Part shown: positions 1 to 64,000 of the stretch, one piece after another
Numbering within the stretch: position 1 is the stretch's first letter
How the letters are laid out: the number at the start of each line of letters is the position of its first letter
Source: Ferroacidibacillus organovorans
GTDB taxonomy: Bacteria; Bacillota; Bacilli; Alicyclobacillales; SLC66
Reading direction: 5' to 3'
NCBI RefSeq assembly: GCF_001642725.1
Contig: NZ_LSUQ01000009.1
Coordinates: forward strand, 1 to 64,000
Length of the DNA: 64,000 nt
The notes under the pieces: model-generated
Databases searched by the model: none
Told to the model about the DNA's origin: nothing
What the model saw: only the letters and a program-made list of their open reading frames with translations
Position numbers and translations under genes: made by a program

Positions 1-83
1 ATCGTATCATGCGGAAATTTCACGTAGCATCGAAGTGTTGCGATGGTACACTGCAATCAAAGAGCGCATGGGAGGTTCATTGG

Positions 84-779
84 ATGACTCTGTACGGCAA
101 TGTCACGACAGTAGCGTCGCTCATTGGAGATGTGACGAGAACAACGATTCTCATGGCGCTCCTTGGCGGGCAGGCTCTTCCTGCAGGAGAACTCGCGAAA
201 CTGGCCCGCGTGTCACCACAAACGGCCAGCAATCATCTTGCAAAATTGGTGGCCGGAGGACTCCTCACCATGGAGGCATGGGGACGTCATCGGTATTATC
301 GACTGGCGGGTCCCGACGTAGCGAAGGCACTCGAGTCCATATCGTCCCTGTCCCCACCCACGCCCGTACGCTCCCTGCGCCAATCGACTGAAGCGACCGC
401 ACTCTGTTTCGCACGGACCTGTTACGACCACATTGCGGGTCGATTTGGCGTCGCGTTCACGGACGCTTTGCGAAACAAGGGATACTTGGCGGACCGAGAA
501 GACGGGTATATCGTAACCCCACTCGGTGCGAAGTGGTTTGAGACATTTGGAATCGCGGAAAAGGTCGTCGAAAAACACGGAGCCTCCGTTCCTAGGCATG
601 TAGATTGGACCGAACGGGTTCATCACATGGCGGGACCTATCGCGCTAGCGGTGACAAAACGCCTGTTGGAACTGGACTGGATCCGCAGAGGTCCCGTCCG
701 ACGATCCATTGTCGTTACAACAATGGGAAGAGAAAAACTGGCACAGGAATTGGGATTGAATGTCGAGGATGAGCGTTGA
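84..779 (+). CDS. ArsR-family winged-helix transcriptional regulator
   Basis: Predicted 231-aa cytoplasmic DNA-binding repressor. The N-terminal 90 residues form an ArsR-type winged helix: a helix after VASLIGDVTRTTILMALL, a recognition helix in LAKLARVSPQTASNHLAKLV, then a wing with GRHRYYRL. The C-terminal half (TCYDHIAG, then a W-TERVHHMAGP segment) matches the long ArsR subclass and may be the sensing or dimer region. An upstream in-frame ATG exists at 9, but GGAGG at 71-75 lies 8 nt before the ATG at 84, so 84 is preferred. The inducer is unknown. The next gene is the truncated acetyltransferase plus exporter 200 bp downstream, a possible target but not shown. Confidence 0.85.
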   Translation: MTLYGNVTTVASLIGDVTRTTILMALLGGQALPAGELAKLARVSPQTASNHLAKLVAGGLLTMEAWGRHRYYRLAGPDVAKALESISSLSPPTPVRSLRQSTEATALCFARTCYDHIAGRFGVAFTDALRNKGYLADREDGYIVTPLGAKWFETFGIAEKVVEKHGASVPRHVDWTERVHHMAGPIALAVTKRLLELDWIRRGPVRRSIVVTTMGREKLAQELGLNVEDER

Positions 780-975
780 CGAGTGATACGAGGCACCGTA
801 AGATTCTGATTGGAAACTCCCGTTATACGCCCAAACAAATCGTGAAAATGTGATAGGATTGTTCAGATTTCGGGCAGGTTAGTTCAGCCAGTGACAATGG
901 GCGAAGATGAACACAGCAGCCCGATAATCAGTTATAATTGTGGAAATTTACCAAGTGGAGGAGGGTGTCTGACTG
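780..975 (+). promoter_or_regulatory. Intergenic leader before the GNAT/MFS pair with a TATAAT box
   Basis: About 200 bp without a gene. A perfect TATAAT is at 933-938, but no good -35 lies 16-18 nt upstream (the closest, TGAACA at 908-913, is 19 nt away), so the promoter call is weak. GGAGGAGGG at 957-965 is the ribosome binding site of the next reading frame. Confidence 0.3.
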
Positions 976-1275
976 GTGAATCTCTACTCCGACAATTTAA
1001 TTTTGAGACCATTTGCTATTGATGACGCAAAAAGAGTACGCGAACTTGCTGGCGACTATGATATAGCGAAAACGACCTTGCACATTCCATATCCATATCC
1101 AGAAGATGCCGCCGAGGCGTGGATCAAACGCACTCATGAAGCCGCCGAGAAAAGCAGTCTTTATGCGTTTGCGATTGTTCGTACATTCGACAGTGAATTG
1201 CTGGGTGCCATTAGCTTAGGTATCGTGCCTGAGCACAAACGTGCGGAAGAAGAATTGATGAATGAGATCTCTTAA
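976..1275 (+). pseudogene. Truncated GNAT (RimJ/RimL-type) acetyltransferase
   Basis: The 99 codons begin like a RimJ/RimL N-acetyltransferase: NLILRPFAIDDAKRVREL, then YAFAIVR and ELLGAISLGI, the first strands of the GNAT fold. The family is normally about 170-190 aa. Here the frame stops right where the acetyl-CoA-binding motif A should follow, with the tail HKRAEEELMNEIS. The GTG start at 976 has a strong GGAGGAGGG site upstream. The last 14 bp overlap the MFS transporter start. I read it as a gene whose 3-prime half was replaced when the transporter gene was joined to it. It may now only feed ribosomes into the transporter. It could still be a short translated leader, but not a working acetyltransferase. 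Confidence 0.7.
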
Positions 1276-2449
1276 ACCGCCCTTTGTTATCTTTATCGCC
1301 GTACTTTTCCAATACTCTTGCGGTAACGCAATTAATCCCGTGTTGGCACCATTGGCAATGCAAACTGGGATGAGCACCGTTCAGACTGGGTTATTTTTTA
1401 CGCTTTCGTCGCTAATGTGGCTCGTCGCCAGCCCTTTTTGGAGCCGAAAAAGTGAAACACTCGGACGAAAGAATGTAATGCTCATTGGATTGGGCAGTTG
1501 CGGCTTTCTTTACCTATCGTTTGGGCTTGTTGGGGATTGGGGATTATCACATCGCCCCAACCCCATGTTGTTATTTTCTATTCTTTTGCTTATTAGACTT
1601 ATTTCTGGACTGTTTTTCTCAACAGTTCCAATTGCCTCACAAGCCTACATCGCTGATACAACGCACGGCAACGAGAGAACTGTAGCTGTGTCGTTGATCT
1701 GGATGGCGAGTGGACTCGGCTCGATCATCGGACCTGGAATAGGAGTTTTCTCATCGCATCATCTAATGAATCCTTTATATATAGGTTCTGTGCTGCCTTT
1801 GGTAGGTTTTTTAGGGGTTTTTCTGGGTCTTCCAAATACACAAGCGACACGGATTTCAATCAATAGTCCTGCGGTTAAAGTCAAGTTTTTGGATAGACGT
1901 GTTTGGAAATTTCTCTTTATGGTTGCCTCTCTTCAGGCGTCGGTCCTTGGAATACAGGTAACCACAGGCTTTTTCGTTGAATCTCACTTTCACCTTACTG
2001 CAAGCCAAACTGCAGAAACGGTCGGGCTTCTCTTCATGCTTACTGGCGTAGTGTCGGTAACGTCGCAATTAATCTTTGTTTGGCAAATGAAGCTGTCTTC
2101 TAAGATGCTTCTCTTTATCGGTACGCCAACTCTCCTCTTGTGTTCCATTAGCCTAATGTTCCACGCTTTCATGGTAGCTGTTTACGCTGGGTTCATTCTT
2201 TTAGGTGTAGGTATTGGATTCGTGTTACCAGGAGCGACATCAGGTGCTTCGTTAGCCGTAAAGCAAAATGAACAAGGAGCTATCGCTGGTCGAATAAGTG
2301 CTTCACAGGGACTTGGTACTGCTGTGGGACCTCTCGTCGGCACAAACCTGTACAATTTAAATCACTTGTTGCCCTATGTCTTTGTTGGACTCCTATTTTC
2401 CATCGCATCGGTATTCTCTTGGTCCAGATCCAGTTATACATCCCCGTGA
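1262..2449 (+). CDS. MFS multidrug/drug-efflux transporter
   Basis: 395-aa integral membrane protein with about 12 hydrophobic segments, of the TetA/MdtG-like major facilitator type (proton-driven export of small molecules). The cytoplasmic loop 2-3 signature is visible as FWSRKSETLGRKNVMLIGL near residue 60. TM5 shows GSIIGPGIG and TM11 shows GLGTAVGPLVG, both typical of drug:H+ antiporters. The ATG overlaps the end of the truncated acetyltransferase by 14 bp and has only a weak site (GAAGAAG), so translation is probably coupled. The substrate cannot be deduced. AT-rich codon use differs slightly from the neighbouring regulator and, with the broken gene in front, suggests acquired DNA. Confidence 0.85.
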   Translation: MRSLKPPFVIFIAVLFQYSCGNAINPVLAPLAMQTGMSTVQTGLFFTLSSLMWLVASPFWSRKSETLGRKNVMLIGLGSCGFLYLSFGLVGDWGLSHRPNPMLLFSILLLIRLISGLFFSTVPIASQAYIADTTHGNERTVAVSLIWMASGLGSIIGPGIGVFSSHHLMNPLYIGSVLPLVGFLGVFLGLPNTQATRISINSPAVKVKFLDRRVWKFLFMVASLQASVLGIQVTTGFFVESHFHLTASQTAETVGLLFMLTGVVSVTSQLIFVWQMKLSSKMLLFIGTPTLLLCSISLMFHAFMVAVYAGFILLGVGIGFVLPGATSGASLAVKQNEQGAIAGRISASQGLGTAVGPLVGTNLYNLNHLLPYVFVGLLFSIASVFSWSRSSYTSP

Positions 2450-3088
2450 CGAGACTAAAGGGCGCGATTCTGGAACATCAGGGTCGCCTTTCACATTACA
2501 CGGATATACAGGTCAAGTTCGTAATTGTGTGTAATTTCGTTTTTCCTCTGTCCAAAGGGTCTCTTGTCCTTTCATCGCCTTCCGAGGACTTGAAGCTCTT
2601 CCGTTCATCTCGCGATTCGTGCGATCCCACCCTTGCATGGATGCGGTTTGGTTTGTTTGGCCAGACGGGACCCAAGCGCAATATGGGCTGGGATTGAATC
2701 CTTTGGATTCTCCTTCTGAGAGTGAGTACTTGACACACCCATTCTACCAGAGCAAATCGAATGGCTCATCTTATTTGATAGAGCTATTACGTAGTCTCGA
2801 GCCTACGCATTTTTACACATAATACCGGACACAACTTATCACCTAGCAGTTTGCTTTTTGTTCTGTTGTTAACTGATGAAACCAGTTTACTTAGCATTAT
2901 CAGAAAGTTATCTCGGTGTTTGTAACTGTTATGTGTAGAACCTTAGCCTCTACGGAACTCATACAGGCTATTCGTGGTATTTACCACAGCGCAGCGTGAA
3001 GGAGGTACCTGGAATTAGCCCTGATGGCTCTCTATCTAGGACATATGGGGAATCACTTGAAATATTTTAAAATTCCAAGTAAATTCCA
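2450..3088. other. Gene-poor stretch, no supported feature
   Basis: About 640 bp between the transporter and the cold-shock promoter. Short open frames exist on both strands (for example 2496-2738 minus), but none has a convincing ribosome binding site, family resemblance or coding character. An AAGGAGG-like string near 3000 is not followed by a start at a usable distance. I see no structured RNA or repeat that I can support. Confidence 0.5.
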
Positions 3089-3117
3089 TTGACTTTCCAC
3101 TGCTCAAACAGTAAAAT
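3089..3117 (+). promoter_or_regulatory. Sigma-A-type promoter of the cold-shock gene
   Basis: TTGACT at 3089-3094 and TAAAAT at 3112-3117 are separated by exactly 17 bp. Transcription would begin near 3124, giving a 5-prime leader of about 155 nt before the cspA start at 3281. Long structured leaders of this kind are known thermosensing elements in cspA-family genes. Confidence 0.65.
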
Positions 3118-3280
3118 TAAATAGTTCAGATGTGCGTCGGATTGAAGGTGTGGTTTTAATGTGCCGTTTTTTCTCTGCTTTCACTTCAGATTGCAGAAGA
3201 AAAACGACTTTTGTGCCTTTGATTTTGTATGTAATTTGTGAATAAATTGGTTCGTGCCAAGGGCATGAGGAGGAAATAAT

Positions 3281-3475
3281 ATGGAACAAGGAATCGTAAA
3301 GTGGTTTAATGCGGAAAAGGGCTTTGGCTTCATTTCTCGCGAGAACGGCGATGATGTATTTGTACATTTTAGCGCTATCCAAGGAAATGGTTATCGTTCT
3401 TTGGAAGAAGGACAGCGTGTAAACTTTGACGTTGTGCAAGGTTCAAAGGGATTACAAGCTGAAAACGTAGCTTAA
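3281..3475 (+). CDS. cspA: Cold-shock protein, CspA family
   Basis: 64-aa single OB-fold RNA/DNA chaperone that melts RNA secondary structure at low temperature. Both nucleic-acid motifs are intact: RNP1 as KGFGFI and RNP2 as VFVHF, after the canonical GIVKWFN start. The length (family 65-70 aa) is normal, though the tail is short (GLQAENVA). GAGGAGG 7-8 nt before the ATG is a strong site. It is followed by a terminator and then ydjO, the usual Bacillus companion. The promoter at 3089-3117 gives it a long leader. Confidence 0.95.
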
Positions 3476-3489
3476 TTTCTTTAATAATC

Positions 3490-3541
3490 AAGGAACTGTC
3501 CGTAAGGTGTTGCTTAAATACCTTAAGGGCAGTTCCTTTTA
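3490..3541 (+). terminator. Intrinsic terminator after cspA
   Basis: AGGAACTG at 3491-3498 pairs with CAGTTCCT at 3530-3537, and inside it TAAGGT (3503-3508) pairs with ACCTTA (3520-3525). A T run closes the element. Read-through could still reach ydjO 50 bp downstream. Confidence 0.8.
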
Positions 3542-3587
3542 GTATTACTCAATCGTTCGCCCATTTTTTAGGAAAGGAGGCAAATTA

Positions 3588-3770
3588 ATGAGCTACTATA
3601 ATAATAGGAGAAAGCCCGCTTCTGAACACGTCTATGCGGACGTTGTTATTTGGCAGTGTTCAGAATGCAATTGTTGGTCAAGACAAGAGTTCGTTCATGT
3701 GGTCGAACCAAATTGCCCTTTGTGTAAAGGGCTTATGAATAGTGAAGCAAAAAATATTCGGATTGAATAA
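3588..3770 (+). CDS. ydjO: Cold-inducible zinc-ribbon protein YdjO
   Basis: 60-aa protein with two Cys pairs, CSEC near residue 24 and CPLC near residue 44, forming a small zinc ribbon. Layout and length match the Bacillus YdjO cold-inducible family: an MSYYN start, a Trp-rich middle and Cys pairs about 17 residues apart. AAAGGAGG lies 8 nt before the ATG. Its position directly after a cspA-family gene agrees with cold-shock expression. Molecular function is not known in the family. Confidence 0.85.
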   Translation: MSYYNNRRKPASEHVYADVVIWQCSECNCWSRQEFVHVVEPNCPLCKGLMNSEAKNIRIE

Positions 3771-3975
3771 GCTTACTTTCGTCGGAGACGCGCTATTGCG
3801 AACTGCTGCCCGAAACTGTAAGAAGCCCGCGACACAAGCGATGCGGTATTTCGTACAAATTCCTCCACACTGATAAATTGGCTGGATTGAAAAACAGGCA
3901 TTGTCCGTAGAACGCCATGCAAGACCTGGTTTATTGTTTCGAAGTGACTTGGTTCACCAACAGCTTAAAAGTGGT

Positions 3976-4215
3976 CTACGGAAGTGTTGAGTAGTCCGAC
4001 CAATTCATCACATTCTTACCTGCGAGATACAAAGTGACACCTAAAGAATCAATGGTACTCCTTGCAGTATCCTCTTTCCATTTCAACATGTCGTTCAGGA
4101 CCGCTCCCTCTTGAATCCTAAATGCCTTGTCCTTCGTACCTTTTGGCCGTTCCCACTCCTGCCAATATTCATTATCGTTTGTCACCAATGCGGTGTATCC
4201 TACCGTATCTGGCAC
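3976..4215 (-). other. Unrecognised reading-frame remnant next to the IS21 relic
   Basis: A 79-codon frame (GTG start in the track of the IS relic, no ribosome binding site) has a protein-like composition with several Trp (YWQEWERPKG, MLKWKEDTA, VMNWSDYS), but I recognise no family. It overlaps the end of the IstA-like fragment in another frame. Most likely it is the surviving middle or end of an older gene cut by the insertion sequence. Bases 3771-3975 next to it hold nothing I can support. Confidence 0.3.
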
Positions 4216-4490
4216 AAACGTTCATAGATTCGATTTGCTGTATGTCGCTGTTTCTTAGGAACACCGGGCAATTCATCATCGCGTATCCAAGTCTCAATAA
4301 TCGGCTTCCAGCGCTCCATCACTCGACCAGGTCGAGGCGCATTCAATTGAAATTTGGGTATGTCAGCGTCCTGAAGCATCTTTCAAATCGTCTGACGTGA
4401 GATTTTACAACGTTTACTCAGTTCTCTAATCGACCAACCATCCACAAGATGCCTTTTCCTGATATACTTCTTATGGACCATTCCAAACAT
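4200..4490 (-). pseudogene. Degenerate IS21-family transposase (istA) fragment
   Basis: Reading leftward from the ATG at 4490 gives an IstA-like N terminus: a helix-turn-helix region (GWSIRELSKRCKISRQTI), an in-frame TGA, then RPGRVMERWKPIIETW and PKKQRHTANRIYERL, the typical start of the IS21 integrase core. It ends in TAG at 4200-4202. About 97 of the usual 400 or more codons survive, with one internal stop, and no istB helper follows. Adjacent repeats at 4553-4580 fit an IS21 end. The element is dead. Confidence 0.75.
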
Positions 4491-4552
4491 GTCCTTTCCT
4501 CCTGTTCACGTGTAGCATCAGCAACTACAGCGTAACAGGAATTGGATTTTTG

Positions 4553-4580
4553 GAGTGGTCAACTTTTTAGTTGTCAACCA
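4553..4580. repeat. Short repeated GTTGAC motif, probable IS21 terminal repeats
   Basis: On the minus strand GTTGAC occurs twice, 9 nt apart (GTTGAC AACTAAAAA GTTGAC), just outside the istA start. IS21 elements carry multiple short terminal repeats, so this is likely the surviving end of the element. It lies within about 10 bp of the stop of the hydrolase gene. Confidence 0.45.
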
Positions 4581-4589
4581 CAGCGCGTA

Positions 4590-5480
4590 TTAATTGCGAC
4601 GAGCCGTTCGCTCTATACCATCAGTGATTACTTTGTACAGTTGGTGCGGCAAATCGTGTCCCATGCCGTCAACCAACATCAACTCGGCGCCCGGGATGGC
4701 AGAAGCCGTGTCCTCGCCGCACGCCGGGACGAACAGGGGATCGTCCACTCCATGAATGACAAGTACTGGTACTTTTAGGGTTGCCAGCCGCGGACGACGG
4801 TCACCGGAGACAGCGATCGCTGCGATTTGTCGTCCGACACTGCCTGGATCGTAGGTTCGCTTGACTTCCTCCAGAATGAGCGCCCGATGAGCATCCGCTT
4901 CAAACGGATAGCCGGTGCCCGCGATACGTTTGGCAAAAGAGAGGCTGTTCGCCAAAAATCCTGCTTCATCCTCGAATGGGTTTGGCGCCGGTTTAGTCAT
5001 CATCGCCATGACATCCGGGGCAGATTGCGGAAGAGCGGGATTACCGGAGCTGGACATCATGGAAGTTAGCGACAAACCCCGTTCAGGGTACTCACTGGCC
5101 GCACACTGGGCGATCATTCCGCCCATCGACCTGCCAACGAAATGTGCTCGGTCAATTGAAAGGGCGTCGAGCAGTCCGATAGCATCAGCGGACATGTCAT
5201 CGAGGGTATAGGGAATGTCCGGTCGTTTTCCCGACATAAGAGCGGCCTCCAGTTCGTTGAAATCCAGCGCACGATGATGGCTAAAGTGCGTCGAGCAACC
5301 TGCGTCCCGATTGTCAAAGCGGATCACGCGAAAGCCCCTCGCTACTAATATCCGACAAAACGGAACCGTCCATCGTATCATCTGGGTTCCAAGCCCAGCG
5401 ATTAGAATAATAACCTCGTCGTTTTCATTACCAAAACTGTCATAAGACAAATCAACGCCGTTGGCTTTCAGAATGCCCAT
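4590..5480 (-). CDS. Alpha/beta-fold hydrolase
   Basis: 296-aa cytoplasmic hydrolase of the ester/epoxide/lactone-hydrolase type. The oxyanion strand IILIAGLGTQM is near residue 28. The nucleophile elbow is GRSMGG (Ser about 120), the acid is Asp in GVDDPL near 250, and the catalytic His is in GMGHDLP near 280. DNRDAGCS is typical of the methyl-esterase/aclacinomycin-esterase-like branch. AAAGGAG lies 3 nt from an ATG at 5486 but 9 nt from the ATG at 5480, so the latter is preferred. No operon partner is seen. Substrate unknown. Confidence 0.85.
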   Translation of the reverse strand: MGILKANGVDLSYDSFGNENDEVIILIAGLGTQMIRWTVPFCRILVARGFRVIRFDNRDAGCSTHFSHHRALDFNELEAALMSGKRPDIPYTLDDMSADAIGLLDALSIDRAHFVGRSMGGMIAQCAASEYPERGLSLTSMMSSSGNPALPQSAPDVMAMMTKPAPNPFEDEAGFLANSLSFAKRIAGTGYPFEADAHRALILEEVKRTYDPGSVGRQIAAIAVSGDRRPRLATLKVPVLVIHGVDDPLFVPACGEDTASAIPGAELMLVDGMGHDLPHQLYKVITDGIERTARRN

Positions 5481-5654
5481 GGTCATGTTCTCCTTTAATC
5501 AATTCGGTATCGGAAGTTCTGCCATAGAAAGAAATCGTGAATCCTCGATTGCTGCAGTCCGATGCCCGATCAGTTCTTTCAGGGTCTTCTGTTCCTGACC
5601 AATCATCCGTAGTTCTTATTTTTTGTTCCAAATCCTCTACGCCCCCACACGCTT

Positions 5655-6272
5655 TCATTCATTCATTTCTTCTTGAGGGAATGCATTAGCGGCTAATCTT
5701 TTGATATGGTTTCTAATATCAGGTGACCAGTCATCGATGAAGTGGTAAAACCGATCCAAATCACCAGCATACAGTGCCCGCAGTGCTTCTTCGTATTGAT
5801 GGAAGTTTCCGGCCATAGCCGTCATAAAGCGATATGTTGCTTCTTGTGACTCTCGTATTTTGCTCTGTTTTCCTCCTACACGGCGAGCCTCATCAACGAG
5901 TTTTCGTAATGTTACCGACGCCCCTCCAGGTTGACTCTTGAGCCATTCCCAATGCCGTGGCAATAACGTAACCTCACCGGATACAACCCCTAGCTTAGGT
6001 CGACCGGCCCGCCGTGCAGGCTGATGATTCATTTCCGTACCGGCCAAGTCACCTAACCGTTCTCCTAATCGTTTGAGCGCGTCATCTGTCTTCCCTCGAA
6101 AATCAACATCGATTTGCTTCCCCGTGGAATCGTCAAATATAAGCAACTGTGTGAGGTCTCTGTCATCCAGAGCATCCTTCACTGTAGAAACAACGTACTG
6201 TAACGAACCACTAGCGACGACTCTACCACAAAGAAATGCCGTGCAGTAAAAGTACGTTAGGTCATTTCTCAT
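5655..6272 (-). CDS. DUF2239 family protein
   Basis: 205-aa protein matching the DUF2239 family. Conserved blocks include CTAFLCGRVVASGSL near the start, IDVDFRG near residue 50, and the diagnostic GRPKLGVVSGEVTLLPRHWE followed by QPGGASVTLRKLVDEARR in the middle. Function is not established. The C-terminal part (TYRFMTAMAGN, then YEEALRALYAGD) is helical. The start at 6272 has GGGGAGGTG 6-8 nt upstream. The promoter region holds two dyads (6304-6345), suggesting control by a dimeric repressor and perhaps induction under stress. Confidence 0.85.
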   Translation of the reverse strand: MRNDLTYFYCTAFLCGRVVASGSLQYVVSTVKDALDDRDLTQLLIFDDSTGKQIDVDFRGKTDDALKRLGERLGDLAGTEMNHQPARRAGRPKLGVVSGEVTLLPRHWEWLKSQPGGASVTLRKLVDEARRVGGKQSKIRESQEATYRFMTAMAGNFHQYEEALRALYAGDLDRFYHFIDDWSPDIRNHIKRLAANAFPQEEMNE

Positions 6273-6303
6273 GCTGCACCTCCCCATCTGAATGCCTGCA
6301 CTA

Positions 6304-6345
6304 ATTATACCCGTATAAAATAATGCGTCAATATTACCCAGGTAA
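6304..6345 (-). promoter_or_regulatory. Promoter of the DUF2239 gene with two operator-like dyads
   Basis: On the minus strand TTGACG (complement of 6326-6331) and TATAAT (complement of 6304-6309) are 16 bp apart. The -10 overlaps a perfect dyad TTATAC-CC-GTATAA (6305-6318). A second dyad, TTACC-CA-GGTAA (6334-6345), sits just upstream of the -35. Both share a 2-nt centre, so one dimeric regulator could bind both and block polymerase. Confidence 0.55.
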
Positions 6346-6378
6346 AATATATTTTTTTCGTTATGGAGTGAATCAAAG

Positions 6379-6412
6379 CAAAAAAAAAAAACGCGATCTA
6401 CGAGAAACCGCG
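6379..6412 (-). terminator. Rho-independent terminator (minus strand)
   Basis: Reading leftward, CGCGGTTT pairs with AGATCGCG around a 5-nt loop, followed by an uninterrupted run of about twelve T. It lies about 150 bp past the stop of the GNAT gene at 6559 and insulates the DUF2239 promoter. Confidence 0.65.
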
Positions 6413-6558
6413 CTGTTGTAGGCTATTTACATGCTGTGTTTTACCGTTAATCTGCCCAATCGAAACATTTGTGGGTAAATGGTATCGAAAATTCAGTGAA
6501 ATCGCTATGTCGATTCTGCTTGAAACTACAAATAGTGCCGCGCTCCCTGCTCGTATCA

Positions 6559-7122
6559 TCACACTACACCACAGACGTGGCTGTTACTGCACTCTAGCGT
6601 CGTTTCGTTTGAGATCGCTAATCTTAAAACCATTAAATCCTCATCAAAATAATGTCCATCAAACTTCAAGGCGTGCGGTTCTACACCGTAAACTTCAAAT
6701 CCCAGTGTGGTATATAGCCGTTTTGCTGATTCGTTATTCGACACGACCGTTAAATGAATCTGTTCCAACCCTTCACATTCTTTTGTTGCCCTTTCAATAA
6801 GGGCTAGCAATAGGGCCTTTCCTACCCCCCGTCCTCGAAGTTGAGGCTCTATGTACATGCCATAAATATTCCCTTTGTGTGCTGTCTTAAGCCTGTTCTC
6901 GCGTACAAAATTGACAATGCCAACTAATATGTCGCTGTCGTCAAAACATCCCAACGTAAATTGATCTCTCGTATGTCGTATCCTCTCTATAAAATTCCCC
7001 AAAGGTCTGGTTGCTTCTTGCTCATAGGTTGAACCAAATGAATCAGGGTCATTTTTCAATGCACGCAACCGAACCTCCCTGTACATTTCGGCATCACCAT
7101 CGACCAATAGACGAATGTTCAT
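6559..7122 (-). CDS. GNAT family N-acetyltransferase
   Basis: 187-aa acetyltransferase. The acetyl-CoA motif A is clear as YIEPQLRGRGVGKALL near residue 95, followed by motif B with NNESAKRLYTTLGFEVYG near 135. The N terminus (IRLLVDGDAEMYREVRLRALKNDPDSFGSTYEQE) is typical of the family that acetylates small amines or protein N termini. The frame is open upstream to 7434, but GGAGG 6 nt before the ATG at 7122 fixes the start. Substrate unknown. It probably stands alone and ends at the terminator near 6400. Confidence 0.85.
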   Translation of the reverse strand: MNIRLLVDGDAEMYREVRLRALKNDPDSFGSTYEQEATRPLGNFIERIRHTRDQFTLGCFDDSDILVGIVNFVRENRLKTAHKGNIYGMYIEPQLRGRGVGKALLLALIERATKECEGLEQIHLTVVSNNESAKRLYTTLGFEVYGVEPHALKFDGHYFDEDLMVLRLAISNETTLECSNSHVCGVV

Positions 7123-7282
7123 ACGAGACCTCCAATCCATTATCCCAGTGTGATTTAACATCGATTTTACGAACTGAATGTATTCTGCGCGAAGTCTGCA
7201 TACGTTGCCGTGTTTAATTCGCGAAATGAATTGACAGCACGGTGTAGTATTGTCTTCACTTTCGCCTGAGTCTAGCCTGTGA

Positions 7283-8689
7283 TCACTCGGGCATTTCTCG
7301 CACAGGCAACGACAACGCATCCACATCGAGAGCGCGCGCATAGATTTTTTCCGGGATGCCGAGCGTCTGACAAGCGCTACGCAAAGACATGTCATTGGCC
7401 AACGCATGCTTGACCACCTTGGCAGCTTGCTCATATCCCAGTTCGAGATTCAGCGCCGTAGCGAGTGATAGTGAGTTTTCCGCATATTGGCGACAACGGC
7501 TCTCATCCGCCGTGATGCCGCGTACGCAAGCGTCCGCAAATACCTGCACCGCATGCGCCAAGATATGGATCTCGTGCAGAAAATTGGCTGCCATCACCGG
7601 CATCATCACGTTCAGTTCGAGTTGGCCGGCCGCCCCCGCCTGGGCAACGGTCGTATCGCAGCCCAGTACCTGATAGACTACCATGTTCAGCATCTCTGCG
7701 ATGACTGGATTCACTTTACCAGGCATGATGGACGATCCCGGCTGAACCACCGGCAAAATTAATTCGGCAAGGCCGGTGCGCGGCCCGGAGGAGAGCAGGC
7801 GCAGATCGTTTGCGATCCGGCCAAGCGCCTGTGCGAGGCTCCGCAAAGCGCCGCTGACCAGCACGACCTCGTCCGGGTTTTGATTGAACATAAACGGATT
7901 ATCCGGCAGTCGATACGCGAGCCCCGTTTTTTCGGCCACATGCCGGACGGCGAGATTGGCGAATGCGGGCTCCGTATTGATGCCTGTGCCGACCGCGTTT
8001 CCTCCGAATCCAATGGCCAACAGTTCGTCGGCCGCTTGTTTAACCCAGCGACGGTGCCGCCGGATATTGTGTGCATAGGCACGAAACTCATCCCCCAGAC
8101 GCATCGGCACCGCGTCTTGCAGATGCGTCCGCCCTGATTTAACGATGTGCGCAAAAGCCCGAGCGCGCTCCTCGAGAGCCTGTTCGAGGCTGTCAAGCGC
8201 CGGGGCGAGTTCATGCGTCAGCAGATCCAGTCCAGCCATGTTCATCGCGATGTGAATCGTGTCGTTGGTGGATTGCGACCTGTTCACATCGTCGTTCGGA
8301 TGAACGAGCAGGGTGCCGCCGCGCGTGCCTCCCAGAATTTCTGTCGCCCGCGCGGCGATCACTTCATTGGCATTCATGTTTTGGGAGGTTCCGGCGCCGG
8401 CCTGATACACATCCACACGAAACCACTCGTCAAGCGTCCCCTTCGCCACCTCATCGGAAGCTTGGCAAATGGCATCTGCCTTCGCTGCATCAAGCATTCC
8501 AAGATTCGCATGCGCCCGGGCCGCCGCCCACTTCACGATGCCCTGCGCTCGGATAAAGGCCGGTGGCAGCCGAAGCCCGCTAATCGGAAAGTTAGCCATG
8601 GCGCGTGCGGTCTGCGCGCCGTAATAGGCGTCCATGGGGATTTCGATTTCGCCGAGGGAGTCACGCACAGTTCTCATCCGGTTTACCAT
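7283..8689 (-). CDS. Aspartase/fumarase-superfamily lyase (aspartate ammonia-lyase-like)
   Basis: 468-aa cytoplasmic homotetrameric lyase. The superfamily signature GSSIMPGKVNP, with the catalytic Ser loop, is present near residue 320. Other active-site blocks are GAGTSQNMNANEV, HPNDDVNRSQSTND and GRTHLQDAVP. The FPISGLRL block and DDVN (rather than the DHVN of fumarases) point to aspartase, giving reversible L-aspartate to fumarate plus ammonia. A class II fumarase is the alternative. Three starts lie within 10 nt (GTG 8698, ATG 8695, ATG 8689). AGGAG is best spaced for 8689. Supplying fumarate or ammonium fits the nearby anaerobic respiration genes, but they are transcribed separately. Confidence 0.85.
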   Translation of the reverse strand: MVNRMRTVRDSLGEIEIPMDAYYGAQTARAMANFPISGLRLPPAFIRAQGIVKWAAARAHANLGMLDAAKADAICQASDEVAKGTLDEWFRVDVYQAGAGTSQNMNANEVIAARATEILGGTRGGTLLVHPNDDVNRSQSTNDTIHIAMNMAGLDLLTHELAPALDSLEQALEERARAFAHIVKSGRTHLQDAVPMRLGDEFRAYAHNIRRHRRWVKQAADELLAIGFGGNAVGTGINTEPAFANLAVRHVAEKTGLAYRLPDNPFMFNQNPDEVVLVSGALRSLAQALGRIANDLRLLSSGPRTGLAELILPVVQPGSSIMPGKVNPVIAEMLNMVVYQVLGCDTTVAQAGAAGQLELNVMMPVMAANFLHEIHILAHAVQVFADACVRGITADESRCRQYAENSLSLATALNLELGYEQAAKVVKHALANDMSLRSACQTLGIPEKIYARALDVDALSLPVREMPE

Positions 8690-8812
8690 CTTCATCACTC
8701 CTGTCCATTATAGTTTACACTTTCCTTTCTTGAATGGCCGTACGATACCTACTTCACGATGCCAATAAACAATGCGCCATCAAATTTTGTATCAAACGTT
8801 TCGGCGATTCAG

Positions 8813-9304
8813 TTAAAAATTGGGCAAATTATTGATACTCCATTTGTTATTCTGTTTTATAACGGTTATAAATTCGGGATTGGTGCGAGGACGCCCGTTT
8901 GATCCATACAATCCCATGGCGGTTCCATACATCCAAACGTAGAATTGGTACTCGTTGTTTGAGACTTTCCTGTATCCAACGACTTCGTAGCTCTCATGAC
9001 CAGGCGGTACGAATGTAAAGTAATGCTCTAATTGTGCAGCTGATTTACCTTGTTTGGCCTTTGAGTTCAAGAGTGCGATGCCATCTTTACCGTCAAGCGT
9101 GAGCCAATCATTCAAAAATTTATCAACCGTTGCATTTGCTTGAAAGTAGTTATCCTGCAACATGGCTAAGGAACTGTCGATCTTTACGGTCATTTGCTTT
9201 GTTGTGTTATTTTTTACTTGCGATGTATTTTGTTCAGTCGAGCATCCAACCAACGATAAAACGATAACAGCAGTGATACCGAGCGCGATCAGACGTTTGT
9301 TCAC
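8813..9304 (-). CDS. Putative lipoprotein at the 3-prime end of the nitrate reductase operon
   Basis: 163-aa exported lipoprotein of unknown function. A basic start (NKR), a hydrophobic stretch and the lipobox LSLVGC near residue 18 predict lipid attachment at Cys and location on the outer face of the membrane. The mature part has YFQANATVDKFLNDWLTL near residue 55 and an aromatic-rich C terminus (YEVVGYRK, YQFYVWMYGTAMG), resembling small NTF2/DUF4878-like extracellular domains. The GTG start at 9304 has GAGG 7 nt upstream and lies only 10 nt after narI, so it is probably cotranscribed with it. Confidence 0.75.
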   Translation of the reverse strand: MNKRLIALGITAVIVLSLVGCSTEQNTSQVKNNTTKQMTVKIDSSLAMLQDNYFQANATVDKFLNDWLTLDGKDGIALLNSKAKQGKSAAQLEHYFTFVPPGHESYEVVGYRKVSNNEYQFYVWMYGTAMGLYGSNGRPRTNPEFITVIKQNNKWSINNLPNF

Positions 9305-9314
9305 ACATATCACC

Positions 9315-10091
9315 TCAATCCATGTCTGTCCTGCGAGATGCGACCTGATACGATTCACTCCCATTGACCCTCTCACTCAAATCAAAATTTGCTCGACGGG
9401 ATTTTGGACTCGTGAACGTTCCGAAGCGTGACCGATACTGAATTGGAGCCCTGCTTGGATAGCGAATCGGCGCGCTCCACACGTGAACCAGACGGGTAAA
9501 CGGCGAGACAGCAAACAAGGCAAAGCTGAGTATAATGTGAATCTGCAGCAGCAGAGGGACATGCGTCATGAGCTGCATGTCGGGATGAAAAAAGATCAGC
9601 CCTCGAATCCATGGACCAACCGTCAAGCGATACTCGTAGGGACCAAAGACATTGTTGGAAATCACCGTTTGCGAAGCGCCAAGAGCGATCACCAGAAACA
9701 ATAGACCGAGAGCTACGAAATCAGAAGGCGTAGAATTGCGACGAACGCGCGGATTGACAATCCGCCGCATGATCAAGATGAATCATCCCATCGTGGCTGC
9801 AAGGCCAGCCATTCCACCGACGATATCTGCCATCAGGTGATACGCTTCTGTTGAAACGCCAAGTGCCTGATAAACCCCAATGGGGATAAGCAGCCCCATC
9901 ACATGTCCGCCAATGACAAACAGCATTCCCCAGTGAAACATGAGACTTCCAGGGCGAAGCCACCGCTTCTCGAGAATCTCGCTCGACTTAGAGCCCCAAC
10001 TGCGTTGACTGAATACGTACCGGTACAATGTACCCACGACGAGTATCGTAAGTGTCACGTATGGATAAATCAACCACCAAAATTGAGTCAT
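9315..10091 (-). pseudogene. narI: Nitrate reductase gamma subunit NarI, interrupted by an in-frame TGA
   Basis: Membrane di-heme b subunit that passes electrons from menaquinol to NarH. From the ATG at 10091 (GGAGGGAAACAGC upstream) the frame reads MTQFWWLIYPYVTL. It shows the first heme-ligand helix (MFHWGMLFVIGGHVMG), then meets TGA at 9785-9783, codon 103. The same frame continues without a shift as FILIMRRIVNPRV to LQIHIILSFALFAVSPFTRLVHVW, with the second pair of heme His, and stops at 9315. Total 258 sense-length codons, normal for the family. One base (TGG or CGA to TGA, for example Trp) explains it. Sequencing error, a real null mutation or readthrough are all possible. Confidence 0.85.
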
Positions 10092-10131
10092 TGCTGTTTC
10101 CCTCCTTCGCTCTCCGTCGTCGATCGATCTG

Positions 10132-10722
10132 TCAATCGTAACCCAATGGGTATGGCAGATTGTCCAAATCTGTCTCCACGACAGGTTTTGAACGGTTTGA
10201 ACCCGAGTCATCCTGCAATGAAATTAGGACATTTGGCAAACAATCACGAATTAGCTCAAACAATTTTCGGTATGGGTGCTTTTCGTCGAGTTGCTCGTAA
10301 ATCGTCTGGCAGACAACAGCGAGTCTTGATTCCAGATCATCCGTCGGCATTCCAATCGGTTTTTCTGCAATAAACTCCAAAAGAAGTGGCAGATAATCAG
10401 GCAATTCTCCCTCGAGTGGCTCAAATGCCGCACTTTGGAGGAGTGCCTGTAGCCGAAGCAGAGCATCCCCCCGCTCTCTGCTATCGCCAAGTTCATGAGC
10501 CGTGAGATACAGTGCAGTGGATTCTTGCATATCAAACGTAGCAACGTAACAACGGAGCAGTTCTGAAGTCGGTACCCGCGCGAGCGCATCCACAGCTGCC
10601 AGCACCCGGTCATCCTCTGTTTCTTTGCAAGAAGTGTCAATCTCTTCAATAAACTCCGAAAAATACTTCTCCGGGTATGCTAAAAGGACAGAGGCGATTT
10701 TCAGTCGCTCTTGCAGCGTCAT
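10132..10722 (-). CDS. narJ: Nitrate reductase assembly chaperone NarJ
   Basis: 196-aa cytoplasmic chaperone of the TorD/DmsD/NarJ family. It holds the NarGH pair while the molybdenum cofactor and Fe-S clusters are inserted and is absent from the final enzyme. The conserved helix LYLTAHELGDSRERGDALLRL is near residue 70 and PDYLPLLLEFIAE near residue 108. GAGGGGG lies 8 nt before the ATG. It sits 13 bp after narH and 40 bp before narI, the standard narGHJI order. Confidence 0.95.
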   Translation of the reverse strand: MTLQERLKIASVLLAYPEKYFSEFIEEIDTSCKETEDDRVLAAVDALARVPTSELLRCYVATFDMQESTALYLTAHELGDSRERGDALLRLQALLQSAAFEPLEGELPDYLPLLLEFIAEKPIGMPTDDLESRLAVVCQTIYEQLDEKHPYRKLFELIRDCLPNVLISLQDDSGSNRSKPVVETDLDNLPYPLGYD

Positions 10723-10735
10723 CTTTGCATCCCCC

Positions 10736-12214
10736 TCACCGTTTCATTGGCGCCAAAACGCCTTCCGGCGGCGCTATTCCTTCAAGGCTGCATGCACCTT
10801 GCGCATAAGCGAGGTCTGGGTTTGTCTCGCGCTCGGCGGTTGGAATGACAAAGCGTTCGTCGTACTTCGCCACGCCAAACAAACGGGCCATCGCCATCAC
10901 TTGATCCGCTGTCAGACCTGACTCTTTGAGCAGTTTCTCACCGTCCATATCCCCGACCCGTGATGCGCGCATAAAGGCACGCATTGCCGTAAGGCGAATC
11001 AGCGCTCGGCGTATGACATCCGTATCGCCTGCAGACAAGATGGACGCGAGATACTCAACAGGGATTCGCATATCGTCTACCACCGTGAGATAGGCATTGG
11101 CAGACATGGAATCCTCGTTCTGTACGTGGGTCATCATCGGACTCAGCGGCGGTACATACCAGACCATCGGCATGGTGCGGTATTCCGGATGAAGCGGCAA
11201 TGCAACCTTCCATTCAACGGCCATCTTGTAGACCGGTGAATTCTGCGCCGCTTCAATCCAAGCCTCATTGATGCCCGCTTCACGAGCAGCCACAATGACA
11301 GCCGGATCGTACGGATCAAGAAATGCATCCAATTGCGCTGGATACAGATCTTTCTCGTTCTTCACTGAAGCAGCCTCACGAATCTTGTCCGCATCGTAAA
11401 ACATCACACCGAGATAGCGAATGCGCCCTACACAGGTTTCCGAGCACACCGTCGGCAGACCTGCTTCAATGCGCGGATAACAGAAGTGGCACTTTTCTGC
11501 TTTGTGGGTGTTCCAGTTAAAATAGACTTTTTTGTATGGGCATGCACTGACACAAAAACGCCACCCGCGGCAGGCATCCTGGTCAACAAGCACAATTCCG
11601 TCTTCATCGCGCTTGTAAATGGCGCCAGAAGGACACGCTGCGACGCAGGCTGGATTCAAACAATGTTCACAGATGCGGGGCAAGTACATCATAAACGTCT
11701 GTTGATAAGTAAACGCCACATGCTCCTCAATCTCGCGCAAGTTTGGATCAAGGCTCGCGATTTCAGATCCACCTGCTAAATCGTCATCAAAGTTTGGACC
11801 CCACACAGGACGATCGATAAACTGGCCTGTCAGGAGAGAGCGCGGACGGGCTGTAGGTTGATGTTTTTTCTTGGGGCTGTCTGTCAGATTTTCATAATCA
11901 TAAGTCCAAGGTTCGTAGTAATCGTCTAGGGTAGGCTGATCCGGATTGTGGAAAATATTGGCTAGTTTTGCAATCGCACCGCCGGCTCGCAAACGCAGCT
12001 TTCCATCCTTCATTGTCCATCCGCCGCGAAATTTGTCTTGGTCTTCCCAGCGCTTGGGGTAGCCAGGCCCCGGACGTGTTTCCACATTGTTAAACCAAGC
12101 GTACTCTACCCCTGGACGGTTGGTCCAAGTATTTTTGCAGGTCACACTGCAGGTGTGGCAGCCAATGCACTTGTCAAGATTCATCACCATGGCAACTTGC
12201 GCTTTAATCCTCAA
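10736..12214 (-). CDS. narH: Respiratory nitrate reductase beta subunit NarH
   Basis: 492-aa electron-transfer subunit on the cytoplasmic side of the membrane. It carries the full set of ferredoxin-type motifs. CIGCHTCSVTCKN starts at residue 18, CEHCLNPACVAACP is near 185, and CRGWRFCVSACPYKKV has Trp in place of a Cys, the mark of the [3Fe-4S] site. A last group follows as CHFC with CSETCVGR. Length is normal for Bacillus NarH. Its ATG lies 11 bp inside the end of narG, so the two are translationally coupled. Confidence 0.97.
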   Translation of the reverse strand: MRIKAQVAMVMNLDKCIGCHTCSVTCKNTWTNRPGVEYAWFNNVETRPGPGYPKRWEDQDKFRGGWTMKDGKLRLRAGGAIAKLANIFHNPDQPTLDDYYEPWTYDYENLTDSPKKKHQPTARPRSLLTGQFIDRPVWGPNFDDDLAGGSEIASLDPNLREIEEHVAFTYQQTFMMYLPRICEHCLNPACVAACPSGAIYKRDEDGIVLVDQDACRGWRFCVSACPYKKVYFNWNTHKAEKCHFCYPRIEAGLPTVCSETCVGRIRYLGVMFYDADKIREAASVKNEKDLYPAQLDAFLDPYDPAVIVAAREAGINEAWIEAAQNSPVYKMAVEWKVALPLHPEYRTMPMVWYVPPLSPMMTHVQNEDSMSANAYLTVVDDMRIPVEYLASILSAGDTDVIRRALIRLTAMRAFMRASRVGDMDGEKLLKESGLTADQVMAMARLFGVAKYDERFVIPTAERETNPDLAYAQGACSLEGIAPPEGVLAPMKR

Positions 12215-15200
12215 GCCAGTTCACCTCTTTAAGCGGACGAATGACTGTCATGACGTCCCGCTGATGTCCCGTTGGACCGTAGTAATTGAATCCATAGCTG
12301 AGTTGTGCGTAACCGCCGATCATGTGCGTCGGCTTCGGAATGATACGCGTTACACTGTTGTGCGTCCCGCCTCTGTCACCCGTGATGGTGCTGCCTGGAA
12401 CGCCTATGGTTCGATCTTGCGCATGATACATCATGGCGATGCCAGGCGGCAGCCGATACGTCACAACCGCGCGGCAAGCGATGGCGCCATTACGGTTGTA
12501 CACTTCAACCCATGCGTTGTCCTTGATGCCGATTTTTTTTGCATCTTCTTCACTCATCCAGATGGTCTGCCCACCGCGAAAAAGCGTCAGCATCCGATGA
12601 TTATCTGAGTAGGTGGAATGAATGCCCCATTTCTGATGGGGCGTAAGATAACGAACCATGACCGTCTGACCATTTTGATCATCCACCGGTGCGTCTCCAT
12701 CCTGAAATGGCAGAATGCCAAGCGGCGGACGATAGAGCGGCAACCCTTCACCAAAATCAAGCATCACTTCATGATCAAGATAGAAATGCTGGCGACCCGT
12801 CAATGTATGCCATGGTATTCGATATTCCACATTCGACGTAAAGGGCGAGTAGCGGCGGCCTTCTCCTTCAAGTCCACTCCAGACGGGCGTTGCCAGCGAG
12901 AGCCTCGGCTGTGCCGTGAGATCCTCAAAGGTGTATGCCGTCTCACGATGACCCGCTGCAACATCTTTTACATCAAGGCCTGTAAATTTGCTCAGGGCTT
13001 CCCATTCTTCAACGGCGCGATGGCCGTTCGTCGCGCCTGAGAGGGTGAGAATGGCTTCTGCAACCTGACGTTCTGTGCGGATAAGGGGGCGGCCAAACCC
13101 TGGACCTTCCGTTTTGGAAACACCTACCCGCTTTGTGAGCTCTGCATAGGCGTGTTCACCGGAGATCGCAATTCCTTTGGCCCCATAGCTTTTCTCTGAG
13201 AGCGGGCCCATCGTCGTCATCATGTCGATCACATGCGGATAATCCCGATGGACAAGCACAAATTTTGGCATCGTCTTCCCAGGAATCGCTTCGACTTCCC
13301 CCTTGCGCCAGTCGCGCACTTTTCCGCCCACTTGCGACAGCTCATCAAGAGAGTCATGATTGAGCGGAGCCATCACCAGGTCGTCTTGCGCCGGTAAGTG
13401 GTCTTTAGCGAGTCGGGAAAACGTCTCAGCGATACTTCGGAACGCTACCCAATCTGTGCGCGTCTCCCAGGGCGGAGAAATTGCCGGATTGAACGGGTGA
13501 ATGAATGGGTGCATATCCGTGCTGCTCAGATCATGCTTCTCGTACCAGGTTGCGGCAGGTAGAACAATATCCGAGTAAAGACCCGTTCCCGTCATCCGAA
13601 AATCGATATCGATGAGCAGGTCTACCTTTCCTTTCGGTGCTTGATCTGTCATACGGATATCCTGCGGTTGCCAATTCGCTTCCTCCCCAAGTACATGACC
13701 ATCTGTCCCCAGAAGATGCTTTAGAAAATACTCATGGCCTTTTGAGCTTGAACCAAGCAGGTTCGAACGCCAGACAAAGAATACACGCGGAAAATTCCGC
13801 GGATTGTCTGGATCTTCAATCGCAAAATCAATTTCGCCGTTGGCAACCTTCTTGCCGACATGCGCCGCAATCTCTTCGGCCGTTTGTGCACCAGCAGTCT
13901 TTGCGTCACGAACCACCTCGAGGGAGTTCTGTGTCCACTGAGGGAAGGAGGGCAACCAACCAAGCCTCGCTGCCAAGACATTCATATCTGCTGGATGCAT
14001 ATTCTGAAAACGGCCGCCAAGAGGCGATCCAAGGGTCTTTGTCTCCAACTCTTCATAGCGAAACTGGTCGGTGGTGAAATAAAAGAAAGAGGTTCCGTTT
14101 TGCTGACGCGGCGGTCGATTCCAGTCTGTTGCAAACGCAATCGTTGACCAACCTTCGAGCGGGCGAACCTTTTCCTGTCCCACATAGTGCGCCCATCCAC
14201 CCCCGTTCACGCCTTGGCAACCCGTGAGCAGCACCAGGTTAATAATCGACCGATAAATCATGTCACTGTGATACCAGTGGTTGGTTCCTGCGCCAAGCGC
14301 GATCATTGACTTCCCATGCGTGCGCTCCGCGTTGTCTGCAAACTCGCGCGCCACCTGAAGAACCAGGTTTCGATCCACACCGGTAATCGCTTCCTGCCAG
14401 GCAGGTGTGTACGGCAACGGGTCGTCGTAAGATGCCGGATAGTCACCCAACAATCCGCGGCGGACACCGACATGCGCCATCATCAAGTCAAAAATGGTGG
14501 TAACCCAGATGTCTTCCCCCTTTCGGTTGACGAGTTTCTTGGCAGGCACGCCTCGCTCCAACACTCGAGCTCTTGTATCCTCAAAACACGGAAATTGAAC
14601 CATCAACGTATCATCGGCGTCACTCAGGAAGCTCAGTTGCGGCGAGATGGGCGATCCATGAATGGTTTCCATGCGAAGATTCCACTGATCAGAATTGTCA
14701 TAGCGAAAGCCGATGCTGCCTTTTGGAACGACCGGCTGATTCGTCAGCTCATCCCACAGCACGGTTTTCCAGTCCCCTTGCCGCTCCTCGCTCTCCAACC
14801 CCACTTCTGAGGCTCGCAAAAACGCGCCGGAAACAAACGCGCCATTTCTCTTTTCTAGCGTCACCAAGAACGGCAAATCGGTGTTTTGTTTGACATAGGC
14901 ATCGAAGTATTCTGTTTTTTTATCAACGTAGAATTCCTGCAAGATGACTTGCGTCATGGCCATCGCGAGAGCCGCGTCCGTACCCGCTTTGGCAGGAAGC
15001 CACTGATCTGCAAACTTTACGTATTCGGCATAATCCGGGCTGACACCGACTACCTTTGTCCCGTTATAGCGAGCCTCCACCATGAAGTGTGCATCTGGCG
15101 TGCGCGTCATTGGGAGGTTGGTGCCCCAAATGATGAAGTAAGATGAGTTATACCAATCCGCACTCTCCGGCACGTCGGTTTGATCCCCCCAGATCTGCGG

Positions 15201-15902
15201 AGATGCCGGTGGAAGATCCGCATACCAGTCATAAAAACTAAGAATCGTACCTCCAATCAGGGATAGAAACCGTGATCCACCCGCATAACTCACTTGCGAC
15301 ATTGCGGGTATCGGGCTAAAGCCTGTGACCCGATCAGGCCCGTACTCTTTAATCGTATCAATCGAAGCCGCCGCAATCATTTCCGTGACTTCTTCCCACG
15401 AAGAGCGCACAAGCCCCCCCTTGCCGCGCGCCTGTTGGTATGCGGCACGCTTTACTGGATCGTTTACGATAGCACGCCAAGCGCTGATCGGATCACGTCC
15501 AGTCCCTCGCTCTTGTCGCCACAAATCAAGCAAATCCCCTCTTACATAAGGGTACTTAACTCGAAGTGGGCTGTATTCATACCAGGAAAAACTTGCGCCA
15601 CGGGGACACCCGCGAGGTTCGTATTCCGGCACATCGGGGCCCAAGGATGGGTAGTCTGTTTGCTGCGTTTCAAACGCGATGATGCCATCCTTCACATGAA
15701 TCTTCCAACTGCAACTCCCTGTACAATTCACCCCGTGCGTTGAGCGGACGACTTTGTCAAAACGCCAACGGTTACGGTATAGATCCTCCCAGTCACGAGA
15801 GCGAGGACTATGTTCCGACCAATTTTGATTGAATCGCTCGCCTCGTCGCAGGTGATTCAAGCCCTGAAGGAGTGATTTCTTTGATTTCGGCACAAGCGTC
15901 AT
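12204..15902 (-). CDS. narG: Respiratory nitrate reductase alpha subunit NarG
   Basis: 1232-aa catalytic subunit reducing nitrate to nitrite at a bis-MGD molybdenum site. The FS0 cluster motif HGVNCTGSCSW (His plus Cys ligands) is near residue 50, completed by GCPRGASFSWYEYS near 93. The molybdenum ligand Asp and its surroundings are seen in YNSSYFIIWGTNLPMTRTPD near 250, and cofactor contacts such as GTNHWYHSDMIYRS near 550. No twin-arginine signal is present, as usual for NarG facing the cytoplasm. The frame is open to 15968. ATG 15902 has AAAGGA almost touching it, so the GTG at 15893, 9 nt from that site, may be the true start. Confidence 0.97.
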   Translation of the reverse strand: MTLVPKSKKSLLQGLNHLRRGERFNQNWSEHSPRSRDWEDLYRNRWRFDKVVRSTHGVNCTGSCSWKIHVKDGIIAFETQQTDYPSLGPDVPEYEPRGCPRGASFSWYEYSPLRVKYPYVRGDLLDLWRQERGTGRDPISAWRAIVNDPVKRAAYQQARGKGGLVRSSWEEVTEMIAAASIDTIKEYGPDRVTGFSPIPAMSQVSYAGGSRFLSLIGGTILSFYDWYADLPPASPQIWGDQTDVPESADWYNSSYFIIWGTNLPMTRTPDAHFMVEARYNGTKVVGVSPDYAEYVKFADQWLPAKAGTDAALAMAMTQVILQEFYVDKKTEYFDAYVKQNTDLPFLVTLEKRNGAFVSGAFLRASEVGLESEERQGDWKTVLWDELTNQPVVPKGSIGFRYDNSDQWNLRMETIHGSPISPQLSFLSDADDTLMVQFPCFEDTRARVLERGVPAKKLVNRKGEDIWVTTIFDLMMAHVGVRRGLLGDYPASYDDPLPYTPAWQEAITGVDRNLVLQVAREFADNAERTHGKSMIALGAGTNHWYHSDMIYRSIINLVLLTGCQGVNGGGWAHYVGQEKVRPLEGWSTIAFATDWNRPPRQQNGTSFFYFTTDQFRYEELETKTLGSPLGGRFQNMHPADMNVLAARLGWLPSFPQWTQNSLEVVRDAKTAGAQTAEEIAAHVGKKVANGEIDFAIEDPDNPRNFPRVFFVWRSNLLGSSSKGHEYFLKHLLGTDGHVLGEEANWQPQDIRMTDQAPKGKVDLLIDIDFRMTGTGLYSDIVLPAATWYEKHDLSSTDMHPFIHPFNPAISPPWETRTDWVAFRSIAETFSRLAKDHLPAQDDLVMAPLNHDSLDELSQVGGKVRDWRKGEVEAIPGKTMPKFVLVHRDYPHVIDMMTTMGPLSEKSYGAKGIAISGEHAYAELTKRVGVSKTEGPGFGRPLIRTERQVAEAILTLSGATNGHRAVEEWEALSKFTGLDVKDVAAGHRETAYTFEDLTAQPRLSLATPVWSGLEGEGRRYSPFTSNVEYRIPWHTLTGRQHFYLDHEVMLDFGEGLPLYRPPLGILPFQDGDAPVDDQNGQTVMVRYLTPHQKWGIHSTYSDNHRMLTLFRGGQTIWMSEEDAKKIGIKDNAWVEVYNRNGAIACRAVVTYRLPPGIAMMYHAQDRTIGVPGSTITGDRGGTHNSVTRIIPKPTHMIGGYAQLSYGFNYYGPTGHQRDVMTVIRPLKEVNWLED

Positions 15903-16003
15903 TCCTTTCGCATTTGCGTCAAGCGACTGACGCTTTGTCAGCGACAGCAATTCATAGCATCCAATCAACCAGGAACTCGTTGTGGCTTAAATGGTTTACA
16001 AAA

Positions 16004-16279
16004 TCACTTAAAAGGCTGGTACTGTGTACCCACGATTCGAAATGCGGATTCACTCCCCTCAAGTTCCATGATGAAGGTCTTCCAATTCGGCACATTGGCG
16101 GCGACCAGAACCAGACGTTCGAGGGCGTTTGCATCTGTGATGCGTTCAATCTGCCCTGTGATTTCTTGCGGAACTGTGCCGAATCGAAGGTTCAGCAAAC
16201 CAATGAGATCATCTTTGTCTGTCGCCAAAGCATCTTGCTTCCACTGATCTTGAATCTTGTCCCAGTCCACTTCGACCAC
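16004..16279 (-). CDS. Small helical protein of the nitrate reductase operon, function unknown
   Basis: 91-aa acidic protein with no export signal or membrane segment. It begins VDWDKIQDQWKQDAL and contains DLIGLLNLRFGTVPQEITGQIERI and DANALERLVLVAANV, a helix pattern like the C-terminal DUF4351-type helical domains that follow RLL-x-RFG-x(2)P. I know no assigned function. GTG starts lie at 16279 and 16270. AAAAGGGG is best placed for the second. It lies 47 bp after the hemerythrin-like gene and about 100 bp before narG, in the same direction, so a role in nitrate reductase expression or assembly is plausible (inference). Confidence 0.65.
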   Translation of the reverse strand: MVEVDWDKIQDQWKQDALATDKDDLIGLLNLRFGTVPQEITGQIERITDANALERLVLVAANVPNWKTFIMELEGSESAFRIVGTQYQPFK

Positions 16280-16326
16280 CCCTTTTCTACGATGTGCATG
16301 CTGCCACCTGCTCTGTGATGCATAAC

Positions 16327-16770
16327 CTATCGTCGTTTGGCGTGATCGTTCGTCTCTATATCAAGCAGCCACTTCTCCTCGTCACGACTGTGTTTTTCAA
16401 CGAGCCAAAGAAGCATTTGGAATCGATCAAGTATTGCAGGAATTGTACCTTGATTGACCAAAAGTTCCTCCGCCTCCGCCACAAGTTGCCGCATAACATT
16501 GTGATCTCGCGTAAGAAAAAGGATCTTATCCGCGTGTTCCGGGTGCTCCATCGCAACTTCTTTATAGAAACCTTCCTCTTCCTCCGTCGCATGGCAAAGT
16601 GTTCGCGTTTGCCAATGCTCAATAATCAATCTCGCCGTCGAGATCACCGCTTGCTCTTTGCCTGCGTCCGCAAACGCTTTGGCGATATGAGTTAACTCTT
16701 CCGCCTCACCATAAGCCGCTTCATGAATGGAACGGTGCGATTGAAGCTGTTGCAATGCCGGTCCTGACAT
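16327..16770 (-). CDS. Hemerythrin-like (HHE) domain protein
   Basis: 147-aa four-helix-bundle protein. Spaced His and carboxylate residues match a di-iron hemerythrin-like site: SHRSIHEAAYGEAEEL, IIEHWQTRTLCHATEEEEGFY, LTRDHNVMRQL and KHSRDEEKWLLD. Such proteins bind oxygen, NO or iron. AGGAGG lies 9 nt before the ATG at 16770. It is the first gene of the nar operon here. In that setting sensing or scavenging NO or O2, or iron-centre repair, is a reasonable inference. A palindrome-rich promoter region precedes it. Confidence 0.75.
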   Translation of the reverse strand: MSGPALQQLQSHRSIHEAAYGEAEELTHIAKAFADAGKEQAVISTARLIIEHWQTRTLCHATEEEEGFYKEVAMEHPEHADKILFLTRDHNVMRQLVAEAEELLVNQGTIPAILDRFQMLLWLVEKHSRDEEKWLLDIETNDHAKRR

Positions 16771-16825
16771 ATGCGGCGACCTCCTGTATGCGAATGCACG
16801 CAATCACTGACGACCAAGGATCTCT

Positions 16826-16981
16826 GGCGAATTTCGCCTTTTCATATTTCGATGTTGAACCACTTGTTACTTCCATCATGCAGGCAAACGGCAGATATGC
16901 ATCAGACCAAACCTGACTATCCTATTGACACCATCTTTCCTAGTCCATTTGGTCTACTTTTTTGGAAAAATGGACTAGGAA
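16826..16981. promoter_or_regulatory. Upstream region of the nitrate reductase operon with two dyads
   Basis: A perfect dyad GGCGAA-T-TTCGCC is at 16826-16838, about 60 bp before the first gene. Further up, a perfect 14-bp inverted repeat has arms at 16937-16950 (TTCCTAGTCCATTT) and 16968-16981 around a 17-nt spacer. No canonical Fnr box (TGTGA-N6-TCACA) is visible. The first dyad could be a regulator site. The second could be an operator or an RNA hairpin ending upstream transcription. Confidence 0.45.
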
Positions 16982-17066
16982 CAGTCTACCCATCAGGGTT
17001 GATGGATTCGCAAGCATCTCAAAGCTGAATGCCGCAATCATCTCGGCGAATTGGTAAATAGAGGTT

Positions 17067-17130
17067 CATCAACGCCAATCGTTTCGCATCCAGAGCGTTC
17101 GGGTTCATCCCATGAGCGCTCCATGACCAT
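17067..17130 (-). pseudogene. Relic of a second VOC (glyoxalase-fold) gene 3-prime end
   Basis: This stretch is closely similar to the last ~60 bp of the VOC gene at 26882-27298. On the minus strand it reads ALMG, a TGA stop, TRTLWMRNDWR and a stop, against ALMGLTRTPWMRNDGR in the intact gene. The upstream part has lost similarity. It is either the remains of a paralogue or a duplicated 3-prime end. The rest of 16982-17316 shows nothing else I can support. Confidence 0.6.
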
Positions 17131-17316
17131 CGTCGTGAGATTATTTTTGTTATCACTTTTAACCCTTGACTCTCCCGTCGGGCGAGACAAGAACCTGAAA
17201 TTGAATGAAGGCACCCTTTCAAGTACAAGAATTGATGCTTGAAGGATTGCGTTGGCGATTGAAACAATCAGGTCATTAATTTCCAAGATTCAACCTTGCA
17301 TAGGGTGAGCATTAAA

Positions 17317-17357
17317 TAGAAATTCAAGGACATGACGTCGCCCAATTTGAATTTCTA
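17317..17357 (-). terminator. Hairpin downstream of the antiporter gene, possible terminator
   Basis: An 11-bp inverted repeat (TAGAAATTCAA at 17317-17327 against TTGAATTTCTA at 17347-17357) lies 12 bp after the antiporter stop. The loop is 19 nt and the T-rich tail is short (TTTAAT), so termination is likely but not certain. Confidence 0.4.
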
Positions 17358-17368
17358 CTTCCTTATGA

Positions 17369-19585
17369 CTATTGGATATTCTGAAAAACGCTCGATTTGC
17401 TGAAAAGAATTCCGACTGGACATTTGACCGTCCGAACAATTCGATCTACAGTGTGTCCGCAATAGAGGTCTCCACCTGCTGGTCGCCGCTCGGCATTGAG
17501 CAAAATAATATCCTGTTGAGATGCATTAGAAAATTCCACAATTTCATGACCGACATTTCCACCCGTGCCTGTTTTGACAATTCCGTTTACAGGTACATTC
17601 GACGCTTCACCCAAACGAGTAACTTCCGAAATTGCATGCCAACCCATGTTTTCAGCGGATTCCATCGCCTGCATGTCAAGTGATTCACTGCTAAACAATG
17701 CTTTTAATGGATTGGTTTCAACCACGTATATCGCGGTTATCTCAGCGTTGTGCGCCTTGGCAAGCGCGACTGCAAATTCCGCAGTTCGCAAGTCATTTGT
17801 GGTGCCTGTCGTTGGCAAGAGAATGCGTTTCAGAAGAGAAATACTTTCTAGCCGCCACGGCGCGTACAGAACGAATACGTTACAAGGGGATTCCATTACA
17901 ACATAATCAACCACATGCCCAAACAAGCTCGATCCACTCTTGTTTCTGCTGGCTCCAACCACAAGCAAATCATAACCCCGCTCACTTTCTGAGAGAATGA
18001 CATTGGCAGTGTGTTCATCCTGTTTAAGCTTCCGTGTCTTTTGTTCCCATTCGACATTTTTAATAGAGGAGAGTGATTTTGCAAGCACAAGTTCATTGAG
18101 TTTCTCATTTTCATGAAAGTTATCTTCACGATTGATCCGTCCTGATTCCGGCAGTCCATCGGTCGTCACATGCAAAAGCGTTGCCTCAATTGAACGTTGG
18201 CCGGACAAATGTTGAATAATATTGGCTGCCAATAAGGCTATCCTTCCATCCCGGACGGGGACAAGCATGCGTTTCAGACCATAGAGAAAACTTTTTTCTT
18301 CGAGCGATTGGCGCTGTAGTCGCTCTGCTTCTTCCGGATCAGGAGCCACGTGACGAAGCGCCCACCGCAACAATGGCGGTGCCATCATGGAAGTGGCGAT
18401 CGCCATAATGACAATAATCGTATACATGGACGTGGTTAAAACGCCGATTTGCAAGCCAAGTGTGGCTATGATAATTTCCACGGCTCCCCGGGCGTTCATA
18501 CCTGAACCAAGGCTAATTGCAGTCCAATGATTTAAACGCGCTAGACGGGCACCTGCATAAGTGCCTACAAGTTTCGCCAGAGAAGCAGTAACGATCACAA
18601 GCAGTAAAACGAGTAGCAACTCAGGTTTTAAGATTTGTAAAATGTTCACTTTGAGCCCAGCCGTTGCAAAAAAAATGGGCGCAAATATTGCCAATGTCAT
18701 ACCTTCAAGTTTGATACGTGTCGCGCGTGTGATACGCGGAACGCGCGCCATTTGGATGCCAACCAGAAACGAACCGAGAAACGCTTCAACATGGAGGGCT
18801 TCTGTAACAGCACCGCCTGCAAGTCCCAACACAACGACCAACGTAAAGACCGGACTTTCACCGCCAAATTGATTATCCACCCATTTTGTCAATGCCCGAA
18901 TCATCCGGTAACCAATGGTGAAACAAAAGACTGCAAACGCCAGAGTGCCGAAGATGGAAATCATCAAGGAATTAATTTGGAGATTTTGGGAGGTTGCCAT
19001 GCCAGAAACAAAAGCGAGCAAAAACCAGCCAATGGTGTCATTGATAATGCCTGATGCCAGGATCAACTGCCCAATATCCCTTTTCATCAAGTTCATATCC
19101 AACAAGATTTTTACAATCACAGGAATTGCCGATATGGACATGGCAGTAGCAACGAACAACATGAAAATTTGCCTTGCTCCGGGATGTGCAATCAGTGCGG
19201 CAGGCAGGAGGCTTGCTAAGCAATAACCTGCCAAAAAAGGAGTAATAATGCTTCCGATTGAGATGGTGAGAGCTGGTTTTAATTTGCGCTTAACCACTTC
19301 GAGATTTGTTTCGAGCCCACTTAAAAGCAACAAAAAAATGACGCCAATCTGGGCGATGAGCTGGAGTAATAGTCCTTGAGCCCCTTTTGAGGGAAATAAG
19401 TTGGCAAACAGACTAGGTGAGATAGCGCCAAACAAGGATGGTCCTATAAGCACACCAGCGAGTAGTTCACCGATTACTTGAGGCTGATTTAACCGCCGGG
19501 CCAGTTCTCCTAAGACACGCGCGCAGACAAGCAATACTAGAAATTCGAGTAAAAATCGCAATACTTCGAGTGCAGTCAGAGACAC
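17369..19585 (-). CDS. CPA2 cation/proton antiporter with two UspA domains
   Basis: 738-aa membrane protein. Residues ~1-400 hold about 12 hydrophobic helices of the KefB/NapA-like monovalent cation:proton antiporter fold: NQPQVIGELLAGVLIGPSL near 30, SGLETNLE near 85, ASGIINDTIGWFLLAF near 175 with the ND pair of the transport site, and GSGMNARGAVEI near 360. Residues ~430-580 and ~590-735 are two universal-stress-protein domains. The first has GASRNKSGSSLFGHVVDYV, an ATP-binding G-x2-G-x9-GS-like loop. The GTG at 19585 follows GAGGAGG by 8 nt. The leader carries a c-di-AMP riboswitch, so K+ (or Na+) flux under c-di-AMP control is the likely role. Confidence 0.88.
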   Translation of the reverse strand: MSLTALEVLRFLLEFLVLLVCARVLGELARRLNQPQVIGELLAGVLIGPSLFGAISPSLFANLFPSKGAQGLLLQLIAQIGVIFLLLLSGLETNLEVVKRKLKPALTISIGSIITPFLAGYCLASLLPAALIAHPGARQIFMLFVATAMSISAIPVIVKILLDMNLMKRDIGQLILASGIINDTIGWFLLAFVSGMATSQNLQINSLMISIFGTLAFAVFCFTIGYRMIRALTKWVDNQFGGESPVFTLVVVLGLAGGAVTEALHVEAFLGSFLVGIQMARVPRITRATRIKLEGMTLAIFAPIFFATAGLKVNILQILKPELLLVLLLVIVTASLAKLVGTYAGARLARLNHWTAISLGSGMNARGAVEIIIATLGLQIGVLTTSMYTIIVIMAIATSMMAPPLLRWALRHVAPDPEEAERLQRQSLEEKSFLYGLKRMLVPVRDGRIALLAANIIQHLSGQRSIEATLLHVTTDGLPESGRINREDNFHENEKLNELVLAKSLSSIKNVEWEQKTRKLKQDEHTANVILSESERGYDLLVVGASRNKSGSSLFGHVVDYVVMESPCNVFVLYAPWRLESISLLKRILLPTTGTTNDLRTAEFAVALAKAHNAEITAIYVVETNPLKALFSSESLDMQAMESAENMGWHAISEVTRLGEASNVPVNGIVKTGTGGNVGHEIVEFSNASQQDIILLNAERRPAGGDLYCGHTVDRIVRTVKCPVGILFSKSSVFQNIQ

Positions 19586-19658
19586 GTCTATTTCCTCCTC
19601 TTTGGAGCCAATATCGCATCCCCTCAACGTCTTGAAGACAGTGAACATGGGAGAAATA

Positions 19659-19680
19659 AGCATACAAAAATTTGCATGCT
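19659..19680 (-). terminator. Riboswitch-associated terminator hairpin
   Basis: On the minus strand AGCATGCAAA pairs with TTTGTATGCT (10 bp with one G-U) over a 2-nt turn, followed by TATTTCTC. It lies immediately after the c-di-AMP aptamer and 75 bp before the start codon, where an expression-platform terminator would be. The U tract is modest. Confidence 0.55.
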
Positions 19681-19687
19681 GAAATCA

Positions 19688-19830
19688 TGTCCAACGCTTA
19701 CGAGGTTAGCTGACGGGCTCGGAGAGAACAGTACCCCTACCTGAAGTTCAGGATTAGCCCCAAAAATTGGTTCCCCCGTTCACCAGTTCACGGCGACTCA
19801 GCGACAGGCTTAGCAAACGATTTACTCTTA
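19688..19830 (-). ncRNA. c-di-AMP riboswitch (ydaO/yuaA class)
   Basis: The minus strand carries the conserved blocks of the ydaO-yuaA class in order. First comes ATCGTTTGCTAAG at the 5-prime end, then ACGGGGGAACCA and GGGGCTAATCC. AGGGGTACT and CTCCGAGCCCGTCAGCTAACC follow, closed by CTCGTAAGCGTT. The GTCAGCTAACCTCGTAAGCG block (about 19690-19710) is nearly invariant in this class. Known members switch expression OFF when c-di-AMP binds and govern K+ transport and cell-wall genes. A terminator-like hairpin follows at 19659-19680 and the regulated gene is the antiporter at 19585. Confidence 0.92.
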
Positions 19831-19843
19831 CCTATGGTTTTGG

Positions 19844-19872
19844 ATTATAGCATCGACTGGATTTCTTGTCAT
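19844..19872 (-). promoter_or_regulatory. Promoter of the riboswitch-antiporter transcript
   Basis: TATAAT (complement of 19844-19849) and ATGACA (complement of 19867-19872) are 17 bp apart. Transcription would start near 19837, just ahead of the c-di-AMP aptamer. Confidence 0.65.
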
Positions 19873-20035
19873 CCTTACATGCCAGATCTCCGAAACCTAC
19901 ATTGCATAATATGCCATAGTTGCGCCACTCAGCGTGTTTGGCAATTTTCTTCTGGCTTTTTTCATCAATACTACGAGTGTCGAACGACAACTCATTTCTC
20001 GTGGTAAAGGGTTGCAAATCGTGCCTGTTCGAATC

Positions 20036-20058
20036 AACATGGTTGGACAAACCATGTT
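20036..20058. repeat. Perfect 9-bp hairpin between helD and the antiporter leader
   Basis: AACATGGTT and AACCATGTT flank a 5-nt loop. A T run follows on the plus strand (TTTTAC) but not on the minus strand. helD ends at 20085 on the minus strand, so this is only a weak candidate terminator for helD. The surrounding 19873-20084 holds no gene. Confidence 0.4.
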
Positions 20059-20084
20059 TTACAGGTCTTGGGCGGACTTTCATC

Positions 20085-22517
20085 CTAGATCTCGTGGGCC
20101 ACCTCCGGCGCCAAATTGTATAAATCTCTATCCAAAACCTCCACAAAAGGCGACCAATCACTTACGGAGTAAAGCATGAGCCGGTGCATCGCCCGTGTAC
20201 AAGCTGTGTAAAGAAGCTTGCGTTCATTTTCCTGTCGATAAACTTGAGAAGAAGTGTCATAGATCAGTACTGCATCAAACTCGACACCTTTGGCGAGATA
20301 TACCGGAATCACCAACACTCCTTTCTCAAAGGTGAGCGTTTTCTTCGTAATGAGCAAGAGACCTTCGCACCCTTGAATCCCTAATGTTTCATATGCCTTG
20401 CGACTTTCGGCTGCGGTTTTCGTAATGACGGCGATCGAGTCAAAACCTTCAGCTCTAAGTGACGCGATGTCTCTTCGCATTTGCGCGTCTCGGATTTCAT
20501 CACTTTCTAAACGAATGAGTTCTGGCTTTTTCCCACTTCTGTCAAAGGGAACAATTTCATCTCCGGCGGAGAGCAATTTTTTCGTAAACATCACGATTTC
20601 ACGGGTCGAACGATAACTGCGATTAAGGCAAATCATGTTTGTTCCAGCTTCACCGAAGAGCTTGAAGAGAGGAGAGTCTGATTCGTGCAAAGAAGTGGAC
20701 TGCATGAAAATCGCCTGCCGGAAATCACCGAGTACCGTCATACGAGCACGAGGAAATCGTTTCTTTAGGTACTCGTATTGAAATGGAGAATAATCCTGGC
20801 CCTCATCCACGAAGACGTATTTTATCTGTGTATTGGTCCGAACACCTTCAATCCTTTCTTTTAGATACAAATACGGTGTCGCGTCTTCATAGAACAATTC
20901 GAGTCGATTTAATTTATCTCTCGTCTGTTCGCATATCTCAGACCATAGTGAGGGCATATCCGATTCGTGGGTCATCTCAAGAATCGTTGTTTGATCGCTG
21001 AACATCTGCGCGTACAGCCCTTGGACATGGATGAACATCCGTTTTTTGACGCTTCGCCTAAGTGGCTTAAAACTCTCTTTTACAATTTTATGGTGGAGCA
21101 GTTCTTCCTCCTGATGAGCGAAGGTAAAGTCACCTTCGTCTTTTCGCAGTTTTTTATGAATTTTTTCTTGAATTTCGGCATATTGCTCGGCTATGTCAAA
21201 AACTTCTCGATCCTTGTGCAATTCGCCAAAGACTTCCGCATATTGGTCATTGTCGAGGTAATTCAATTCTTCCAGAACCCATTCCGCATCAATCTCCCTT
21301 CGTTCCAACAATACGAGTTCATCGAGCAACCATTTTTGCAACAGCTCAACGCGATCACTCAAGTGCAAAGATGGGGGAGTGCTGTAAAATTGCGATCTCA
21401 TTTGCTCTGCTGAAATCAATTCACGCTCGCGAAACCAAATGCTGTTGAACATCATCCCTTTGCTTCCTAGCCCCAATACATATTGGTTCAGGGCATTCAA
21501 AAAACCTGTAGACGCCTTATACTTCATCCCTTGAAGACGGGCCGCGTACTCTGACGTCTGATGCGCGGTCAGTTCATATTCGAGCTGATCAAAGAGATCT
21601 TCAATACGAAACGATGCACCTAGACCATCTTCGAGATATTCCTGAAACGTTGTCTGCTGCATATTCTCTTCACCAAGTTCTGGAAGAACGGTAGACACAT
21701 AGCTGTTAAATATCGGATTAGGAGAGAAAAGAATGATCTGGTCCGCTTTGAGCGTGTCTCGGTTTTTGTACAACAAGTACGCGACACGCTGCAATGCAGA
21801 GGAGGTCTTACCGCTGCCTGCAGCGCCCTGCACGATGAGCATCCGACTTTTATCGTCTCGGATCATAGCATTTTGTTCTTTCTGAATGGTTGCAACGATA
21901 CTCTTCATTTCTGAATCCGCGCCTTTGCTGAGCACCTGCTGCAACAATTCATCACCGATGGTTACGTTCGCATCAAACATCGTAACGATCTGCCCACCTT
22001 GAATCTGAAATTGTCGCTTTAATTCCATCAGACCGGTGATTCGCCCATAGGGTGCGTCATAAAAGGCCGGACCTGGAGAATGGTCGTAGTACATGCTCGC
22101 GATGGGCGAACGCCAATCATAGACCAGAAAATTGAGTCCATCTTCGTCTAGAAACGACGATACGCCAATATAGATCTGTTCAGTATCATTCAGACCCACC
22201 TCTTGAAAATCGATGCGTCCAAAATAAGGATTACGAAGCAACCGATTTAAACTCTTCCACTGCTGAATAAGCAGGTTATGTCCGCGCTCTCGTTCTGATA
22301 AAACTGCCGTTTGCTGGTTAATCGCGTAAAATGTTTCTTCAAAATCTTCATGCGTGCTAGTATTAACCGTTACGTCCTCCCAAAAATGTTTGCGAATGGA
22401 CGTCACTTGATCGCGAAAGTTGGCCATCGCGGGCTCCAACTCTGCGATTCTCACCTCGAGCTTCGCACGGATGTGGTTCAGCCTATCTTGTTCAACAAGC
22501 CATTCCTTTGCATCCAT
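20085..22517 (-). CDS. helD: HelD-like RNA polymerase recycling ATPase (UvrD/Rep superfamily 1)
   Basis: 810-aa cytoplasmic ATPase. In Bacilli, HelD pries stalled RNA polymerase off DNA. The N-terminal ~90 residues form a coiled-coil arm (RLNHIRAKLEVRIAELEPAM). DWRSPIASMYYD near 140 is diagnostic of HelD. Walker A is GAAGSGKTSSA near 235, Walker B VFVDEGQDYSPFQYEY near 575, and motif VI LLYTACTRAMHRLML near 785. Length fits the family (~770-800). GGAG 9 nt upstream favours the ATG at 22517 over 22532. It is transcribed alone, away from the palindromic promoter region at 22589-22643. Confidence 0.9.
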   Translation of the reverse strand: MDAKEWLVEQDRLNHIRAKLEVRIAELEPAMANFRDQVTSIRKHFWEDVTVNTSTHEDFEETFYAINQQTAVLSERERGHNLLIQQWKSLNRLLRNPYFGRIDFQEVGLNDTEQIYIGVSSFLDEDGLNFLVYDWRSPIASMYYDHSPGPAFYDAPYGRITGLMELKRQFQIQGGQIVTMFDANVTIGDELLQQVLSKGADSEMKSIVATIQKEQNAMIRDDKSRMLIVQGAAGSGKTSSALQRVAYLLYKNRDTLKADQIILFSPNPIFNSYVSTVLPELGEENMQQTTFQEYLEDGLGASFRIEDLFDQLEYELTAHQTSEYAARLQGMKYKASTGFLNALNQYVLGLGSKGMMFNSIWFRERELISAEQMRSQFYSTPPSLHLSDRVELLQKWLLDELVLLERREIDAEWVLEELNYLDNDQYAEVFGELHKDREVFDIAEQYAEIQEKIHKKLRKDEGDFTFAHQEEELLHHKIVKESFKPLRRSVKKRMFIHVQGLYAQMFSDQTTILEMTHESDMPSLWSEICEQTRDKLNRLELFYEDATPYLYLKERIEGVRTNTQIKYVFVDEGQDYSPFQYEYLKKRFPRARMTVLGDFRQAIFMQSTSLHESDSPLFKLFGEAGTNMICLNRSYRSTREIVMFTKKLLSAGDEIVPFDRSGKKPELIRLESDEIRDAQMRRDIASLRAEGFDSIAVITKTAAESRKAYETLGIQGCEGLLLITKKTLTFEKGVLVIPVYLAKGVEFDAVLIYDTSSQVYRQENERKLLYTACTRAMHRLMLYSVSDWSPFVEVLDRDLYNLAPEVAHEI

Positions 22518-22588
22518 CCATACCAGCTCCATTCACCAACAAATAGAAAATGCTTGTCAATTCACGAAAAAATCTTACCAAAGAGCAT

Positions 22589-22617
22589 TTGACAAACGTC
22601 TCCCGTCGTGTTATGAT
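22589..22617 (+). promoter_or_regulatory. Near-consensus sigma-A promoter
   Basis: TTGACA at 22589-22594 and TATGAT at 22612-22617 with an exact 17-bp spacer point right, towards padR 360 bp away. No reading frame of note lies between, so the transcript has a long leader or is a small RNA. A perfect dyad at 22620-22643 covers the expected start site. Confidence 0.7.
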
Positions 22618-22619
22618 AC

Positions 22620-22643
22620 ATAATATAAGATAGATTATATTAT
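22620..22643. promoter_or_regulatory. Operator-like perfect dyad at the transcription start
   Basis: Half-sites ATAATATAA and TTATATTAT (9 bp, perfect) flank a 6-nt centre. It begins 2 bp after the -10 of the promoter at 22589-22617, an ideal position for a repressor. The regulator is not known. PadR encoded downstream, or a regulator elsewhere, could bind. Confidence 0.55.
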
Positions 22644-22886
22644 GTTTATTAATTTGACGTTCGTGCTTTAAGTATACTACTGCGTGTTTTTTTGTGCAAT
22701 TAAAAAGATCTGATAAAAATTTAAAAGTACCCGAGACCCCTCGTCAATTTAATCCATCCAGGATTTTCTTTCACATTGAATCAGACATTGCTTTAAAGAT
22801 GATCTTATTTACTCAGGCAACCCCTGCCATCCCCGCTCTTCCCCTAATACGAAACATGATTGTCAGTTTATCAATAGATATAGCAC

Positions 22887-22934
22887 TTGACGGATTCAAA
22901 ATCGTTACTTAGAATTCTATATATAGATATCTAT
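22887..22934 (+). promoter_or_regulatory. padR promoter with an overlapping dyad
   Basis: TTGACG at 22887-22892 and TAGAAT at 22910-22915 are separated by 17 bp. The 12-bp perfect palindrome ATAGATATCTAT at 22923-22934 lies at about +2 to +13, suggesting autorepression by PadR. Bases 22644-22886 hold no gene I can support. Confidence 0.6.
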
Positions 22935-22976
22935 GTAATCCTTAAATACAGTCCATCTCGACAGGAGGTACAGCGC

Positions 22977-23321
22977 GTGGACGCTTTAATGCCATCATTG
23001 CCGACATTACTTGTCTTGCGGGCGCTTGAGAGCGGTCCCATGCACGGATACAAGATCGCGCGTTGGATCGAACAGAAATCAACCGATACTTTGATCATGA
23101 AAGAGGGAACTTTGTACCCTCTTTTGCACCAATTAGAACGCAAAGGTTACCTAAAGAGTGATTGGCAAGCGGTCGAGTCAGAGCGAAAAGTCAAAGTGTA
23201 CACGCTGACCGAAAAAGGAAGTGGACACTTGGAAAACGAGCGTCAGGAGTGGAGTTTACGCACTGAAGTGGTACAACGCGTACTTTTTGGAAAGGAGGCA
23301 ACGTCCTATGGAGTGGTTTGA
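22977..23321 (+). CDS. PadR family transcriptional regulator
   Basis: 114-aa winged-helix repressor. The PadR signature is complete: LRALESGPMHGYKIARWIEQKS, then KEGTLYPLLHQLERKGYLKSDW and the wing KVKVYTLTEKGSGHLE. It is the short PadR-s2 type without a long C-terminal domain. The GTG at 22977 follows AGGAGG by 8 nt. The 3-prime end overlaps the following membrane protein gene by 14 bp. PadR proteins encoded with permease-prefix-domain proteins usually repress that operon. The dyad at 22923 is the likely site. Confidence 0.92.
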   Translation: MDALMPSLPTLLVLRALESGPMHGYKIARWIEQKSTDTLIMKEGTLYPLLHQLERKGYLKSDWQAVESERKVKVYTLTEKGSGHLENERQEWSLRTEVVQRVLFGKEATSYGVV

Positions 23322-24630
23322 TTTTCTGGAGTTTGTAACAGAAGGCATTAAAGATAACGAAACTGCATCTGTCGTACGTCGGGAGCTCTATCTCCACATG
23401 AAGTTTTCTTCCGAAGAATTACAGAGCCAAGGAATGGACGCAAATGAATCGAGACGTTTAGCGCTCATACGTATGGGAGACTCGAATGAACTGCGCGCCG
23501 CATTTACCCCTGCCAAGTTGGAAGAACCTTGTCAACCAGTACACCTATTGTCTGATTTTATTGCGGAAAAGAACGATCCGCCAGCGGAGCTTGTCGTTCG
23601 ATATGCTTTTCGATCGCTAAGCCTGATTGGACTTTTTATCGCTGTGTTGGCAACTTCAGGCGAAGGAAACACTTATTCCGCCATTCTGCCAGATCTATTT
23701 TTACTCATACCTGGGGTGATCCTACTCGTAGCCGCAGAAAAATTTACTCCAAGGCTCCCCGCTCTTCAAACGTTCAGATATCCAGTCAAACACACAAGAG
23801 TACTATGGATGATTGGCGCGATGTGCGGAGGTTTCGCCGGCTTAGCCCCTTTACTAAACGTTTCTCCATCTGTGGCGCCGTCAATGATTTCCTTTAATGA
23901 GGTTAATTTTTTGACGATTGCAGGAATCGTAGCGGTGATTGGTTGGACAAGGAGAGTGTGGTCTATTCATCAGTTAACGTGGCGACCCTTTCTCATTTCC
24001 GGGCAAGTCATGTTGTCCTACTTTTTGGCTAGCATCCCAACGGTCATGCTCTCTGAGAGAATGCTCGCCATCTGGACTATGGAATCAAATCAAAATGGTT
24101 GGGTGCAGTTTGAAAGTCAGGTATTCGCTCCTAATTTTTACAGTAATATGATCATGTTACTCGGAGTTGTTTTGATCGCGAGTTCACTCGCGTCTGAATA
24201 CAGACTCCCTCTTCGGAAAAATACTACGGATGATTTCATTTGGCCCGAGTTGCCCAATGAACCTTGGATCACGTTTATATCAAAGTACTGGCTACAGATT
24301 GCCTGCGGGTGCGTCACGGGTCTATGGGTGGGACAAGCCACGAACGCTTTTACGCCTTTGCTGGTCATTGGGTTTCCCATCGCCTTGGCAACTTTTTTTA
24401 TCGGACTCGGCAAACCCATCGCAGACATTCGCCATAAGAAGCGCATGACATACGCGTGGAAAACCGCGACCGGCCTTTTCGTAGGCTTTGCAATTGGGGC
24501 CATAAGCAGTTTTCGATTTTCCGCTTTCGTTTTAGAAACCAGCGTATTTGCATTGTTCACCTATCTTACGACACTCGCTGCATATCGCTTGCTCGCACAT
24601 TTGAGAAGAGAAACTCACACAACATCCTGA
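23308..24630 (+). CDS. Permease-prefix-domain membrane protein
   Basis: 440-aa protein. Residues 1-70 match the permease prefix domain 1 (FLEFVTEGIKDNETASVVRREL, then LQSQGMDANESRRLALIRMGD). In this family it is a cytoplasmic helical module found with PadR regulators and often fused to ABC permeases. Residues ~105-435 contain about ten hydrophobic segments with no ATPase or FtsX motif, so transport or signalling function is unknown. AAAGGAGG lies 7 nt before the ATG at 23308, inside the end of padR, giving coupled translation. A strong terminator follows at 24721. Confidence 0.8.
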   Translation: MEWFDFLEFVTEGIKDNETASVVRRELYLHMKFSSEELQSQGMDANESRRLALIRMGDSNELRAAFTPAKLEEPCQPVHLLSDFIAEKNDPPAELVVRYAFRSLSLIGLFIAVLATSGEGNTYSAILPDLFLLIPGVILLVAAEKFTPRLPALQTFRYPVKHTRVLWMIGAMCGGFAGLAPLLNVSPSVAPSMISFNEVNFLTIAGIVAVIGWTRRVWSIHQLTWRPFLISGQVMLSYFLASIPTVMLSERMLAIWTMESNQNGWVQFESQVFAPNFYSNMIMLLGVVLIASSLASEYRLPLRKNTTDDFIWPELPNEPWITFISKYWLQIACGCVTGLWVGQATNAFTPLLVIGFPIALATFFIGLGKPIADIRHKKRMTYAWKTATGLFVGFAIGAISSFRFSAFVLETSVFALFTYLTTLAAYRLLAHLRRETHTTS

Positions 24631-24720
24631 GAAAAGAGAAACATAAGGCAGAGGAATTCACGTGTCTACCTTTCGCTTACGCAACCCATCTGCCATCCTA
24701 AAAGAACTCATCTCGCATTC

Positions 24721-24768
24721 ATAACAGCAGTGAGACACGTGACATCGCTCGCGTCCCACTGCTGTTAT
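24721..24768. terminator. Strong terminator between converging genes
   Basis: ATAACAGCAGTG at 24721-24732 pairs perfectly with CACTGCTGTTAT at 24757-24768, extended inward by further pairs (GAC/GTC). It lies 90 bp after the plus-strand operon and 11 bp after the minus-strand gene ending at 24780, so it may serve both. Confidence 0.7.
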
Positions 24769-24779
24769 GACATCCCAAA

Positions 24780-26015
24780 TTACAATGTGAGCATGTTCAT
24801 ATTTTCGATGTACTCGGTTTCCGGATCGTGATGTAGAGTCTCAGCCGCATCCTTGTTTAATCCATCGTGACTATCCTCTACAAGCCCTGTATTTGAGCGC
24901 AACTTTGTTCGAATCACTCCACATTGTTCCTCCGTTCCTTTGATGATGCCAGTATTGACGACAGATTCAACTTTTCCGGCTAGTAGTTCTGGATCGATGT
25001 TGCTCGATAAATTCAGAATACCCGACACGACTAAACCCAATTTCTCTTGGGTGTATATCAACTCAGACTTGGTGAGTTTGTACTCACCTTCAATCACGAA
25101 CAGTTTTCCACTGTAGTCCAAAAATGAAACGTTAACATCGTCGCTACGTTGATAAACCGTTAACTTCAACGCCTTGCGACAAATGATCTGACCAGATACA
25201 TGCAATCGCCGAATGGATTTTTCAACATTTTCAACTGAAACGTCATCAGTGATTCTCAAGTCTCCAGAAATGTACACATCCGCTTCATCGAAACATAAGA
25301 CAGAAAACTCGTCAAGAACGAGATCACCTTCGAAGAACTGTGCACCTGTGGGGATCACTTTCAATGCACATTGGTGTGAATTGTGCAATTTGGAGTTTAA
25401 GACTTCCAAGTATTCTTCTCGAATGTAGACTTCACCCAAAAACTCAACGCGATCAATTTTTTCACAAAACAGTTCTGCATTGATCTTCTCTGTCATTTTA
25501 ACAGTTCCTATGATGACGAGCTTTGCACCAGATTGGAGCGACTGCAGAAAGTGGTTGTTCAACTGCGCATCTCTCAATACGAGATCAGCATCATCCATAT
25601 ATGCAATAACATTGCCGTTATGCGAGCGTGTCTTGTTTGAAATTTCTCCAACCAAACGTTTCGGACAATAAATTCTACCGTTTACAAACAGCAAAGCCAG
25701 CCCGTCACGCAAAAGATCTTCAGAAACGTCTGGTTGTACAATCGTTCGACCGTTCACACATACACTCAATGGTTCCAAACGACCCGATAGAACACTCTTG
25801 CTCAATTCGTAACTTCCATTCACAAATGTGACGCCAGACGGCACCGCGATGGAAAGGTTGACGTTTCTCTGCGATGTCTTGGCCAATGTGGGAGCAAGAC
25901 GTTCATGATAAACAAATATATTGATGTTTTCAATGGCTTTAATTCCTTCAATACGCTCTATTGTTGCATTTGACATGTCAAGCATGTTCACATTACGAAT
26001 AACCTTAGGCATCAA
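24780..26015 (-). CDS. Four-repeat protein of unknown function, cotranscribed with an ECF sigma gene
   Basis: 411-aa protein without signal peptide or membrane segment. I recognise no family. It is built from four repeats of about 80 residues. Each has a strand pair of the PSGVTFVNGSYELSK type (starting near 59, 141, 222 and 300) followed by a block of the form V-x2-SG, about ten residues, ELL-x2-KI-x2-V-x3-G-x-I (starting near 83, 166, 246 and 328). The ends echo each other (RNVNMLDM near 7, ENMNMLTL at the C terminus). Regular short hydrophobic strands suggest a beta-solenoid, as in bactofilin-like polymers (inference). Its start overlaps the ECF sigma gene by 11 bp. Confidence 0.7.
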   Translation of the reverse strand: MMPKVIRNVNMLDMSNATIERIEGIKAIENINIFVYHERLAPTLAKTSQRNVNLSIAVPSGVTFVNGSYELSKSVLSGRLEPLSVCVNGRTIVQPDVSEDLLRDGLALLFVNGRIYCPKRLVGEISNKTRSHNGNVIAYMDDADLVLRDAQLNNHFLQSLQSGAKLVIIGTVKMTEKINAELFCEKIDRVEFLGEVYIREEYLEVLNSKLHNSHQCALKVIPTGAQFFEGDLVLDEFSVLCFDEADVYISGDLRITDDVSVENVEKSIRRLHVSGQIICRKALKLTVYQRSDDVNVSFLDYSGKLFVIEGEYKLTKSELIYTQEKLGLVVSGILNLSSNIDPELLAGKVESVVNTGIIKGTEEQCGVIRTKLRSNTGLVEDSHDGLNKDAAETLHHDPETEYIENMNMLTL

Positions 26016-26575
26016 AATCTCTCCCTTTCAATTGATGTTCGAAAACACACTTGTTTTGATCAGGGTGGTCATGATCCATCTGCAAAGGAAAAGTTGCACG
26101 CAATCGCTTTATCGCAGCACGCAATCGAGCGCGAACTGTTGCATCAGGAATTTTCAACCGTTTGGCCATCTCCCGACTGCTCAATCCCTGCCAATAGCGC
26201 AGTATGATTATGTCGCGTAGATTTGCGGGGAGCCGATTCAAAAGATCCTGATACTCAAGTCGAGCCGTAAAATGCGTCATGCGAAACGTAGTGTCAACTG
26301 AGCCACTCATTTGATGCTTCTCAGATTCCAGCCATCGGCTTTCCAATTGTCGACGACGTTGTCGATCTCTCCAAAGATTTTTCGCCACTGTGTACAGCCA
26401 AGCGCGTTGATTCGTCTCAAACATGGTCGAAAGTTGCACAATGTGCGCCATCGCACGTTCGAATGTATCCTGCACAAGATCTTCAGCGTCTCGCTCAGAT
26501 CGTGTGAGACCTCTAGCAAATCGAGCAAGTGATACTTTATGAACCTGATAGAGATCTTCAATCCCCGTTTCTCAT
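26005..26575 (-). pseudogene. ECF sigma factor with an apparent frameshift at codon 4-5
   Basis: Sigma-70 region 2 (LVQDTFERAMAHIVQLSTMF, then NQRAWLYTVAKNLWRDRQRRR) and region 4 (LPANLRDIIILRYWQGLSSREMAKRLKIPDATVRARLRAAIKRLR) are intact. The natural 5-prime end, IEDLYQVHKVSLARFARGLTR, is in frame back to an ATT at 26562 but has no ATG, GTG or TTG before the GTG at 26475, which would cut region 2. An ATG at 26575 is in another frame. Deleting one G from the GGGG at 26563-26566 joins them as MRNGIEDLYQV. So the gene is frameshifted, starts at ATT, or the assembly has an error. It overlaps the four-repeat protein gene by 11 bp. Confidence 0.75.
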
Positions 26576-26676
26576 CGCCCCCTAAGCCATCCGCGTCATT
26601 CTGACATGCCCATCGCGCCGGCGCTAAAATGGACTGTAAGAAACCGTACACTTGATAAACGAAAAGTAGAGGAAAA

Positions 26677-26817
26677 GTGTTGATCGATCAGATCATCAAA
26701 TTTTCAAAACTCGGGGCCACAGCTGTTCCATTGGTGTTTGCCTACTTGCTCGCAGGAACGAGGATAGAATATACATTTCATATTTTCGATGAATATTTCG
26801 CTTTTTATTTCGCTTGA
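26677..26817 (+). CDS. Possible small membrane protein (46 aa)
   Basis: A short frame with AGAGG 4-7 nt before tandem GTG and TTG starts. It encodes one hydrophobic stretch (LGATAVPLVFAYLLAG) and an aromatic C terminus (FDEYFAFYF). It diverges from the ECF sigma gene. I recognise no family. It could be chance, but the ribosome site and the membrane segment make it worth listing. Confidence 0.35.
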   Translation: MLIDQIIKFSKLGATAVPLVFAYLLAGTRIEYTFHIFDEYFAFYFA

Positions 26818-26881
26818 ATTATAAAATAGTATGAAGTGTCTCCTGATTTACAAAACTTACATTGCAACAAAGTCGACTCGA

Positions 26882-27298
26882 TCAGCGTCCATCGTTTCGC
26901 ATCCAGGGTGTGCGTGTCAATCCCATGAGCGCCCCATCCGGCGAGATAAGGCGTGTCACCGTTTGCCCCCATGGTTCTTCGCGATTGCTCACTAAGCAGT
27001 GGTACCCCAGCGCCACCAGTTCCTTTGTCGCCTCAGCTACATCGTCGACGTCCATTTCAATCCAAGTGCGCGGTTCGGGTACATCGCTTGGCCAATGAGG
27101 CGTGCCGAAACACGACTCGGCAGCTTGAGACAGCGGCCACAGCGCAAAGTGTTTTACCCCATCCAAGTTTCCTGTATGTACGTAGTCACCGACGCGCTCA
27201 AAATCGATTCCTAAGACCCCTTGATAAAAACGGGACGTGTCATTGACCAGCTCATCCCGAACAATCGAGCCAAATCCAGCCACAAATAAGATCTTCAT
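26882..27298 (-). CDS. VOC family (glyoxalase/bleomycin-resistance fold) protein
   Basis: 138-aa protein of two beta-alpha-beta3 units. GFGSIVRDELVNDTSRFYQGVLGIDF forms the first and PRTWIEMDVDDVAEATKELVALGY the second. The tail WGQTVTRLISPDGALMGLT is typical of the metal-binding VOC superfamily. Candidate metal ligands are His in GVKHFALWP and Glu in WIEMDV. Substrate unknown (glyoxal-type detoxification or antibiotic binding). AGGGGG precedes the ATG by 9 nt. It lies 12 bp after the DinB gene, forming a pair. Its 3-prime end has a diverged copy at 17067-17130. Confidence 0.85.
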   Translation of the reverse strand: MKILFVAGFGSIVRDELVNDTSRFYQGVLGIDFERVGDYVHTGNLDGVKHFALWPLSQAAESCFGTPHWPSDVPEPRTWIEMDVDDVAEATKELVALGYHCLVSNREEPWGQTVTRLISPDGALMGLTRTPWMRNDGR

Positions 27299-27310
27299 GC
27301 CATCTACCCC

Positions 27311-27817
27311 CTATTCGAATAGGCCTTCCATGACAACCAAATCTGTATCCGGCGGCGCATAGCCGAGACACCGCGCCATCGCGACAATTTGTCCCTTATG
27401 ATGAAACTCGTGTGTGATCGTGTGAGTCATCAGCCAAAGGGGTGTAACACCCATTGAATCTTCAGCGTGATTATAGATAACTTCCGAGAGTCGGCTTTCG
27501 TAGACGCTCAGAAATTCATTCACCACCGCATCCGATATAGAAAACCAGTGACGGAGAACCGCCACATCCGCAGATTGGATCTCTTCATACGTCGGAAACT
27601 GCGGATAAGATCGAATCCGGGCAAACTTCACCAGCCAATGCATGTAGCACCCGGCTGCGTGGAGATGTGCATGCGCGATTGTGTCAAATCCAAAACCAGG
27701 AACCCTTTTATGCAACACATCTACGGGGAGGCTTTCCAAAAAGGAAAACAGCGTTTCGCGCGTCTTACGAATCAAGTCGTACTGTTCTGATAAAATATCT
27801 CTCACCGATAGGCTCAC
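27311..27817 (-). CDS. DinB family protein
   Basis: 168-aa four-helix protein of the DinB/YfiT metal-dependent superfamily, often thiol transferases or hydrolases. The three-His metal site is visible: IAHAHLHAAGCYMHW (near residue 50) and THEFHHKGQIVAMARCLGY near 140. It starts with GTG at 27817, though GAGGAG lies very close and a second GTG four codons on fits better. It is adjacent to the VOC gene. Function within the superfamily is undetermined. Confidence 0.85.
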   Translation of the reverse strand: MSLSVRDILSEQYDLIRKTRETLFSFLESLPVDVLHKRVPGFGFDTIAHAHLHAAGCYMHWLVKFARIRSYPQFPTYEEIQSADVAVLRHWFSISDAVVNEFLSVYESRLSEVIYNHAEDSMGVTPLWLMTHTITHEFHHKGQIVAMARCLGYAPPDTDLVVMEGLFE

Positions 27818-27903
27818 TCCTCACCAAAATCAATCGACCATCAACGTTTATTGAGTCCCGCATTTGTTTACATTTCCATAATACAGAACATACGTTCCGT
27901 CGG

Positions 27904-28419
27904 TCAATGCCACTCAGCTAGATCGTCCCACACCACTGCATACTCGATCATCGGTTCACCCTCTAACTCTTCCATCTTCTCACTGAATTTCTTTCCACCC
28001 ATGTGCTCATAAAAACCAAGAGCTGGATTATTCTTCAAAACCCAGGCAAGCATGTTCTTGTATTGTTTCTCTTTCAAATGGTTTACAACTGCACGGATCA
28101 ATTCGCGCCCAATTCCATTTCCTTGAACCTCTTCAAATACATAGAGAGCATAGAGTTCACCTTGATAGATTGGATTGCCTGATCGCTCTTTGCCGCCAGT
28201 AGCAAATCCTACGATCCTGTTTTCATCATCTTCCGCTACAAACACTGGATTGTCTGGTTGATTCATCAAAACATGCGTCCACACTCGTTCCCTTTGTTCG
28301 TACGACAAATGATCCAAAATGCGATCAGGGATCATCCCTTTGTATGTCGTTCTCCAACTGTCCACATGCACTTTCGCAATGGAAACCGCGTCTTGCGGAT
28401 CGGCTTTTCGAATGATCAC
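27904..28419 (-). CDS. GNAT family N-acetyltransferase
   Basis: 171-aa acetyltransferase. The start IRKADPQDAVSIAKVHVDSWRTTYKGMIPD is characteristic of the widespread single-domain GNAT of Bacilli. Motif A is LYALYVFEEVQGNGIGRELI near residue 95 and motif B is NPALGFYEHMGGKKF near 140. Substrate unknown. The BstA-like gene ends 36 bp upstream in the same direction, so cotranscription is likely. Confidence 0.88.
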   Translation of the reverse strand: MIIRKADPQDAVSIAKVHVDSWRTTYKGMIPDRILDHLSYEQRERVWTHVLMNQPDNPVFVAEDDENRIVGFATGGKERSGNPIYQGELYALYVFEEVQGNGIGRELIRAVVNHLKEKQYKNMLAWVLKNNPALGFYEHMGGKKFSEKMEELEGEPMIEYAVVWDDLAEWH

Positions 28420-28455
28420 CCATATTCCTCCACAGTCCGTTTATTTCCGCTTCCT

Positions 28456-28980
28456 TCACCAACCCATTCGGTTCCGAAGTGATGTGATATGTGCAATGTG
28501 GTGCCTGCCATGCCATGCATACAAACCAAGCGCTGTTTCAAGTGTAAGTACACCAGACTCTGGGTTCTTATAGCTACGTGCAAACTCCGCATCTTGCATT
28601 TCAGAAAGCAATGTATCAAAACGTTGATGAAGCGACGCTAAAAGTGTCAGTGACACCTCGATCGGAGTCCCTTGATAGTCAACCAATTGTGACCAGCGAT
28701 CTTCTTCATAGGTTTTAATCGTCGGTTGATCCTCTGTGAGCGCAAGTTTAAAACGAACATACGCATTCATATGACTATCCGGAAGATGATGAACAACTTG
28801 GCGAACGCTCCAACCATCAGGACGATAGGGTGTGTCCAATTGCGCAGATGTTAGATCCTTTATTGCGAATCGCAGCTGATTCGGTGTGTCAGCGAGTTGT
28901 GCAATCCATTCCTTTCGCTGGTCAGAAGAAATCTTATCTAGAGGAATGAATTTGCCGATTGGATAATGCAGATTTTCCAT
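28456..28980 (-). CDS. bstA: BstA/YfiT-like metal-dependent enzyme (putative bacillithiol transferase)
   Basis: 174-aa DinB-superfamily protein matching the Bacillus YfiT/BstA branch. The start is YPIGKFIPLDKISSDQRKEWI and the middle is PYRPDGWSVRQVVHHLPDSHMNAYVRFKLAL. The metal His are in VVHHLPDSH and in YAWHGRHHIAHI near 155. Family members conjugate bacillithiol to electrophiles such as antibiotics. This supports a bacillithiol-using Bacilli host. It starts with ATG and an AGGAGG-type site and precedes a GNAT gene. Confidence 0.85.
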   Translation of the reverse strand: MENLHYPIGKFIPLDKISSDQRKEWIAQLADTPNQLRFAIKDLTSAQLDTPYRPDGWSVRQVVHHLPDSHMNAYVRFKLALTEDQPTIKTYEEDRWSQLVDYQGTPIEVSLTLLASLHQRFDTLLSEMQDAEFARSYKNPESGVLTLETALGLYAWHGRHHIAHITSLRNRMGW

Positions 28981-29032
28981 TTTTACTCCTCCTCTTAATT
29001 TTTAACAAGGCAAATCCCTACATCGAAGTCAT

Positions 29033-29506
29033 TTAGTTGAATAGCGCAGAATCGATCCGTTTTTGTTGAAAGATTCGCTTGGGATACGGGAGAGCCAGTG
29101 GGGGCATCTGCTCAACGGTAAAATAGCGAAGTTCAAAAGATTCTCCGTCTATCGCTTCCAGTTCGCCAGAATCTACTTTACAATCAAAAACCAACACAAC
29201 ATACTCCACCTGGTTACCATCCGCATATCTAAAGCGAAACTCTTGACCCCCGAATGCGCCAACGAGTGCCATCGGCGTGACATTCAGCCCTGTCTCTTCC
29301 CAAACTTCGCGAACAACCGCTTGAGATGGCGTTTCTCCAAGCTCAATCGCGCCAGCAGGCAGGCTCCATATCACACTTTCGGCAGTTGGACGTTGAAATA
29401 AAATCTTGCCTTCTTTGTCGCGTATGATGGCCGCCACAGATGGGCTGAAAATCAGATCTGTTCCAATCTTGGAACGGAGGTTTTGGTAAAAATCGGACAT
29501 CGGCAT
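29033..29506 (-). CDS. NUDIX hydrolase
   Basis: 157-aa cytoplasmic enzyme cleaving nucleoside diphosphates linked to another group. The Nudix box is complete: G-x5-E-x7-REVWEETGL within residues ~53-75. The N terminus DFYQNLRSKIGTDLIFSPSVAAIIRD resembles the Bacilli YtkD-like or ADP-ribose type hydrolases without defining a substrate. GGAGAGGG lies 8 nt before the ATG. The isochorismatase-like gene lies 61 bp upstream. Confidence 0.88.
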   Translation of the reverse strand: MPMSDFYQNLRSKIGTDLIFSPSVAAIIRDKEGKILFQRPTAESVIWSLPAGAIELGETPSQAVVREVWEETGLNVTPMALVGAFGGQEFRFRYADGNQVEYVVLVFDCKVDSGELEAIDGESFELRYFTVEQMPPLALPYPKRIFQQKRIDSALFN

Positions 29507-29567
29507 AGAGCCCTCTCCTATCGATCAGCCTTGCGCTTCGCACCATGAACCGAAAAGGGTGTCAGCA

Positions 29568-30089
29568 TTAGAATGTGATCCTTTCCGACTCTTGCGTTTC
29601 TGCAAACCATCGCAGCAAATCGTTGTGATGTTCAATGATCTGTTGCGCGCTGAGATTCTTTTTATTGAAGGTACTGTGTGAATCCTTGGCAAGAACGACG
29701 TCATATCCCATGGTGAACGCCCGACGGCATGTCGTATCGACACAAAGTTCCGTTTGCATGCCCGTCAAAACAAGCTTGCGAATCCCGCCCTTCTCAAGTT
29801 CTTCGTGGAAGCTCGTATTGTAAAACGAGTCTGGCGTATTTTTTTGAATTCGAATATCCCCAGCCATCGGTGCAACAGCGGGATGAATCTCCCAACCACG
29901 CGTATTGGGTTCAAGCGCCCCACCAGGTTCCTCGTTGTGTTGTACATAGATCACCGGAACCATGGACGAGCGTGCTTTTGTGATCAGTGCTGCAATCCGG
30001 CGCAACAACATGTCACCTTGATACACCGCTTCCGCTTCTTCAAACATCCCGACTTGCACATCAATGATGATCAGTGCGCTGCCGCTCAC
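29568..30089 (-). CDS. Isochorismatase-like cysteine hydrolase
   Basis: 173-aa cytoplasmic hydrolase of the isochorismatase/nicotinamidase fold. The catalytic triad is visible: Asp in IIIDVQVGMF (near residue 10), Lys in IRIQKNTPDSF near 83, and Cys in GMQTELCVDTTCR near 116. The Q at the MQTE segment is typical of the YcaC/isochorismatase-like family rather than nicotinamidase. Substrate unknown. It lies in a row of small detoxification genes on the minus strand. Confidence 0.88.
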   Translation of the reverse strand: MSGSALIIIDVQVGMFEEAEAVYQGDMLLRRIAALITKARSSMVPVIYVQHNEEPGGALEPNTRGWEIHPAVAPMAGDIRIQKNTPDSFYNTSFHEELEKGGIRKLVLTGMQTELCVDTTCRRAFTMGYDVVLAKDSHSTFNKKNLSAQQIIEHHNDLLRWFAETQESERITF

Positions 30090-30237
30090 GACCTTCCTCC
30101 TCTGACTCTTTCAATTTCACGTGCCATACACTCCAAAAATTCAGCAGCTTCAAAGACAAATGATCGATAAACGCTTCAATTCATCTAAAGGATACGATTT
30201 TTCACACAGATTGTCACAAATCATTTAAAAGCGAATC

Positions 30238-31521
30238 CTATCCCAACACGGAATTCCGTCTGCGCACGTTTTTGGCATAAATTCGAGTCATCAGCCAGCC
30301 GATGACACCAAAAAGGATTGGATAAACCATGGCCCACCCACTGAATGGATACAAAATCACGCAGACTACAAAGGGAATCCATGCTAAAGCTTGTTTACCC
30401 CACCCGGCACCTTTCATAAGTTTTAAAGCAGAGGCCATTGCGATGATATAAAGAGCTAAAAACATCGCACTCGGCCACGTCATAAACGCGCCAAGATCAA
30501 CGTGAAATACGGTGTAGATCGCCAGCACCACGGCAAAATCCAAACCCAGCGCAGACAGAGCGCCGATCGGTGTTTTGTGGCGTTCATGCAACCGTAAGAG
30601 CACCGCCGGAAAGACACCTGCTCGCGCCTGGCTGTAAACCATTCGCGAGAATCCAGCCACATTGCCGTGAATGGCGACAAATGTAATCAATAGCGCCACG
30701 ATACCCGAGACCGTCGAACCGATCCTGCCCATTCCAATTCCCACCAGTTGACTGAGAGGTGTCACGGTATACGCTCCGCCGTAGGCGTGTGTGCCGATAG
30801 TTACAACGGAGAGTGCGACATAAAGCACGCCGACGAGCATTGGCGCCAGAAGAAAGATTCGACGCAAGTCTCTTGACGGGTCGTGAAACTCCTCGGCGAG
30901 ATGTCCAACCATCTCCCAACCGACAAAACACCAAAAGATCTCCACAGCCGATGTGCCAACCGGAAGCCATCCGTGTGGCGCAAGCGGATGAAACTGTTCC
31001 TCATTTATATGCGGACCTGCCGCGATGATGGCGCCTAGTATAAGCACGACAATCAGCACCAAGATGAGCACCTGCGCCCACGCCGCCATCTCGACACCAC
31101 GCCAGTGTAAGATGAGCGACAAAAGCAGCATGAGCGCCGCCGTGATCGGTATGAAGATCGAAGGGAGCGAAAACGTTCCGACAACATAATTGGCGCCAAC
31201 AAGCGCGACGATGGGTACGCCGACCGGAATGGTGCCAAGAAACAACCAAGCGGTCATGCGTCCCACGGTATCGCCAAACGCCAATCGCGCATATTCCACA
31301 ATGCCTCCGGCATGCGGATACTTGGCGCCAAGACTTCCGAGCGTAATGGCAAGCGGAAAGGCTAAAAGTGACATCAAAAGCCACGATATAAGTGACGCCG
31401 GACCTGCCTGCTCTGCCGTGATGGCTGGAAGAATGAGGATGCCGGATCCGAGAACGGCACCGATTGCGATCGCTGTACCCTGCACCCAGGTAAGTGAGCG
31501 TTTCAACTGCGAATCGATCAT
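30238..31521 (-). CDS. APC family amino-acid transporter (YjeH-like)
   Basis: 427-aa membrane protein with about 12 transmembrane helices. The unwound first helix AIGAVLGSGILILPAITAEQAGPASLISW is the amino-acid binding element of the APC fold. The rest resembles the E. coli YjeH methionine/branched-chain amino-acid exporter (WCFVGWEMVGHLAEEFHDPSRDL near residue 200). Direction and substrate are therefore uncertain. It appears to be a single gene with an ATG at 31521 after GGAGAAC. 31522-31646 separates it from the cobalamin operon. Confidence 0.85.
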   Translation of the reverse strand: MIDSQLKRSLTWVQGTAIAIGAVLGSGILILPAITAEQAGPASLISWLLMSLLAFPLAITLGSLGAKYPHAGGIVEYARLAFGDTVGRMTAWLFLGTIPVGVPIVALVGANYVVGTFSLPSIFIPITAALMLLLSLILHWRGVEMAAWAQVLILVLIVVLILGAIIAAGPHINEEQFHPLAPHGWLPVGTSAVEIFWCFVGWEMVGHLAEEFHDPSRDLRRIFLLAPMLVGVLYVALSVVTIGTHAYGGAYTVTPLSQLVGIGMGRIGSTVSGIVALLITFVAIHGNVAGFSRMVYSQARAGVFPAVLLRLHERHKTPIGALSALGLDFAVVLAIYTVFHVDLGAFMTWPSAMFLALYIIAMASALKLMKGAGWGKQALAWIPFVVCVILYPFSGWAMVYPILFGVIGWLMTRIYAKNVRRRNSVLG

Positions 31522-31646
31522 GAGGAGTTCTCCTTAACAGCGCAATCACTTCCTCATCACAGTACACGAACGATATCATCTTGTCATTGCAAATGGGTAC
31601 GATTCATTTCTATCGACATCACCAAATCTACGCTGATTCATCCACA

Positions 31647-32072
31647 TCAAATTGAATCGGCATGTACGCGGATGCAAAATCTTTCAAACTCATAGCGAAG
31701 CAATGCGTCTGGAATCGGTGCTGGTTCACCTCGTGTTCTTGTCTCTTCCGCCCACGCAAGGAGAACTTCATAGGGAGTCTCTGTGGTGATTCCGCCAAAC
31801 CAGCGCTGCCTCTCTTTTGTCGCTATACTGACGACATTTAATACATCGCACGGACCCAGACAACCCGTGATCGTGAGTTGCACCGTTTTTAGCAACTTGC
31901 GCTCTTTCCATGACTTTTTAAGCCAGTCTAGCGGAATTCCTGGTTTTCCCTTGCCTGTTTGTCCACAGCAACATCCCGAACAAACAAAGACCTGTCCAAG
32001 CACAGCGCGTTTCGTCGTTTTTTCTGCAACCAACACGGCACTCTGAAGTTCAATCACATCCATCGGATTCAC
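31647..32072 (-). CDS. 2Fe-2S ferredoxin-like protein, last gene of the cobalamin operon (CbiW-like)
   Basis: 141-aa thioredoxin-fold ferredoxin-like protein. The motif CSGCCCGQTGKG near residue 32 and TGCLGPC near 68 provide the cluster cysteines seen in small ferredoxins of cobalamin operons (called CbiW in Bacillus megaterium, function unproven). It starts with GTG after GAGGAG. It is 57 bp past the cobalt transporter and nothing cobalamin-related follows. A reductive step at the cobalt centre is a possible role (inference). Confidence 0.75.
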   Translation of the reverse strand: MNPMDVIELQSAVLVAEKTTKRAVLGQVFVCSGCCCGQTGKGKPGIPLDWLKKSWKERKLLKTVQLTITGCLGPCDVLNVVSIATKERQRWFGGITTETPYEVLLAWAEETRTRGEPAPIPDALLRYEFERFCIRVHADSI

Positions 32073-32129
32073 GGCACTCCTCTTTCATTCTTCTGTTGTG
32101 CAACCTGATGCAGGCGAGTTTTGCAAGCT

Positions 32130-33140
32130 TTACATTCGTTCAGAGCGTGCAGCCCACCGCTCTTCGATTCTGAATAACTTCCACGATCCGAAGGAAATCC
32201 CCCAGACCCCGATGAATAGCGCGACAAGAATGTACCCCATCACACCAAAATTAAGCCCTTGGAGCTTTCCCCAAAAACCAGAAGAAAGCCCAATCTCCTG
32301 AGTGACGACCTGAACGAGCTCGATGACGCCAATCACGGATGCGGCTAGCACACCGAGTCCCGTTACTGAAAGGTTGTAATAGATTTTTCGCAGTGGTGTG
32401 GCAAACGCAAAGCCATACGCAGTGGTCATGAAAATTCCATCTGCCGTATCCATGAAACTCATTCCTGCCGCAAACACAATTGGTAAAGAGATGATTCCTG
32501 TAAGAGGCAGCGCGTGTTGTGATGCAGTAGCCGAAATTGCCAGCAAGGCGACTTCGCTCGCCGTGTCAAATCCCAAACCGAACAGAAACCCAATCGGATA
32601 CACATGCCAGTTATTGGTGACGAGTTTCATGAGTGGAGCGACCAGTCGCGAAAAAAAACCGCGACTGTGGAGCAATTCATCCATCTCGTGCTCTGTGACC
32701 CGGTTGCGGCGCATGCTCAAAAAAACCTGGAAGAGTTTTAGCCAAATGAACAAGTTGATGCAAGCCAGCACAAGAAGAAATGAACCTGACACAAATGTGC
32801 TCACAATTCCGCCTATGCGTTGAAATTGGGGTAATTTCTGAACTAAATGTACCGTGACGGCCGTTGCCAACGAAATCAAAACAACCACAGTCGAATGACC
32901 CATCGAAAAGAAGAATCCGATTCCGTGCGGTTTTTTTCCTTGTTGAAGAAACTTGCGAACCATGTTGTCGATAAAGGCGATATGATCAACATCAAAAGCG
33001 TGACGCAAGCCAAAGGTGTAGGCCAATAATGCCAAACCGAGCAACATGGGATGCTTAGGGACAGAAAGGATTAACAAAAAAAATCCTAATCCGTGTAACG
33101 TGATAACGCCTAACCCATATCTCAAAGAATCACGGTACAT
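32130..33140 (-). CDS. NiCoT-family cobalt/nickel transporter
   Basis: 336-aa membrane permease with about eight helices. The metal-selectivity signature RHAFDVDHIAFIDN in helix 2 (H-x4-DH) is exact, with the further family motifs LGFDTASEVALL and GMSFMDTADG. Such carriers import Co2+ or Ni2+ with high affinity. Location inside a B12-riboswitch operon says cobalt. The frame is open to 33161. ATG 33140 is preferred although GAGGAG is 13 nt away. It follows cbiG by 24 bp. Confidence 0.93.
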   Translation of the reverse strand: MYRDSLRYGLGVITLHGLGFFLLILSVPKHPMLLGLALLAYTFGLRHAFDVDHIAFIDNMVRKFLQQGKKPHGIGFFFSMGHSTVVVLISLATAVTVHLVQKLPQFQRIGGIVSTFVSGSFLLVLACINLFIWLKLFQVFLSMRRNRVTEHEMDELLHSRGFFSRLVAPLMKLVTNNWHVYPIGFLFGLGFDTASEVALLAISATASQHALPLTGIISLPIVFAAGMSFMDTADGIFMTTAYGFAFATPLRKIYYNLSVTGLGVLAASVIGVIELVQVVTQEIGLSSGFWGKLQGLNFGVMGYILVALFIGVWGISFGSWKLFRIEERWAARSERM

Positions 33141-33164
33141 GTGTGTTTTTCCACTCCTCACCTG

Positions 33165-34253
33165 CTAGCTGTGCGAAACGATACAAACCGAAACGGTTAC
33201 GTTTCCGCTGCGGACTTTCTCAACCACAAAGTCTTTGGCATCTGAAGAGAGAAGAGCCGCAGGTTCACTTACACCGTACGCTCCCACATGCTTAAAGACG
33301 GTTTCGGACGGATTGGGAATGGAGATCTGATTAAGTTGCTCCGCGGTATACGTGACGAGTGGCCACTTGTGTCGGGCACACAGTTCAAGCAATCCTGGTT
33401 CATCCGCTTTTAGATCAATCGTCGCCACATTGCGAACGCTCTTCGTGGACAATTGAACGGTATTCAATGCGTGTGTGATCACCTGCTCAATCTCCTTTGC
33501 AGATGTCCCGCGGTTGCATCCCACACCGACGACGATAACTTTTGGCCGATAAAGCACACCCCTCGCCAAAAACCGTCTCGTCTCATCCTTTGTGAGTAGG
33601 CGGGGGGTGATGACGAGCGCCGCATCAAACGTCTGTTGGCAGGCCGCTTCGAGACTGTTAAAAACTTTCAAATATGCGGGTAACGGTTTGGTATAGGGCC
33701 ACCAGTCAAGTTCACCCGCCTCTTGAATGATGTGAACTCGCTCTTCATTGACGACCGCTGCGCTGACTGCCGTCACCATTTCAAAGTTTTCGATCTCAAA
33801 GCCAAATTCCCGCCCGAGCAAATCGACGGCAACCGTCTGCGCCACATCTGACGCTGTGGTGATCACAGGTCGCGCGCCAAGTGCCTTTGCAACTTGTTGC
33901 GTAAGTAAATTTGCGCCACCAAGATGCCCCGAGAGTACACTGATTGCGTGCTCTGCGCGATCATCGACGACAACGATGGCAGGATCCGTTTTTTTATCGC
34001 GAAGAAGAGGGGCTACAAGGCGAACCATGGCGCCCAGCGAAAAGATGCCGACGAGTCCGCTGTACGCAGAAAAGAGCGTTGGGACATGATCGACAACCGA
34101 CCCTGAAAACGCAGTAATCTCGCGCGCCACTTCATCGCCTTGAGCAAATTTCTGGGGATAATAGACATCCACGTCAGGCAATTGTTCCTGAAGTCTGCGC
34201 GCAATCGCCGTACCATGTTTCGTGATCGCAACAACGGCCGTGGAGTTAGTCAA
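33165..34253 (-). CDS. cbiG: Cobalt-precorrin-5A hydrolase CbiG
   Basis: 362-aa enzyme that opens the ring lactone of cobalt-precorrin-5A, releasing acetaldehyde (oxygen-independent pathway). Residues ~45-165 hold the CbiG N-terminal/central region (LVGIFSLGAMVRLVAPLL, then VLSGHLGGANLLTQQVA). Residues ~235-355 hold the CbiG/CobE domain (VVGVGCNRGTSAKEIEQVI, then EPGLLELCARHKWPLVTY). It starts with TTG after AAAGGGG and overlaps cbiF by 8 bp. Confidence 0.93.
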   Translation of the reverse strand: MTNSTAVVAITKHGTAIARRLQEQLPDVDVYYPQKFAQGDEVAREITAFSGSVVDHVPTLFSAYSGLVGIFSLGAMVRLVAPLLRDKKTDPAIVVVDDRAEHAISVLSGHLGGANLLTQQVAKALGARPVITTASDVAQTVAVDLLGREFGFEIENFEMVTAVSAAVVNEERVHIIQEAGELDWWPYTKPLPAYLKVFNSLEAACQQTFDAALVITPRLLTKDETRRFLARGVLYRPKVIVVGVGCNRGTSAKEIEQVITHALNTVQLSTKSVRNVATIDLKADEPGLLELCARHKWPLVTYTAEQLNQISIPNPSETVFKHVGAYGVSEPAALLSSDAKDFVVEKVRSGNVTVSVCIVSHS

Positions 34254-35040
34254 CTGCCGTCACCCCTTTTCGGTAGCGGTGTGTAAACGACTTGTCGTAT
34301 AGTTTCGATTTGTTTTCCCCTTTTTCCGGCAACTCAGGGTCCAGTGCCCAACCAGCGAGAATCATGGCGTGATTTGAAATATGCTCATCACCCATCGCGC
34401 GCACGAGCCCATCAAGCGTTGTACGGATGATTTTTTGATCCGGCCACGATGCCCTTTGCACGACGGCGACTGGCGTATTTGGCGTCCAACCAGCACTCAG
34501 AAACTCATCCACCGCTTTTTTAGCCAATGTCGCACTAAGGTACAAGGCAATCGTACTGTGGTGGCGCGCGAGATCGCTCAGCTGTTCGCCTTCAGGCATG
34601 GGCGTGCGACCACCCATGCGCGTCAAGATCACGGTTTGCGTGAGATCGGGCACCGTAAGTTCAGCGCCAACTGCAGCGGCAGCGGCGAATACCGAACTTA
34701 CGCCAGGGACTATTTCGTAAGCGACACCCGCGCGTCGCAGCAAGGTAACCTGCTCAAGGATTGCTCCGAAAACAGATGGGTCACCCGTGTGGATGCGGGC
34801 TACACGCTTTCCCTGTCTCACGGCATCTACCATGATGCCCACAATCTCTTCGAGGGTCATCCCTGCGCTTTTGTAGATTTTTGCGTTTGCACTCCCCATT
34901 TCAGCAAGTTCCTCACGAACCAGACTGTCTGTGTAAATCACGACATCCGCCTGCTTCAAAATGCGCATTCCCTTTACGGTCATCAACTCAGGATCGCCAG
35001 GCCCCGCACCGACGATATAGACCTTCGCTTCAAGCGTCAT
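34246..35040 (-). CDS. cbiF: Cobalt-precorrin-4 C11-methyltransferase CbiF
   Basis: 264-aa SAM-dependent tetrapyrrole methylase. The glycine loop is VYIVGAGPGDPELMTVKG at the N terminus. The CbiF/CobM signature RIHTGDPSVFGAILEQ is near residue 82, followed by PGVSSVFAAAAAVGAELT. The C-terminal KSFTHRYRKG is typical of CbiF. The start codon overlaps the end of cbiL by 4 bp (ATGA), so translation is coupled. Confidence 0.95.
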   Translation of the reverse strand: MTLEAKVYIVGAGPGDPELMTVKGMRILKQADVVIYTDSLVREELAEMGSANAKIYKSAGMTLEEIVGIMVDAVRQGKRVARIHTGDPSVFGAILEQVTLLRRAGVAYEIVPGVSSVFAAAAAVGAELTVPDLTQTVILTRMGGRTPMPEGEQLSDLARHHSTIALYLSATLAKKAVDEFLSAGWTPNTPVAVVQRASWPDQKIIRTTLDGLVRAMGDEHISNHAMILAGWALDPELPEKGENKSKLYDKSFTHRYRKGVTAVD

Positions 35041-35750
35041 TTTCTCACCACCATAAGCGTTAAATAGTTAAGGGAAGCCCCCTGAAGTTCCCGCACATTT
35101 TTCCACACATGTTCCCCTGCTGAAGTCACTTTCGTACATACCATTGCGTTATCGATGAGTTGCAACTCTCCGAGCAGCAAAATCATGTCATCCATAACCT
35201 TGGCGACCTTCAGAAAAACGACACAGTCGTGCGTAAGAAGTGCCTGCCGCATCCTCGTCAAATCACGGTTTGCAGGTACGATGGCGACAACCTCGTCACC
35301 ATCTGCAAGCGGCACCCCGAGCCGACTTGCGGCTGCATTGACGGAAGAGACGCCAGGAATCGAAACAACCTCCGCCTCGGGGTGCTCCTGTCTCATGAGC
35401 CGGCTCATGTGAATAAACGTGCTATAAAGCATCGGATCACCTTCCGTGACAAAGACCACATCCTGGCCTTGACGGAGATAGGCCCACACCTTTTCGACCG
35501 TATCCTCCCAGTGTCGCAAAAGAACGTCTTCATCCTTTGTCATAGGAAAAACGAGACCAAGCATCGTTTTTTCAGATGGATTCACATAGCGTTCCACAAT
35601 CTCCAGCGCATAACTTTTTCCGCCCATGCGTTTATTCGGATAGGCAATCACAGGTGCCGTCTGCATGAGGCGATACGCCTTGACGGTCACCAATTCAGGA
35701 TCGCCTGGACCGACGCCCACGCCATACAGCGTGCCATGGTTAACAGACAT
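35037..35750 (-). CDS. cbiL: Cobalt-precorrin-2 C20-methyltransferase CbiL
   Basis: 237-aa SAM-dependent methylase acting at C20. GTLYGVGVGPGDPELVTVKA at the N terminus is the CobI/CbiL form of the SAM loop. TEGDPMLYSTFIHMSRLM is near residue 95, then PGVSSVNAAASRLGVPLADG. The ATG at 35750 has GAGGCGG 6 nt upstream and lies 11 bp inside cbiET. The longer open frame to 35792 has no site. Confidence 0.95.
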   Translation of the reverse strand: MSVNHGTLYGVGVGPGDPELVTVKAYRLMQTAPVIAYPNKRMGGKSYALEIVERYVNPSEKTMLGLVFPMTKDEDVLLRHWEDTVEKVWAYLRQGQDVVFVTEGDPMLYSTFIHMSRLMRQEHPEAEVVSIPGVSSVNAAASRLGVPLADGDEVVAIVPANRDLTRMRQALLTHDCVVFLKVAKVMDDMILLLGELQLIDNAMVCTKVTSAGEHVWKNVRELQGASLNYLTLMVVRK

Positions 35751-37002
35751 CTGTTTCCGCCTCCTCTCTTGGGGCACGCCAAGCTGTAACAAGGTACACA
35801 GGGTTCATGCCTTCAAAACGAGTAAGATTTAAGATCGGCTTACTGCGCGCCGTCTGCACAAGTGTGATTGAAACGAAAAATCCAAGATCACCTAAGGTTT
35901 GCTGCGCTTCATACAAATTCTCGATCGTAGCAGCGCTTACTACCACTCTCCCGCCTTCTCGCAGTCGCTTTGCGCTGAGGGCAATCACCTCTTTGAGTTC
36001 ACCCCCACTCCCCCCAATAAACACGGCGTCAGGATCTGGAAAATCATCCAATCCTTCTGGCGCGCGCGCGTGAAGGGCGACAAAATCTGCCCGAAACTTG
36101 ATCTGATTTGCACGCAAATTCTCCAAATCGCCCTCATTTTTTTCAACCGCGAACACTTGCAAACCAGGCGTGGATCGTATCGCCTCAATCGAGATGGACC
36201 CCGTGCAAGCCCCTATGTCCCATAGGACGCCTCCCGGTTTTAATGCGAGATCAGAGAGGGTGAGTACACGAACTTCACGTTTCGTAATCAGGCCCCTGTC
36301 AGGTTTTCGCTGGGCAAACACTCCGTCATCCATACCAAGCGTAAAAATAGGCACTTTCACATCATGGCGGCACTTCAAGATGACCACATTCAGCGGAGAA
36401 AACTCCGTGTCCAAAAGTTGGTCCAACGAATACCAACCTGTGCGCTCTTCCGGACTCCCCAATCGCTCTCCCACAAACGCCTCATACTCCGTCATCCTGA
36501 AACGCTTGAGATACATTGCAATCGCTGACGGCGTGTTCTCATCGTCTGTCAGGAGCGCTACGATTGCGACTCCATGCAATCTTTGCGCGAGACCCTGAAT
36601 CGACTTCCCGTGCAGGCTCACAATCTCTGCGTTTTGCCAGCTTTCGCCTGCACGGGCAAAGGCCAGCTGGATGGAACTCATATGCGGTATAACCTCGATC
36701 GCGTTTCTCCCCCATTTGCGGACAAGTGTTGCCCCGATACCAAAAAAAAGTGGATCGCCGCTTGCCAATACAACAACAGAACACCGCGTAGCATCGCGTT
36801 CAATTTCAACCAGCGTATCGCGCAGAGGTGTTTTAATCACTCGTCTTTCTCCTTGAAATTCAGGAAAAAAACTGAGTTGACGCTCCCCACCGTATAGGAT
36901 TTCAGCTGCGTATACGCGTTCTGCCACCTTTTTAGATAGCCCATTTATCCCGTCGTCGCCCATTCCCACGACCAGAACCTTTTTAAGATTCAAGCTCTGC
37001 AC
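35740..37002 (-). CDS. cbiET: Bifunctional cobalt-precorrin-7 methyltransferase/decarboxylase CbiET
   Basis: 420-aa fusion. Residues 1-205 are the CbiE C5-methylase (VLVVGMGDDGINGL start, then LASGDPLFFGIGATLV near 78). Residues 225-405 are the CbiT C15-methylase/C12-decarboxylase (DRGLITKREVRVLTLSDLAL, then the class I SAM motif LWDIGACTGSISIEA and VFIGGSGGEL). The fused form is usual in Bacilli. It overlaps cbiD by 20 bp and cbiL by 11 bp. Confidence 0.95.
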   Translation of the reverse strand: MQSLNLKKVLVVGMGDDGINGLSKKVAERVYAAEILYGGERQLSFFPEFQGERRVIKTPLRDTLVEIERDATRCSVVVLASGDPLFFGIGATLVRKWGRNAIEVIPHMSSIQLAFARAGESWQNAEIVSLHGKSIQGLAQRLHGVAIVALLTDDENTPSAIAMYLKRFRMTEYEAFVGERLGSPEERTGWYSLDQLLDTEFSPLNVVILKCRHDVKVPIFTLGMDDGVFAQRKPDRGLITKREVRVLTLSDLALKPGGVLWDIGACTGSISIEAIRSTPGLQVFAVEKNEGDLENLRANQIKFRADFVALHARAPEGLDDFPDPDAVFIGGSGGELKEVIALSAKRLREGGRVVVSAATIENLYEAQQTLGDLGFFVSITLVQTARSKPILNLTRFEGMNPVYLVTAWRAPREEAETDVC

Positions 37003-38086
37003 CTCCCAAATACTCTCCGTTCAAGCTTGTTAGGTGCGTAGCGATGCGCATTTCTCCGCGTATATGATCAAGCACCTGTTCACAGCAAGTCACGGCAAGA
37101 TGATGAAAGAATTCAGGGTATCCCCACTCAACCATCCAATCGCCAACCTGATTGGCCGTATTGGCCGTCAGAATTTGTTCCATCTTTTCCTCCGGAACCG
37201 CGACATGACGCGCAATCTTTGCGATAAAAGAAAAATCGATGGGGGCGCTTTTTGCGTGAACCATCATGATGCCTTGCGCCACCTTTGAGAACTTCCCCAT
37301 CATGCCGACAAAGCGAATCTCCTTCATCCCGACACGTTTCGCCTGCTTGGCTGAAAAGCCCACAAAATCACCCATTTCAATAAAAGCTTCATCAGGCAAT
37401 TCAGGAAATAACTTCATCGCATATTTTTCACTTCGTCCGCCTGTTGTGAGCACGATTGTCTGAATCCCCTGCGCTTTAGCCACACTCATGGCATACGCAA
37501 TGCTCGCCTTATAAGAGGATGTAGAGAATGGAACAACGATGCCTCTCGTCCCTAGGATGGAGATCCCGCCCAAAATACCGAGTCGCCCATTCAATGTTTT
37601 TTTGGCGATCTCTTCGCCATCCGGAACAGAAATGACGACGTTGACTCCGCGCTCCATGTCACGCTCTGAGAGCACAGATCCCACCGTCGATTGGATCATC
37701 TGCCGCGGAACCGGATTAATGGCGGCCATCCCAACCGGGATGGGAAGTCCCGGTTTCGTCACCCTACCTACGCCAACACCGCCGTCAATTTCAACCCCCG
37801 GCTTGTCCGACCAGGTGACCGTCGCGATGATTTTTGCACCGTGTGTCGCGTCAGGATCATCACCACCATCTTTGATGGTCGCAGCCTGTGCTTCGCTTGC
37901 TGTGTAGCGCACGTCATGGTGTTGAAACGTAACCCATTCACCTGCAGGGATCCAGATGGTCGTCTCTTCAACAACGCGCTGCTCGATGAGCGCCAAGAGT
38001 GCAGCTTTGGCGCAAGCAGTCGCGCAAGCTCCCGTTGTGTATCCGTGTCGAAGTGGACCTTCAGGAACATCAAGCATTTCGCCCAC
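36983..38086 (-). CDS. cbiD: Cobalt-precorrin-5B C1-methyltransferase CbiD
   Basis: 367-aa enzyme methylating C1 in the oxygen-independent route, so this gene marks the pathway type. The signature LRHGYTTGACATACAKAAL is at residues ~12-30. GDDPDATHGAKI is near 75, and TTGGRSEKYAMKLFPELPDEAFIEMGDF near 215. The start is GTG at 38086, 6 bp after cbiC, with a moderate AAGG-type site. It overlaps cbiET at its 3-prime end. Confidence 0.95.
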   Translation of the reverse strand: MGEMLDVPEGPLRHGYTTGACATACAKAALLALIEQRVVEETTIWIPAGEWVTFQHHDVRYTASEAQAATIKDGGDDPDATHGAKIIATVTWSDKPGVEIDGGVGVGRVTKPGLPIPVGMAAINPVPRQMIQSTVGSVLSERDMERGVNVVISVPDGEEIAKKTLNGRLGILGGISILGTRGIVVPFSTSSYKASIAYAMSVAKAQGIQTIVLTTGGRSEKYAMKLFPELPDEAFIEMGDFVGFSAKQAKRVGMKEIRFVGMMGKFSKVAQGIMMVHAKSAPIDFSFIAKIARHVAVPEEKMEQILTANTANQVGDWMVEWGYPEFFHHLAVTCCEQVLDHIRGEMRIATHLTSLNGEYLGGAELES

Positions 38087-38092
38087 ACGGCA

Positions 38093-38746
38093 TCACCGAC
38101 CTTGCGCATCGGCAAGCAGCGACAATGCGTTCACAGCCGCCACAGCGACTGGACTGCCACCCTTTCGCCCTCGATTGGTAATGTAAGGGATATCAAGCTT
38201 TAGCAACTCCTCCTTCGATTCCGCAGCCGAAACAAAACCAACCGGAACGCCGACGATGAGACTCGGCTTGGTCAACCCTTCTTTTATGAGCCGAATCAAT
38301 TCTAGAAGAGCTGTTGGCGCATTGCCGATTGCAAAAATGGCGCCCGCATGCATATCGCACGCTTTGCGGACAGAGAGGATTGCGCGTGTTGTGTTCAAGG
38401 CTTTCGCTTCTGTTGCCACATCCTGATCAGAGATGTATACGTGAACATCGCCTCCAAAGCGAGCAATTCGCGGTTTGCTGATACCAGACTGCACCATTTG
38501 CACATCAGCGACGATCGCTCGACCTTCCCGAATGGCCTTGATGCCCGCATTGATTGCGTCTGGATGAAAGACCAGGCTGCGCCCTAGCTCAAAATCTGCC
38601 GACGCGTGAATCACGCGCTGAATAATCGGAAATTGTTCAGCCGTGAACGTATGTGTGCCTAATTCTTCCGTAATGATGGAAAAACTTTTTGCCTCAATTT
38701 CCTGAGGCTGTACAGTCAACGGTTTATATTCGTCACGAACGTTCAC
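38093..38746 (-). CDS. cbiC: Cobalt-precorrin-8 methylmutase CbiC
   Basis: 217-aa methylmutase moving the methyl group from C11 to C12 to form cobyrinate. Family blocks include RVIHASADFELGRSLVFHPDAI with the catalytic His, ADVQMVQSGIS, and AIGNAPTALLELIRLI then VGVPVGFVSAAESKEEL. An ATG at 38755 touches the GAGGAGG site, while GTG at 38746 has ideal 9-nt spacing and is chosen. The start lies 14 bp inside cbiJ. Confidence 0.94.
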   Translation of the reverse strand: MNVRDEYKPLTVQPQEIEAKSFSIITEELGTHTFTAEQFPIIQRVIHASADFELGRSLVFHPDAINAGIKAIREGRAIVADVQMVQSGISKPRIARFGGDVHVYISDQDVATEAKALNTTRAILSVRKACDMHAGAIFAIGNAPTALLELIRLIKEGLTKPSLIVGVPVGFVSAAESKEELLKLDIPYITNRGRKGGSPVAVAAVNALSLLADAQGR

Positions 38747-39539
38747 TGCGTTCATCCTCCTCTGAATGTGTCAAGCCAATTCGACGTGCAATTTCACTCA
38801 ATAAAGCGTCTACCGTTGAAAAACTCACTGCAAAATCGAGTTTGGGCCGACCAATGACGATCACCTCGATCCCCATCGCAAGTGCTGCTTCTACTTTTTC
38901 ATCCACCGCTCCCGGTCCGCCACTTTCTTTTGTAATCATCAACGTCGTTCCATAGTGTCGATAAAGCGCCTCATTCAAATCTCTGGAAAAAGGGCCCTGC
39001 ATGGCGATGATGTTTTCCTGACCAACGCCGAGTTGAACGCATTTTTCCATGTTGTCTACCCGTGGCAACATTCTTGCGACAAGACGCACTTCAGGATCCC
39101 CAACAAGTTTTGCAGTAAAAATAGGCAGTGTCTTACTCCCTGTTGTTAACATGACATTGCCCTTTTTTTGAGCGGCAAGCTGTGCCGCTTCTTCATACGT
39201 ATCGACATGCAGCAGTGACGCGTGATCACGAAACGTTTGTGATGATCGTTCATAGCGAAGATACGTCACACCGCACGCATTCGCCGCCGCCATCGCAGTG
39301 AGGTGCGCCTCTTCCGCAAAGGGGTGACTCGCATCGACAAGAAGTGTTGCGCCTTTCTCCTTCAACAATGCCATCATTTCTGCAATGTCTAATCTTCCAA
39401 CGCGAACTTGTAGTTCAACGGCTTTTAGTGCATTGGCAGCGTGCTCTGTGACAACACTCGTCAGCAAAGGATATCCTGCATCTTGAATGGCAAGCGCCAG
39501 ATCGCGCGCATCACTCGTCCCGGCCATAAAAAAAATCAC
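38733..39539 (-). CDS. cbiJ: Cobalt-precorrin-6A reductase CbiJ
   Basis: 268-aa NAD(P)H-dependent reductase of the corrin ring. FMAGTSDARDLALAIQDAG at the N terminus, VDASHPFAEEAHLTAMAAANA near residue 88, LLTTGSKTLPIF near 130 and TKESGGPGAVDEKVEAA near 218 are the conserved CobK/CbiJ blocks. The GTG start follows AGGGGG by 8 nt. It is 18 bp after cbiH60. Confidence 0.93.
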   Translation of the reverse strand: MIFFMAGTSDARDLALAIQDAGYPLLTSVVTEHAANALKAVELQVRVGRLDIAEMMALLKEKGATLLVDASHPFAEEAHLTAMAAANACGVTYLRYERSSQTFRDHASLLHVDTYEEAAQLAAQKKGNVMLTTGSKTLPIFTAKLVGDPEVRLVARMLPRVDNMEKCVQLGVGQENIIAMQGPFSRDLNEALYRHYGTTLMITKESGGPGAVDEKVEAALAMGIEVIVIGRPKLDFAVSFSTVDALLSEIARRIGLTHSEEDERSERS

Positions 39540-39557
39540 CGTTTTACCCCCTTGCTC

Positions 39558-41162
39558 CTACGTTCCGCATACGGCGTCCACCGCAATGGTTTGAGGTTTG
39601 TCCTGATAAGAAAATCCTTCAATTTGGCCCATCCTCATGAAAAATTTATGGAACCTCTCACCCGGAAACGCTTGTGACTGATACGTGGCGATGATGCGTT
39701 CAAGCAAATCCGGCATTTGCTCTGCGGGGATACCTTCTGCGACACGTTGACCCGGTCCCGCGTTTCGCCCAGTCGTCTTGCCGCCAAGAAACAGATCAAA
39801 TCGGCCTTTGCGAAACACGAGCCCAATATCTTCATTCACTGCGCCATAACACGCCATTGCACATCCGTTAAAACCGATGCGCAACTCCTTTTCGACAGAC
39901 TGGCCCGCCAATCGTTCAGCGATCTCCTCTGCAAAGGAGATGCCTTCAAACTTCTCGCCATCACAAAAATCGCAAGCCTTCAACTTGATGACATCACCAA
40001 CGGGGAATACGCGCATTCCACCTTCACGCAACTCTTTGACGATTTTCTCAGCGTCATCCGTTGTTGTTCGAAAAATCAAATGGTGCGCGGGCGTGTATTC
40101 GAGTTCACCCTGGTCTCCTGCCAGCGTGGCGAGAAGGAGGAGCTGTGACGGGCTGAACTTCTTGTTCGCCACACCAGGACTGACGGCAATCTCCAAAATC
40201 GTTGATTGATGTGCAGAAGATTGTGTTGAGATTGATACATCAGCCCTATCGATGATCTTCATATCTGAGTTTCGCAAGCGACCCAGTGCTTCAGCAGCCC
40301 ATTCACGCGAAGATCGATTCTGTATCTCCGCATAAGAATTGAGAGACCAAGGTTCATTTTCAGGTTTGAGGCGCTCACCAGGACGCAGTCGCTGCTCCAC
40401 ACGGCCAAGGGTGTATTTTCGCTGATACCCACGAGGGGTGATCATCAAATCATCGTGATAAAACGTTGATGTGTTCCCAATGATGACCGTCGTCAACATA
40501 CCAATGTCGTGATTTAACATGTCATCCAGTGTTGTTCGTACCACGACCTGTCGATCTCGGTACGCACTCTTAACGAGTCCCACAGGCGTTTTTCCATCGC
40601 GATACTTGAGAAGAATCCGCTGTGTCTCTGCAATTTGTCGCGTACGCCGGCCACTCTTCGGGTTATAGAGCGCAATCACAAAATCTGCCGAGGCTGCGGC
40701 TTCAATCCGTTTTTCAATCACTGTCCATGGCGTCAGATGATCCGACAAACTAATCGTACAAGCGTCATGCATGATGGGAGCACCTAAGAGCGCTGCACAT
40801 GAATGGATTGCAGAAATGCCCGGAATGACTTCCACCCGCGGTTGATCCCCGGTATGCCACCCGCGTTCAATTAATACTTCGTATACCAAGCCGGCCATTC
40901 CGTATACCCCTGCGTCGCCACTTGAAATAACAGCGACCACCCTACCTTCGAGTGCCAGATCAACCGCCTTTTGCGCCCTACTCACTTCTTCCGTCATGCC
41001 TGTCCGAACAATGTCCTGATCGATCAACAAATCTCTGATTAAATCGACATATGTGTTGTAACCGATGATGACCTGACTCTCCTGAATGGCCTCACGCGCG
41101 CGAACCGTGATATGTTCGAAGCTTCCTGGCCCAAAACCAACGATTAAAATTTTCCCACCCAT
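39558..41162 (-). CDS. cbiH60: Cobalt-factor III C17-methyltransferase with Fe-S reductase domain (CbiH60 type)
   Basis: 534-aa two-domain enzyme. Residues 1-245 are the CbiH/CobJ methylase (ILIVGFGPGSFEHITVRA start, then ISSGDAGVYGMAGLVYE, PGISAIHSCAALLGAPIMHD and ALYNPKSGRRT). Residues ~330-520 resemble half of a nitrite/sulfite reductase, with the cluster Cys in CDFCDGEKF and FNGCAMACYGAV. This matches the CbiH60 architecture of Bacillus megaterium, which methylates and contracts the ring. The frame extends to 41240, but GAGGAAGG before the ATG at 41162 sets the start. Confidence 0.94.
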   Translation of the reverse strand: MGGKILIVGFGPGSFEHITVRAREAIQESQVIIGYNTYVDLIRDLLIDQDIVRTGMTEEVSRAQKAVDLALEGRVVAVISSGDAGVYGMAGLVYEVLIERGWHTGDQPRVEVIPGISAIHSCAALLGAPIMHDACTISLSDHLTPWTVIEKRIEAAASADFVIALYNPKSGRRTRQIAETQRILLKYRDGKTPVGLVKSAYRDRQVVVRTTLDDMLNHDIGMLTTVIIGNTSTFYHDDLMITPRGYQRKYTLGRVEQRLRPGERLKPENEPWSLNSYAEIQNRSSREWAAEALGRLRNSDMKIIDRADVSISTQSSAHQSTILEIAVSPGVANKKFSPSQLLLLATLAGDQGELEYTPAHHLIFRTTTDDAEKIVKELREGGMRVFPVGDVIKLKACDFCDGEKFEGISFAEEIAERLAGQSVEKELRIGFNGCAMACYGAVNEDIGLVFRKGRFDLFLGGKTTGRNAGPGQRVAEGIPAEQMPDLLERIIATYQSQAFPGERFHKFFMRMGQIEGFSYQDKPQTIAVDAVCGT

Positions 41163-41178
41163 GAATACCTTCCTCTCT

Positions 41179-41937
41179 TCATCGCGCCAATACCTTATCC
41201 GGTTCGAACCAGCACAGGGCATTTCGAAGTCGAACGACATTCCCTACCACAATCACTGCGGGAGATTGCAACCGAGCCTCTTCAACAACACGCGCAATTT
41301 CACCAAGTTTGCCAACAGCCACTTCCTGTCTCAAAGTCGTACCCCACTGGATGACAGCAACAGGTGTGTCTGCATTGCGCCCGTTTGCAATCAATTTCTC
41401 AGATATCTCTCTCAGGTGCCCCATGCCCATGAGAATCACCAAAGTTTGACTTGAAAGCGCAAGCACCTCCCAAGGCGTTCCTGAGGAATGAAGACATTCA
41501 TGTCCAGTAACCACGTGAACCCCCGAAGCAAGCGTTCTATGCGTGAGCGGAATCCCTGCATAGGCTGGCGCAGCGATCGCCGAACTGATGCCAGGAACGA
41601 TCTCAAACGGGATACCCATTAACGCGAGCGCCTCAGCCTCCTCGCCTCCTCGCCCAAAAACAAATGGATCACCACCTTTTAATCGAGAGACGGTGTGACC
41701 GCGTGCGGCCTTTTCCACCAGCAATGCGTCGATTTCTGCCTGTGGCAACGCATGGTTGTTTGCTTCTTTTCCGACGAAGATTCGTTCAGCATAGCGAGGA
41801 ATCATCGCAAGAATTTCATCCGATACCAGACGGTCGTAAATGACAACATCCGACTGCTCCAAATAATCCTTAGCCTTCAGCGTCAACAACCCTGGATCAC
41901 CAGGACCCGCGCCGATCAGATACACGATACCTGTCAC
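41179..41937 (-). CDS. cobA: Uroporphyrinogen-III C-methyltransferase CobA
   Basis: 252-aa SAM-dependent enzyme making precorrin-2, the entry point to the cobalamin, siroheme and F430 branches. VYLIGAGPGDPGLLTLKAKDYL at the start, RLKGGDPFVFGRGGEEA near residue 85, PGISSAIAAPAYAGIPLTHR near 115 and ALMGM-type VILMGMGHL near 168 are all canonical. The GTG start has GGAGGGG upstream. It lies 14 bp after cbiX. Confidence 0.95.
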   Translation of the reverse strand: MTGIVYLIGAGPGDPGLLTLKAKDYLEQSDVVIYDRLVSDEILAMIPRYAERIFVGKEANNHALPQAEIDALLVEKAARGHTVSRLKGGDPFVFGRGGEEAEALALMGIPFEIVPGISSAIAAPAYAGIPLTHRTLASGVHVVTGHECLHSSGTPWEVLALSSQTLVILMGMGHLREISEKLIANGRNADTPVAVIQWGTTLRQEVAVGKLGEIARVVEEARLQSPAVIVVGNVVRLRNALCWFEPDKVLAR

Positions 41938-41951
41938 GTCATCCCCTCCAG

Positions 41952-42833
41952 TTAACCGCGAGAACCTGCTTCGCTTTGGTAGACATGTGAATGTGCATGG
42001 TCATGATGATCGTGATTGTGGGGATGTTCGTGTGCCGCCAATTTGCGATATTTGCACAGGTCGCAATTCATGAAAGACTGACCGCGCACCGCCTCCTCGC
42101 GGCGCTCTAGAACGATTTCTATCAACCGTCTGTGCATGCCAAAATACTCCGCCATATGCAGCGGAATCGTCGGATCGGCAGCTTGCATCTCTTGTAAAAC
42201 ATCTCTCATGCGTTTGATAAGTACGCCCGTAAACAAAAAATAAGGAACAACAACCACGCGCTTTGCGCCGAGTGAAAGCGCACGTTTTATGCCGTCTGGC
42301 AACCTTGGAAATGTGATGCCAGTAAAACATACCTCGACGGTGAACACTCCTGTTTGCTCCCACACTTGACGGGCAATCTTGTATAAATCTCCGTTTGCGT
42401 CTGGATCACTGCTGCCACGGCCCATGAGTACAATCGCGGTTTGATGGATCTCTTCCTGTGCAAACATCGCTGCCTGCTCATAAAATCGGTCGGTCAACAA
42501 ATCAATCATTTGTTCGTGAAGGCCAATGTTGCGCCCATAAACAATCTCGACATTCGGATATTTGCGTCTGGCTGCATCAAGATACTCAGGGATTTCGAAT
42601 TTTACATGCGAGGCTGCGAGAAGAATCACGGGGACGACGACAATGCGATCTGCATCCTGTCGTATGCACGCGTTCAACCCATCTGGAATCGTGGGCGTCG
42701 TCAATTCGAGGAAACAAGCTTCAAAATGTTGGGTTGGAACCCGTCGACGGATTTCATTTACAAATTCCAGAAACTCCTGATTACCATCGGAGTCCCGACT
42801 TCCGTGACCAACAAACAGTGTTATTTCATTCAT
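41952..42833 (-). CDS. cbiX: Sirohydrochlorin cobaltochelatase CbiX with a His-rich tail
   Basis: 293-aa chelatase inserting Co2+ into sirohydrochlorin. Two tandem CbiX domains are visible: residues ~1-120 (LFVGHGSRDSDGNQEF, then LAASHVKFEIPEYL) and ~130-240 (VLMGRGSSDPDANGDLYK, then VVVPYFLFTGVLIKRM). The C terminus adds CDLCKYRK and a His/Asp cluster (HEHPHNHDHHDHAHSH), probably a metal store or delivery tail. First gene of the operon, with AGGGGG 7 nt before the ATG, right after the riboswitch terminator. Confidence 0.94.
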   Translation of the reverse strand: MNEITLFVGHGSRDSDGNQEFLEFVNEIRRRVPTQHFEACFLELTTPTIPDGLNACIRQDADRIVVVPVILLAASHVKFEIPEYLDAARRKYPNVEIVYGRNIGLHEQMIDLLTDRFYEQAAMFAQEEIHQTAIVLMGRGSSDPDANGDLYKIARQVWEQTGVFTVEVCFTGITFPRLPDGIKRALSLGAKRVVVVPYFLFTGVLIKRMRDVLQEMQAADPTIPLHMAEYFGMHRRLIEIVLERREEAVRGQSFMNCDLCKYRKLAAHEHPHNHDHHDHAHSHVYQSEAGSRG

Positions 42834-42888
42834 TTTTATCCCCCTAAGTTTTCCATACTAGGAGGATTGTTTGTGGGTAAGCCATTAT

Positions 42889-42920
42889 AAAAGCACTCTT
42901 TTATAGTAAAAGAGTGCTTG
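42889..42920 (-). terminator. Terminator of the cobalamin riboswitch
   Basis: On the minus strand AAGCACTCTTTTA pairs with TAAAAGAGTGCTT over a 3-nt loop and is followed by TTTTAT. It lies between the B12 aptamer and cbiX, where ligand-dependent termination is expected. Confidence 0.85.
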
Positions 42921-43014
42921 TACACGACAAGAGTCGCCCACAAACACCTCCCTATCGACCGTAGGTTGCCGAAGACTGCTCAAATGAAGATATCTTCATC
43001 ATTTGAACTTCCTT

Positions 43015-43222
43015 CATGGGTGTTCAGAGAAAAGGCAGGTCTCCTGGCTCGGGATCACAGCCGTCGATTTCCTTCCCAAGCAAACGCTCAGTGGCAATCA
43101 ATCGAGGCTCACCCTTACAGTGGCGGGACCGCACCGGACTTGCACCGGTTTCCCTCTTACGCTTACCTCTGGCATCTAAAAGAAATTACGCTTTTAGAGT
43201 CACCTGAGGTAAACACCTTTTC
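43015..43222 (-). ncRNA. Cobalamin (B12) riboswitch
   Basis: The minus strand shows, in order, GGTGTTTACC (P1 side), ATGCCAGAGGTAAGCG, GGGAAACCGGTGCAAGTCCG, GCGGTCCCGCCACTGTAAGG and the B12 box GAGCCAGGAGACCTGCC, then GAACACC closing P1. This is a complete adenosylcobalamin-type aptamer. High B12 should promote formation of the terminator at 42889-42920 and shut off the corrin and cobalt-uptake operon. Confidence 0.96.
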
Positions 43223-43357
43223 CTCATTATTCAATTTTGATAAACGGTAGTCTCACAGAATTAATCTATTCTTATCGTAGACGAACTCGTACTAGAAAAT
43301 CAAGTGATTGATGGAATTTCAACTCTCGCAAACGTCAATTTCGACGTAATTTTACTT

Positions 43358-43846
43358 TTACAACAATACCTCCATCGCCATCACGTCAATAAACTGGCCG
43401 TCCAGTATCCCTTGGTTCTTAAACACGCCAACCTCACGATACCTCATTTTTCGATACAGTCCCTGCCCAGCTTGATTAAACGGGAACGTGAACAAGACGA
43501 TCTTGTGGAAGCCGTGCTGGCGAGCCACTTCCTGCAATTTCAATAGGAGAGCGGAACCAACGCCTTTCCCGCGCGCAGTTCGGCGAATATAGACAGACAA
43601 ATCGGCTACCCCCGCATAGGCGCAACGGTGAGAGTACGGATTGAGAGAGGCCCACCCGAGAGTTACTCCATCTTCTTCAGCGACGATCACTGCATACCGA
43701 TCGACGTGGTTTGCAAACCAATTTTCTATATAGACGCTATCTTTCATGTCTGCCTCAAGGGTTGCAATGCGATCCTCAATCCCCTGATTGTAAATCGTCA
43801 ATATGTCTTCCAAATCGGTTCGCTGTGCCGCTCGCAACATCAACAT
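43358..43846 (-). CDS. GNAT acetyltransferase, phosphinothricin-acetyltransferase-like
   Basis: 162-aa enzyme. LRAAQRTDLEDILTIYNQGIEDRIATLE at the N terminus and GWASLNPYSHRCAYAGVADLSVYI are typical of the PAT/ArsN1-type GNAT proteins that acetylate phosphinothricin, methionine sulfoximine or similar amines. Motif A is RGKGVGSALLLKL. AAAGGAG lies 12 nt before the ATG at 43846. The frame itself is open to 43879. It is separate from the riboswitch operon. Confidence 0.85.
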   Translation of the reverse strand: MLMLRAAQRTDLEDILTIYNQGIEDRIATLEADMKDSVYIENWFANHVDRYAVIVAEEDGVTLGWASLNPYSHRCAYAGVADLSVYIRRTARGKGVGSALLLKLQEVARQHGFHKIVLFTFPFNQAGQGLYRKMRYREVGVFKNQGILDGQFIDVMAMEVLL

Positions 43847-44014
43847 GATAAGTTCCGGCTCCTTTTGCAGGAATTTCACTATCCGAGAATCCCTCTTTGC
43901 ATTTCGCCTATTTTTTATTTAAGTAGACTTATATCCTACGCAGGCAAACTTCTAGCAGAATAGATTAATCGCGAAAGTGAAGATTCAATTCGACTTGCCA
44001 AGGGGGTGAAAACC

Positions 44015-44263
44015 GTGGTAAGTATTCCGAAACAGCCTGATGTCGTGTTTATCTACTGGGAAAAAAATCCTCTCAGACCAAGATCCCACCGTCGGATAAA
44101 AAAGGTTTGTGTTGTAGGGACCGCATTCCCTTGCAGAAGCTCACTGCACCTGGGAAACACCCTCTTGCATGCTAAGCAGTGCCTGTTAAGACATGGTTTT
44201 GTTGTCGTTTGTCACAGGCATTCAACCAGTGTCAGTGGATTCACAGTTCTTGAGCGCAGATGA
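44015..44263 (+). CDS. Small basic protein, unrecognised
   Basis: 82-aa frame on the plus strand with AGGGGG 8 nt before the GTG at 44015 and a strong terminator starting 15 bp after the stop. It starts VVSIPKQPDVVFIYWEKNPLRPRSH, has RRIKKVCVVGTAFPCR in the middle and five Cys overall. No family comes to mind. The good ribosome site, codon-like composition and own terminator favour a real gene. It is one of the few plus-strand genes in this stretch. Confidence 0.5.
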   Translation: MVSIPKQPDVVFIYWEKNPLRPRSHRRIKKVCVVGTAFPCRSSLHLGNTLLHAKQCLLRHGFVVVCHRHSTSVSGFTVLERR

Positions 44264-44278
44264 ACACCTCATTTCGAA

Positions 44279-44319
44279 GAAAAAAGCGGTAAACCACAAC
44301 GGTTTCCCGCTTTTTTTCT
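44279..44319. terminator. Bidirectional terminator
   Basis: AAGCGGTAAACC pairs with GGTTTCCCGCTT around ACAAC, with an A run on the left and a T run on the right. It ends both the plus-strand small gene (stop 44263) and the minus-strand methyltransferase (stop 44324). Confidence 0.85.
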
Positions 44320-44323
44320 GCAT

Positions 44324-45106
44324 CTACGCTTTCACAGCAAGGGCAATCCATTCGTCTGTTTCAAAGCTTGAAACAGCCCCATTTTCGATCACAATGTTGA
44401 AATAAGACTTAAAATCTCGGGGCGCATTCAGAAGCATCGACGATACCGCCAGACGGTGCGCATCGGTAGGAGCCATTCGATCCAGCCACGATTGAAAGCG
44501 AAATTTCTTTTTTCGGGCCGTACTCTGTGCAAGAATGAATCCTTGTTTTTCCAACAAGCTCTGCCATTGAAGTACAGTCAGACACTTTACATGACTCGGA
44601 TCGCGAATGGCCTCGACAAGATTTACAAAATCAGAACACGCAGGGTCATCCGGCGCAACATTGTCAATCAACAGAAATCGTCCGTTTGGACGCAATACGC
44701 GCGCAACCTCACGAATAAACGCGGCTGGATTGGGAAAATGGTGTGCCGCAATGCGACAGGTAACAATATCAAATGAATCCTTCAAAAAAGGCAGTTCTTC
44801 CGCGTCTGCAAGCACGTATTGTGCGTTCTTTACACCGCTTTCAGTCAAGTGATTTCGAGCGGTCTCAAGCATCATCGACGTCAGATCAGTAACTGTCACG
44901 CTCTGAACAAAAGGCGCCAATGTTTTTGCTACGTGACCGCCTCCCGTTGCAACGTCGAGCATGATATCAGCAGATGTGGGGTGCAGCAACTCAATGGCAA
45001 GTGCGAGATCCGAGCCTTGCGCATGTCCCTCACTCGACACATATTTTTCGGCATTTTGTCCGAATTGCTGTTGAACACGCTGTTTGCTGGAAGGATTAAA
45101 GCTCAT
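44324..45106 (-). CDS. Class I SAM-dependent methyltransferase (UbiE/YcgJ-like)
   Basis: 260-aa cytoplasmic methyltransferase. Motif I is LDVATGGGHVAKTL near residue 50. SVTVTDLTSMMLETAR follows, then ADAEELPFLKDSFDIVTCRIAAHHF and VLRPNGRFLLIDNV. The pattern is that of Bacillus YcgJ and ubiquinone/menaquinone-type methylases. Substrate unknown. CAGGAGGAG lies 6 nt before the ATG. The gene downstream of secDF on this strand is only 68 bp away, but the terminator at 44279 ends the unit. Confidence 0.87.
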   Translation of the reverse strand: MSFNPSSKQRVQQQFGQNAEKYVSSEGHAQGSDLALAIELLHPTSADIMLDVATGGGHVAKTLAPFVQSVTVTDLTSMMLETARNHLTESGVKNAQYVLADAEELPFLKDSFDIVTCRIAAHHFPNPAAFIREVARVLRPNGRFLLIDNVAPDDPACSDFVNLVEAIRDPSHVKCLTVLQWQSLLEKQGFILAQSTARKKKFRFQSWLDRMAPTDAHRLAVSSMLLNAPRDFKSYFNIVIENGAVSSFETDEWIALAVKA

Positions 45107-45174
45107 TCAAACTCCTCCTGACGTGCGAATTCTGGTGCCCCCTCATGCCTGTTTGATAAGAAATGAGAAAAGCA

Positions 45175-46092
45175 TCATGTGAGATTTATAGCGTGAGCAG
45201 CACCCGCAACCTTTTTTAATGTCCTCCCGTACCATACCGCCCACAGTGGTGCTGCGATGAAAATTGAACTGTAAGCGCCGCTGATGAGACCGATAGAAAG
45301 GGCAAACGTGAAACTGTGAATGGATTGACCTCCAAAGAAGAAAAGCATGAACGCGGCGATCAGTACTGTGGCAACCGTATTTAATGAGCGGCGCATCGTC
45401 TGCCAAAGACTCTCGTTTACAAGCGTATGCAGTTCGCGATGGGTTTTGGGAGGATTCTGTTTCAAATTCTCCCGTATTCGATCAAAAATAACAATCGTGT
45501 CATTAATAGAATACCCGATAATGGTGAGTACAGCAGCAACAAAGGTTAGATTGACCTCTAAACGCAAAAGCACAAAGACAGACATCACAATGAATGCATC
45601 GTGCAAAAGCGCGATAATTGCCGCCACAGAAAAGCGATACTCAAAGCGAAACGTGATAAAGACGGCAATGCACAGTGATGCAATAAGCACTGCCAAAATG
45701 GCCTTTTGAGAGGTCTGCTCGGCGACAAGTGGATCAACTGTATCCACTTGTAAAGATGAATTTGGAAAGGCACCACTTGTTGCATGGGCAATCGCTGACT
45801 CTTGAGTCAGTGACAAAACTTCAGGGAATCGAATCATGGCGATTTCGCCATTCATCCCCGCAACCGTAACGGCTCCATTCGAAACGGGCACACCCGAATT
45901 TCCGATGACTTGTTCGACTTTCACTGTGCTAAAAGGTCTATGAATATCTAATTGTATCTGGGAACCTGCCTTAAAGTCAGTCCCGAGATTGAATCCAAAC
46001 AACAAGAAGAGTAAGAGCCCAGTGATCGTGATTGCACAAGATAGAGAGAAAAACCACTTACGGTGACCAAGGATGTCAAACCGTAGGTTCAT
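45175..46092 (-). CDS. secF: Protein translocase subunit SecF
   Basis: 305-aa membrane protein that, with SecD, uses the proton gradient to help pull exported proteins across the membrane. It has one N-terminal helix, an external domain, then five helices. GYSINDTIVIFDRIREN near residue 215 is the SecF signature. The usual GIDFTGG after helix 1 reads GTDFKAGS here. AAAGGAGG before the ATG at 46092 sets the start, and the ATG overlaps the secD stop by 4 bp. The longer frame to 46263 is antisense-like extension only. Confidence 0.95.
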   Translation of the reverse strand: MNLRFDILGHRKWFFSLSCAITITGLLLFLLFGFNLGTDFKAGSQIQLDIHRPFSTVKVEQVIGNSGVPVSNGAVTVAGMNGEIAMIRFPEVLSLTQESAIAHATSGAFPNSSLQVDTVDPLVAEQTSQKAILAVLIASLCIAVFITFRFEYRFSVAAIIALLHDAFIVMSVFVLLRLEVNLTFVAAVLTIIGYSINDTIVIFDRIRENLKQNPPKTHRELHTLVNESLWQTMRRSLNTVATVLIAAFMLFFFGGQSIHSFTFALSIGLISGAYSSIFIAAPLWAVWYGRTLKKVAGAAHAINLT

Positions 46093-47348
46093 TTCGGCAA
46101 TCCTCCTTTGCGAGCGCCATACCAGAATGAACTGCGCACTAGATTGGCGCGCGTAAACAGCGTCAGCATCGTGCGCGAGAGGAGAACCGCGGTCAATAAA
46201 GAAACAAGAATACCGACCATAAGTGCCACGGCGAACCCACGGATCTCCCCTTGCCCTAACCAAAACATCACCATGGCTGCGATAAAGGTGGCTGCATTTG
46301 AATCAAAAATCGTACGAAATGCCCGCTTTGATCCAGCGAGGACCGCCGATTTTAAACTACGTCCATTCTGAATTTCGTCTTTGATACGCTCATACGCAAT
46401 AATGTTTGCATCCACCGCGATCCCCAGGCCTAGGATAAGCGCCGCTAGTCCTGGCAGTGTAAGAGTAATCGGAAATACTGCAAAGACAAGGAGTGTCAAG
46501 TAGGCGTACGCGACAAGAGCAATCGTCGCGATCAACCCAGCTACGCGATAAATAACCATCATGAAAATGAAGATAAGTCCAATAGAAATGAGTCCCGCAT
46601 CCATCGTCGATTTCAGTGAAATGGCGCCGAGTTGCGGGCCGATACTTGTCGATGAAACGAGTTTGAGTGGGAGCGGAAGTGCTCCGGCATTCAATTGACG
46701 TGCAAGCGTTTGTGATTCCTGGAAACTGTTTAGTGGCCCAATGGATGTTTGACCATCTTCGATGACACTATCGATCTGAGCAGAATTGATGAGTCTTCCG
46801 TTCAAAAAAAGATAGATTGTCTTTCCTAAATACCTTTTTGTGATATTTGACCATTTCTCCTTGTTTTTAAACGTGACATCAACGACCGTTTGGCCAAGCT
46901 GATTCTGTCCGACCGATGCATGATTTGCGATGTCACTGCCTGTTATAAGCAGAGAAGTTTTGATCGGTATAATCTGACCGCCTTTTGCCACGGTCACTTG
47001 ACGATAAATGGCCAACTGAGCAGTCTCACCAATGACTTTCTCGGCATTTTGTTGGTTTGAGACGCCAGCGAGTTGAACGCTAATTTCATTTCCATTTTCC
47101 ACATTAATAATAGGAGATGAAACGCCTAGAGAATTCACTCGTGTCTCGACCGCCTGAACCGCCGCTTGAATGTCTCCCTGCGTGAGAACTTTACCCTTTG
47201 GAGGTTGAATGTCATAAAGCAAACTAATGCCGCCTTTTAAGTCTAGTCCAAGCGGAATCGCCTTCCAGACTCTCAAAACTGTGCCTGCCGTGAGGCTGAG
47301 GATGATGATCGCTATCGTGAGAAAAGCACCCAACCGGCCAAATTTCAC
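46089..47348 (-). CDS. secD: Protein translocase subunit SecD
   Basis: 419-aa partner of SecF. LGLDLKGGISLLYDI after the first helix and ALILGLGIAVDANIIAYERIKDE near residue 310 are the SecD signatures. The periplasmic-type P1 domain here is short, as in Gram-positive SecD. The two-gene form contrasts with the fused secDF of Bacillus subtilis. Translation of secF is coupled through the 4-bp overlap. Confidence 0.95.
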   Translation of the reverse strand: MKFGRLGAFLTIAIIILSLTAGTVLRVWKAIPLGLDLKGGISLLYDIQPPKGKVLTQGDIQAAVQAVETRVNSLGVSSPIINVENGNEISVQLAGVSNQQNAEKVIGETAQLAIYRQVTVAKGGQIIPIKTSLLITGSDIANHASVGQNQLGQTVVDVTFKNKEKWSNITKRYLGKTIYLFLNGRLINSAQIDSVIEDGQTSIGPLNSFQESQTLARQLNAGALPLPLKLVSSTSIGPQLGAISLKSTMDAGLISIGLIFIFMMVIYRVAGLIATIALVAYAYLTLLVFAVFPITLTLPGLAALILGLGIAVDANIIAYERIKDEIQNGRSLKSAVLAGSKRAFRTIFDSNAATFIAAMVMFWLGQGEIRGFAVALMVGILVSLLTAVLLSRTMLTLFTRANLVRSSFWYGARKGGLPK

Positions 47349-47454
47349 GCTTCATCGCTCCCCGTCAATCCATTAAAGGGCATAGTGAACAGACCCGCAG
47401 ATAAAAATCTTACAGGCTCAGTTCGCCAAATCATGATTCGATGAGAAGAGTATT

Positions 47455-47838
47455 CTACGATTTACCAGAAAATGCCGCGATTAAATTAAAATGCTTATCA
47501 TCTTTATACTGCGTTTTTTGGAGAAGGGTCGCCGCAGCCATAGGGAGAGACGCTAACGCGGCAGTCACTACCGTTGACTCTATTTTAGGTGTCCCCTGTT
47601 TTAATCGAAGAACTCCAGTTATGGTTAATACTCCCATGAACACAACAGTCAGAGTGATGATTGCGACTAACCACCACTTCGTATGGATTTGACGTGAATG
47701 ACTCTCATTTGAAATCGAATGGACTTTCGTCAAAAGTTGGTCTCTAAACTCTTGAGATACATCGAGATCCTTTGCAATCGTACGTTCAGCGATGTGGCGC
47801 AAGTTTTTTAAGCTGTCTTTGGTCTGAACGTTCTTCAT
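47455..47838 (-). CDS. Membrane anti-sigma-factor-like protein
   Basis: 127-aa protein with an acidic/basic N-terminal domain of about 50 residues, one membrane helix (WWLVAIITLTVVFMGVLTITGV, residues ~55-76) and a short outer part. Size, topology and a 53-bp overlap with the upstream ECF sigma gene fit an anti-sigma factor that holds the sigma at the membrane. No ZAS (H-x3-C-x2-C) zinc motif is visible, so this is by context. Confidence 0.65.
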   Translation of the reverse strand: MKNVQTKDSLKNLRHIAERTIAKDLDVSQEFRDQLLTKVHSISNESHSRQIHTKWWLVAIITLTVVFMGVLTITGVLRLKQGTPKIESTVVTAALASLPMAAATLLQKTQYKDDKHFNLIAAFSGKS

Positions 47839-48340
47839 GAGCTAGTCCTTCCTCTCTTTGTTTAAGAAGTTTTCTTGCCCGAAATAATCGCACCTTCACA
47901 GCGCCTTCCAAAATACCGAGCATTTTAGCGATCTCATTGATTGATTTATCCTCAAAATAGTGAAGCAGTACAACCTCTTTTAACTTCACAGGTAACTCCT
48001 GTACTTGATATGCGATGGACATTTCATCCGAGCGTCTAAGCACTTCTGATTCGGCCGAGGGCGAAATCAACGTAATCGGAAAAATATCAACCGGAAAGGC
48101 AGGATGGCGCTGTTGCCACCGGGCGAAGTTCCTGCAAACATTCACAGCGATTTTTAATAACCAAGTCTTTGCATCGCAATCACTTCGAAACGCAGCAATG
48201 TTTTTGTAGGCTCGAATAAAAACTTCCTGTGTTAAATCTTCAGCCTCATTGTTGTTTTTCGTGTAGAAACGTATAAAATGCAAGATATCTCGCCCGTATG
48301 CACGCAACAGGCCATCCATCGTCTCCTCGTCATTTGGCAA
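47786..48340 (-). CDS. ECF RNA polymerase sigma factor
   Basis: 184-aa sigma factor. Region 2 is NEAEDLTQEVFIRAYKNIAAF followed by AKTWLLKIAVNVCRNFARWQQR. Region 4 is LPVKLKEVVLLHYFEDKSINEIAKMLGILEGAVKVRLFRARKLLK. It belongs near the SigW/SigV-like groups of envelope-stress sigmas. It overlaps the membrane protein gene by 53 bp. A promoter of ECF type at 48364-48391 suggests self-activation. Confidence 0.93.
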   Translation of the reverse strand: MPNDEETMDGLLRAYGRDILHFIRFYTKNNNEAEDLTQEVFIRAYKNIAAFRSDCDAKTWLLKIAVNVCRNFARWQQRHPAFPVDIFPITLISPSAESEVLRRSDEMSIAYQVQELPVKLKEVVLLHYFEDKSINEIAKMLGILEGAVKVRLFRARKLLKQREEGLAHEERSDQRQLKKLAPHR

Positions 48341-48363
48341 ACCGCTTCACCCCTCATGACAAT

Positions 48364-48391
48364 TTAGACACCACAAATCAGAAAAGGTTAC
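48364..48391 (-). promoter_or_regulatory. ECF-type promoter, probably autoregulated
   Basis: On the minus strand TGTAACC (-35) and GTCTAA (-10) are 16 bp apart, the layout of Bacillus ECF promoters (AAC in the -35, CGTC/GTCT in the -10). It lies 24 bp upstream of the sigma gene start. Confidence 0.6.
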
Positions 48392-48495
48392 ACTGCGATT
48401 CACAAAACTGTTTTTCCCCTCTGTTAGCCCTAACTTAGCATAGATCAGTGCCTTTGTTATCCATGCGAACGGTCACATGTTTCAAAAATAGAATA

Positions 48496-48522
48496 ATAAA
48501 AAACCCCAACAATGAGTCGGGG
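48496..48522 (-). terminator. Terminator after the 48590 methyltransferase
   Basis: Minus strand CCCCGAC pairs with GTTGGGG (one G-U) around TCATT, followed by TTTTTTATT. It lies about 70 bp past the stop. Confidence 0.75.
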
Positions 48523-48589
48523 CGCACATATTACGCACATTATTTCGCCAAGATGCCGAATGCTTTACATGAATTCGGTTCAGCACAAC

Positions 48590-49276
48590 TCAGGAAGTCT
48601 TATAAGATAATGCGGACGTATCGAATCTTACTTCTGCTTGCGGTTTATAGGCCACATACCCCCGATTCAGTCCGTATGCAAAGGGTTCGCATGCAACATG
48701 TTCGTATCCGCAGGACTTGAGCATTTCGTATACTTCCTTTTTCCAGAATCCCCACACTTCTCCTTGTTTCATCCCGCGTTCGTACTGATCTGGATCGTAG
48801 CGATACCGCACTTTGTGAACGATGATCGAAACCAGGGGATTGATCATCGTAAGAAGAATCTTGCCACTTGGTTTGAGCACTCGTCTCGCTTCTCGCAATA
48901 CGTCCAATCGATTCGGGATATGGTTTAACGCAGCGATAATCGTTACACAGTCAAACTCTGCATCCCCAAAAGGCAATCGAGCGGTGTCTTCCACGACACG
49001 ATCTACATGATCCCACGGATAAACATCCACCCCCACCCCGTTGCCGTGAGCGCGCACAATGACGTTGTCTCCGCAGCCAATATCCAGTACCCTGCCGTCA
49101 ACATGTCTCAGTGCAAACAGAATTCTCTCCTGATCGATCGGAGTTAGACCAAACTGTATCGATTTTTCGGCTGACATTAGACATAAAACAGGAAATGCAA
49201 TGCGATCCTTCATCAACTGCCACCGATTTCGGCCGCGTCGAACTGATATCAACATCTCTGGTGTAAAAAAATGCAT
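48590..49276 (-). CDS. Class I SAM-dependent methyltransferase
   Basis: 228-aa cytoplasmic enzyme. Motif I is [25 protein letters not shown] near residue 62, then [21 protein letters not shown] and [21 protein letters not shown]. The first 50 residues ([16 protein letters not shown]) are basic and may contact a substrate. The last third ([19 protein letters not shown]) fits methylases acting on glycans, lipids or secondary metabolites. It stands alone, divergent from the GH84 gene. Confidence 0.85.
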
Positions 49277-49391
49277 CCCAATACCTCCCTATGCACAAAA
49301 CGATTTTCACAGGTCTATACGACCGCGTCAAAAGCAATCGTGTTCAAATTCATTCCTTTTTATACATAGGGCGTTTGATTAAGGACAATCT

Positions 49392-51440
49392 ATGGCGGGC
49401 GGCAGCTTGATCGATATTGACCAAGAGAACGGGGTGTTGGTGGTGAAGAATGCACGCAGATTGAATATACGGGTACAGGTGCTTCGCTTAACCATTTGCT
49501 CCATAGCATTTCTCTCCATCACGCCTTGCCATGCACATGCACATGCCGAGAAATCTACACTTGCCACCCTCTCCCCTAAACCCCAGATGATTTATCTTAG
49601 TGGAAAGGATTTCACGATCGATATTCCTATTCGCGTGGTCATTGGGCGCAATGTCTCAACAGAGAACGCCACTCTTTTTCGCGAGATTCTCTCTCCCTAT
49701 CCATCTTTCGTCCCTATTAAAAAGGATCGTGCCGATTCAAAAGATCAGATCAAGGCGGTTCTACTTCACGTATCAGATCTCTCTCTCGTAAATCGTGAGA
49801 CAAAAGAGATGGGGGTGTCCTTTCACGCCGTGCCGGTGCGAGAGGGGTATATTCTTATGATCGGATACGATGTGCATGGTCATAAACAAATCGTGATCGT
49901 CGGCGCCGATCCGTCGGGGATCTACTATGGGGAACAAACCTTGTCGCAGATCCTCGGCAATGAGCGGCGGCGAACGCGAATACCCGCTGCACTTTTGTGG
50001 GACTGGCCCACACTTTCGTATCGCGGGATCATTGAAGGGTTTTATGGGAAACCTTGGAGTCAAGCCAAGAGGATGCACTTGATTGAATTCTGCTCACACC
50101 AAAAGATGAACACCTATGTGTATGCCCCGAAGGATGATCCATTTCACAGAAATTTATGGCGCATTCCCTATTCACCTGCAACACAAAAAGAGCTTGGACA
50201 GCTCATTTCATTCACCAGACAACATCATATGCGATTTGTATTCGCTCTCTCCCCCGGGAACAGCGTGTCGTATACGAGTGAGACAGATCTTTTGGCGATG
50301 ATCCAAAAGAATCAAGCGATGTGGGATGAAGGAGTCAGAGATTTTGCGATCTTTTTCGATGACATCGGACACCATCTCACGCATCCAGTGGATCGCGCGC
50401 GCTTTGGGAATGATTCTGGCGCTTTGGCCAGAGCACAGGCGGATTTTTTGAATCAATTTTATACACGATTTATTCAAACACATCCTGGGGCGGAACTTAT
50501 CACGGTTCCAACCGACTATTATCAATCGGGACACACTCCATATCGAGATCAGTTCGCAAGAGAAGTTAACAAACACGTGAGCATCTGCTGGACTGGGGAT
50601 GGGGTTATTGCAAAAAGTGTCAGCGTTAAGGATCTGACGCTTGCCAAAAAAATCTTCCGTCACCCCCTCCTACTCTGGGATAATTACCCCGTCAACGACT
50701 ATCTACCTTCACGGTTGTTTCTTGGACCCTTAGAAGGTAGAGCAGGTAACCTTGGCGATCAAGGATTAGTAGGAATGATCTCCAATCCAATGATTGAAGC
50801 TGAAGCGTCGAAGATTGCGTTACACACCATTGCAGATTATACATGGAATCCACTCGGTTACAACGCAAAGCAGGCCTGGGAGAATGCACTGCGTGACATT
50901 GGTGGACGCGCCTACACCTCTCTTCGGTTATTTGCCTGGGCCAATCGATCATCCCCCATCGCACGTATAGACGCCCCTTCAAGGCTCGATCATAAACTTT
51001 CTGAATTCCTTTCCGCCTATCGAGCGGGAAAACACAGCAAACTTGACCTTGTAGCAGACGATGTAAGGGGTGAATTACAATCGCTGCAAAACGTCCCAAA
51101 GGATCTGGCGCTACACATGAATAACCCTGACTTTATCCAAGAGATGCTTCCCTGGTTTCGCGTGATGTCAAAGAATGCGTTCCTCTCCCAGGTTGCTTTA
51201 GAAATGCTTTTAGCTCAACGTGACGGCGATCTGCGCAAAGTCGAAAAATTACGGAACATCATCCAACATCAAAAAGTAGACAACATAAAGCCTGTGGTCG
51301 TCCCAATGCCTGAGTTGCGCAATTTTATGAGAGAGGCCTGCGCAGAAAATGATCGGTGGATGGGACAAGAGTCGCATATGCGACACCTGAATCGTTGGTT
51401 TCTTACACTATTGCAAGCCAGTGTGCGAGCAGCGCGATGA
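49392..51440 (+). CDS. Secreted GH84 beta-N-acetylglucosaminidase
   Basis: 682-aa glycoside hydrolase of the NagJ/O-GlcNAcase-like family 84, which removes GlcNAc by substrate-assisted catalysis. A hydrophobic segment at residues ~28-52 (VLRLTICSIAFLSITPCHAHAHA) is a signal peptide. ~60-200 is the small N-terminal alpha/beta domain. ~208-470 is the catalytic barrel with GIIEGFYGKPWS, MNTYVYAPKDDPFHR, the catalytic Asp pair in AIFFDDIGH, PTDYYQSG and LWDNYPVNDY. ATG 49392 has AAGGA 6 nt upstream, but GTG 49440/49443 would give a more normal signal peptide. Probable role: cell-wall or glycan scavenging. Confidence 0.92.
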   Translation: MAGGSLIDIDQENGVLVVKNARRLNIRVQVLRLTICSIAFLSITPCHAHAHAEKSTLATLSPKPQMIYLSGKDFTIDIPIRVVIGRNVSTENATLFREILSPYPSFVPIKKDRADSKDQIKAVLLHVSDLSLVNRETKEMGVSFHAVPVREGYILMIGYDVHGHKQIVIVGADPSGIYYGEQTLSQILGNERRRTRIPAALLWDWPTLSYRGIIEGFYGKPWSQAKRMHLIEFCSHQKMNTYVYAPKDDPFHRNLWRIPYSPATQKELGQLISFTRQHHMRFVFALSPGNSVSYTSETDLLAMIQKNQAMWDEGVRDFAIFFDDIGHHLTHPVDRARFGNDSGALARAQADFLNQFYTRFIQTHPGAELITVPTDYYQSGHTPYRDQFAREVNKHVSICWTGDGVIAKSVSVKDLTLAKKIFRHPLLLWDNYPVNDYLPSRLFLGPLEGRAGNLGDQGLVGMISNPMIEAEASKIALHTIADYTWNPLGYNAKQAWENALRDIGGRAYTSLRLFAWANRSSPIARIDAPSRLDHKLSEFLSAYRAGKHSKLDLVADDVRGELQSLQNVPKDLALHMNNPDFIQEMLPWFRVMSKNAFLSQVALEMLLAQRDGDLRKVEKLRNIIQHQKVDNIKPVVVPMPELRNFMREACAENDRWMGQESHMRHLNRWFLTLLQASVRAAR

Positions 51441-51449
51441 TGGTTGACG

Positions 51450-51647
51450 CTAAGGAATGAAAGGATTTCGAAACCCAAAGTGGAAACCGCCAAACAACAG
51501 TGCCGCGAGGATCAATAAGCGAAATGCCTGCCAATAACGAATGGAAGATACGCGAAAAATTTGGGGACATGTCATGTTCCATAACCACTGAAAAATGGCT
51601 GGCACAAGAAACAGGACGATGAGAAACCACAGCGTGATGGTGATCAT
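51450..51647 (-). CDS. Small two-helix membrane protein
   Basis: 65-aa protein with two hydrophobic stretches (ITLWFLIVLFLVPAIFQWLW and AFRLLILAALLFGGFHFGF) joined by a short polar loop with NMTCPQIF. AAGGAGG lies 7 nt before the ATG, so it is likely translated. Function unknown. It lies between the converging GH84 gene and alkA and may follow alkA in one transcript. Confidence 0.65.
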   Translation of the reverse strand: MITITLWFLIVLFLVPAIFQWLWNMTCPQIFRVSSIRYWQAFRLLILAALLFGGFHFGFRNPFIP

Positions 51648-51682
51648 CCTTACGCCTCCTTCAACATCACTCTATGCGATCA

Positions 51683-52588
51683 TCATGCGTTTTGTTTCTC
51701 TTGAATCAAACTCTGCCATAAGTAATAGGTCACAAAGCTTCGAAAAGGCGCCCACTTCGCAGTGATATGTCGTACTTCTTCCTCCCTTGGGCGGTACTCC
51801 ATCCCCGTCAGTTTTTGCAGCGCGTTTTGCACACCAATGTCCGCGGCCGGAATAATGTCTTGTCTCCCTATCCCAAATAGCAGGAAACATTCTACGGTCC
51901 AGCGGCCAATGCCTCGAAGCGGAATCAATTGTTCGTACACTTGCTCATCTGGCATTTGACGAAACGACTCAAGATCCACCTTTCCATCCACCACTGACCG
52001 CGCAAAATCGATCACATACTCCGCCTTGCGCTGACTGAACGAGCGTTCTCGAAGTTGATCGTACGACCAACTCGCAACCTGTTCTGGAGATGGAAATACA
52101 GGCAAGAATCTGCCACCCCACGTAACGCGCTCTTCCCCTAAGTCTACCAAACGTTCGACCAAGGTGGCGGCAAACTGCACATTCAATTGTTGGCCAATGA
52201 TAATCTTGACCATTGATTCAAACAGATCCGCATCTTGGATCGGACGCAGCCCGTACAATGGTTTCAAGAGAGGGCGCCACGCGACATCCGGCGTGACCAA
52301 CGCATAAAAATCAACCACATTCACATGTGTTGAGAACATATGTTTAATTTTCTGATGAATCTCTGTTCGCTCGTGATCATGCACTTGCGGATAAACAAGC
52401 TGGAGAAGCGGTCGCTCTACCGTACCCTTACCCGTTATGGTAATAGGAATGACCCTCGCATTCAATCGCATGGCCCTAGTAAAAGAAGATGTCTCAGCAT
52501 CAATAACTGTCACCTTCGAGGGCCGAGACAGCGGTCGCTCTAGCATCTTTGAAAAATCAAACGGTTCAATCGGCGTTAAAATATCCAT
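51683..52588 (-). CDS. alkA: DNA-3-methyladenine glycosylase II (AlkA type)
   Basis: 301-aa HhH-GPD base-excision glycosylase removing alkylated purines. The helix-hairpin-helix and catalytic region LRGIGRWTVECFLLFGIGRQDIIPAADIG (residues ~225-253) has the HhH Gly pairs and the catalytic Asp of PAADIG. The N-terminal AlkA-like fold covers residues 1-110, and SMVKIIIGQQLNVQFAATLVERLV near 125 is also typical. It diverges from ogt across 196 bp, so a shared alkylation response is plausible. Confidence 0.93.
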   Translation of the reverse strand: MDILTPIEPFDFSKMLERPLSRPSKVTVIDAETSSFTRAMRLNARVIPITITGKGTVERPLLQLVYPQVHDHERTEIHQKIKHMFSTHVNVVDFYALVTPDVAWRPLLKPLYGLRPIQDADLFESMVKIIIGQQLNVQFAATLVERLVDLGEERVTWGGRFLPVFPSPEQVASWSYDQLRERSFSQRKAEYVIDFARSVVDGKVDLESFRQMPDEQVYEQLIPLRGIGRWTVECFLLFGIGRQDIIPAADIGVQNALQKLTGMEYRPREEEVRHITAKWAPFRSFVTYYLWQSLIQEKQNA

Positions 52589-52784
52589 TATGTTCGATTC
52601 CTTTCTTTCAGAGATATCGCTTGAAAATTGTAAAATAAGGTTTGCTGCGTATGAAAAGAATACCCTTTTTCAGCATTCGATATCTTGCTGACTTATTCCA
52701 TAAGCTTACGTTTTGAGATCATCACATGTATAGTAGTGTTGCTAGGATAAAAGCCTGAATCGATGCATGAGAGGAGTAATCGCT
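52589..52784. promoter_or_regulatory. Divergent promoter region between alkA and ogt
   Basis: 196 bp separate the two oppositely read repair genes. TATAGT near 52731 with a weak TTACGT 17 bp upstream could drive ogt. GAGGAG at 52770-52775 is the ogt ribosome site. I see no clear Ada-type operator, so co-control is unproven. Confidence 0.35.
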
Positions 52785-53309
52785 ATGCTACAACCATCAT
52801 CCACCGTCTATTTTGCAACCTTAAAGCACGAAGACTGGGAGTTGCGCCTTGCTGCAACAGACGTCGGGCTCTGTAACATTCTTCTTCCTAAGGAACCCTT
52901 CGATTCGCTGGAAGGATGGATAAAAAAATCAATTCCTGACGCGCGTCTGATTCATAGCGAAACCAAGTTACAGCCATACGCAAAAGAGATTAGGGAGTAT
53001 TTCATGGGTCAGCGCACTGCGTTTTTCTCTCCACTTGACTTGCGCGGGACACCGTTTCAAGTCCAAGTATGGCGCGAACTTCTGCACATCCCGTTTGGTC
53101 AGACGCGAAGCTATTCTGAAATTGCGACAAACATCGGTCGGCCACGTGCAGTAAGAGCTGTTGGAGGTGCAAATGGGGCAAACCCTATCCCGATTATCAT
53201 CCCCTGCCACCGGGTCATCGGCAAAAACGGAACGCTCACAGGTTACAGCGGCGGATTAGATATCAAGACAAAACTGCTCAACTTTGAAGGTTATGCACAA
53301 AAGGCTTGA
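52785..53309 (+). CDS. ogt: Methylated-DNA-protein cysteine methyltransferase
   Basis: 174-aa suicide repair protein taking methyl groups from O6-methylguanine. The acceptor site IIPCHRVIG is near residue 142, followed by the Arg-finger/Tyr region GYSGGLDIKTKLL. The helix-turn-helix RSYSEIATNIGRPRAVRAVGGANGAN precedes it. Length and order are normal for Ogt. An in-frame ATG at 52767 lies upstream, but GAGGAG 8 nt before the ATG at 52785 fixes the start. It diverges from alkA. Confidence 0.95.
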   Translation: MLQPSSTVYFATLKHEDWELRLAATDVGLCNILLPKEPFDSLEGWIKKSIPDARLIHSETKLQPYAKEIREYFMGQRTAFFSPLDLRGTPFQVQVWRELLHIPFGQTRSYSEIATNIGRPRAVRAVGGANGANPIPIIIPCHRVIGKNGTLTGYSGGLDIKTKLLNFEGYAQKA

Positions 53310-54305
53310 TCACACCTCTGTGAGAGACTTTGCCAATTCAATTTCATCGTGAATCTCAATGCCATGATCTCCAATGTGCGGAATCGCAGGTTTTATGCTC
53401 CGCGCCTGATCAATCGCGCCTGGATAGACGGCTGTGATACGATAACCGCGCCGCTGGTAAAAGCGGATCGCTTCCAGATTGTCATTGCTTGTAATGAGCC
53501 ACACCCTGCGGCACCCCGCTTTTTTTGCCTCATCTTCTACGCTGTGCAGCAGCGCCGTGCCGATTCCTATCCCTTGCCTCAACGCATTTAGACTCATCAG
53601 TTCACAGCCGCCGTTGTCATCCAGTCGATACGTTGTAGCACCTACCAGTGCATCCTCGACCTTGGCGATCCGTTGGATTAGGTCGGGAAGTCGATAGACA
53701 TGTCCGCGACTAACCATTCGATCGCCACCCCACTCCGCTTCCCATAGCTCCCTTAACTTCATTCGATCCCTTTCGGTTTGCGGGTGTTGTATTTGAAGTT
53801 CCGCTCGTATTTTCTCAAAATCTCCATCACGCATTTTCATCGTCTGAAAAAGAGTTCCCTTCCGATCAAACTGAATCACCGTCCGAAAACCGAACTTCTG
53901 GTACAATCTGATCGCACGTTGATTGAACACAGCAACGGTCAGGCGCAGCGCGTGACCCGGATGATTTGCGACGATTACCGCCAACACAAACGCCAAGAAA
54001 GAAGAACCCCGCCCCTTTCCCGTCCAGTCAGGACGCATGCCAAGTCCAAAATCAATGACCTCATCCCCACCATGATCATAGGCGAACAACGCGTTTCCTG
54101 TTGACACCTGTGCTGAATCTCCGGTGCAATAAAAACCAATCATCTGCCAATCCTCAGAATAAACAGCACGATAGGATCCATTCATTAATTCTGCGATTGC
54201 TTCCTCAGAAACGCCGATGTTATAGAAATCATAAGGTGAGCCGTACGACCAGTTTGCAATTTCGATCGCGCGTTCTCGGTTTATTTCATCCGTTGTGAAG
54301 TTCAA
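53310..54305 (-). CDS. Tandem GNAT-domain acetyltransferase
   Basis: 331-aa protein with two GNAT folds. In the first, VIDFGLGMRPDWTGKGRGSSFL near residue 83 is motif A and NQRAIRLYQKFGFRTV near 130 is motif B. In the second, LNALRQGIGIGTALLHSVEDEAKKAG near 240 is motif A and NLEAIRFYQRRGYRITAVYPGAID near 275 is motif B. The start is TTG at 54305 with AGGAGG 7 nt upstream. It overlaps the HEAT-repeat gene by 4 bp. Substrate unknown. Confidence 0.85.
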   Translation of the reverse strand: MNFTTDEINRERAIEIANWSYGSPYDFYNIGVSEEAIAELMNGSYRAVYSEDWQMIGFYCTGDSAQVSTGNALFAYDHGGDEVIDFGLGMRPDWTGKGRGSSFLAFVLAVIVANHPGHALRLTVAVFNQRAIRLYQKFGFRTVIQFDRKGTLFQTMKMRDGDFEKIRAELQIQHPQTERDRMKLRELWEAEWGGDRMVSRGHVYRLPDLIQRIAKVEDALVGATTYRLDDNGGCELMSLNALRQGIGIGTALLHSVEDEAKKAGCRRVWLITSNDNLEAIRFYQRRGYRITAVYPGAIDQARSIKPAIPHIGDHGIEIHDEIELAKSLTEV

Positions 54306-55144
54306 AAATCGGCCTCCTTTTGAGCGATGAAATACTCTTTGCATCTCTTCCTGAGATTTTTTATGGCTTTGGTTACAGCCTTTTGAACATAGGGTCGCGA
54401 ATCGGCCTCAAGCAACGCAAGAACATGCTTGGCAGCCACCGCGTACTTCGCCCCGTTCGCCGCGGAAAAAATCATGGCAAGATTCCAGCGCACCTGTTCA
54501 TCGTCTATTTCAATCCAGTGATCCAATCGATCAAGAACTTGTATCGGGTAGTCACGGATGAGTCCACTGCCTAGCGCGAAGGGACCAAGATTCTCCCTGA
54601 CATACACCGCGCGATCAGGCAGAAGCGCCTCGATGAGATCGAGTATCTTTGGCGCATGGTCAGCGATTCGACGATGGCCTGCATACATCGCGGCCAATGC
54701 GACAGCCCTTCGAACCTTGTCCGAAGGGTCAGCTGTCCACATTTGCATCGTTGGGTAGAATCGATCGAAATGAGCTGCCAGAATGCGTCCACAAGCGTCT
54801 GCTACCCACTCGCGAACTTCCCAATTGGTGTGATCCGCCAATTTATGTAAGACATTAGCGACTTCCTCCTGATGCTCCGCATAGCAAGAAGAAAGCACGT
54901 AGGCTCCTACTTCCTCTGCCGTATGGTTTCCACTCCGGCACAGAGCAAGTCCAACACGAAAACGTCCCTCTGCATCGAGTGAAAAATGTCGCTCGATCTC
55001 TTTAATCGCCATTCTTTTCGCGGCGGCATTCGCCGTGCCAGCGTGTGTCGTGGCTTGTGTTTGAAGAGATTCAATCATGTCGAAGATCGATTCCTGAACA
55101 ACTGCTTCTTCAAACTTTGCGCACCAATCATCCGCGCCACACAA
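54302..55144 (-). CDS. HEAT-repeat protein, possibly AlkC/AlkD-like DNA alkylation repair
   Basis: 280-aa all-helical protein. Helical repeats appear from residue ~85: NWEVREWVADACGRILAAHF, DPSDKVRRAVALAAMYAG, AVYVRENLGPFALGSGLI, DEQVRWNLAMIFSAANG and RPYVQKAVTKAIKNLRKR. The WxVRE-x5-A and DP-x3-VRRA patterns resemble AlkC/AlkD-type alkylation-repair HEAT proteins, and alkA plus ogt lie 2-3 kb away. The catalytic Asp/Trp pair of AlkD is not clearly seen, so function is open. TTG at 55144 with AGGGGGG 7 nt upstream is preferred over the open frame to 55165. Confidence 0.6.
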   Translation of the reverse strand: MCGADDWCAKFEEAVVQESIFDMIESLQTQATTHAGTANAAAKRMAIKEIERHFSLDAEGRFRVGLALCRSGNHTAEEVGAYVLSSCYAEHQEEVANVLHKLADHTNWEVREWVADACGRILAAHFDRFYPTMQMWTADPSDKVRRAVALAAMYAGHRRIADHAPKILDLIEALLPDRAVYVRENLGPFALGSGLIRDYPIQVLDRLDHWIEIDDEQVRWNLAMIFSAANGAKYAVAAKHVLALLEADSRPYVQKAVTKAIKNLRKRCKEYFIAQKEADF

Positions 55145-55169
55145 TGGCGATCCCCCCTGGTACAACCCT

Positions 55170-56615
55170 CTACATCTCTTTTACAGACAGAGCTTGATCA
55201 ACGTGTTCTAAACGATTTGAATCCCTTTTCTTTGTAACAAAACCCAATACGATCCCTATCGCGATATAGATAAACGTGAGATAAAGCACGAGGTTTAGCG
55301 GCCACGCCGGAATCGGGTAAATCGTCGTAAGCAGCGGAATCCCCATCACAATAACCCCTAAGAGAGAGGGAATTATTCCGATCAACCAACTCATTTTGTA
55401 GTGTTGCTCATCTTTCCACCACATGCGCATCCACGCCAAATTGACAGAAACATAGAGCGTCAATCCCAGAACATCAGCCGCTGCAACAAGATAACTAAAC
55501 CCCATCGGGTAGGGGGACGCGACGAGTCCCAAACAAAGGAGTAACAGCGCAGACAACACAGAGAGTACGATCGCTGCGTGATGCGGTGTAAAATATTTAT
55601 GATGAACTGCGGAAAACCACGAGGGAAGAACCCCATCTCTCCCCATGGAATAGATCACTCGCACACTCGCATTGGCACTCGCCAAGGACACACCGAGCGC
55701 TGAAGTCATTCCTGCAAAATCGACTAAAAGTGCCATCCACTTCCCTACGAAGCGAGTGGCTAGCGTACTCATGGGCAGCGTCGCAGAAGCTAACTCTTTT
55801 CCGTGATTCAATCCATACCCAATGGAAATGGCATAAGAGACGAGCACATAGAGAATGCCTCCCAATACCAGCGTTGTAAAAATAACCGCAGGAATCGTAC
55901 GAAAACGGTCTTTAGTTTCTTCAGAGACGGTGGCTGACGCCTCAAATCCAGCGAATGCGCCAACGCCATAAAGCATGCCAAAAATGATGCCGATAAAAGA
56001 TTGGGGAGACTCGCCAGGGAGAAAAACGGCGAGAGTATTTCCTGCAGCACCCCCTTTTGCAATGATAATGATAGACAATAAAACAATAACACTCGTTTCC
56101 AGAATGATCAAAACGAGATCCGTGCGTGCCGACGCGCGAATCCCCCGGATGACTAAAACCGTGACGGCAATTAAAGCGAAGAACGAAAAGATCATCCAGT
56201 CCACATTGATGCCAAATGCTTGTGCAATAAAACCTTGCGCAAAATAACCAAACACTAAGAGATTCGATGGCAGTGCCAATCCATACGCAAGGGATAGCAT
56301 CCAACCTGACAAAAAGCCAAACACCTTATGAAAAGCCATGCTGTTAAAGGTATACGCCGCGCCCGCAGAAGCGTACCTCCGCGTAAAATGCAAAATCGAG
56401 ACGGCAGTAAAAAAGGAAGCAATCATGGCAAAAACAAAGGCCAGTGGTACGGCTGTACCAGTATACTGTGCCATAGCCTGTGGAAGAAAAAGCACACTGG
56501 CTGCGGGAGCCATATTGCCAAACGAGATGGCTAAAGCTCCCCAAAAACTCACACTCCCGTCTTTTAATCGATTTGGCGTCGCCTCTAATGCTTGATTCGT
56601 TGACAATGCTCTCAT
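55170..56615 (-). CDS. APC family amino-acid permease
   Basis: 481-aa membrane transporter with about 12 helices. The first helix LAISFGNMAPAASVLFLPQAMAQYTG is the APC substrate element, and GVGAFAGFEASATVSEETKDRFRTIP near residue 215 is typical of the eukaryote-like/YfnA-type amino-acid permease group. It is followed 25 bp later by the HEAT-repeat gene on the same strand and may be cotranscribed with it. Substrate not predictable. Confidence 0.85.
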   Translation of the reverse strand: MRALSTNQALEATPNRLKDGSVSFWGALAISFGNMAPAASVLFLPQAMAQYTGTAVPLAFVFAMIASFFTAVSILHFTRRYASAGAAYTFNSMAFHKVFGFLSGWMLSLAYGLALPSNLLVFGYFAQGFIAQAFGINVDWMIFSFFALIAVTVLVIRGIRASARTDLVLIILETSVIVLLSIIIIAKGGAAGNTLAVFLPGESPQSFIGIIFGMLYGVGAFAGFEASATVSEETKDRFRTIPAVIFTTLVLGGILYVLVSYAISIGYGLNHGKELASATLPMSTLATRFVGKWMALLVDFAGMTSALGVSLASANASVRVIYSMGRDGVLPSWFSAVHHKYFTPHHAAIVLSVLSALLLLCLGLVASPYPMGFSYLVAAADVLGLTLYVSVNLAWMRMWWKDEQHYKMSWLIGIIPSLLGVIVMGIPLLTTIYPIPAWPLNLVLYLTFIYIAIGIVLGFVTKKRDSNRLEHVDQALSVKEM

Positions 56616-56680
56616 CCTTTCAAATCATGACCCTCTGATGTGAAATCACAATGTCCATCAGCAAATCTTTCAATCGAGAT

Positions 56681-58408
56681 TCACGTGAGATCCTCAAGAG
56701 GAATCGACTTGAAAGCCACGAAGACTTGCAAATCGTTCTCTGTAACCAGTCGGTTGTTTAAAATATCCCTATTGGCATCCATCGAAAAGGACTTGTTTAC
56801 CCAAGACTCCGTGACAAGCAATCGCCTTTTATCGTGAAAATGGATCATGTCATACTGAGCCTCTTCAAGCAGGTGGATCGCGGCAAACACTTCATACATA
56901 AACAAAGCCAACCTTTTCGCCATAGCAGATTGAACTTCATACGCTTGTTGGAGCACGTGTCCCATCAACTTCTCACATCGCATGAGTTCTGTACGAAGCG
57001 TGTCACGCAGACGCTCTGTGCCAGAAAGATGGAGCAACTGAAGCGTGTTTTCTAAATCACCGAGAAATTCTACGGCGCCTCCCTTTTGTAAATTTTTCAG
57101 AACTTCAAGCGCCTGAATGTTGGCTGTCCCTTCCCAAATGGGATTGACAAGTGCATCTCGAAGCAGCCGCGCAGTTACGTATTCTTCGATATAACCATTC
57201 CCACCATGGAGTTCCATCGCTTGCCTTGTCGACGTTACTCCAAGCTCACTACAATGAAGCTTTACAAGCGATAGAAGAATTCGCAAAAGATGAACACTCT
57301 TATTTTGATCTCGTTCATAGGTGTGCACTTCGTCAAAACGTTTGATCGTCTGCGCCACAATGGCCCACCCAGCCTCAATCTCCACAGCAAGATCAGAGAG
57401 TGTCTCGCGCACCATCGGAAATTGCATTACATTTTGACCAAACGCTGCTCGTTGACTTGTATATAGCGCTGCCTCACTTAACGCCCGCCTCGCAGAAGCC
57501 AATCCTGACAAAGCCGTTCCGAGACGGGAAACATTCAAGGCTTCTGCCATGTATTTAAACCCTTTCGTTTCCTCGCCAATCAGGTACCCGATTGCTTCTT
57601 CAAAGACTAATTCTCCGCTCGCTACAGCGCGCACGCCAAGTTTATCTTTAAGACGACGGATGGTCACGCGATTGTGCGTTCCATCTGGTAATGTGCGAGG
57701 AACAAGAAAGAGCCCGAGTCCGCGTGTGTCTGGGAGATCGTTGACGCGTGCAAGAACGATCGCAATTTCGGCGTCGCAGTTGCTTGCGAACCATTTCTCT
57801 CCCGTCAATCGATAGTGGTCGCCTTCCACAACCGCAACCGTTTTGATTGCCCCAACATCCGATCCACCTTGAATCTCTGTCAAAAATGTCGCACCTTGCA
57901 CAAACCATTCATGGTCGAGGGATGCGAGTCGAGAGAGATACATTTCTTTTTGTTGGTCTGATCCAAATTTTTCGAGTACAAACGCCGCAGACTGCGTTAA
58001 TCCCACAGGGCACGTAAACCCTGGTTCTGCTTCACACAACAGATATAAAAGAATAGCGTTCACAAAGAATGGGATGCGAGACGGAGCGTTTGCATCATAT
58101 CGATAAGCGACGACACCTGTCCCATAGCCATCTCTTACCGTTTGCAGGTATCCCTCGTTATACCAGACTTCATTAATTTCTTCCCCTTTTTTATTGTATC
58201 GAATAAGCTTGGGAGCACCGTCTCTGTCCGTATACACCGCACGCCGATCCATGGGTCCCGCAGCCAATTGTCCTGTTTTTCGAAACGAATCTTCCACATA
58301 GGTTAAAACTGATTCGGGAAGATATCGCTTGGCATAGCGCGTCAGGATGGGGTCATCCTCGTACCAATTGAGCTCATTGACCGACTTGAGTTGGCTGTAA
58401 TCCAACAT
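56681..58408 (-). CDS. Acyl-CoA dehydrogenase, AidB-like branch
   Basis: 575-aa FAD enzyme. FLTEIQGGSDVGAIKTVA near residue 177 and LTGEKWFASNCDAE are the FAD-binding strand. RAAFGQNVMQFPMVRETLSDL and LHGGNGYIEEY mark the C-terminal dehydrogenase domain. DALVNPIWEGTANIQALEVL near 428 carries the AidB-like WEGT with its Glu. The extra N-terminal and C-terminal parts (575 aa against ~380) match the long AidB-like group. It sits 40 bp after an acyl-CoA ligase and a MerR gene, so fatty or branched-chain acyl oxidation is the likely job. Confidence 0.87.
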   Translation of the reverse strand: MLDYSQLKSVNELNWYEDDPILTRYAKRYLPESVLTYVEDSFRKTGQLAAGPMDRRAVYTDRDGAPKLIRYNKKGEEINEVWYNEGYLQTVRDGYGTGVVAYRYDANAPSRIPFFVNAILLYLLCEAEPGFTCPVGLTQSAAFVLEKFGSDQQKEMYLSRLASLDHEWFVQGATFLTEIQGGSDVGAIKTVAVVEGDHYRLTGEKWFASNCDAEIAIVLARVNDLPDTRGLGLFLVPRTLPDGTHNRVTIRRLKDKLGVRAVASGELVFEEAIGYLIGEETKGFKYMAEALNVSRLGTALSGLASARRALSEAALYTSQRAAFGQNVMQFPMVRETLSDLAVEIEAGWAIVAQTIKRFDEVHTYERDQNKSVHLLRILLSLVKLHCSELGVTSTRQAMELHGGNGYIEEYVTARLLRDALVNPIWEGTANIQALEVLKNLQKGGAVEFLGDLENTLQLLHLSGTERLRDTLRTELMRCEKLMGHVLQQAYEVQSAMAKRLALFMYEVFAAIHLLEEAQYDMIHFHDKRRLLVTESWVNKSFSMDANRDILNNRLVTENDLQVFVAFKSIPLEDLT

Positions 58409-58448
58409 CCTGGAGTCCCCCTTTTATCCTAAAGATGCAACCCGTCAT

Positions 58449-59936
58449 CTATTTTTTGAGATCGTTCTTCAAAACTTTCCCATTCGCATTGCGCGGTAAT
58501 TCTGGTACAAATTGATAAATGCGAGGACATTTATAATCCGCAAGTGAACTCGCCACGTGTGTGCGCAACTCTTGTTCTGTGACACTCTTATTTAAAACAA
58601 CGACTGCCTTGACCGTTTCCCCCCATTCATCATTGGGAACGCCCACCACACACGCCTCTGTTACAGCGGGATGACTGGAAAGGACTTCCTCAATCTCTCG
58701 TGGATAAATATTAACGCCTCCGGATATGATGATGTCTTTTTTTCGATCGACGATAAACACATAGCCCTCTTCATCTCGGTACGCAATATCGCCTGTTTTC
58801 AGCCAACCATGATCCGTAACTTCAGAAATACCATGAAGCGCATGGTAGTATCCGAGCATGAGTGTATCTCCCGCAAGAATGATTTCACCCCTTTCGCCAG
58901 ATGACACATCCGTTCCATCATCACGCACCACGCGAAGCTCCATATTGAGCGTTGGATGCATTCCAATGCTTCCAGCTTTCGCAAGATGCTCATCTGGACT
59001 TAAAAAAGATCCATTCGGTCCTGCTTCTGTCAAACCATAGACTTGATAAAAGCGATCGCTCTGAAAAGCTGATTTAATCTGGATATACGCGGTTGACGCT
59101 AGAGACCCTCCACCGTAAGCAAAAACCCTCACACTCGAAAGATCAAACGATTGGACATTCAACTCTTTTGCGGCCAAAATATAGCCAATTGGCGCGGCGA
59201 ATGTAATGGTCGAATGTTCGGATTGTATGGATTGCAAAAATAACTGTGGGCTAAAGTCAGCAATGACATGAGAACTTCCGGCATAAATTCCGCTCAAAAA
59301 GAAACAATTCAACGGAGCCGAGTGTGTCAGAGGCATTAGGGTAAGCAGCTTATCTGATCGAGTGATGTGAAACTCTACACAAATCGCGGCAGCCAGGTTG
59401 CGTAATCGGTCGTGACTAAACAACACGGCCTTGGGAGTACCTGTCGTACCAGAAGTAAACAGAATTTCACATGGATCTTCTGCTCGAATCGGGAGATCAA
59501 GGTTTGAAGTTGGCAGATGGTGTTGAAATTGAAGAATGTTTTGTATACAGTGCATCCAAATCGTTGATATTGCATGATTTAACTCATGAATCATGGTAGA
59601 GAACGACGCTTCATAGAGAATACCTACCGCTCCAATGTTCATGAGCACTTGTACGAGTTCTTCCTTGGTCAGTCGGGTATTGATCGGTGCTACAATGGCG
59701 CCGATTTTTAAAACGCCAAAAAACGAAAACAAAAATTGCTCATTATTTCGAGACAAAATCAGAATACGCTCGCCAGATCCAACACCAGAATTCTTCAGGT
59801 AATGTGCAATTTGGTTCGCGAACGCATTGACTTGCGAATACGATAAACGCGAGGTGGGTGTGACAAACGCCTCTTCTGTTAAATATTTACGTGCATTTCG
59901 CTCTAAAAGACCGTGAACCGTAGCCTGACTCGTCAA
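58449..59936 (-). CDS. AMP-forming acyl-CoA synthetase (ANL superfamily)
   Basis: 495-aa cytoplasmic enzyme activating a carboxylic acid through acyl-AMP to acyl-CoA. The P-loop FTSGTTGTPKAVLFSH is near residue 163, YGLTEAGPNGS near 300, GWLKTGDIA near 375 and DRKKDIIISGGVNIYPREIEEVL near 390. The catalytic Lys is in NANGKVLKNDLKK at the end. Chain-length preference cannot be read. It overlaps merR by 4 bp and precedes the acyl-CoA dehydrogenase. Confidence 0.92.
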   Translation of the reverse strand: MTSQATVHGLLERNARKYLTEEAFVTPTSRLSYSQVNAFANQIAHYLKNSGVGSGERILILSRNNEQFLFSFFGVLKIGAIVAPINTRLTKEELVQVLMNIGAVGILYEASFSTMIHELNHAISTIWMHCIQNILQFQHHLPTSNLDLPIRAEDPCEILFTSGTTGTPKAVLFSHDRLRNLAAAICVEFHITRSDKLLTLMPLTHSAPLNCFFLSGIYAGSSHVIADFSPQLFLQSIQSEHSTITFAAPIGYILAAKELNVQSFDLSSVRVFAYGGGSLASTAYIQIKSAFQSDRFYQVYGLTEAGPNGSFLSPDEHLAKAGSIGMHPTLNMELRVVRDDGTDVSSGERGEIILAGDTLMLGYYHALHGISEVTDHGWLKTGDIAYRDEEGYVFIVDRKKDIIISGGVNIYPREIEEVLSSHPAVTEACVVGVPNDEWGETVKAVVVLNKSVTEQELRTHVASSLADYKCPRIYQFVPELPRNANGKVLKNDLKK

Positions 59937-60361
59937 CTCTGTTCACCGCCTTTTCGAACTGTATCGATCGCCTCAGAATCAGGAATAACTTCTTTGAGAA
60001 ATCGATCACGGTGAAGAAGGAGATCTGCTTTCAGCATCTCAAGCTGATCAATTTTTTCCTCAATCTCCTTTAGTCTTTCATCTGTAAATTGAAGTATGCG
60101 TTCCTTTTCAATGACTCCTTTTGGGTTCATCTCGTACAAGTCAACCATTTCTTTAATATCCTGAAGACTAAATCCGAGCCGTTTACCGCGAAGAATCAGT
60201 TTCAATCGGCGACGTTCCCGTTGTGTATAAAATCGTGGATGATTGGGAGTATCCCGATCTACTGAGGTTAACAGTCCAACTTCTTCATAGTAGCGAATGG
60301 TTCGCGTACTGATATCAAACCGTTCCGCAAGATCTGTGATGGAATAAAGCCGTTCCTTCAA
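59933..60361 (-). CDS. MerR family regulator (LiuR-like)
   Basis: 142-aa regulator. The winged-helix YSITDLAERFDISTRTIRYYEEVGLL is at the N terminus, then RRLKLILRGKRLGFSLQDIKEMV and a C-terminal dimer coiled coil (EKERILQFTDERLKEIEEKIDQLEM). There is no metal-binding Cys. This short metal-free form next to acyl-CoA genes resembles LiuR, a repressor of branched-chain amino-acid/fatty acid breakdown. It starts with TTG after AAGGGGG and overlaps the ligase gene by 4 bp. The operator lies at 60383-60399. Confidence 0.9.
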   Translation of the reverse strand: MKERLYSITDLAERFDISTRTIRYYEEVGLLTSVDRDTPNHPRFYTQRERRRLKLILRGKRLGFSLQDIKEMVDLYEMNPKGVIEKERILQFTDERLKEIEEKIDQLEMLKADLLLHRDRFLKEVIPDSEAIDTVRKGGEQS

Positions 60362-60382
60362 GCGCAGACCCCCTTGTTGCCA

Positions 60383-60436
60383 TTTACGTTAACGTCAATA
60401 CAACCCTATGATAAATCTGCAATTTAGAAAAGTAAA
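60383..60436 (-). promoter_or_regulatory. Promoter and palindromic operator of the MerR-acyl-CoA operon
   Basis: Minus strand TTTACT (complement of 60431-60436) and TATCAT (complement of 60408-60413) are 17 bp apart. Just downstream, TTGACGTTAACGTAAA (complement of 60384-60398) holds the perfect palindrome ACGTTAACGT at 60386-60395. It resembles the ACGT-rich LiuR boxes. A site after the -10 implies repression. Confidence 0.6.
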
Positions 60437-60473
60437 TGGTATTCTGCAATCGGCGAAGTCAAAACATCGTCAC

Positions 60474-60512
60474 AAAAAATCCCGGAGACACGATACCGAT
60501 CGTGTCTCCGGG
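60474..60512 (-). terminator. Strong terminator of the mscS-fabV-btuF-like operon
   Basis: CCCGGAGACACGAT pairs with ATCGTGTCTCCGGG, interrupted by ACCG. On the minus strand it is followed by a T run (complement of 60474-60480). It lies 30 bp after the last gene. Confidence 0.9.
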
Positions 60513-60541
60513 AAGAATGCGTAGCAGTGACCGTGGAATGT

Positions 60542-61348
60542 TTATGACGATCGCCTTATCACTCCATTCGATGAATCGACAAAGGTCTGTAGCAAATCGT
60601 GCATGACCCTGAGTTGATCAACGAGCATTGGACCACATTGAAGTACTTCACTACTGATCTCATAGATACGTTCCTCACGTAGTGCGCGCATGGTAGTAAA
60701 ACCGGCGCGGGTTAAAAATTCATTGGATTGAAAAGGGTTGCCACACCATGACGCAAAAACGATCTCAGGGTCACGTTCAAGAATCTGTTCCGGTGAAATA
60801 ATCCGCTCAACGGCACTACGCCCATGCACCGAGATCTCCCGAAAAATATCTTCTCCCCCTGCAATTTCAATTAAGTCGCTGATCCATCCCGTTCCCACGA
60901 TCACGGGATCCATCCACTCTTCAAAATAGACACGTGGGTGAAACGGAAACTCAGCAGCCTTTTTTTTCACCACGTCAATCTCTGATTTTAATTGCGCGCA
61001 ATAACGCTCCGCCTTTTCTGGTTGCCCAACAATGTTTCCCAAGAGTAATATTGACTGAAACATGTCTGTCAAACGGTGTGGATTGAAGTGCAGCAACGTT
61101 ACACCACGCTGCGCCAATTCTGAAGCGAGATCTTTTTGAACACCTGATGTCAAAATTACCAGATCGGGTTTATCGCGTAAAATACGATCAATACTTCCGT
61201 TTTTAAACCCAGAAACTTTAGGGATTGAAAGCGCCTCGCTCGGTCGCGTGGTATACGCTGAAATGCCGACAACTCGGTCAAGCACGCCAAGCACATCAAG
61301 AATTTCGGGGACTTCAGCCGCGAGACACACAATACGCTCTGGTACCAT
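60542..61348 (-). CDS. BtuF/TroA-type cobalamin- or metal-binding protein without a signal peptide
   Basis: 268-aa periplasmic-binding-protein fold. ERIVCLAAEVPEILDVLGVLDRVVGIS at the N terminus, KPDLVILTSGVQ near 62 and GGEDIF near 165 match the helical-backbone BtuF/FecB family, which normally delivers B12 or iron complexes to ABC importers. There is no signal peptide or lipobox and no transporter nearby, so the protein is cytoplasmic or borrows export. ATG 61348 has AGGGG 9 nt upstream, while TTG 61357 is possible. It follows fabV by 13 bp. Confidence 0.82.
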   Translation of the reverse strand: MVPERIVCLAAEVPEILDVLGVLDRVVGISAYTTRPSEALSIPKVSGFKNGSIDRILRDKPDLVILTSGVQKDLASELAQRGVTLLHFNPHRLTDMFQSILLLGNIVGQPEKAERYCAQLKSEIDVVKKKAAEFPFHPRVYFEEWMDPVIVGTGWISDLIEIAGGEDIFREISVHGRSAVERIISPEQILERDPEIVFASWCGNPFQSNEFLTRAGFTTMRALREERIYEISSEVLQCGPMLVDQLRVMHDLLQTFVDSSNGVIRRSS

Positions 61349-61361
61349 CTCGATCAACCCC

Positions 61362-62540
61362 TCACAGGCTCACATTCGGATCGACATCTTCTTCATAATC
61401 GACGTCTGCCAATCCAAATCCGAACAGTTTCAAAAACTCACTGCGATATCCTTTTATATCAGAGAGCGCTTCGAGATTTGCCGTTTCTACCTTCTGCCAT
61501 AACGAAGATACGATGTCCTGAACATCATCGCGCATTTCATAGTCATCCATGCGAATCCTGCCTTGCTCGTCCGCCACTACATCATGACCGCCGTACAATC
61601 GATTTGCAAAAAGGCGATACATCTGCTCGATGCACCCTTCGTGAAGACCCTTTTCTTTCATCACATTAAACAAAAGGGAAATATAGAGAGGAACCACTGG
61701 AATAGCAGAACTTGATTGCGTGACGACCGCCTTATTGACAGAGACATACGCTTTTCCACCAAATTCACGCATTTCTCGTGTAAGCGTGTGAGCCGTCGCC
61801 TCAAGGTCATCTTTCGCGCGGCCAATGGTACCATCACGGTAGACTGCTTTCGTGACTTCAGGACCGATGTATGAATACGCAAGCGTAACAATGCCATCAG
61901 CCAAAACTCCTGCATCGCGCAACGCATGCATCCACATCGACCAATCTTCTCCGCCCATCACGTTCACGGTTTGCTGAATTTCCTCATCCGTTGCCGGTTC
62001 AAGTGTGACGGTCGTCACTTCGCCGCTGTGAAAATTGACTGTCTTATTCTGATACGTCTTTCCAATCGGCTTGAGAACAGAAGTGAAAGTCTCCCCTGTT
62101 TTCGGATGGGTTCTCCGCGGCGAGGCGAGACTATAGACAACAAGATCCACCTGTCCCAAATCTTTTTTTATCGTATCTATTGTTTCTTGCTTGATTGCGT
62201 CAGAGAACGCATCCCCATTGATGCTCTTCGCGTAAAGCCCTGCTTCGCGCGCCTTCTTCTCAAACGCCGCCGTATTATACCAACCAGCCGTCGCCGTGCG
62301 TTGATCTGAAGAAGGCTTCTCGAAAAAGACACCGAGTGTAGCTGCATTCGCTGAGAACGCCGCGGCAATGCGCGATGCAAGCCCGTAACCCGTGGATGCG
62401 CCGATCACAAGCACGCGTTTAGGTCCCTCCACGGCAGGTTGCGATTTTACATACTCAATTTGTTCATATACATTGGCAGCACATCCTGCTGGATGCGCAG
62501 TGGTACAAATGAATCCGCGAATTTTCGGTTGAATCATCAT
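61362..62540 (-). CDS. fabV: Trans-2-enoyl-ACP/CoA reductase FabV
   Basis: 392-aa NAD(P)H-dependent reductase for the last step of fatty acid elongation; FabV types resist triclosan. MIQPKIRGFICTTAHPAGC at the start is diagnostic. The nucleotide loop GASTGYGLASRIAAAF is near residue 47, and the catalytic Tyr-x8-Lys is seen as YRDGTIGRAK near 235, after YSYIGPEVTKAV. It overlaps mscS by 4 bp and precedes the BtuF-like gene. Confidence 0.94.
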   Translation of the reverse strand: MMIQPKIRGFICTTAHPAGCAANVYEQIEYVKSQPAVEGPKRVLVIGASTGYGLASRIAAAFSANAATLGVFFEKPSSDQRTATAGWYNTAAFEKKAREAGLYAKSINGDAFSDAIKQETIDTIKKDLGQVDLVVYSLASPRRTHPKTGETFTSVLKPIGKTYQNKTVNFHSGEVTTVTLEPATDEEIQQTVNVMGGEDWSMWMHALRDAGVLADGIVTLAYSYIGPEVTKAVYRDGTIGRAKDDLEATAHTLTREMREFGGKAYVSVNKAVVTQSSSAIPVVPLYISLLFNVMKEKGLHEGCIEQMYRLFANRLYGGHDVVADEQGRIRMDDYEMRDDVQDIVSSLWQKVETANLEALSDIKGYRSEFLKLFGFGLADVDYEEDVDPNVSL

Positions 62541-63490
62541 GCGTGATACCCCTCCATTGTTCGAGACGCTGCCACTTGTTTCGAGGCAATTTGTAGAATT
62601 TCATCGCGCACCTCGTCACCCAAACGCACGGTGTCAAGTGTGACGAGGAACGAATAACCCGTCGGGTACATATCAATCATGCGAACCACAACGTTTTTTT
62701 CTCCATGATTCTTAACGTGGGATTGCAGTGCTTCACGCGTTTGCGTCACCAACTGTTCCGCATTCACTTCGAGTGGCGTGTCAAAGCGCACGCGCACGCG
62801 ACTGCGTTTCTTGGCAGATCGATTCTCAATAAAAGCTTGCACGATAATCCCGTTTGGAATCAGTTGCAAAAAGCCGTCACTGTCCTCAAGCGCCGTGTAC
62901 ATCAAATTGATATCGTGAACTTGTCCATAGTATGCCGGACGCATCGCTTCATGTGGATAACTCGGCATCAACAGTGGATACTGCCACGTTACCAATCCGA
63001 TCTGATCGCCAACCCGAAAAGGGTGAAACAAGATCAACCAGACTCCGCCGATAATGTTTGCAAACACTTGTTGTCCAGCGAGTCCGACGATAACCGTGAC
63101 AAATGCGCCGCCAAAGACGATGCTCGATAATCCAATGCCAATGGAAGCTAAGAACGCTAAAATGATCGTGACAAACAAGAGAAGACGCACCAGGTATTTT
63201 AAAGAGGCCGCGTGATCCACACGCAAGTGTAGCGCCGCCATCGAGAACAACCGACGTTCAAGAAGTCTTGACACAGCGATCCCAATCAACAAAACAAGCA
63301 GCGCGCGCGCTGCGGCTTGCCACGATGCCGGGAGCCCTTTTAGCAAACCGTGTGGCGCTTCCATTGCCAATCCAATCGCCAAACCTACGAAAACAAGCAG
63401 GACAATACCGATGAGTGTGCCACGCCACGATTTTTTGGCGGGAGGCCTTGAAGTATCCTTTGACACATCCTGTGCCCCCTGTCCATACAC
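62537..63490 (-). CDS. Small-conductance mechanosensitive channel (MscS family)
   Basis: 317-aa membrane channel that releases solutes under hypo-osmotic shock. There are about four N-terminal helices. The pore helix pattern FGGAFVTVIVGLAGQQVFANIIGGVWLILFHPFRVGDQI (residues ~130-168) is the MscS core, followed by the beta domain (LIPNGIIVQAFIENRSA) and a cytoplasmic C-terminal domain. Its stop overlaps fabV by 4 bp, so the two are coupled. The start follows no clear site. Confidence 0.9.
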   Translation of the reverse strand: MYGQGAQDVSKDTSRPPAKKSWRGTLIGIVLLVFVGLAIGLAMEAPHGLLKGLPASWQAAARALLVLLIGIAVSRLLERRLFSMAALHLRVDHAASLKYLVRLLLFVTIILAFLASIGIGLSSIVFGGAFVTVIVGLAGQQVFANIIGGVWLILFHPFRVGDQIGLVTWQYPLLMPSYPHEAMRPAYYGQVHDINLMYTALEDSDGFLQLIPNGIIVQAFIENRSAKKRSRVRVRFDTPLEVNAEQLVTQTREALQSHVKNHGEKNVVVRMIDMYPTGYSFLVTLDTVRLGDEVRDEILQIASKQVAASRTMEGYHA

Positions 63491-63627
63491 ATCTTGTGCA
63501 GACTGATTAAATCCTATCGTTTGCCAGGGATAGAGTCAAATTTCCGCTTAACACAAAAAAAGGTTATATTCAATAAATATATTTTATCGGTTAAAACAGG
63601 AAGGGAAAAGGTCTTTATTGCATAGAC

Positions 63628-63831
63628 TTAGAAATGAATCCGTGGATGGTTACTGTGGGATGGGCACTCACAGTATGGATGGACCTTGGATTCACGCCGA
63701 AGGGGATCCGGATGCATTTCCGGATCCCCTTCCAGCTTCTGAATTGGGCATTCACAACATGGATGGACAGCGCGCTTCACATCAGGTAAAAATGGCCCGA
63801 ATTTGGGAGCAAGGCACCCGCAACAGGACAC
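63628..63831 (-). other. Cys-rich open frame with a duplicated VHPxCECP motif
   Basis: A 67-codon frame from GTG 63831 encodes SCCGCLAPKFG, AVHPCCECPIQ and KVHPYCECPSH. The two VHPxCECP units are exactly 84 bp apart, so a repeat is real at DNA level. There is no ribosome site at 63831. The frame could be the tail of the small gene at 63973 reached by a frameshift, or not a gene. A 14-bp perfect hairpin lies inside it (63699-63732). Confidence 0.35.
63699..63732. repeat. Perfect 14-bp inverted repeat
   Basis: GAAGGGGATCCGGA at 63699-63712 and TCCGGATCCCCTTC at 63719-63732 flank TGCATT. No T run follows on either strand, so it is not a standard terminator. It sits inside the Cys-rich open frame. 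Confidence 0.6.
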
Positions 63832-63973
63832 CGTTTACCAAAAACAGCGCGACACCGTTTTGGAAACCTTGGAAGCGAGCCAGAAAAATCGCAGCATCGA
63901 TCCAAACAAAAACCGTCGTTCCGACGCCCACTCCGGTAAGAACTGGGCAAGACATTCCGTATCCGATCGGCAT
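63782..63973 (-). CDS. Small hydrophobic protein, unrecognised
   Basis: 63-aa protein with AAAGGAGG 8-9 nt before the ATG at 63973, one of the best ribosome sites here. It begins MPIGYGMSCPVLTGVGVGTT and continues hydrophobic (VFVWIDAAIFLARF, VALFLVNGVLL), resembling tiny YjcZ-type sporulation/coat peptides only in style. It overlaps the Cys-rich frame by 50 bp in another frame. A sequencing or natural frameshift could join the two. Confidence 0.5.
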   Translation of the reverse strand: MPIGYGMSCPVLTGVGVGTTVFVWIDAAIFLARFQGFQNGVALFLVNGVLLRVPCSQIRAIFT

Positions 63974-64000
63974 ATCATCTCACCTCCTTTCAAAACATCG

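Follow-up and report, generated by a model that had tools for sequence, protein, structure and literature searches.

The window, that is the whole stretch of 64,000 nucleotides analysed here (Ferroacidibacillus organovorans, contig NZ_LSUQ01000009.1), carries on its reverse strand a gene for a CPA2 cation/proton antiporter preceded by a c-di-AMP riboswitch aptamer of the ydaO/yuaA class. The aptamer (19813..19680, -) matches the Rfam model RF00379 with 86.7 bits (E = 7.4e-19), above the gathering cut-off of 38 bits, and the match spans the whole model (positions 1-134); the covariance-model search proposed in the initial annotation is therefore in keeping with its description of a near-textbook member of this class. 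The same annotation had given the aptamer its own promoter, which was also recovered: the top-scoring site 5' of the aptamer is a sigma-70 type promoter with an extended TG. The aptamer lies in the 5' UTR, with this promoter before it and the gene start 94 nt past its end. The riboswitch of the window truly belongs to a known class, and its target is both uncommon and conserved. The features of the locus are listed below.

19844..19872 (-): sigma-70 type promoter, ATGACA-17-TATAAT with extended TG, 11/12 consensus matches
19680..19813 (-): c-di-AMP (ydaO/yuaA) riboswitch aptamer, RF00379, full length
19792..19810 (-): 5' side of aptamer stem P1 with neighbouring bases; in-register complementarity predicts that it can pair with the linker strand instead
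19659..19680 (-): hairpin resembling a terminator, its U tail weak; in the window only, absent from the L030 and L031 leaders
19606..19623 (-): conserved linker strand directly upstream of the anti-SD, complementary both to the start region and to P1 5'
19578..19623 (-): hairpin over the Shine-Dalgarno and GTG, predicted OFF state, -18.4 kcal/mol, z -3.5
19594..19599 (-): Shine-Dalgarno AGGAGG, from sequence
17369..19585 (-): CPA2 cation/proton antiporter gene, 738 aa from a GTG start, two Usp folds at the C-terminus
18356..19525 (-): Na_H_Exchanger transmembrane domain, with the CPA motif ND and the TM10 Lys
17861..18274 (-): first Usp fold, limits approximate, no ATP-type motif
17414..17830 (-): second Usp fold, no ATP-type motif

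The first ATG of the open reading frame is at 19663, but the gene probably starts at the GTG at 19585, since the Shine-Dalgarno (SD) at 19599-19594 and the alignment of the homologues' N-termini (MSLT..LRF) both point there. A UvrD-like helicase gene lies upstream of the antiporter gene; downstream follow a hemerythrin-like gene (16327-16803) and genes that read as nitrate reductase subunits (10736-16279, -). Elsewhere in the window, a strong cobalamin riboswitch (43028-43222, -, 105.4 bits) stands upstream of sirohaem/cobalamin biosynthesis-like genes (CbiX-, SUMT- and CobJ-like) that run from 42833 down to 39558.

The host genome has eight c-di-AMP aptamers, the antiporter's included. Five precede exported cell-wall proteins (NlpC/P60, LysM, 3D, cell-wall hydrolase) and one the gene of an ABC transporter ATPase that is followed by permease and binding-protein-like genes. 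Another, at locus L009 (5180-5907, G000:C3), has a clear terminator and is followed by a 167-aa protein without a Pfam match. Since two diadenylate cyclase (DAC) domains are encoded, c-di-AMP can be made in this host. RCK_C gave a single weak match in the genome, so classical protein-level control of the Ktr/CpaA type seems largely missing.

The exchanger domain and its Usp tail

The protein matches Na_H_Exchanger (PF00999) with 187.9 bits and Usp with 91 bits in two stretches. Its assignment to CPA2 follows from the Na_H_Exchanger fold, a Lys at position 8 and the lack of a Glu at position 5 combined with an Arg at position 8. By sequence, NapA is the closest match to the membrane domain (E = 5e-37), and the alignment to NapA places the key residues at N182-D183 and K338. 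TM5 reads ND in all nine homologues, not the DD (two Asp) of the electrogenic NapA/NhaA type; the combination of Asn at position 6 and Lys at position 8 is predicted to be electroneutral and is found in the CHX and Kef clades (PMC6181914). In the NapA alignment, the TM4 residues are without the Ser/Thr linked to K+ selectivity (PMC6181914), and they do not settle the choice between K+ and Na+.

The initial annotation had described two ATP-type UspA domains. Two Usp folds are indeed present, but neither is of the ATP type: the motif G-x2-G-x9-G-[S/T] is absent in the nine homologues, in both Usp domains of the window protein, and comparison with ATP-binding relatives shows N/R/GH and G/R/GH at its positions. 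A role of the tail as a KdpD-like c-di-AMP binder was also considered and dropped, since neither the window protein nor eight homologues have the motif SxS-X20-FTAxY. The Usp folds may bind some other ligand. The fold matches of the predicted structure (tandem Usp proteins, NapA and KefC) are taken as supportive at most, because the whole-protein prediction is of low confidence (pLDDT 60.8, membrane part mostly <50).

Distribution of the aptamer-antiporter pair

The pair of aptamer and antiporter is kept in at least six bacterial species: besides the window, it was found in the Bacillota MAGs G151, G152, G536, G537 and G813, which belong to an order other than the window's. In G152 the antiporter-linked aptamer is the genome's only c-di-AMP aptamer. 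Five of the six antiporter-linked aptamers, the window's among them, fall into a single clade (support 1.0), separate from the remaining aptamers of those genomes; G813, which was found later, was left out of this tree. The antiporter is present in 7 among 151 relatives, where only the window copy has the aptamer, and none of 59 genes sampled downstream of c-di-AMP aptamers in relatives encodes a CPA antiporter; by reading, the targets there include KimA-type, KtrA/KtrB and Kdp genes, ABC importers, cell-wall proteins and one lone Usp gene. The window alone was matched both by an antiporter profile search in 399 genomes across the phylum and by a pattern for the aptamer's signature in 400 genomes of its class. 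Eight antiporter homologues lack the aptamer; it is missing from G539 and from a second antiporter copy in G151.

The pairing of aptamer and antiporter is not accidental. The most economical history is an ancient aptamer-antiporter unit with several losses, the alternative being a transfer of the unit. The closest aptamer-less homologues (L028, L029 and L032) have a different conserved leader, GAACGCCACAACAGGCGAGGGCGTCAAGGGG, which is able to pair with their own start region and may be a replacement control element. The lone Usp gene mentioned above (L092, G034:C118:37332-39542; PF00582, 101.9 bits) stands alone behind a c-di-AMP aptamer that is one of two close together on that contig, an arrangement that suggests an independent link between Usp and c-di-AMP.

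The start region and the sign of control

The initial annotation had the riboswitch preceding and controlling the antiporter and turning it off at high c-di-AMP. The first claim is supported, and OFF logic is probable. The reading that we favour, by a modest margin over even chances, is that high c-di-AMP lowers production of the CPA2-Usp antiporter through the riboswitch, most likely at translation. Described ydaO switches are OFF switches (PMC9960051), and translational action has a precedent in nlpC of C. glutamicum (PMC9960051). A translational platform is probable here from three signs shared among the leaders: a weak start codon, a paired SD and a linker strand able to pair with P1 5'. 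The six aptamer leaders start with GTG (five) or TTG (one), against ATG in all eight aptamer-less homologues. The SD is paired in most of the six, and opening it costs 6.1-11.7 kcal/mol, more than in any of the eight aptamer-less homologues (2.9-5.6 kcal/mol), although the effect is weak against shuffles in two leaders and the start region can be paired in some aptamer-less homologues too. Against composition-matched shuffles the window stands out clearly (1/200 as high), three leaders moderately, and L030 and G813 show no effect; high G+C makes hairpins cheap in the five leaders other than the window's. The window's hairpin over the SD and GTG (19578..19623, -) was equalled in stability by 0/200 shuffles.

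Outside the SD/start region, no part of the linker is better conserved than the linker strand (19606..19623). It is complementary to the start region and also to the P1 5' strand, the latter in one register shared by 6/6 leaders, with 79.6% of cells paired, a figure that drops to 31-53% when the strands are slid. With little c-di-AMP the aptamer would be loose and its P1 5' strand would pair with the linker strand, leaving the SD and GTG free; with c-di-AMP bound, P1 would be locked and the linker strand would close the hairpin over the SD and start codon, so that translation would halt. This exchange of the linker strand between P1 5' and the start region has about even odds, since it comes without double-sided covariation: no pair in the proposed alternative helix is altered on both sides among the six leaders, because the aptamer strand is nearly invariant. 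Folding leaves the SD more open with the real aptamers than with most shuffled ones, and equally or more open without a bound aptamer in 6/6 leaders, but the difference between bound and unbound is small (0-3.6 kcal/mol), so OFF logic is not provable by folding alone. The leader of G813, found once the idea had been formed, backs translational control weakly: its SD opening (6.1 kcal/mol) is no better than in shuffles, and the bound and unbound states are equal.

As for physiology, high c-di-AMP marks K+-replete cells; it turns uptake genes down and, acting on the proteins, activates exporters, CpaA and KhtTU among them (PMC10284832); it is also taken to signal that there is no osmotic distress (PMC9337991). 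An OFF-switched K+ exporter would run against this logic. A Na+ exporter made as c-di-AMP falls would fit, since the relatives' aptamers target osmolyte and K+ import and high c-di-AMP means no osmotic distress. The antiporter would then be part of the response to low c-di-AMP (salt or osmotic stress, or K+ shortage), most simply by moving Na+ out and H+ in. Such Na+ extrusion at low c-di-AMP is preferred but unproven. The initial annotation had taken off-control to suggest an importer or a role in Na+/pH balance: to read OFF control as a sign against a K+ exporter is reasonable, whereas the ion and the direction are not readable from sequence. The full scheme, in which a strand-exchange translational platform would make a cation extruder only at low c-di-AMP and widen the c-di-AMP regulon to efflux with a logic opposite to that of CpaA/KhtTU, is put forward tentatively.

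A K+/H+ antiporter under OFF control, serving pH or volume regulation rather than Na+ export, is a possible but doubtful reading. The Asn and Lys at positions 6 and 8, with their predicted electroneutrality and their occurrence in the CHX/Kef clades, speak for it, but K+ export at low c-di-AMP, hence at low K+, would oppose the known logic and TM4 lacks the Ser/Thr associated with K+ selectivity.

Another possibility is that OFF control is exerted at transcription, with c-di-AMP binding causing the hairpin at 19680-19659 to form as an intrinsic terminator, much as in kimA of B. subtilis or kdp of B. thuringiensis, the latter described as using termination (PMC6488665). The terminator-like hairpin of the initial annotation does exist (19680..19659, -; -10.2 kcal/mol, z -4.9), it lies immediately 3' of P1, and the host's C3 aptamer has a clear terminator. 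Nevertheless, its 9-bp stem is AU-rich, its tail is the poor UAUUUCUC instead of a U-run, and the six sites of this type counted region-wide are close to the shuffled mean of 3.5. The hairpin is missing from the related leaders, and no T-run of at least four occurs in the other five antiporter-linked leaders, which share the features of a translational platform. A terminator as expression platform is not well supported, though the window's hairpin could end transcription, and transcriptional OFF control appears unlikely.

The opposite sign, in which c-di-AMP would raise expression and a K+ exporter would be produced at high K+ and high c-di-AMP, would match the activation of CpaA and KhtTU (PMC10284832); it would agree with the likeness of the ND...K motif to CHX/Kef K+/H+ antiporters (PMC6181914) and with the near absence of RCK_C from the host, which would leave no CpaA-type protein control. 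Yet the ydaO switches described so far are OFF, folding opens the SD equally or more without the bound aptamer, and no anti-SD overlapping P1 that would give ON logic was found; an ON switch is accordingly quite improbable. Finally, the idea that the aptamer has no effect on the antiporter, being a relic or a passenger, is hardly credible: the closest homologues (67-68% identity) and five further copies do manage without it, but it is full-length and high-scoring, holds the same place in six genomes of two orders, and the five aptamers in the tree form one clade.

Relation to known c-di-AMP systems and exchangers

The initial annotation considered control of one transporter at both the RNA and the protein level unusual, but it is already established for KimA and KtrAB of B. 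subtilis (PMC10284832), so that the present antiporter would not stand out in this respect even were its protein shown to be controlled as well. OFF logic on an exchanger is still of interest. c-di-AMP is known to shut off the uptake of K+ and osmolytes and to open K+ exporters, and a conserved riboswitch before an exchanger gene would take the RNA arm of this control to efflux and open its sign to direct testing. No report of an antiporter as a c-di-AMP riboswitch target was found in the accessible literature, which did not take in the main published gene lists.

Among related proteins, NapA of T. thermophilus aligns with the membrane domain but has no tail, where the window protein has two tandem Usp folds. 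The ND...K motif is that of some CHX/Kef proteins (plant CHX, KefC of E. coli), but KefC carries KTN/RCK in place of the Usp folds. KdpD of S. aureus, a c-di-AMP receptor, likewise has a Usp fold on a K+-related protein; its SxS-X20-FTAxY motif is the difference. The tandem Na+/c-di-AMP riboswitch logic gate (PMC9337991) also places a c-di-AMP riboswitch in osmotic and ion stress, and the Na+ riboswitch class often precedes antiporter genes, but the Rfam search found no Na+ (DUF1646) aptamer in the window. With the ydaO/kimA class (kimA and ktrAB of B. subtilis, kdpFABC of B. thuringiensis) the locus shares the aptamer, its own promoter and a long 5' UTR before an ion-transporter gene, and OFF logic is expected here too; it differs in that leaders of the window's type have no conserved terminator and in that the target is a CPA2 exchanger, whereas the known targets in the cited papers are K+ importers, osmolyte importers and cell-wall genes. 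The nlpC riboswitch of C. glutamicum (PMC9960051) is a translational OFF switch without a canonical terminator and with a proposed anti-SD pairing, and the window is predicted to be alike, although the target there is a cell-wall peptidase and the exchange predicted here is that of a linker strand between P1 5' and the start region. Translational c-di-AMP control has so far been shown in C. glutamicum, according to the authors of that work (PMC9960051), and the present reading, if correct, would provide a Bacillota example.
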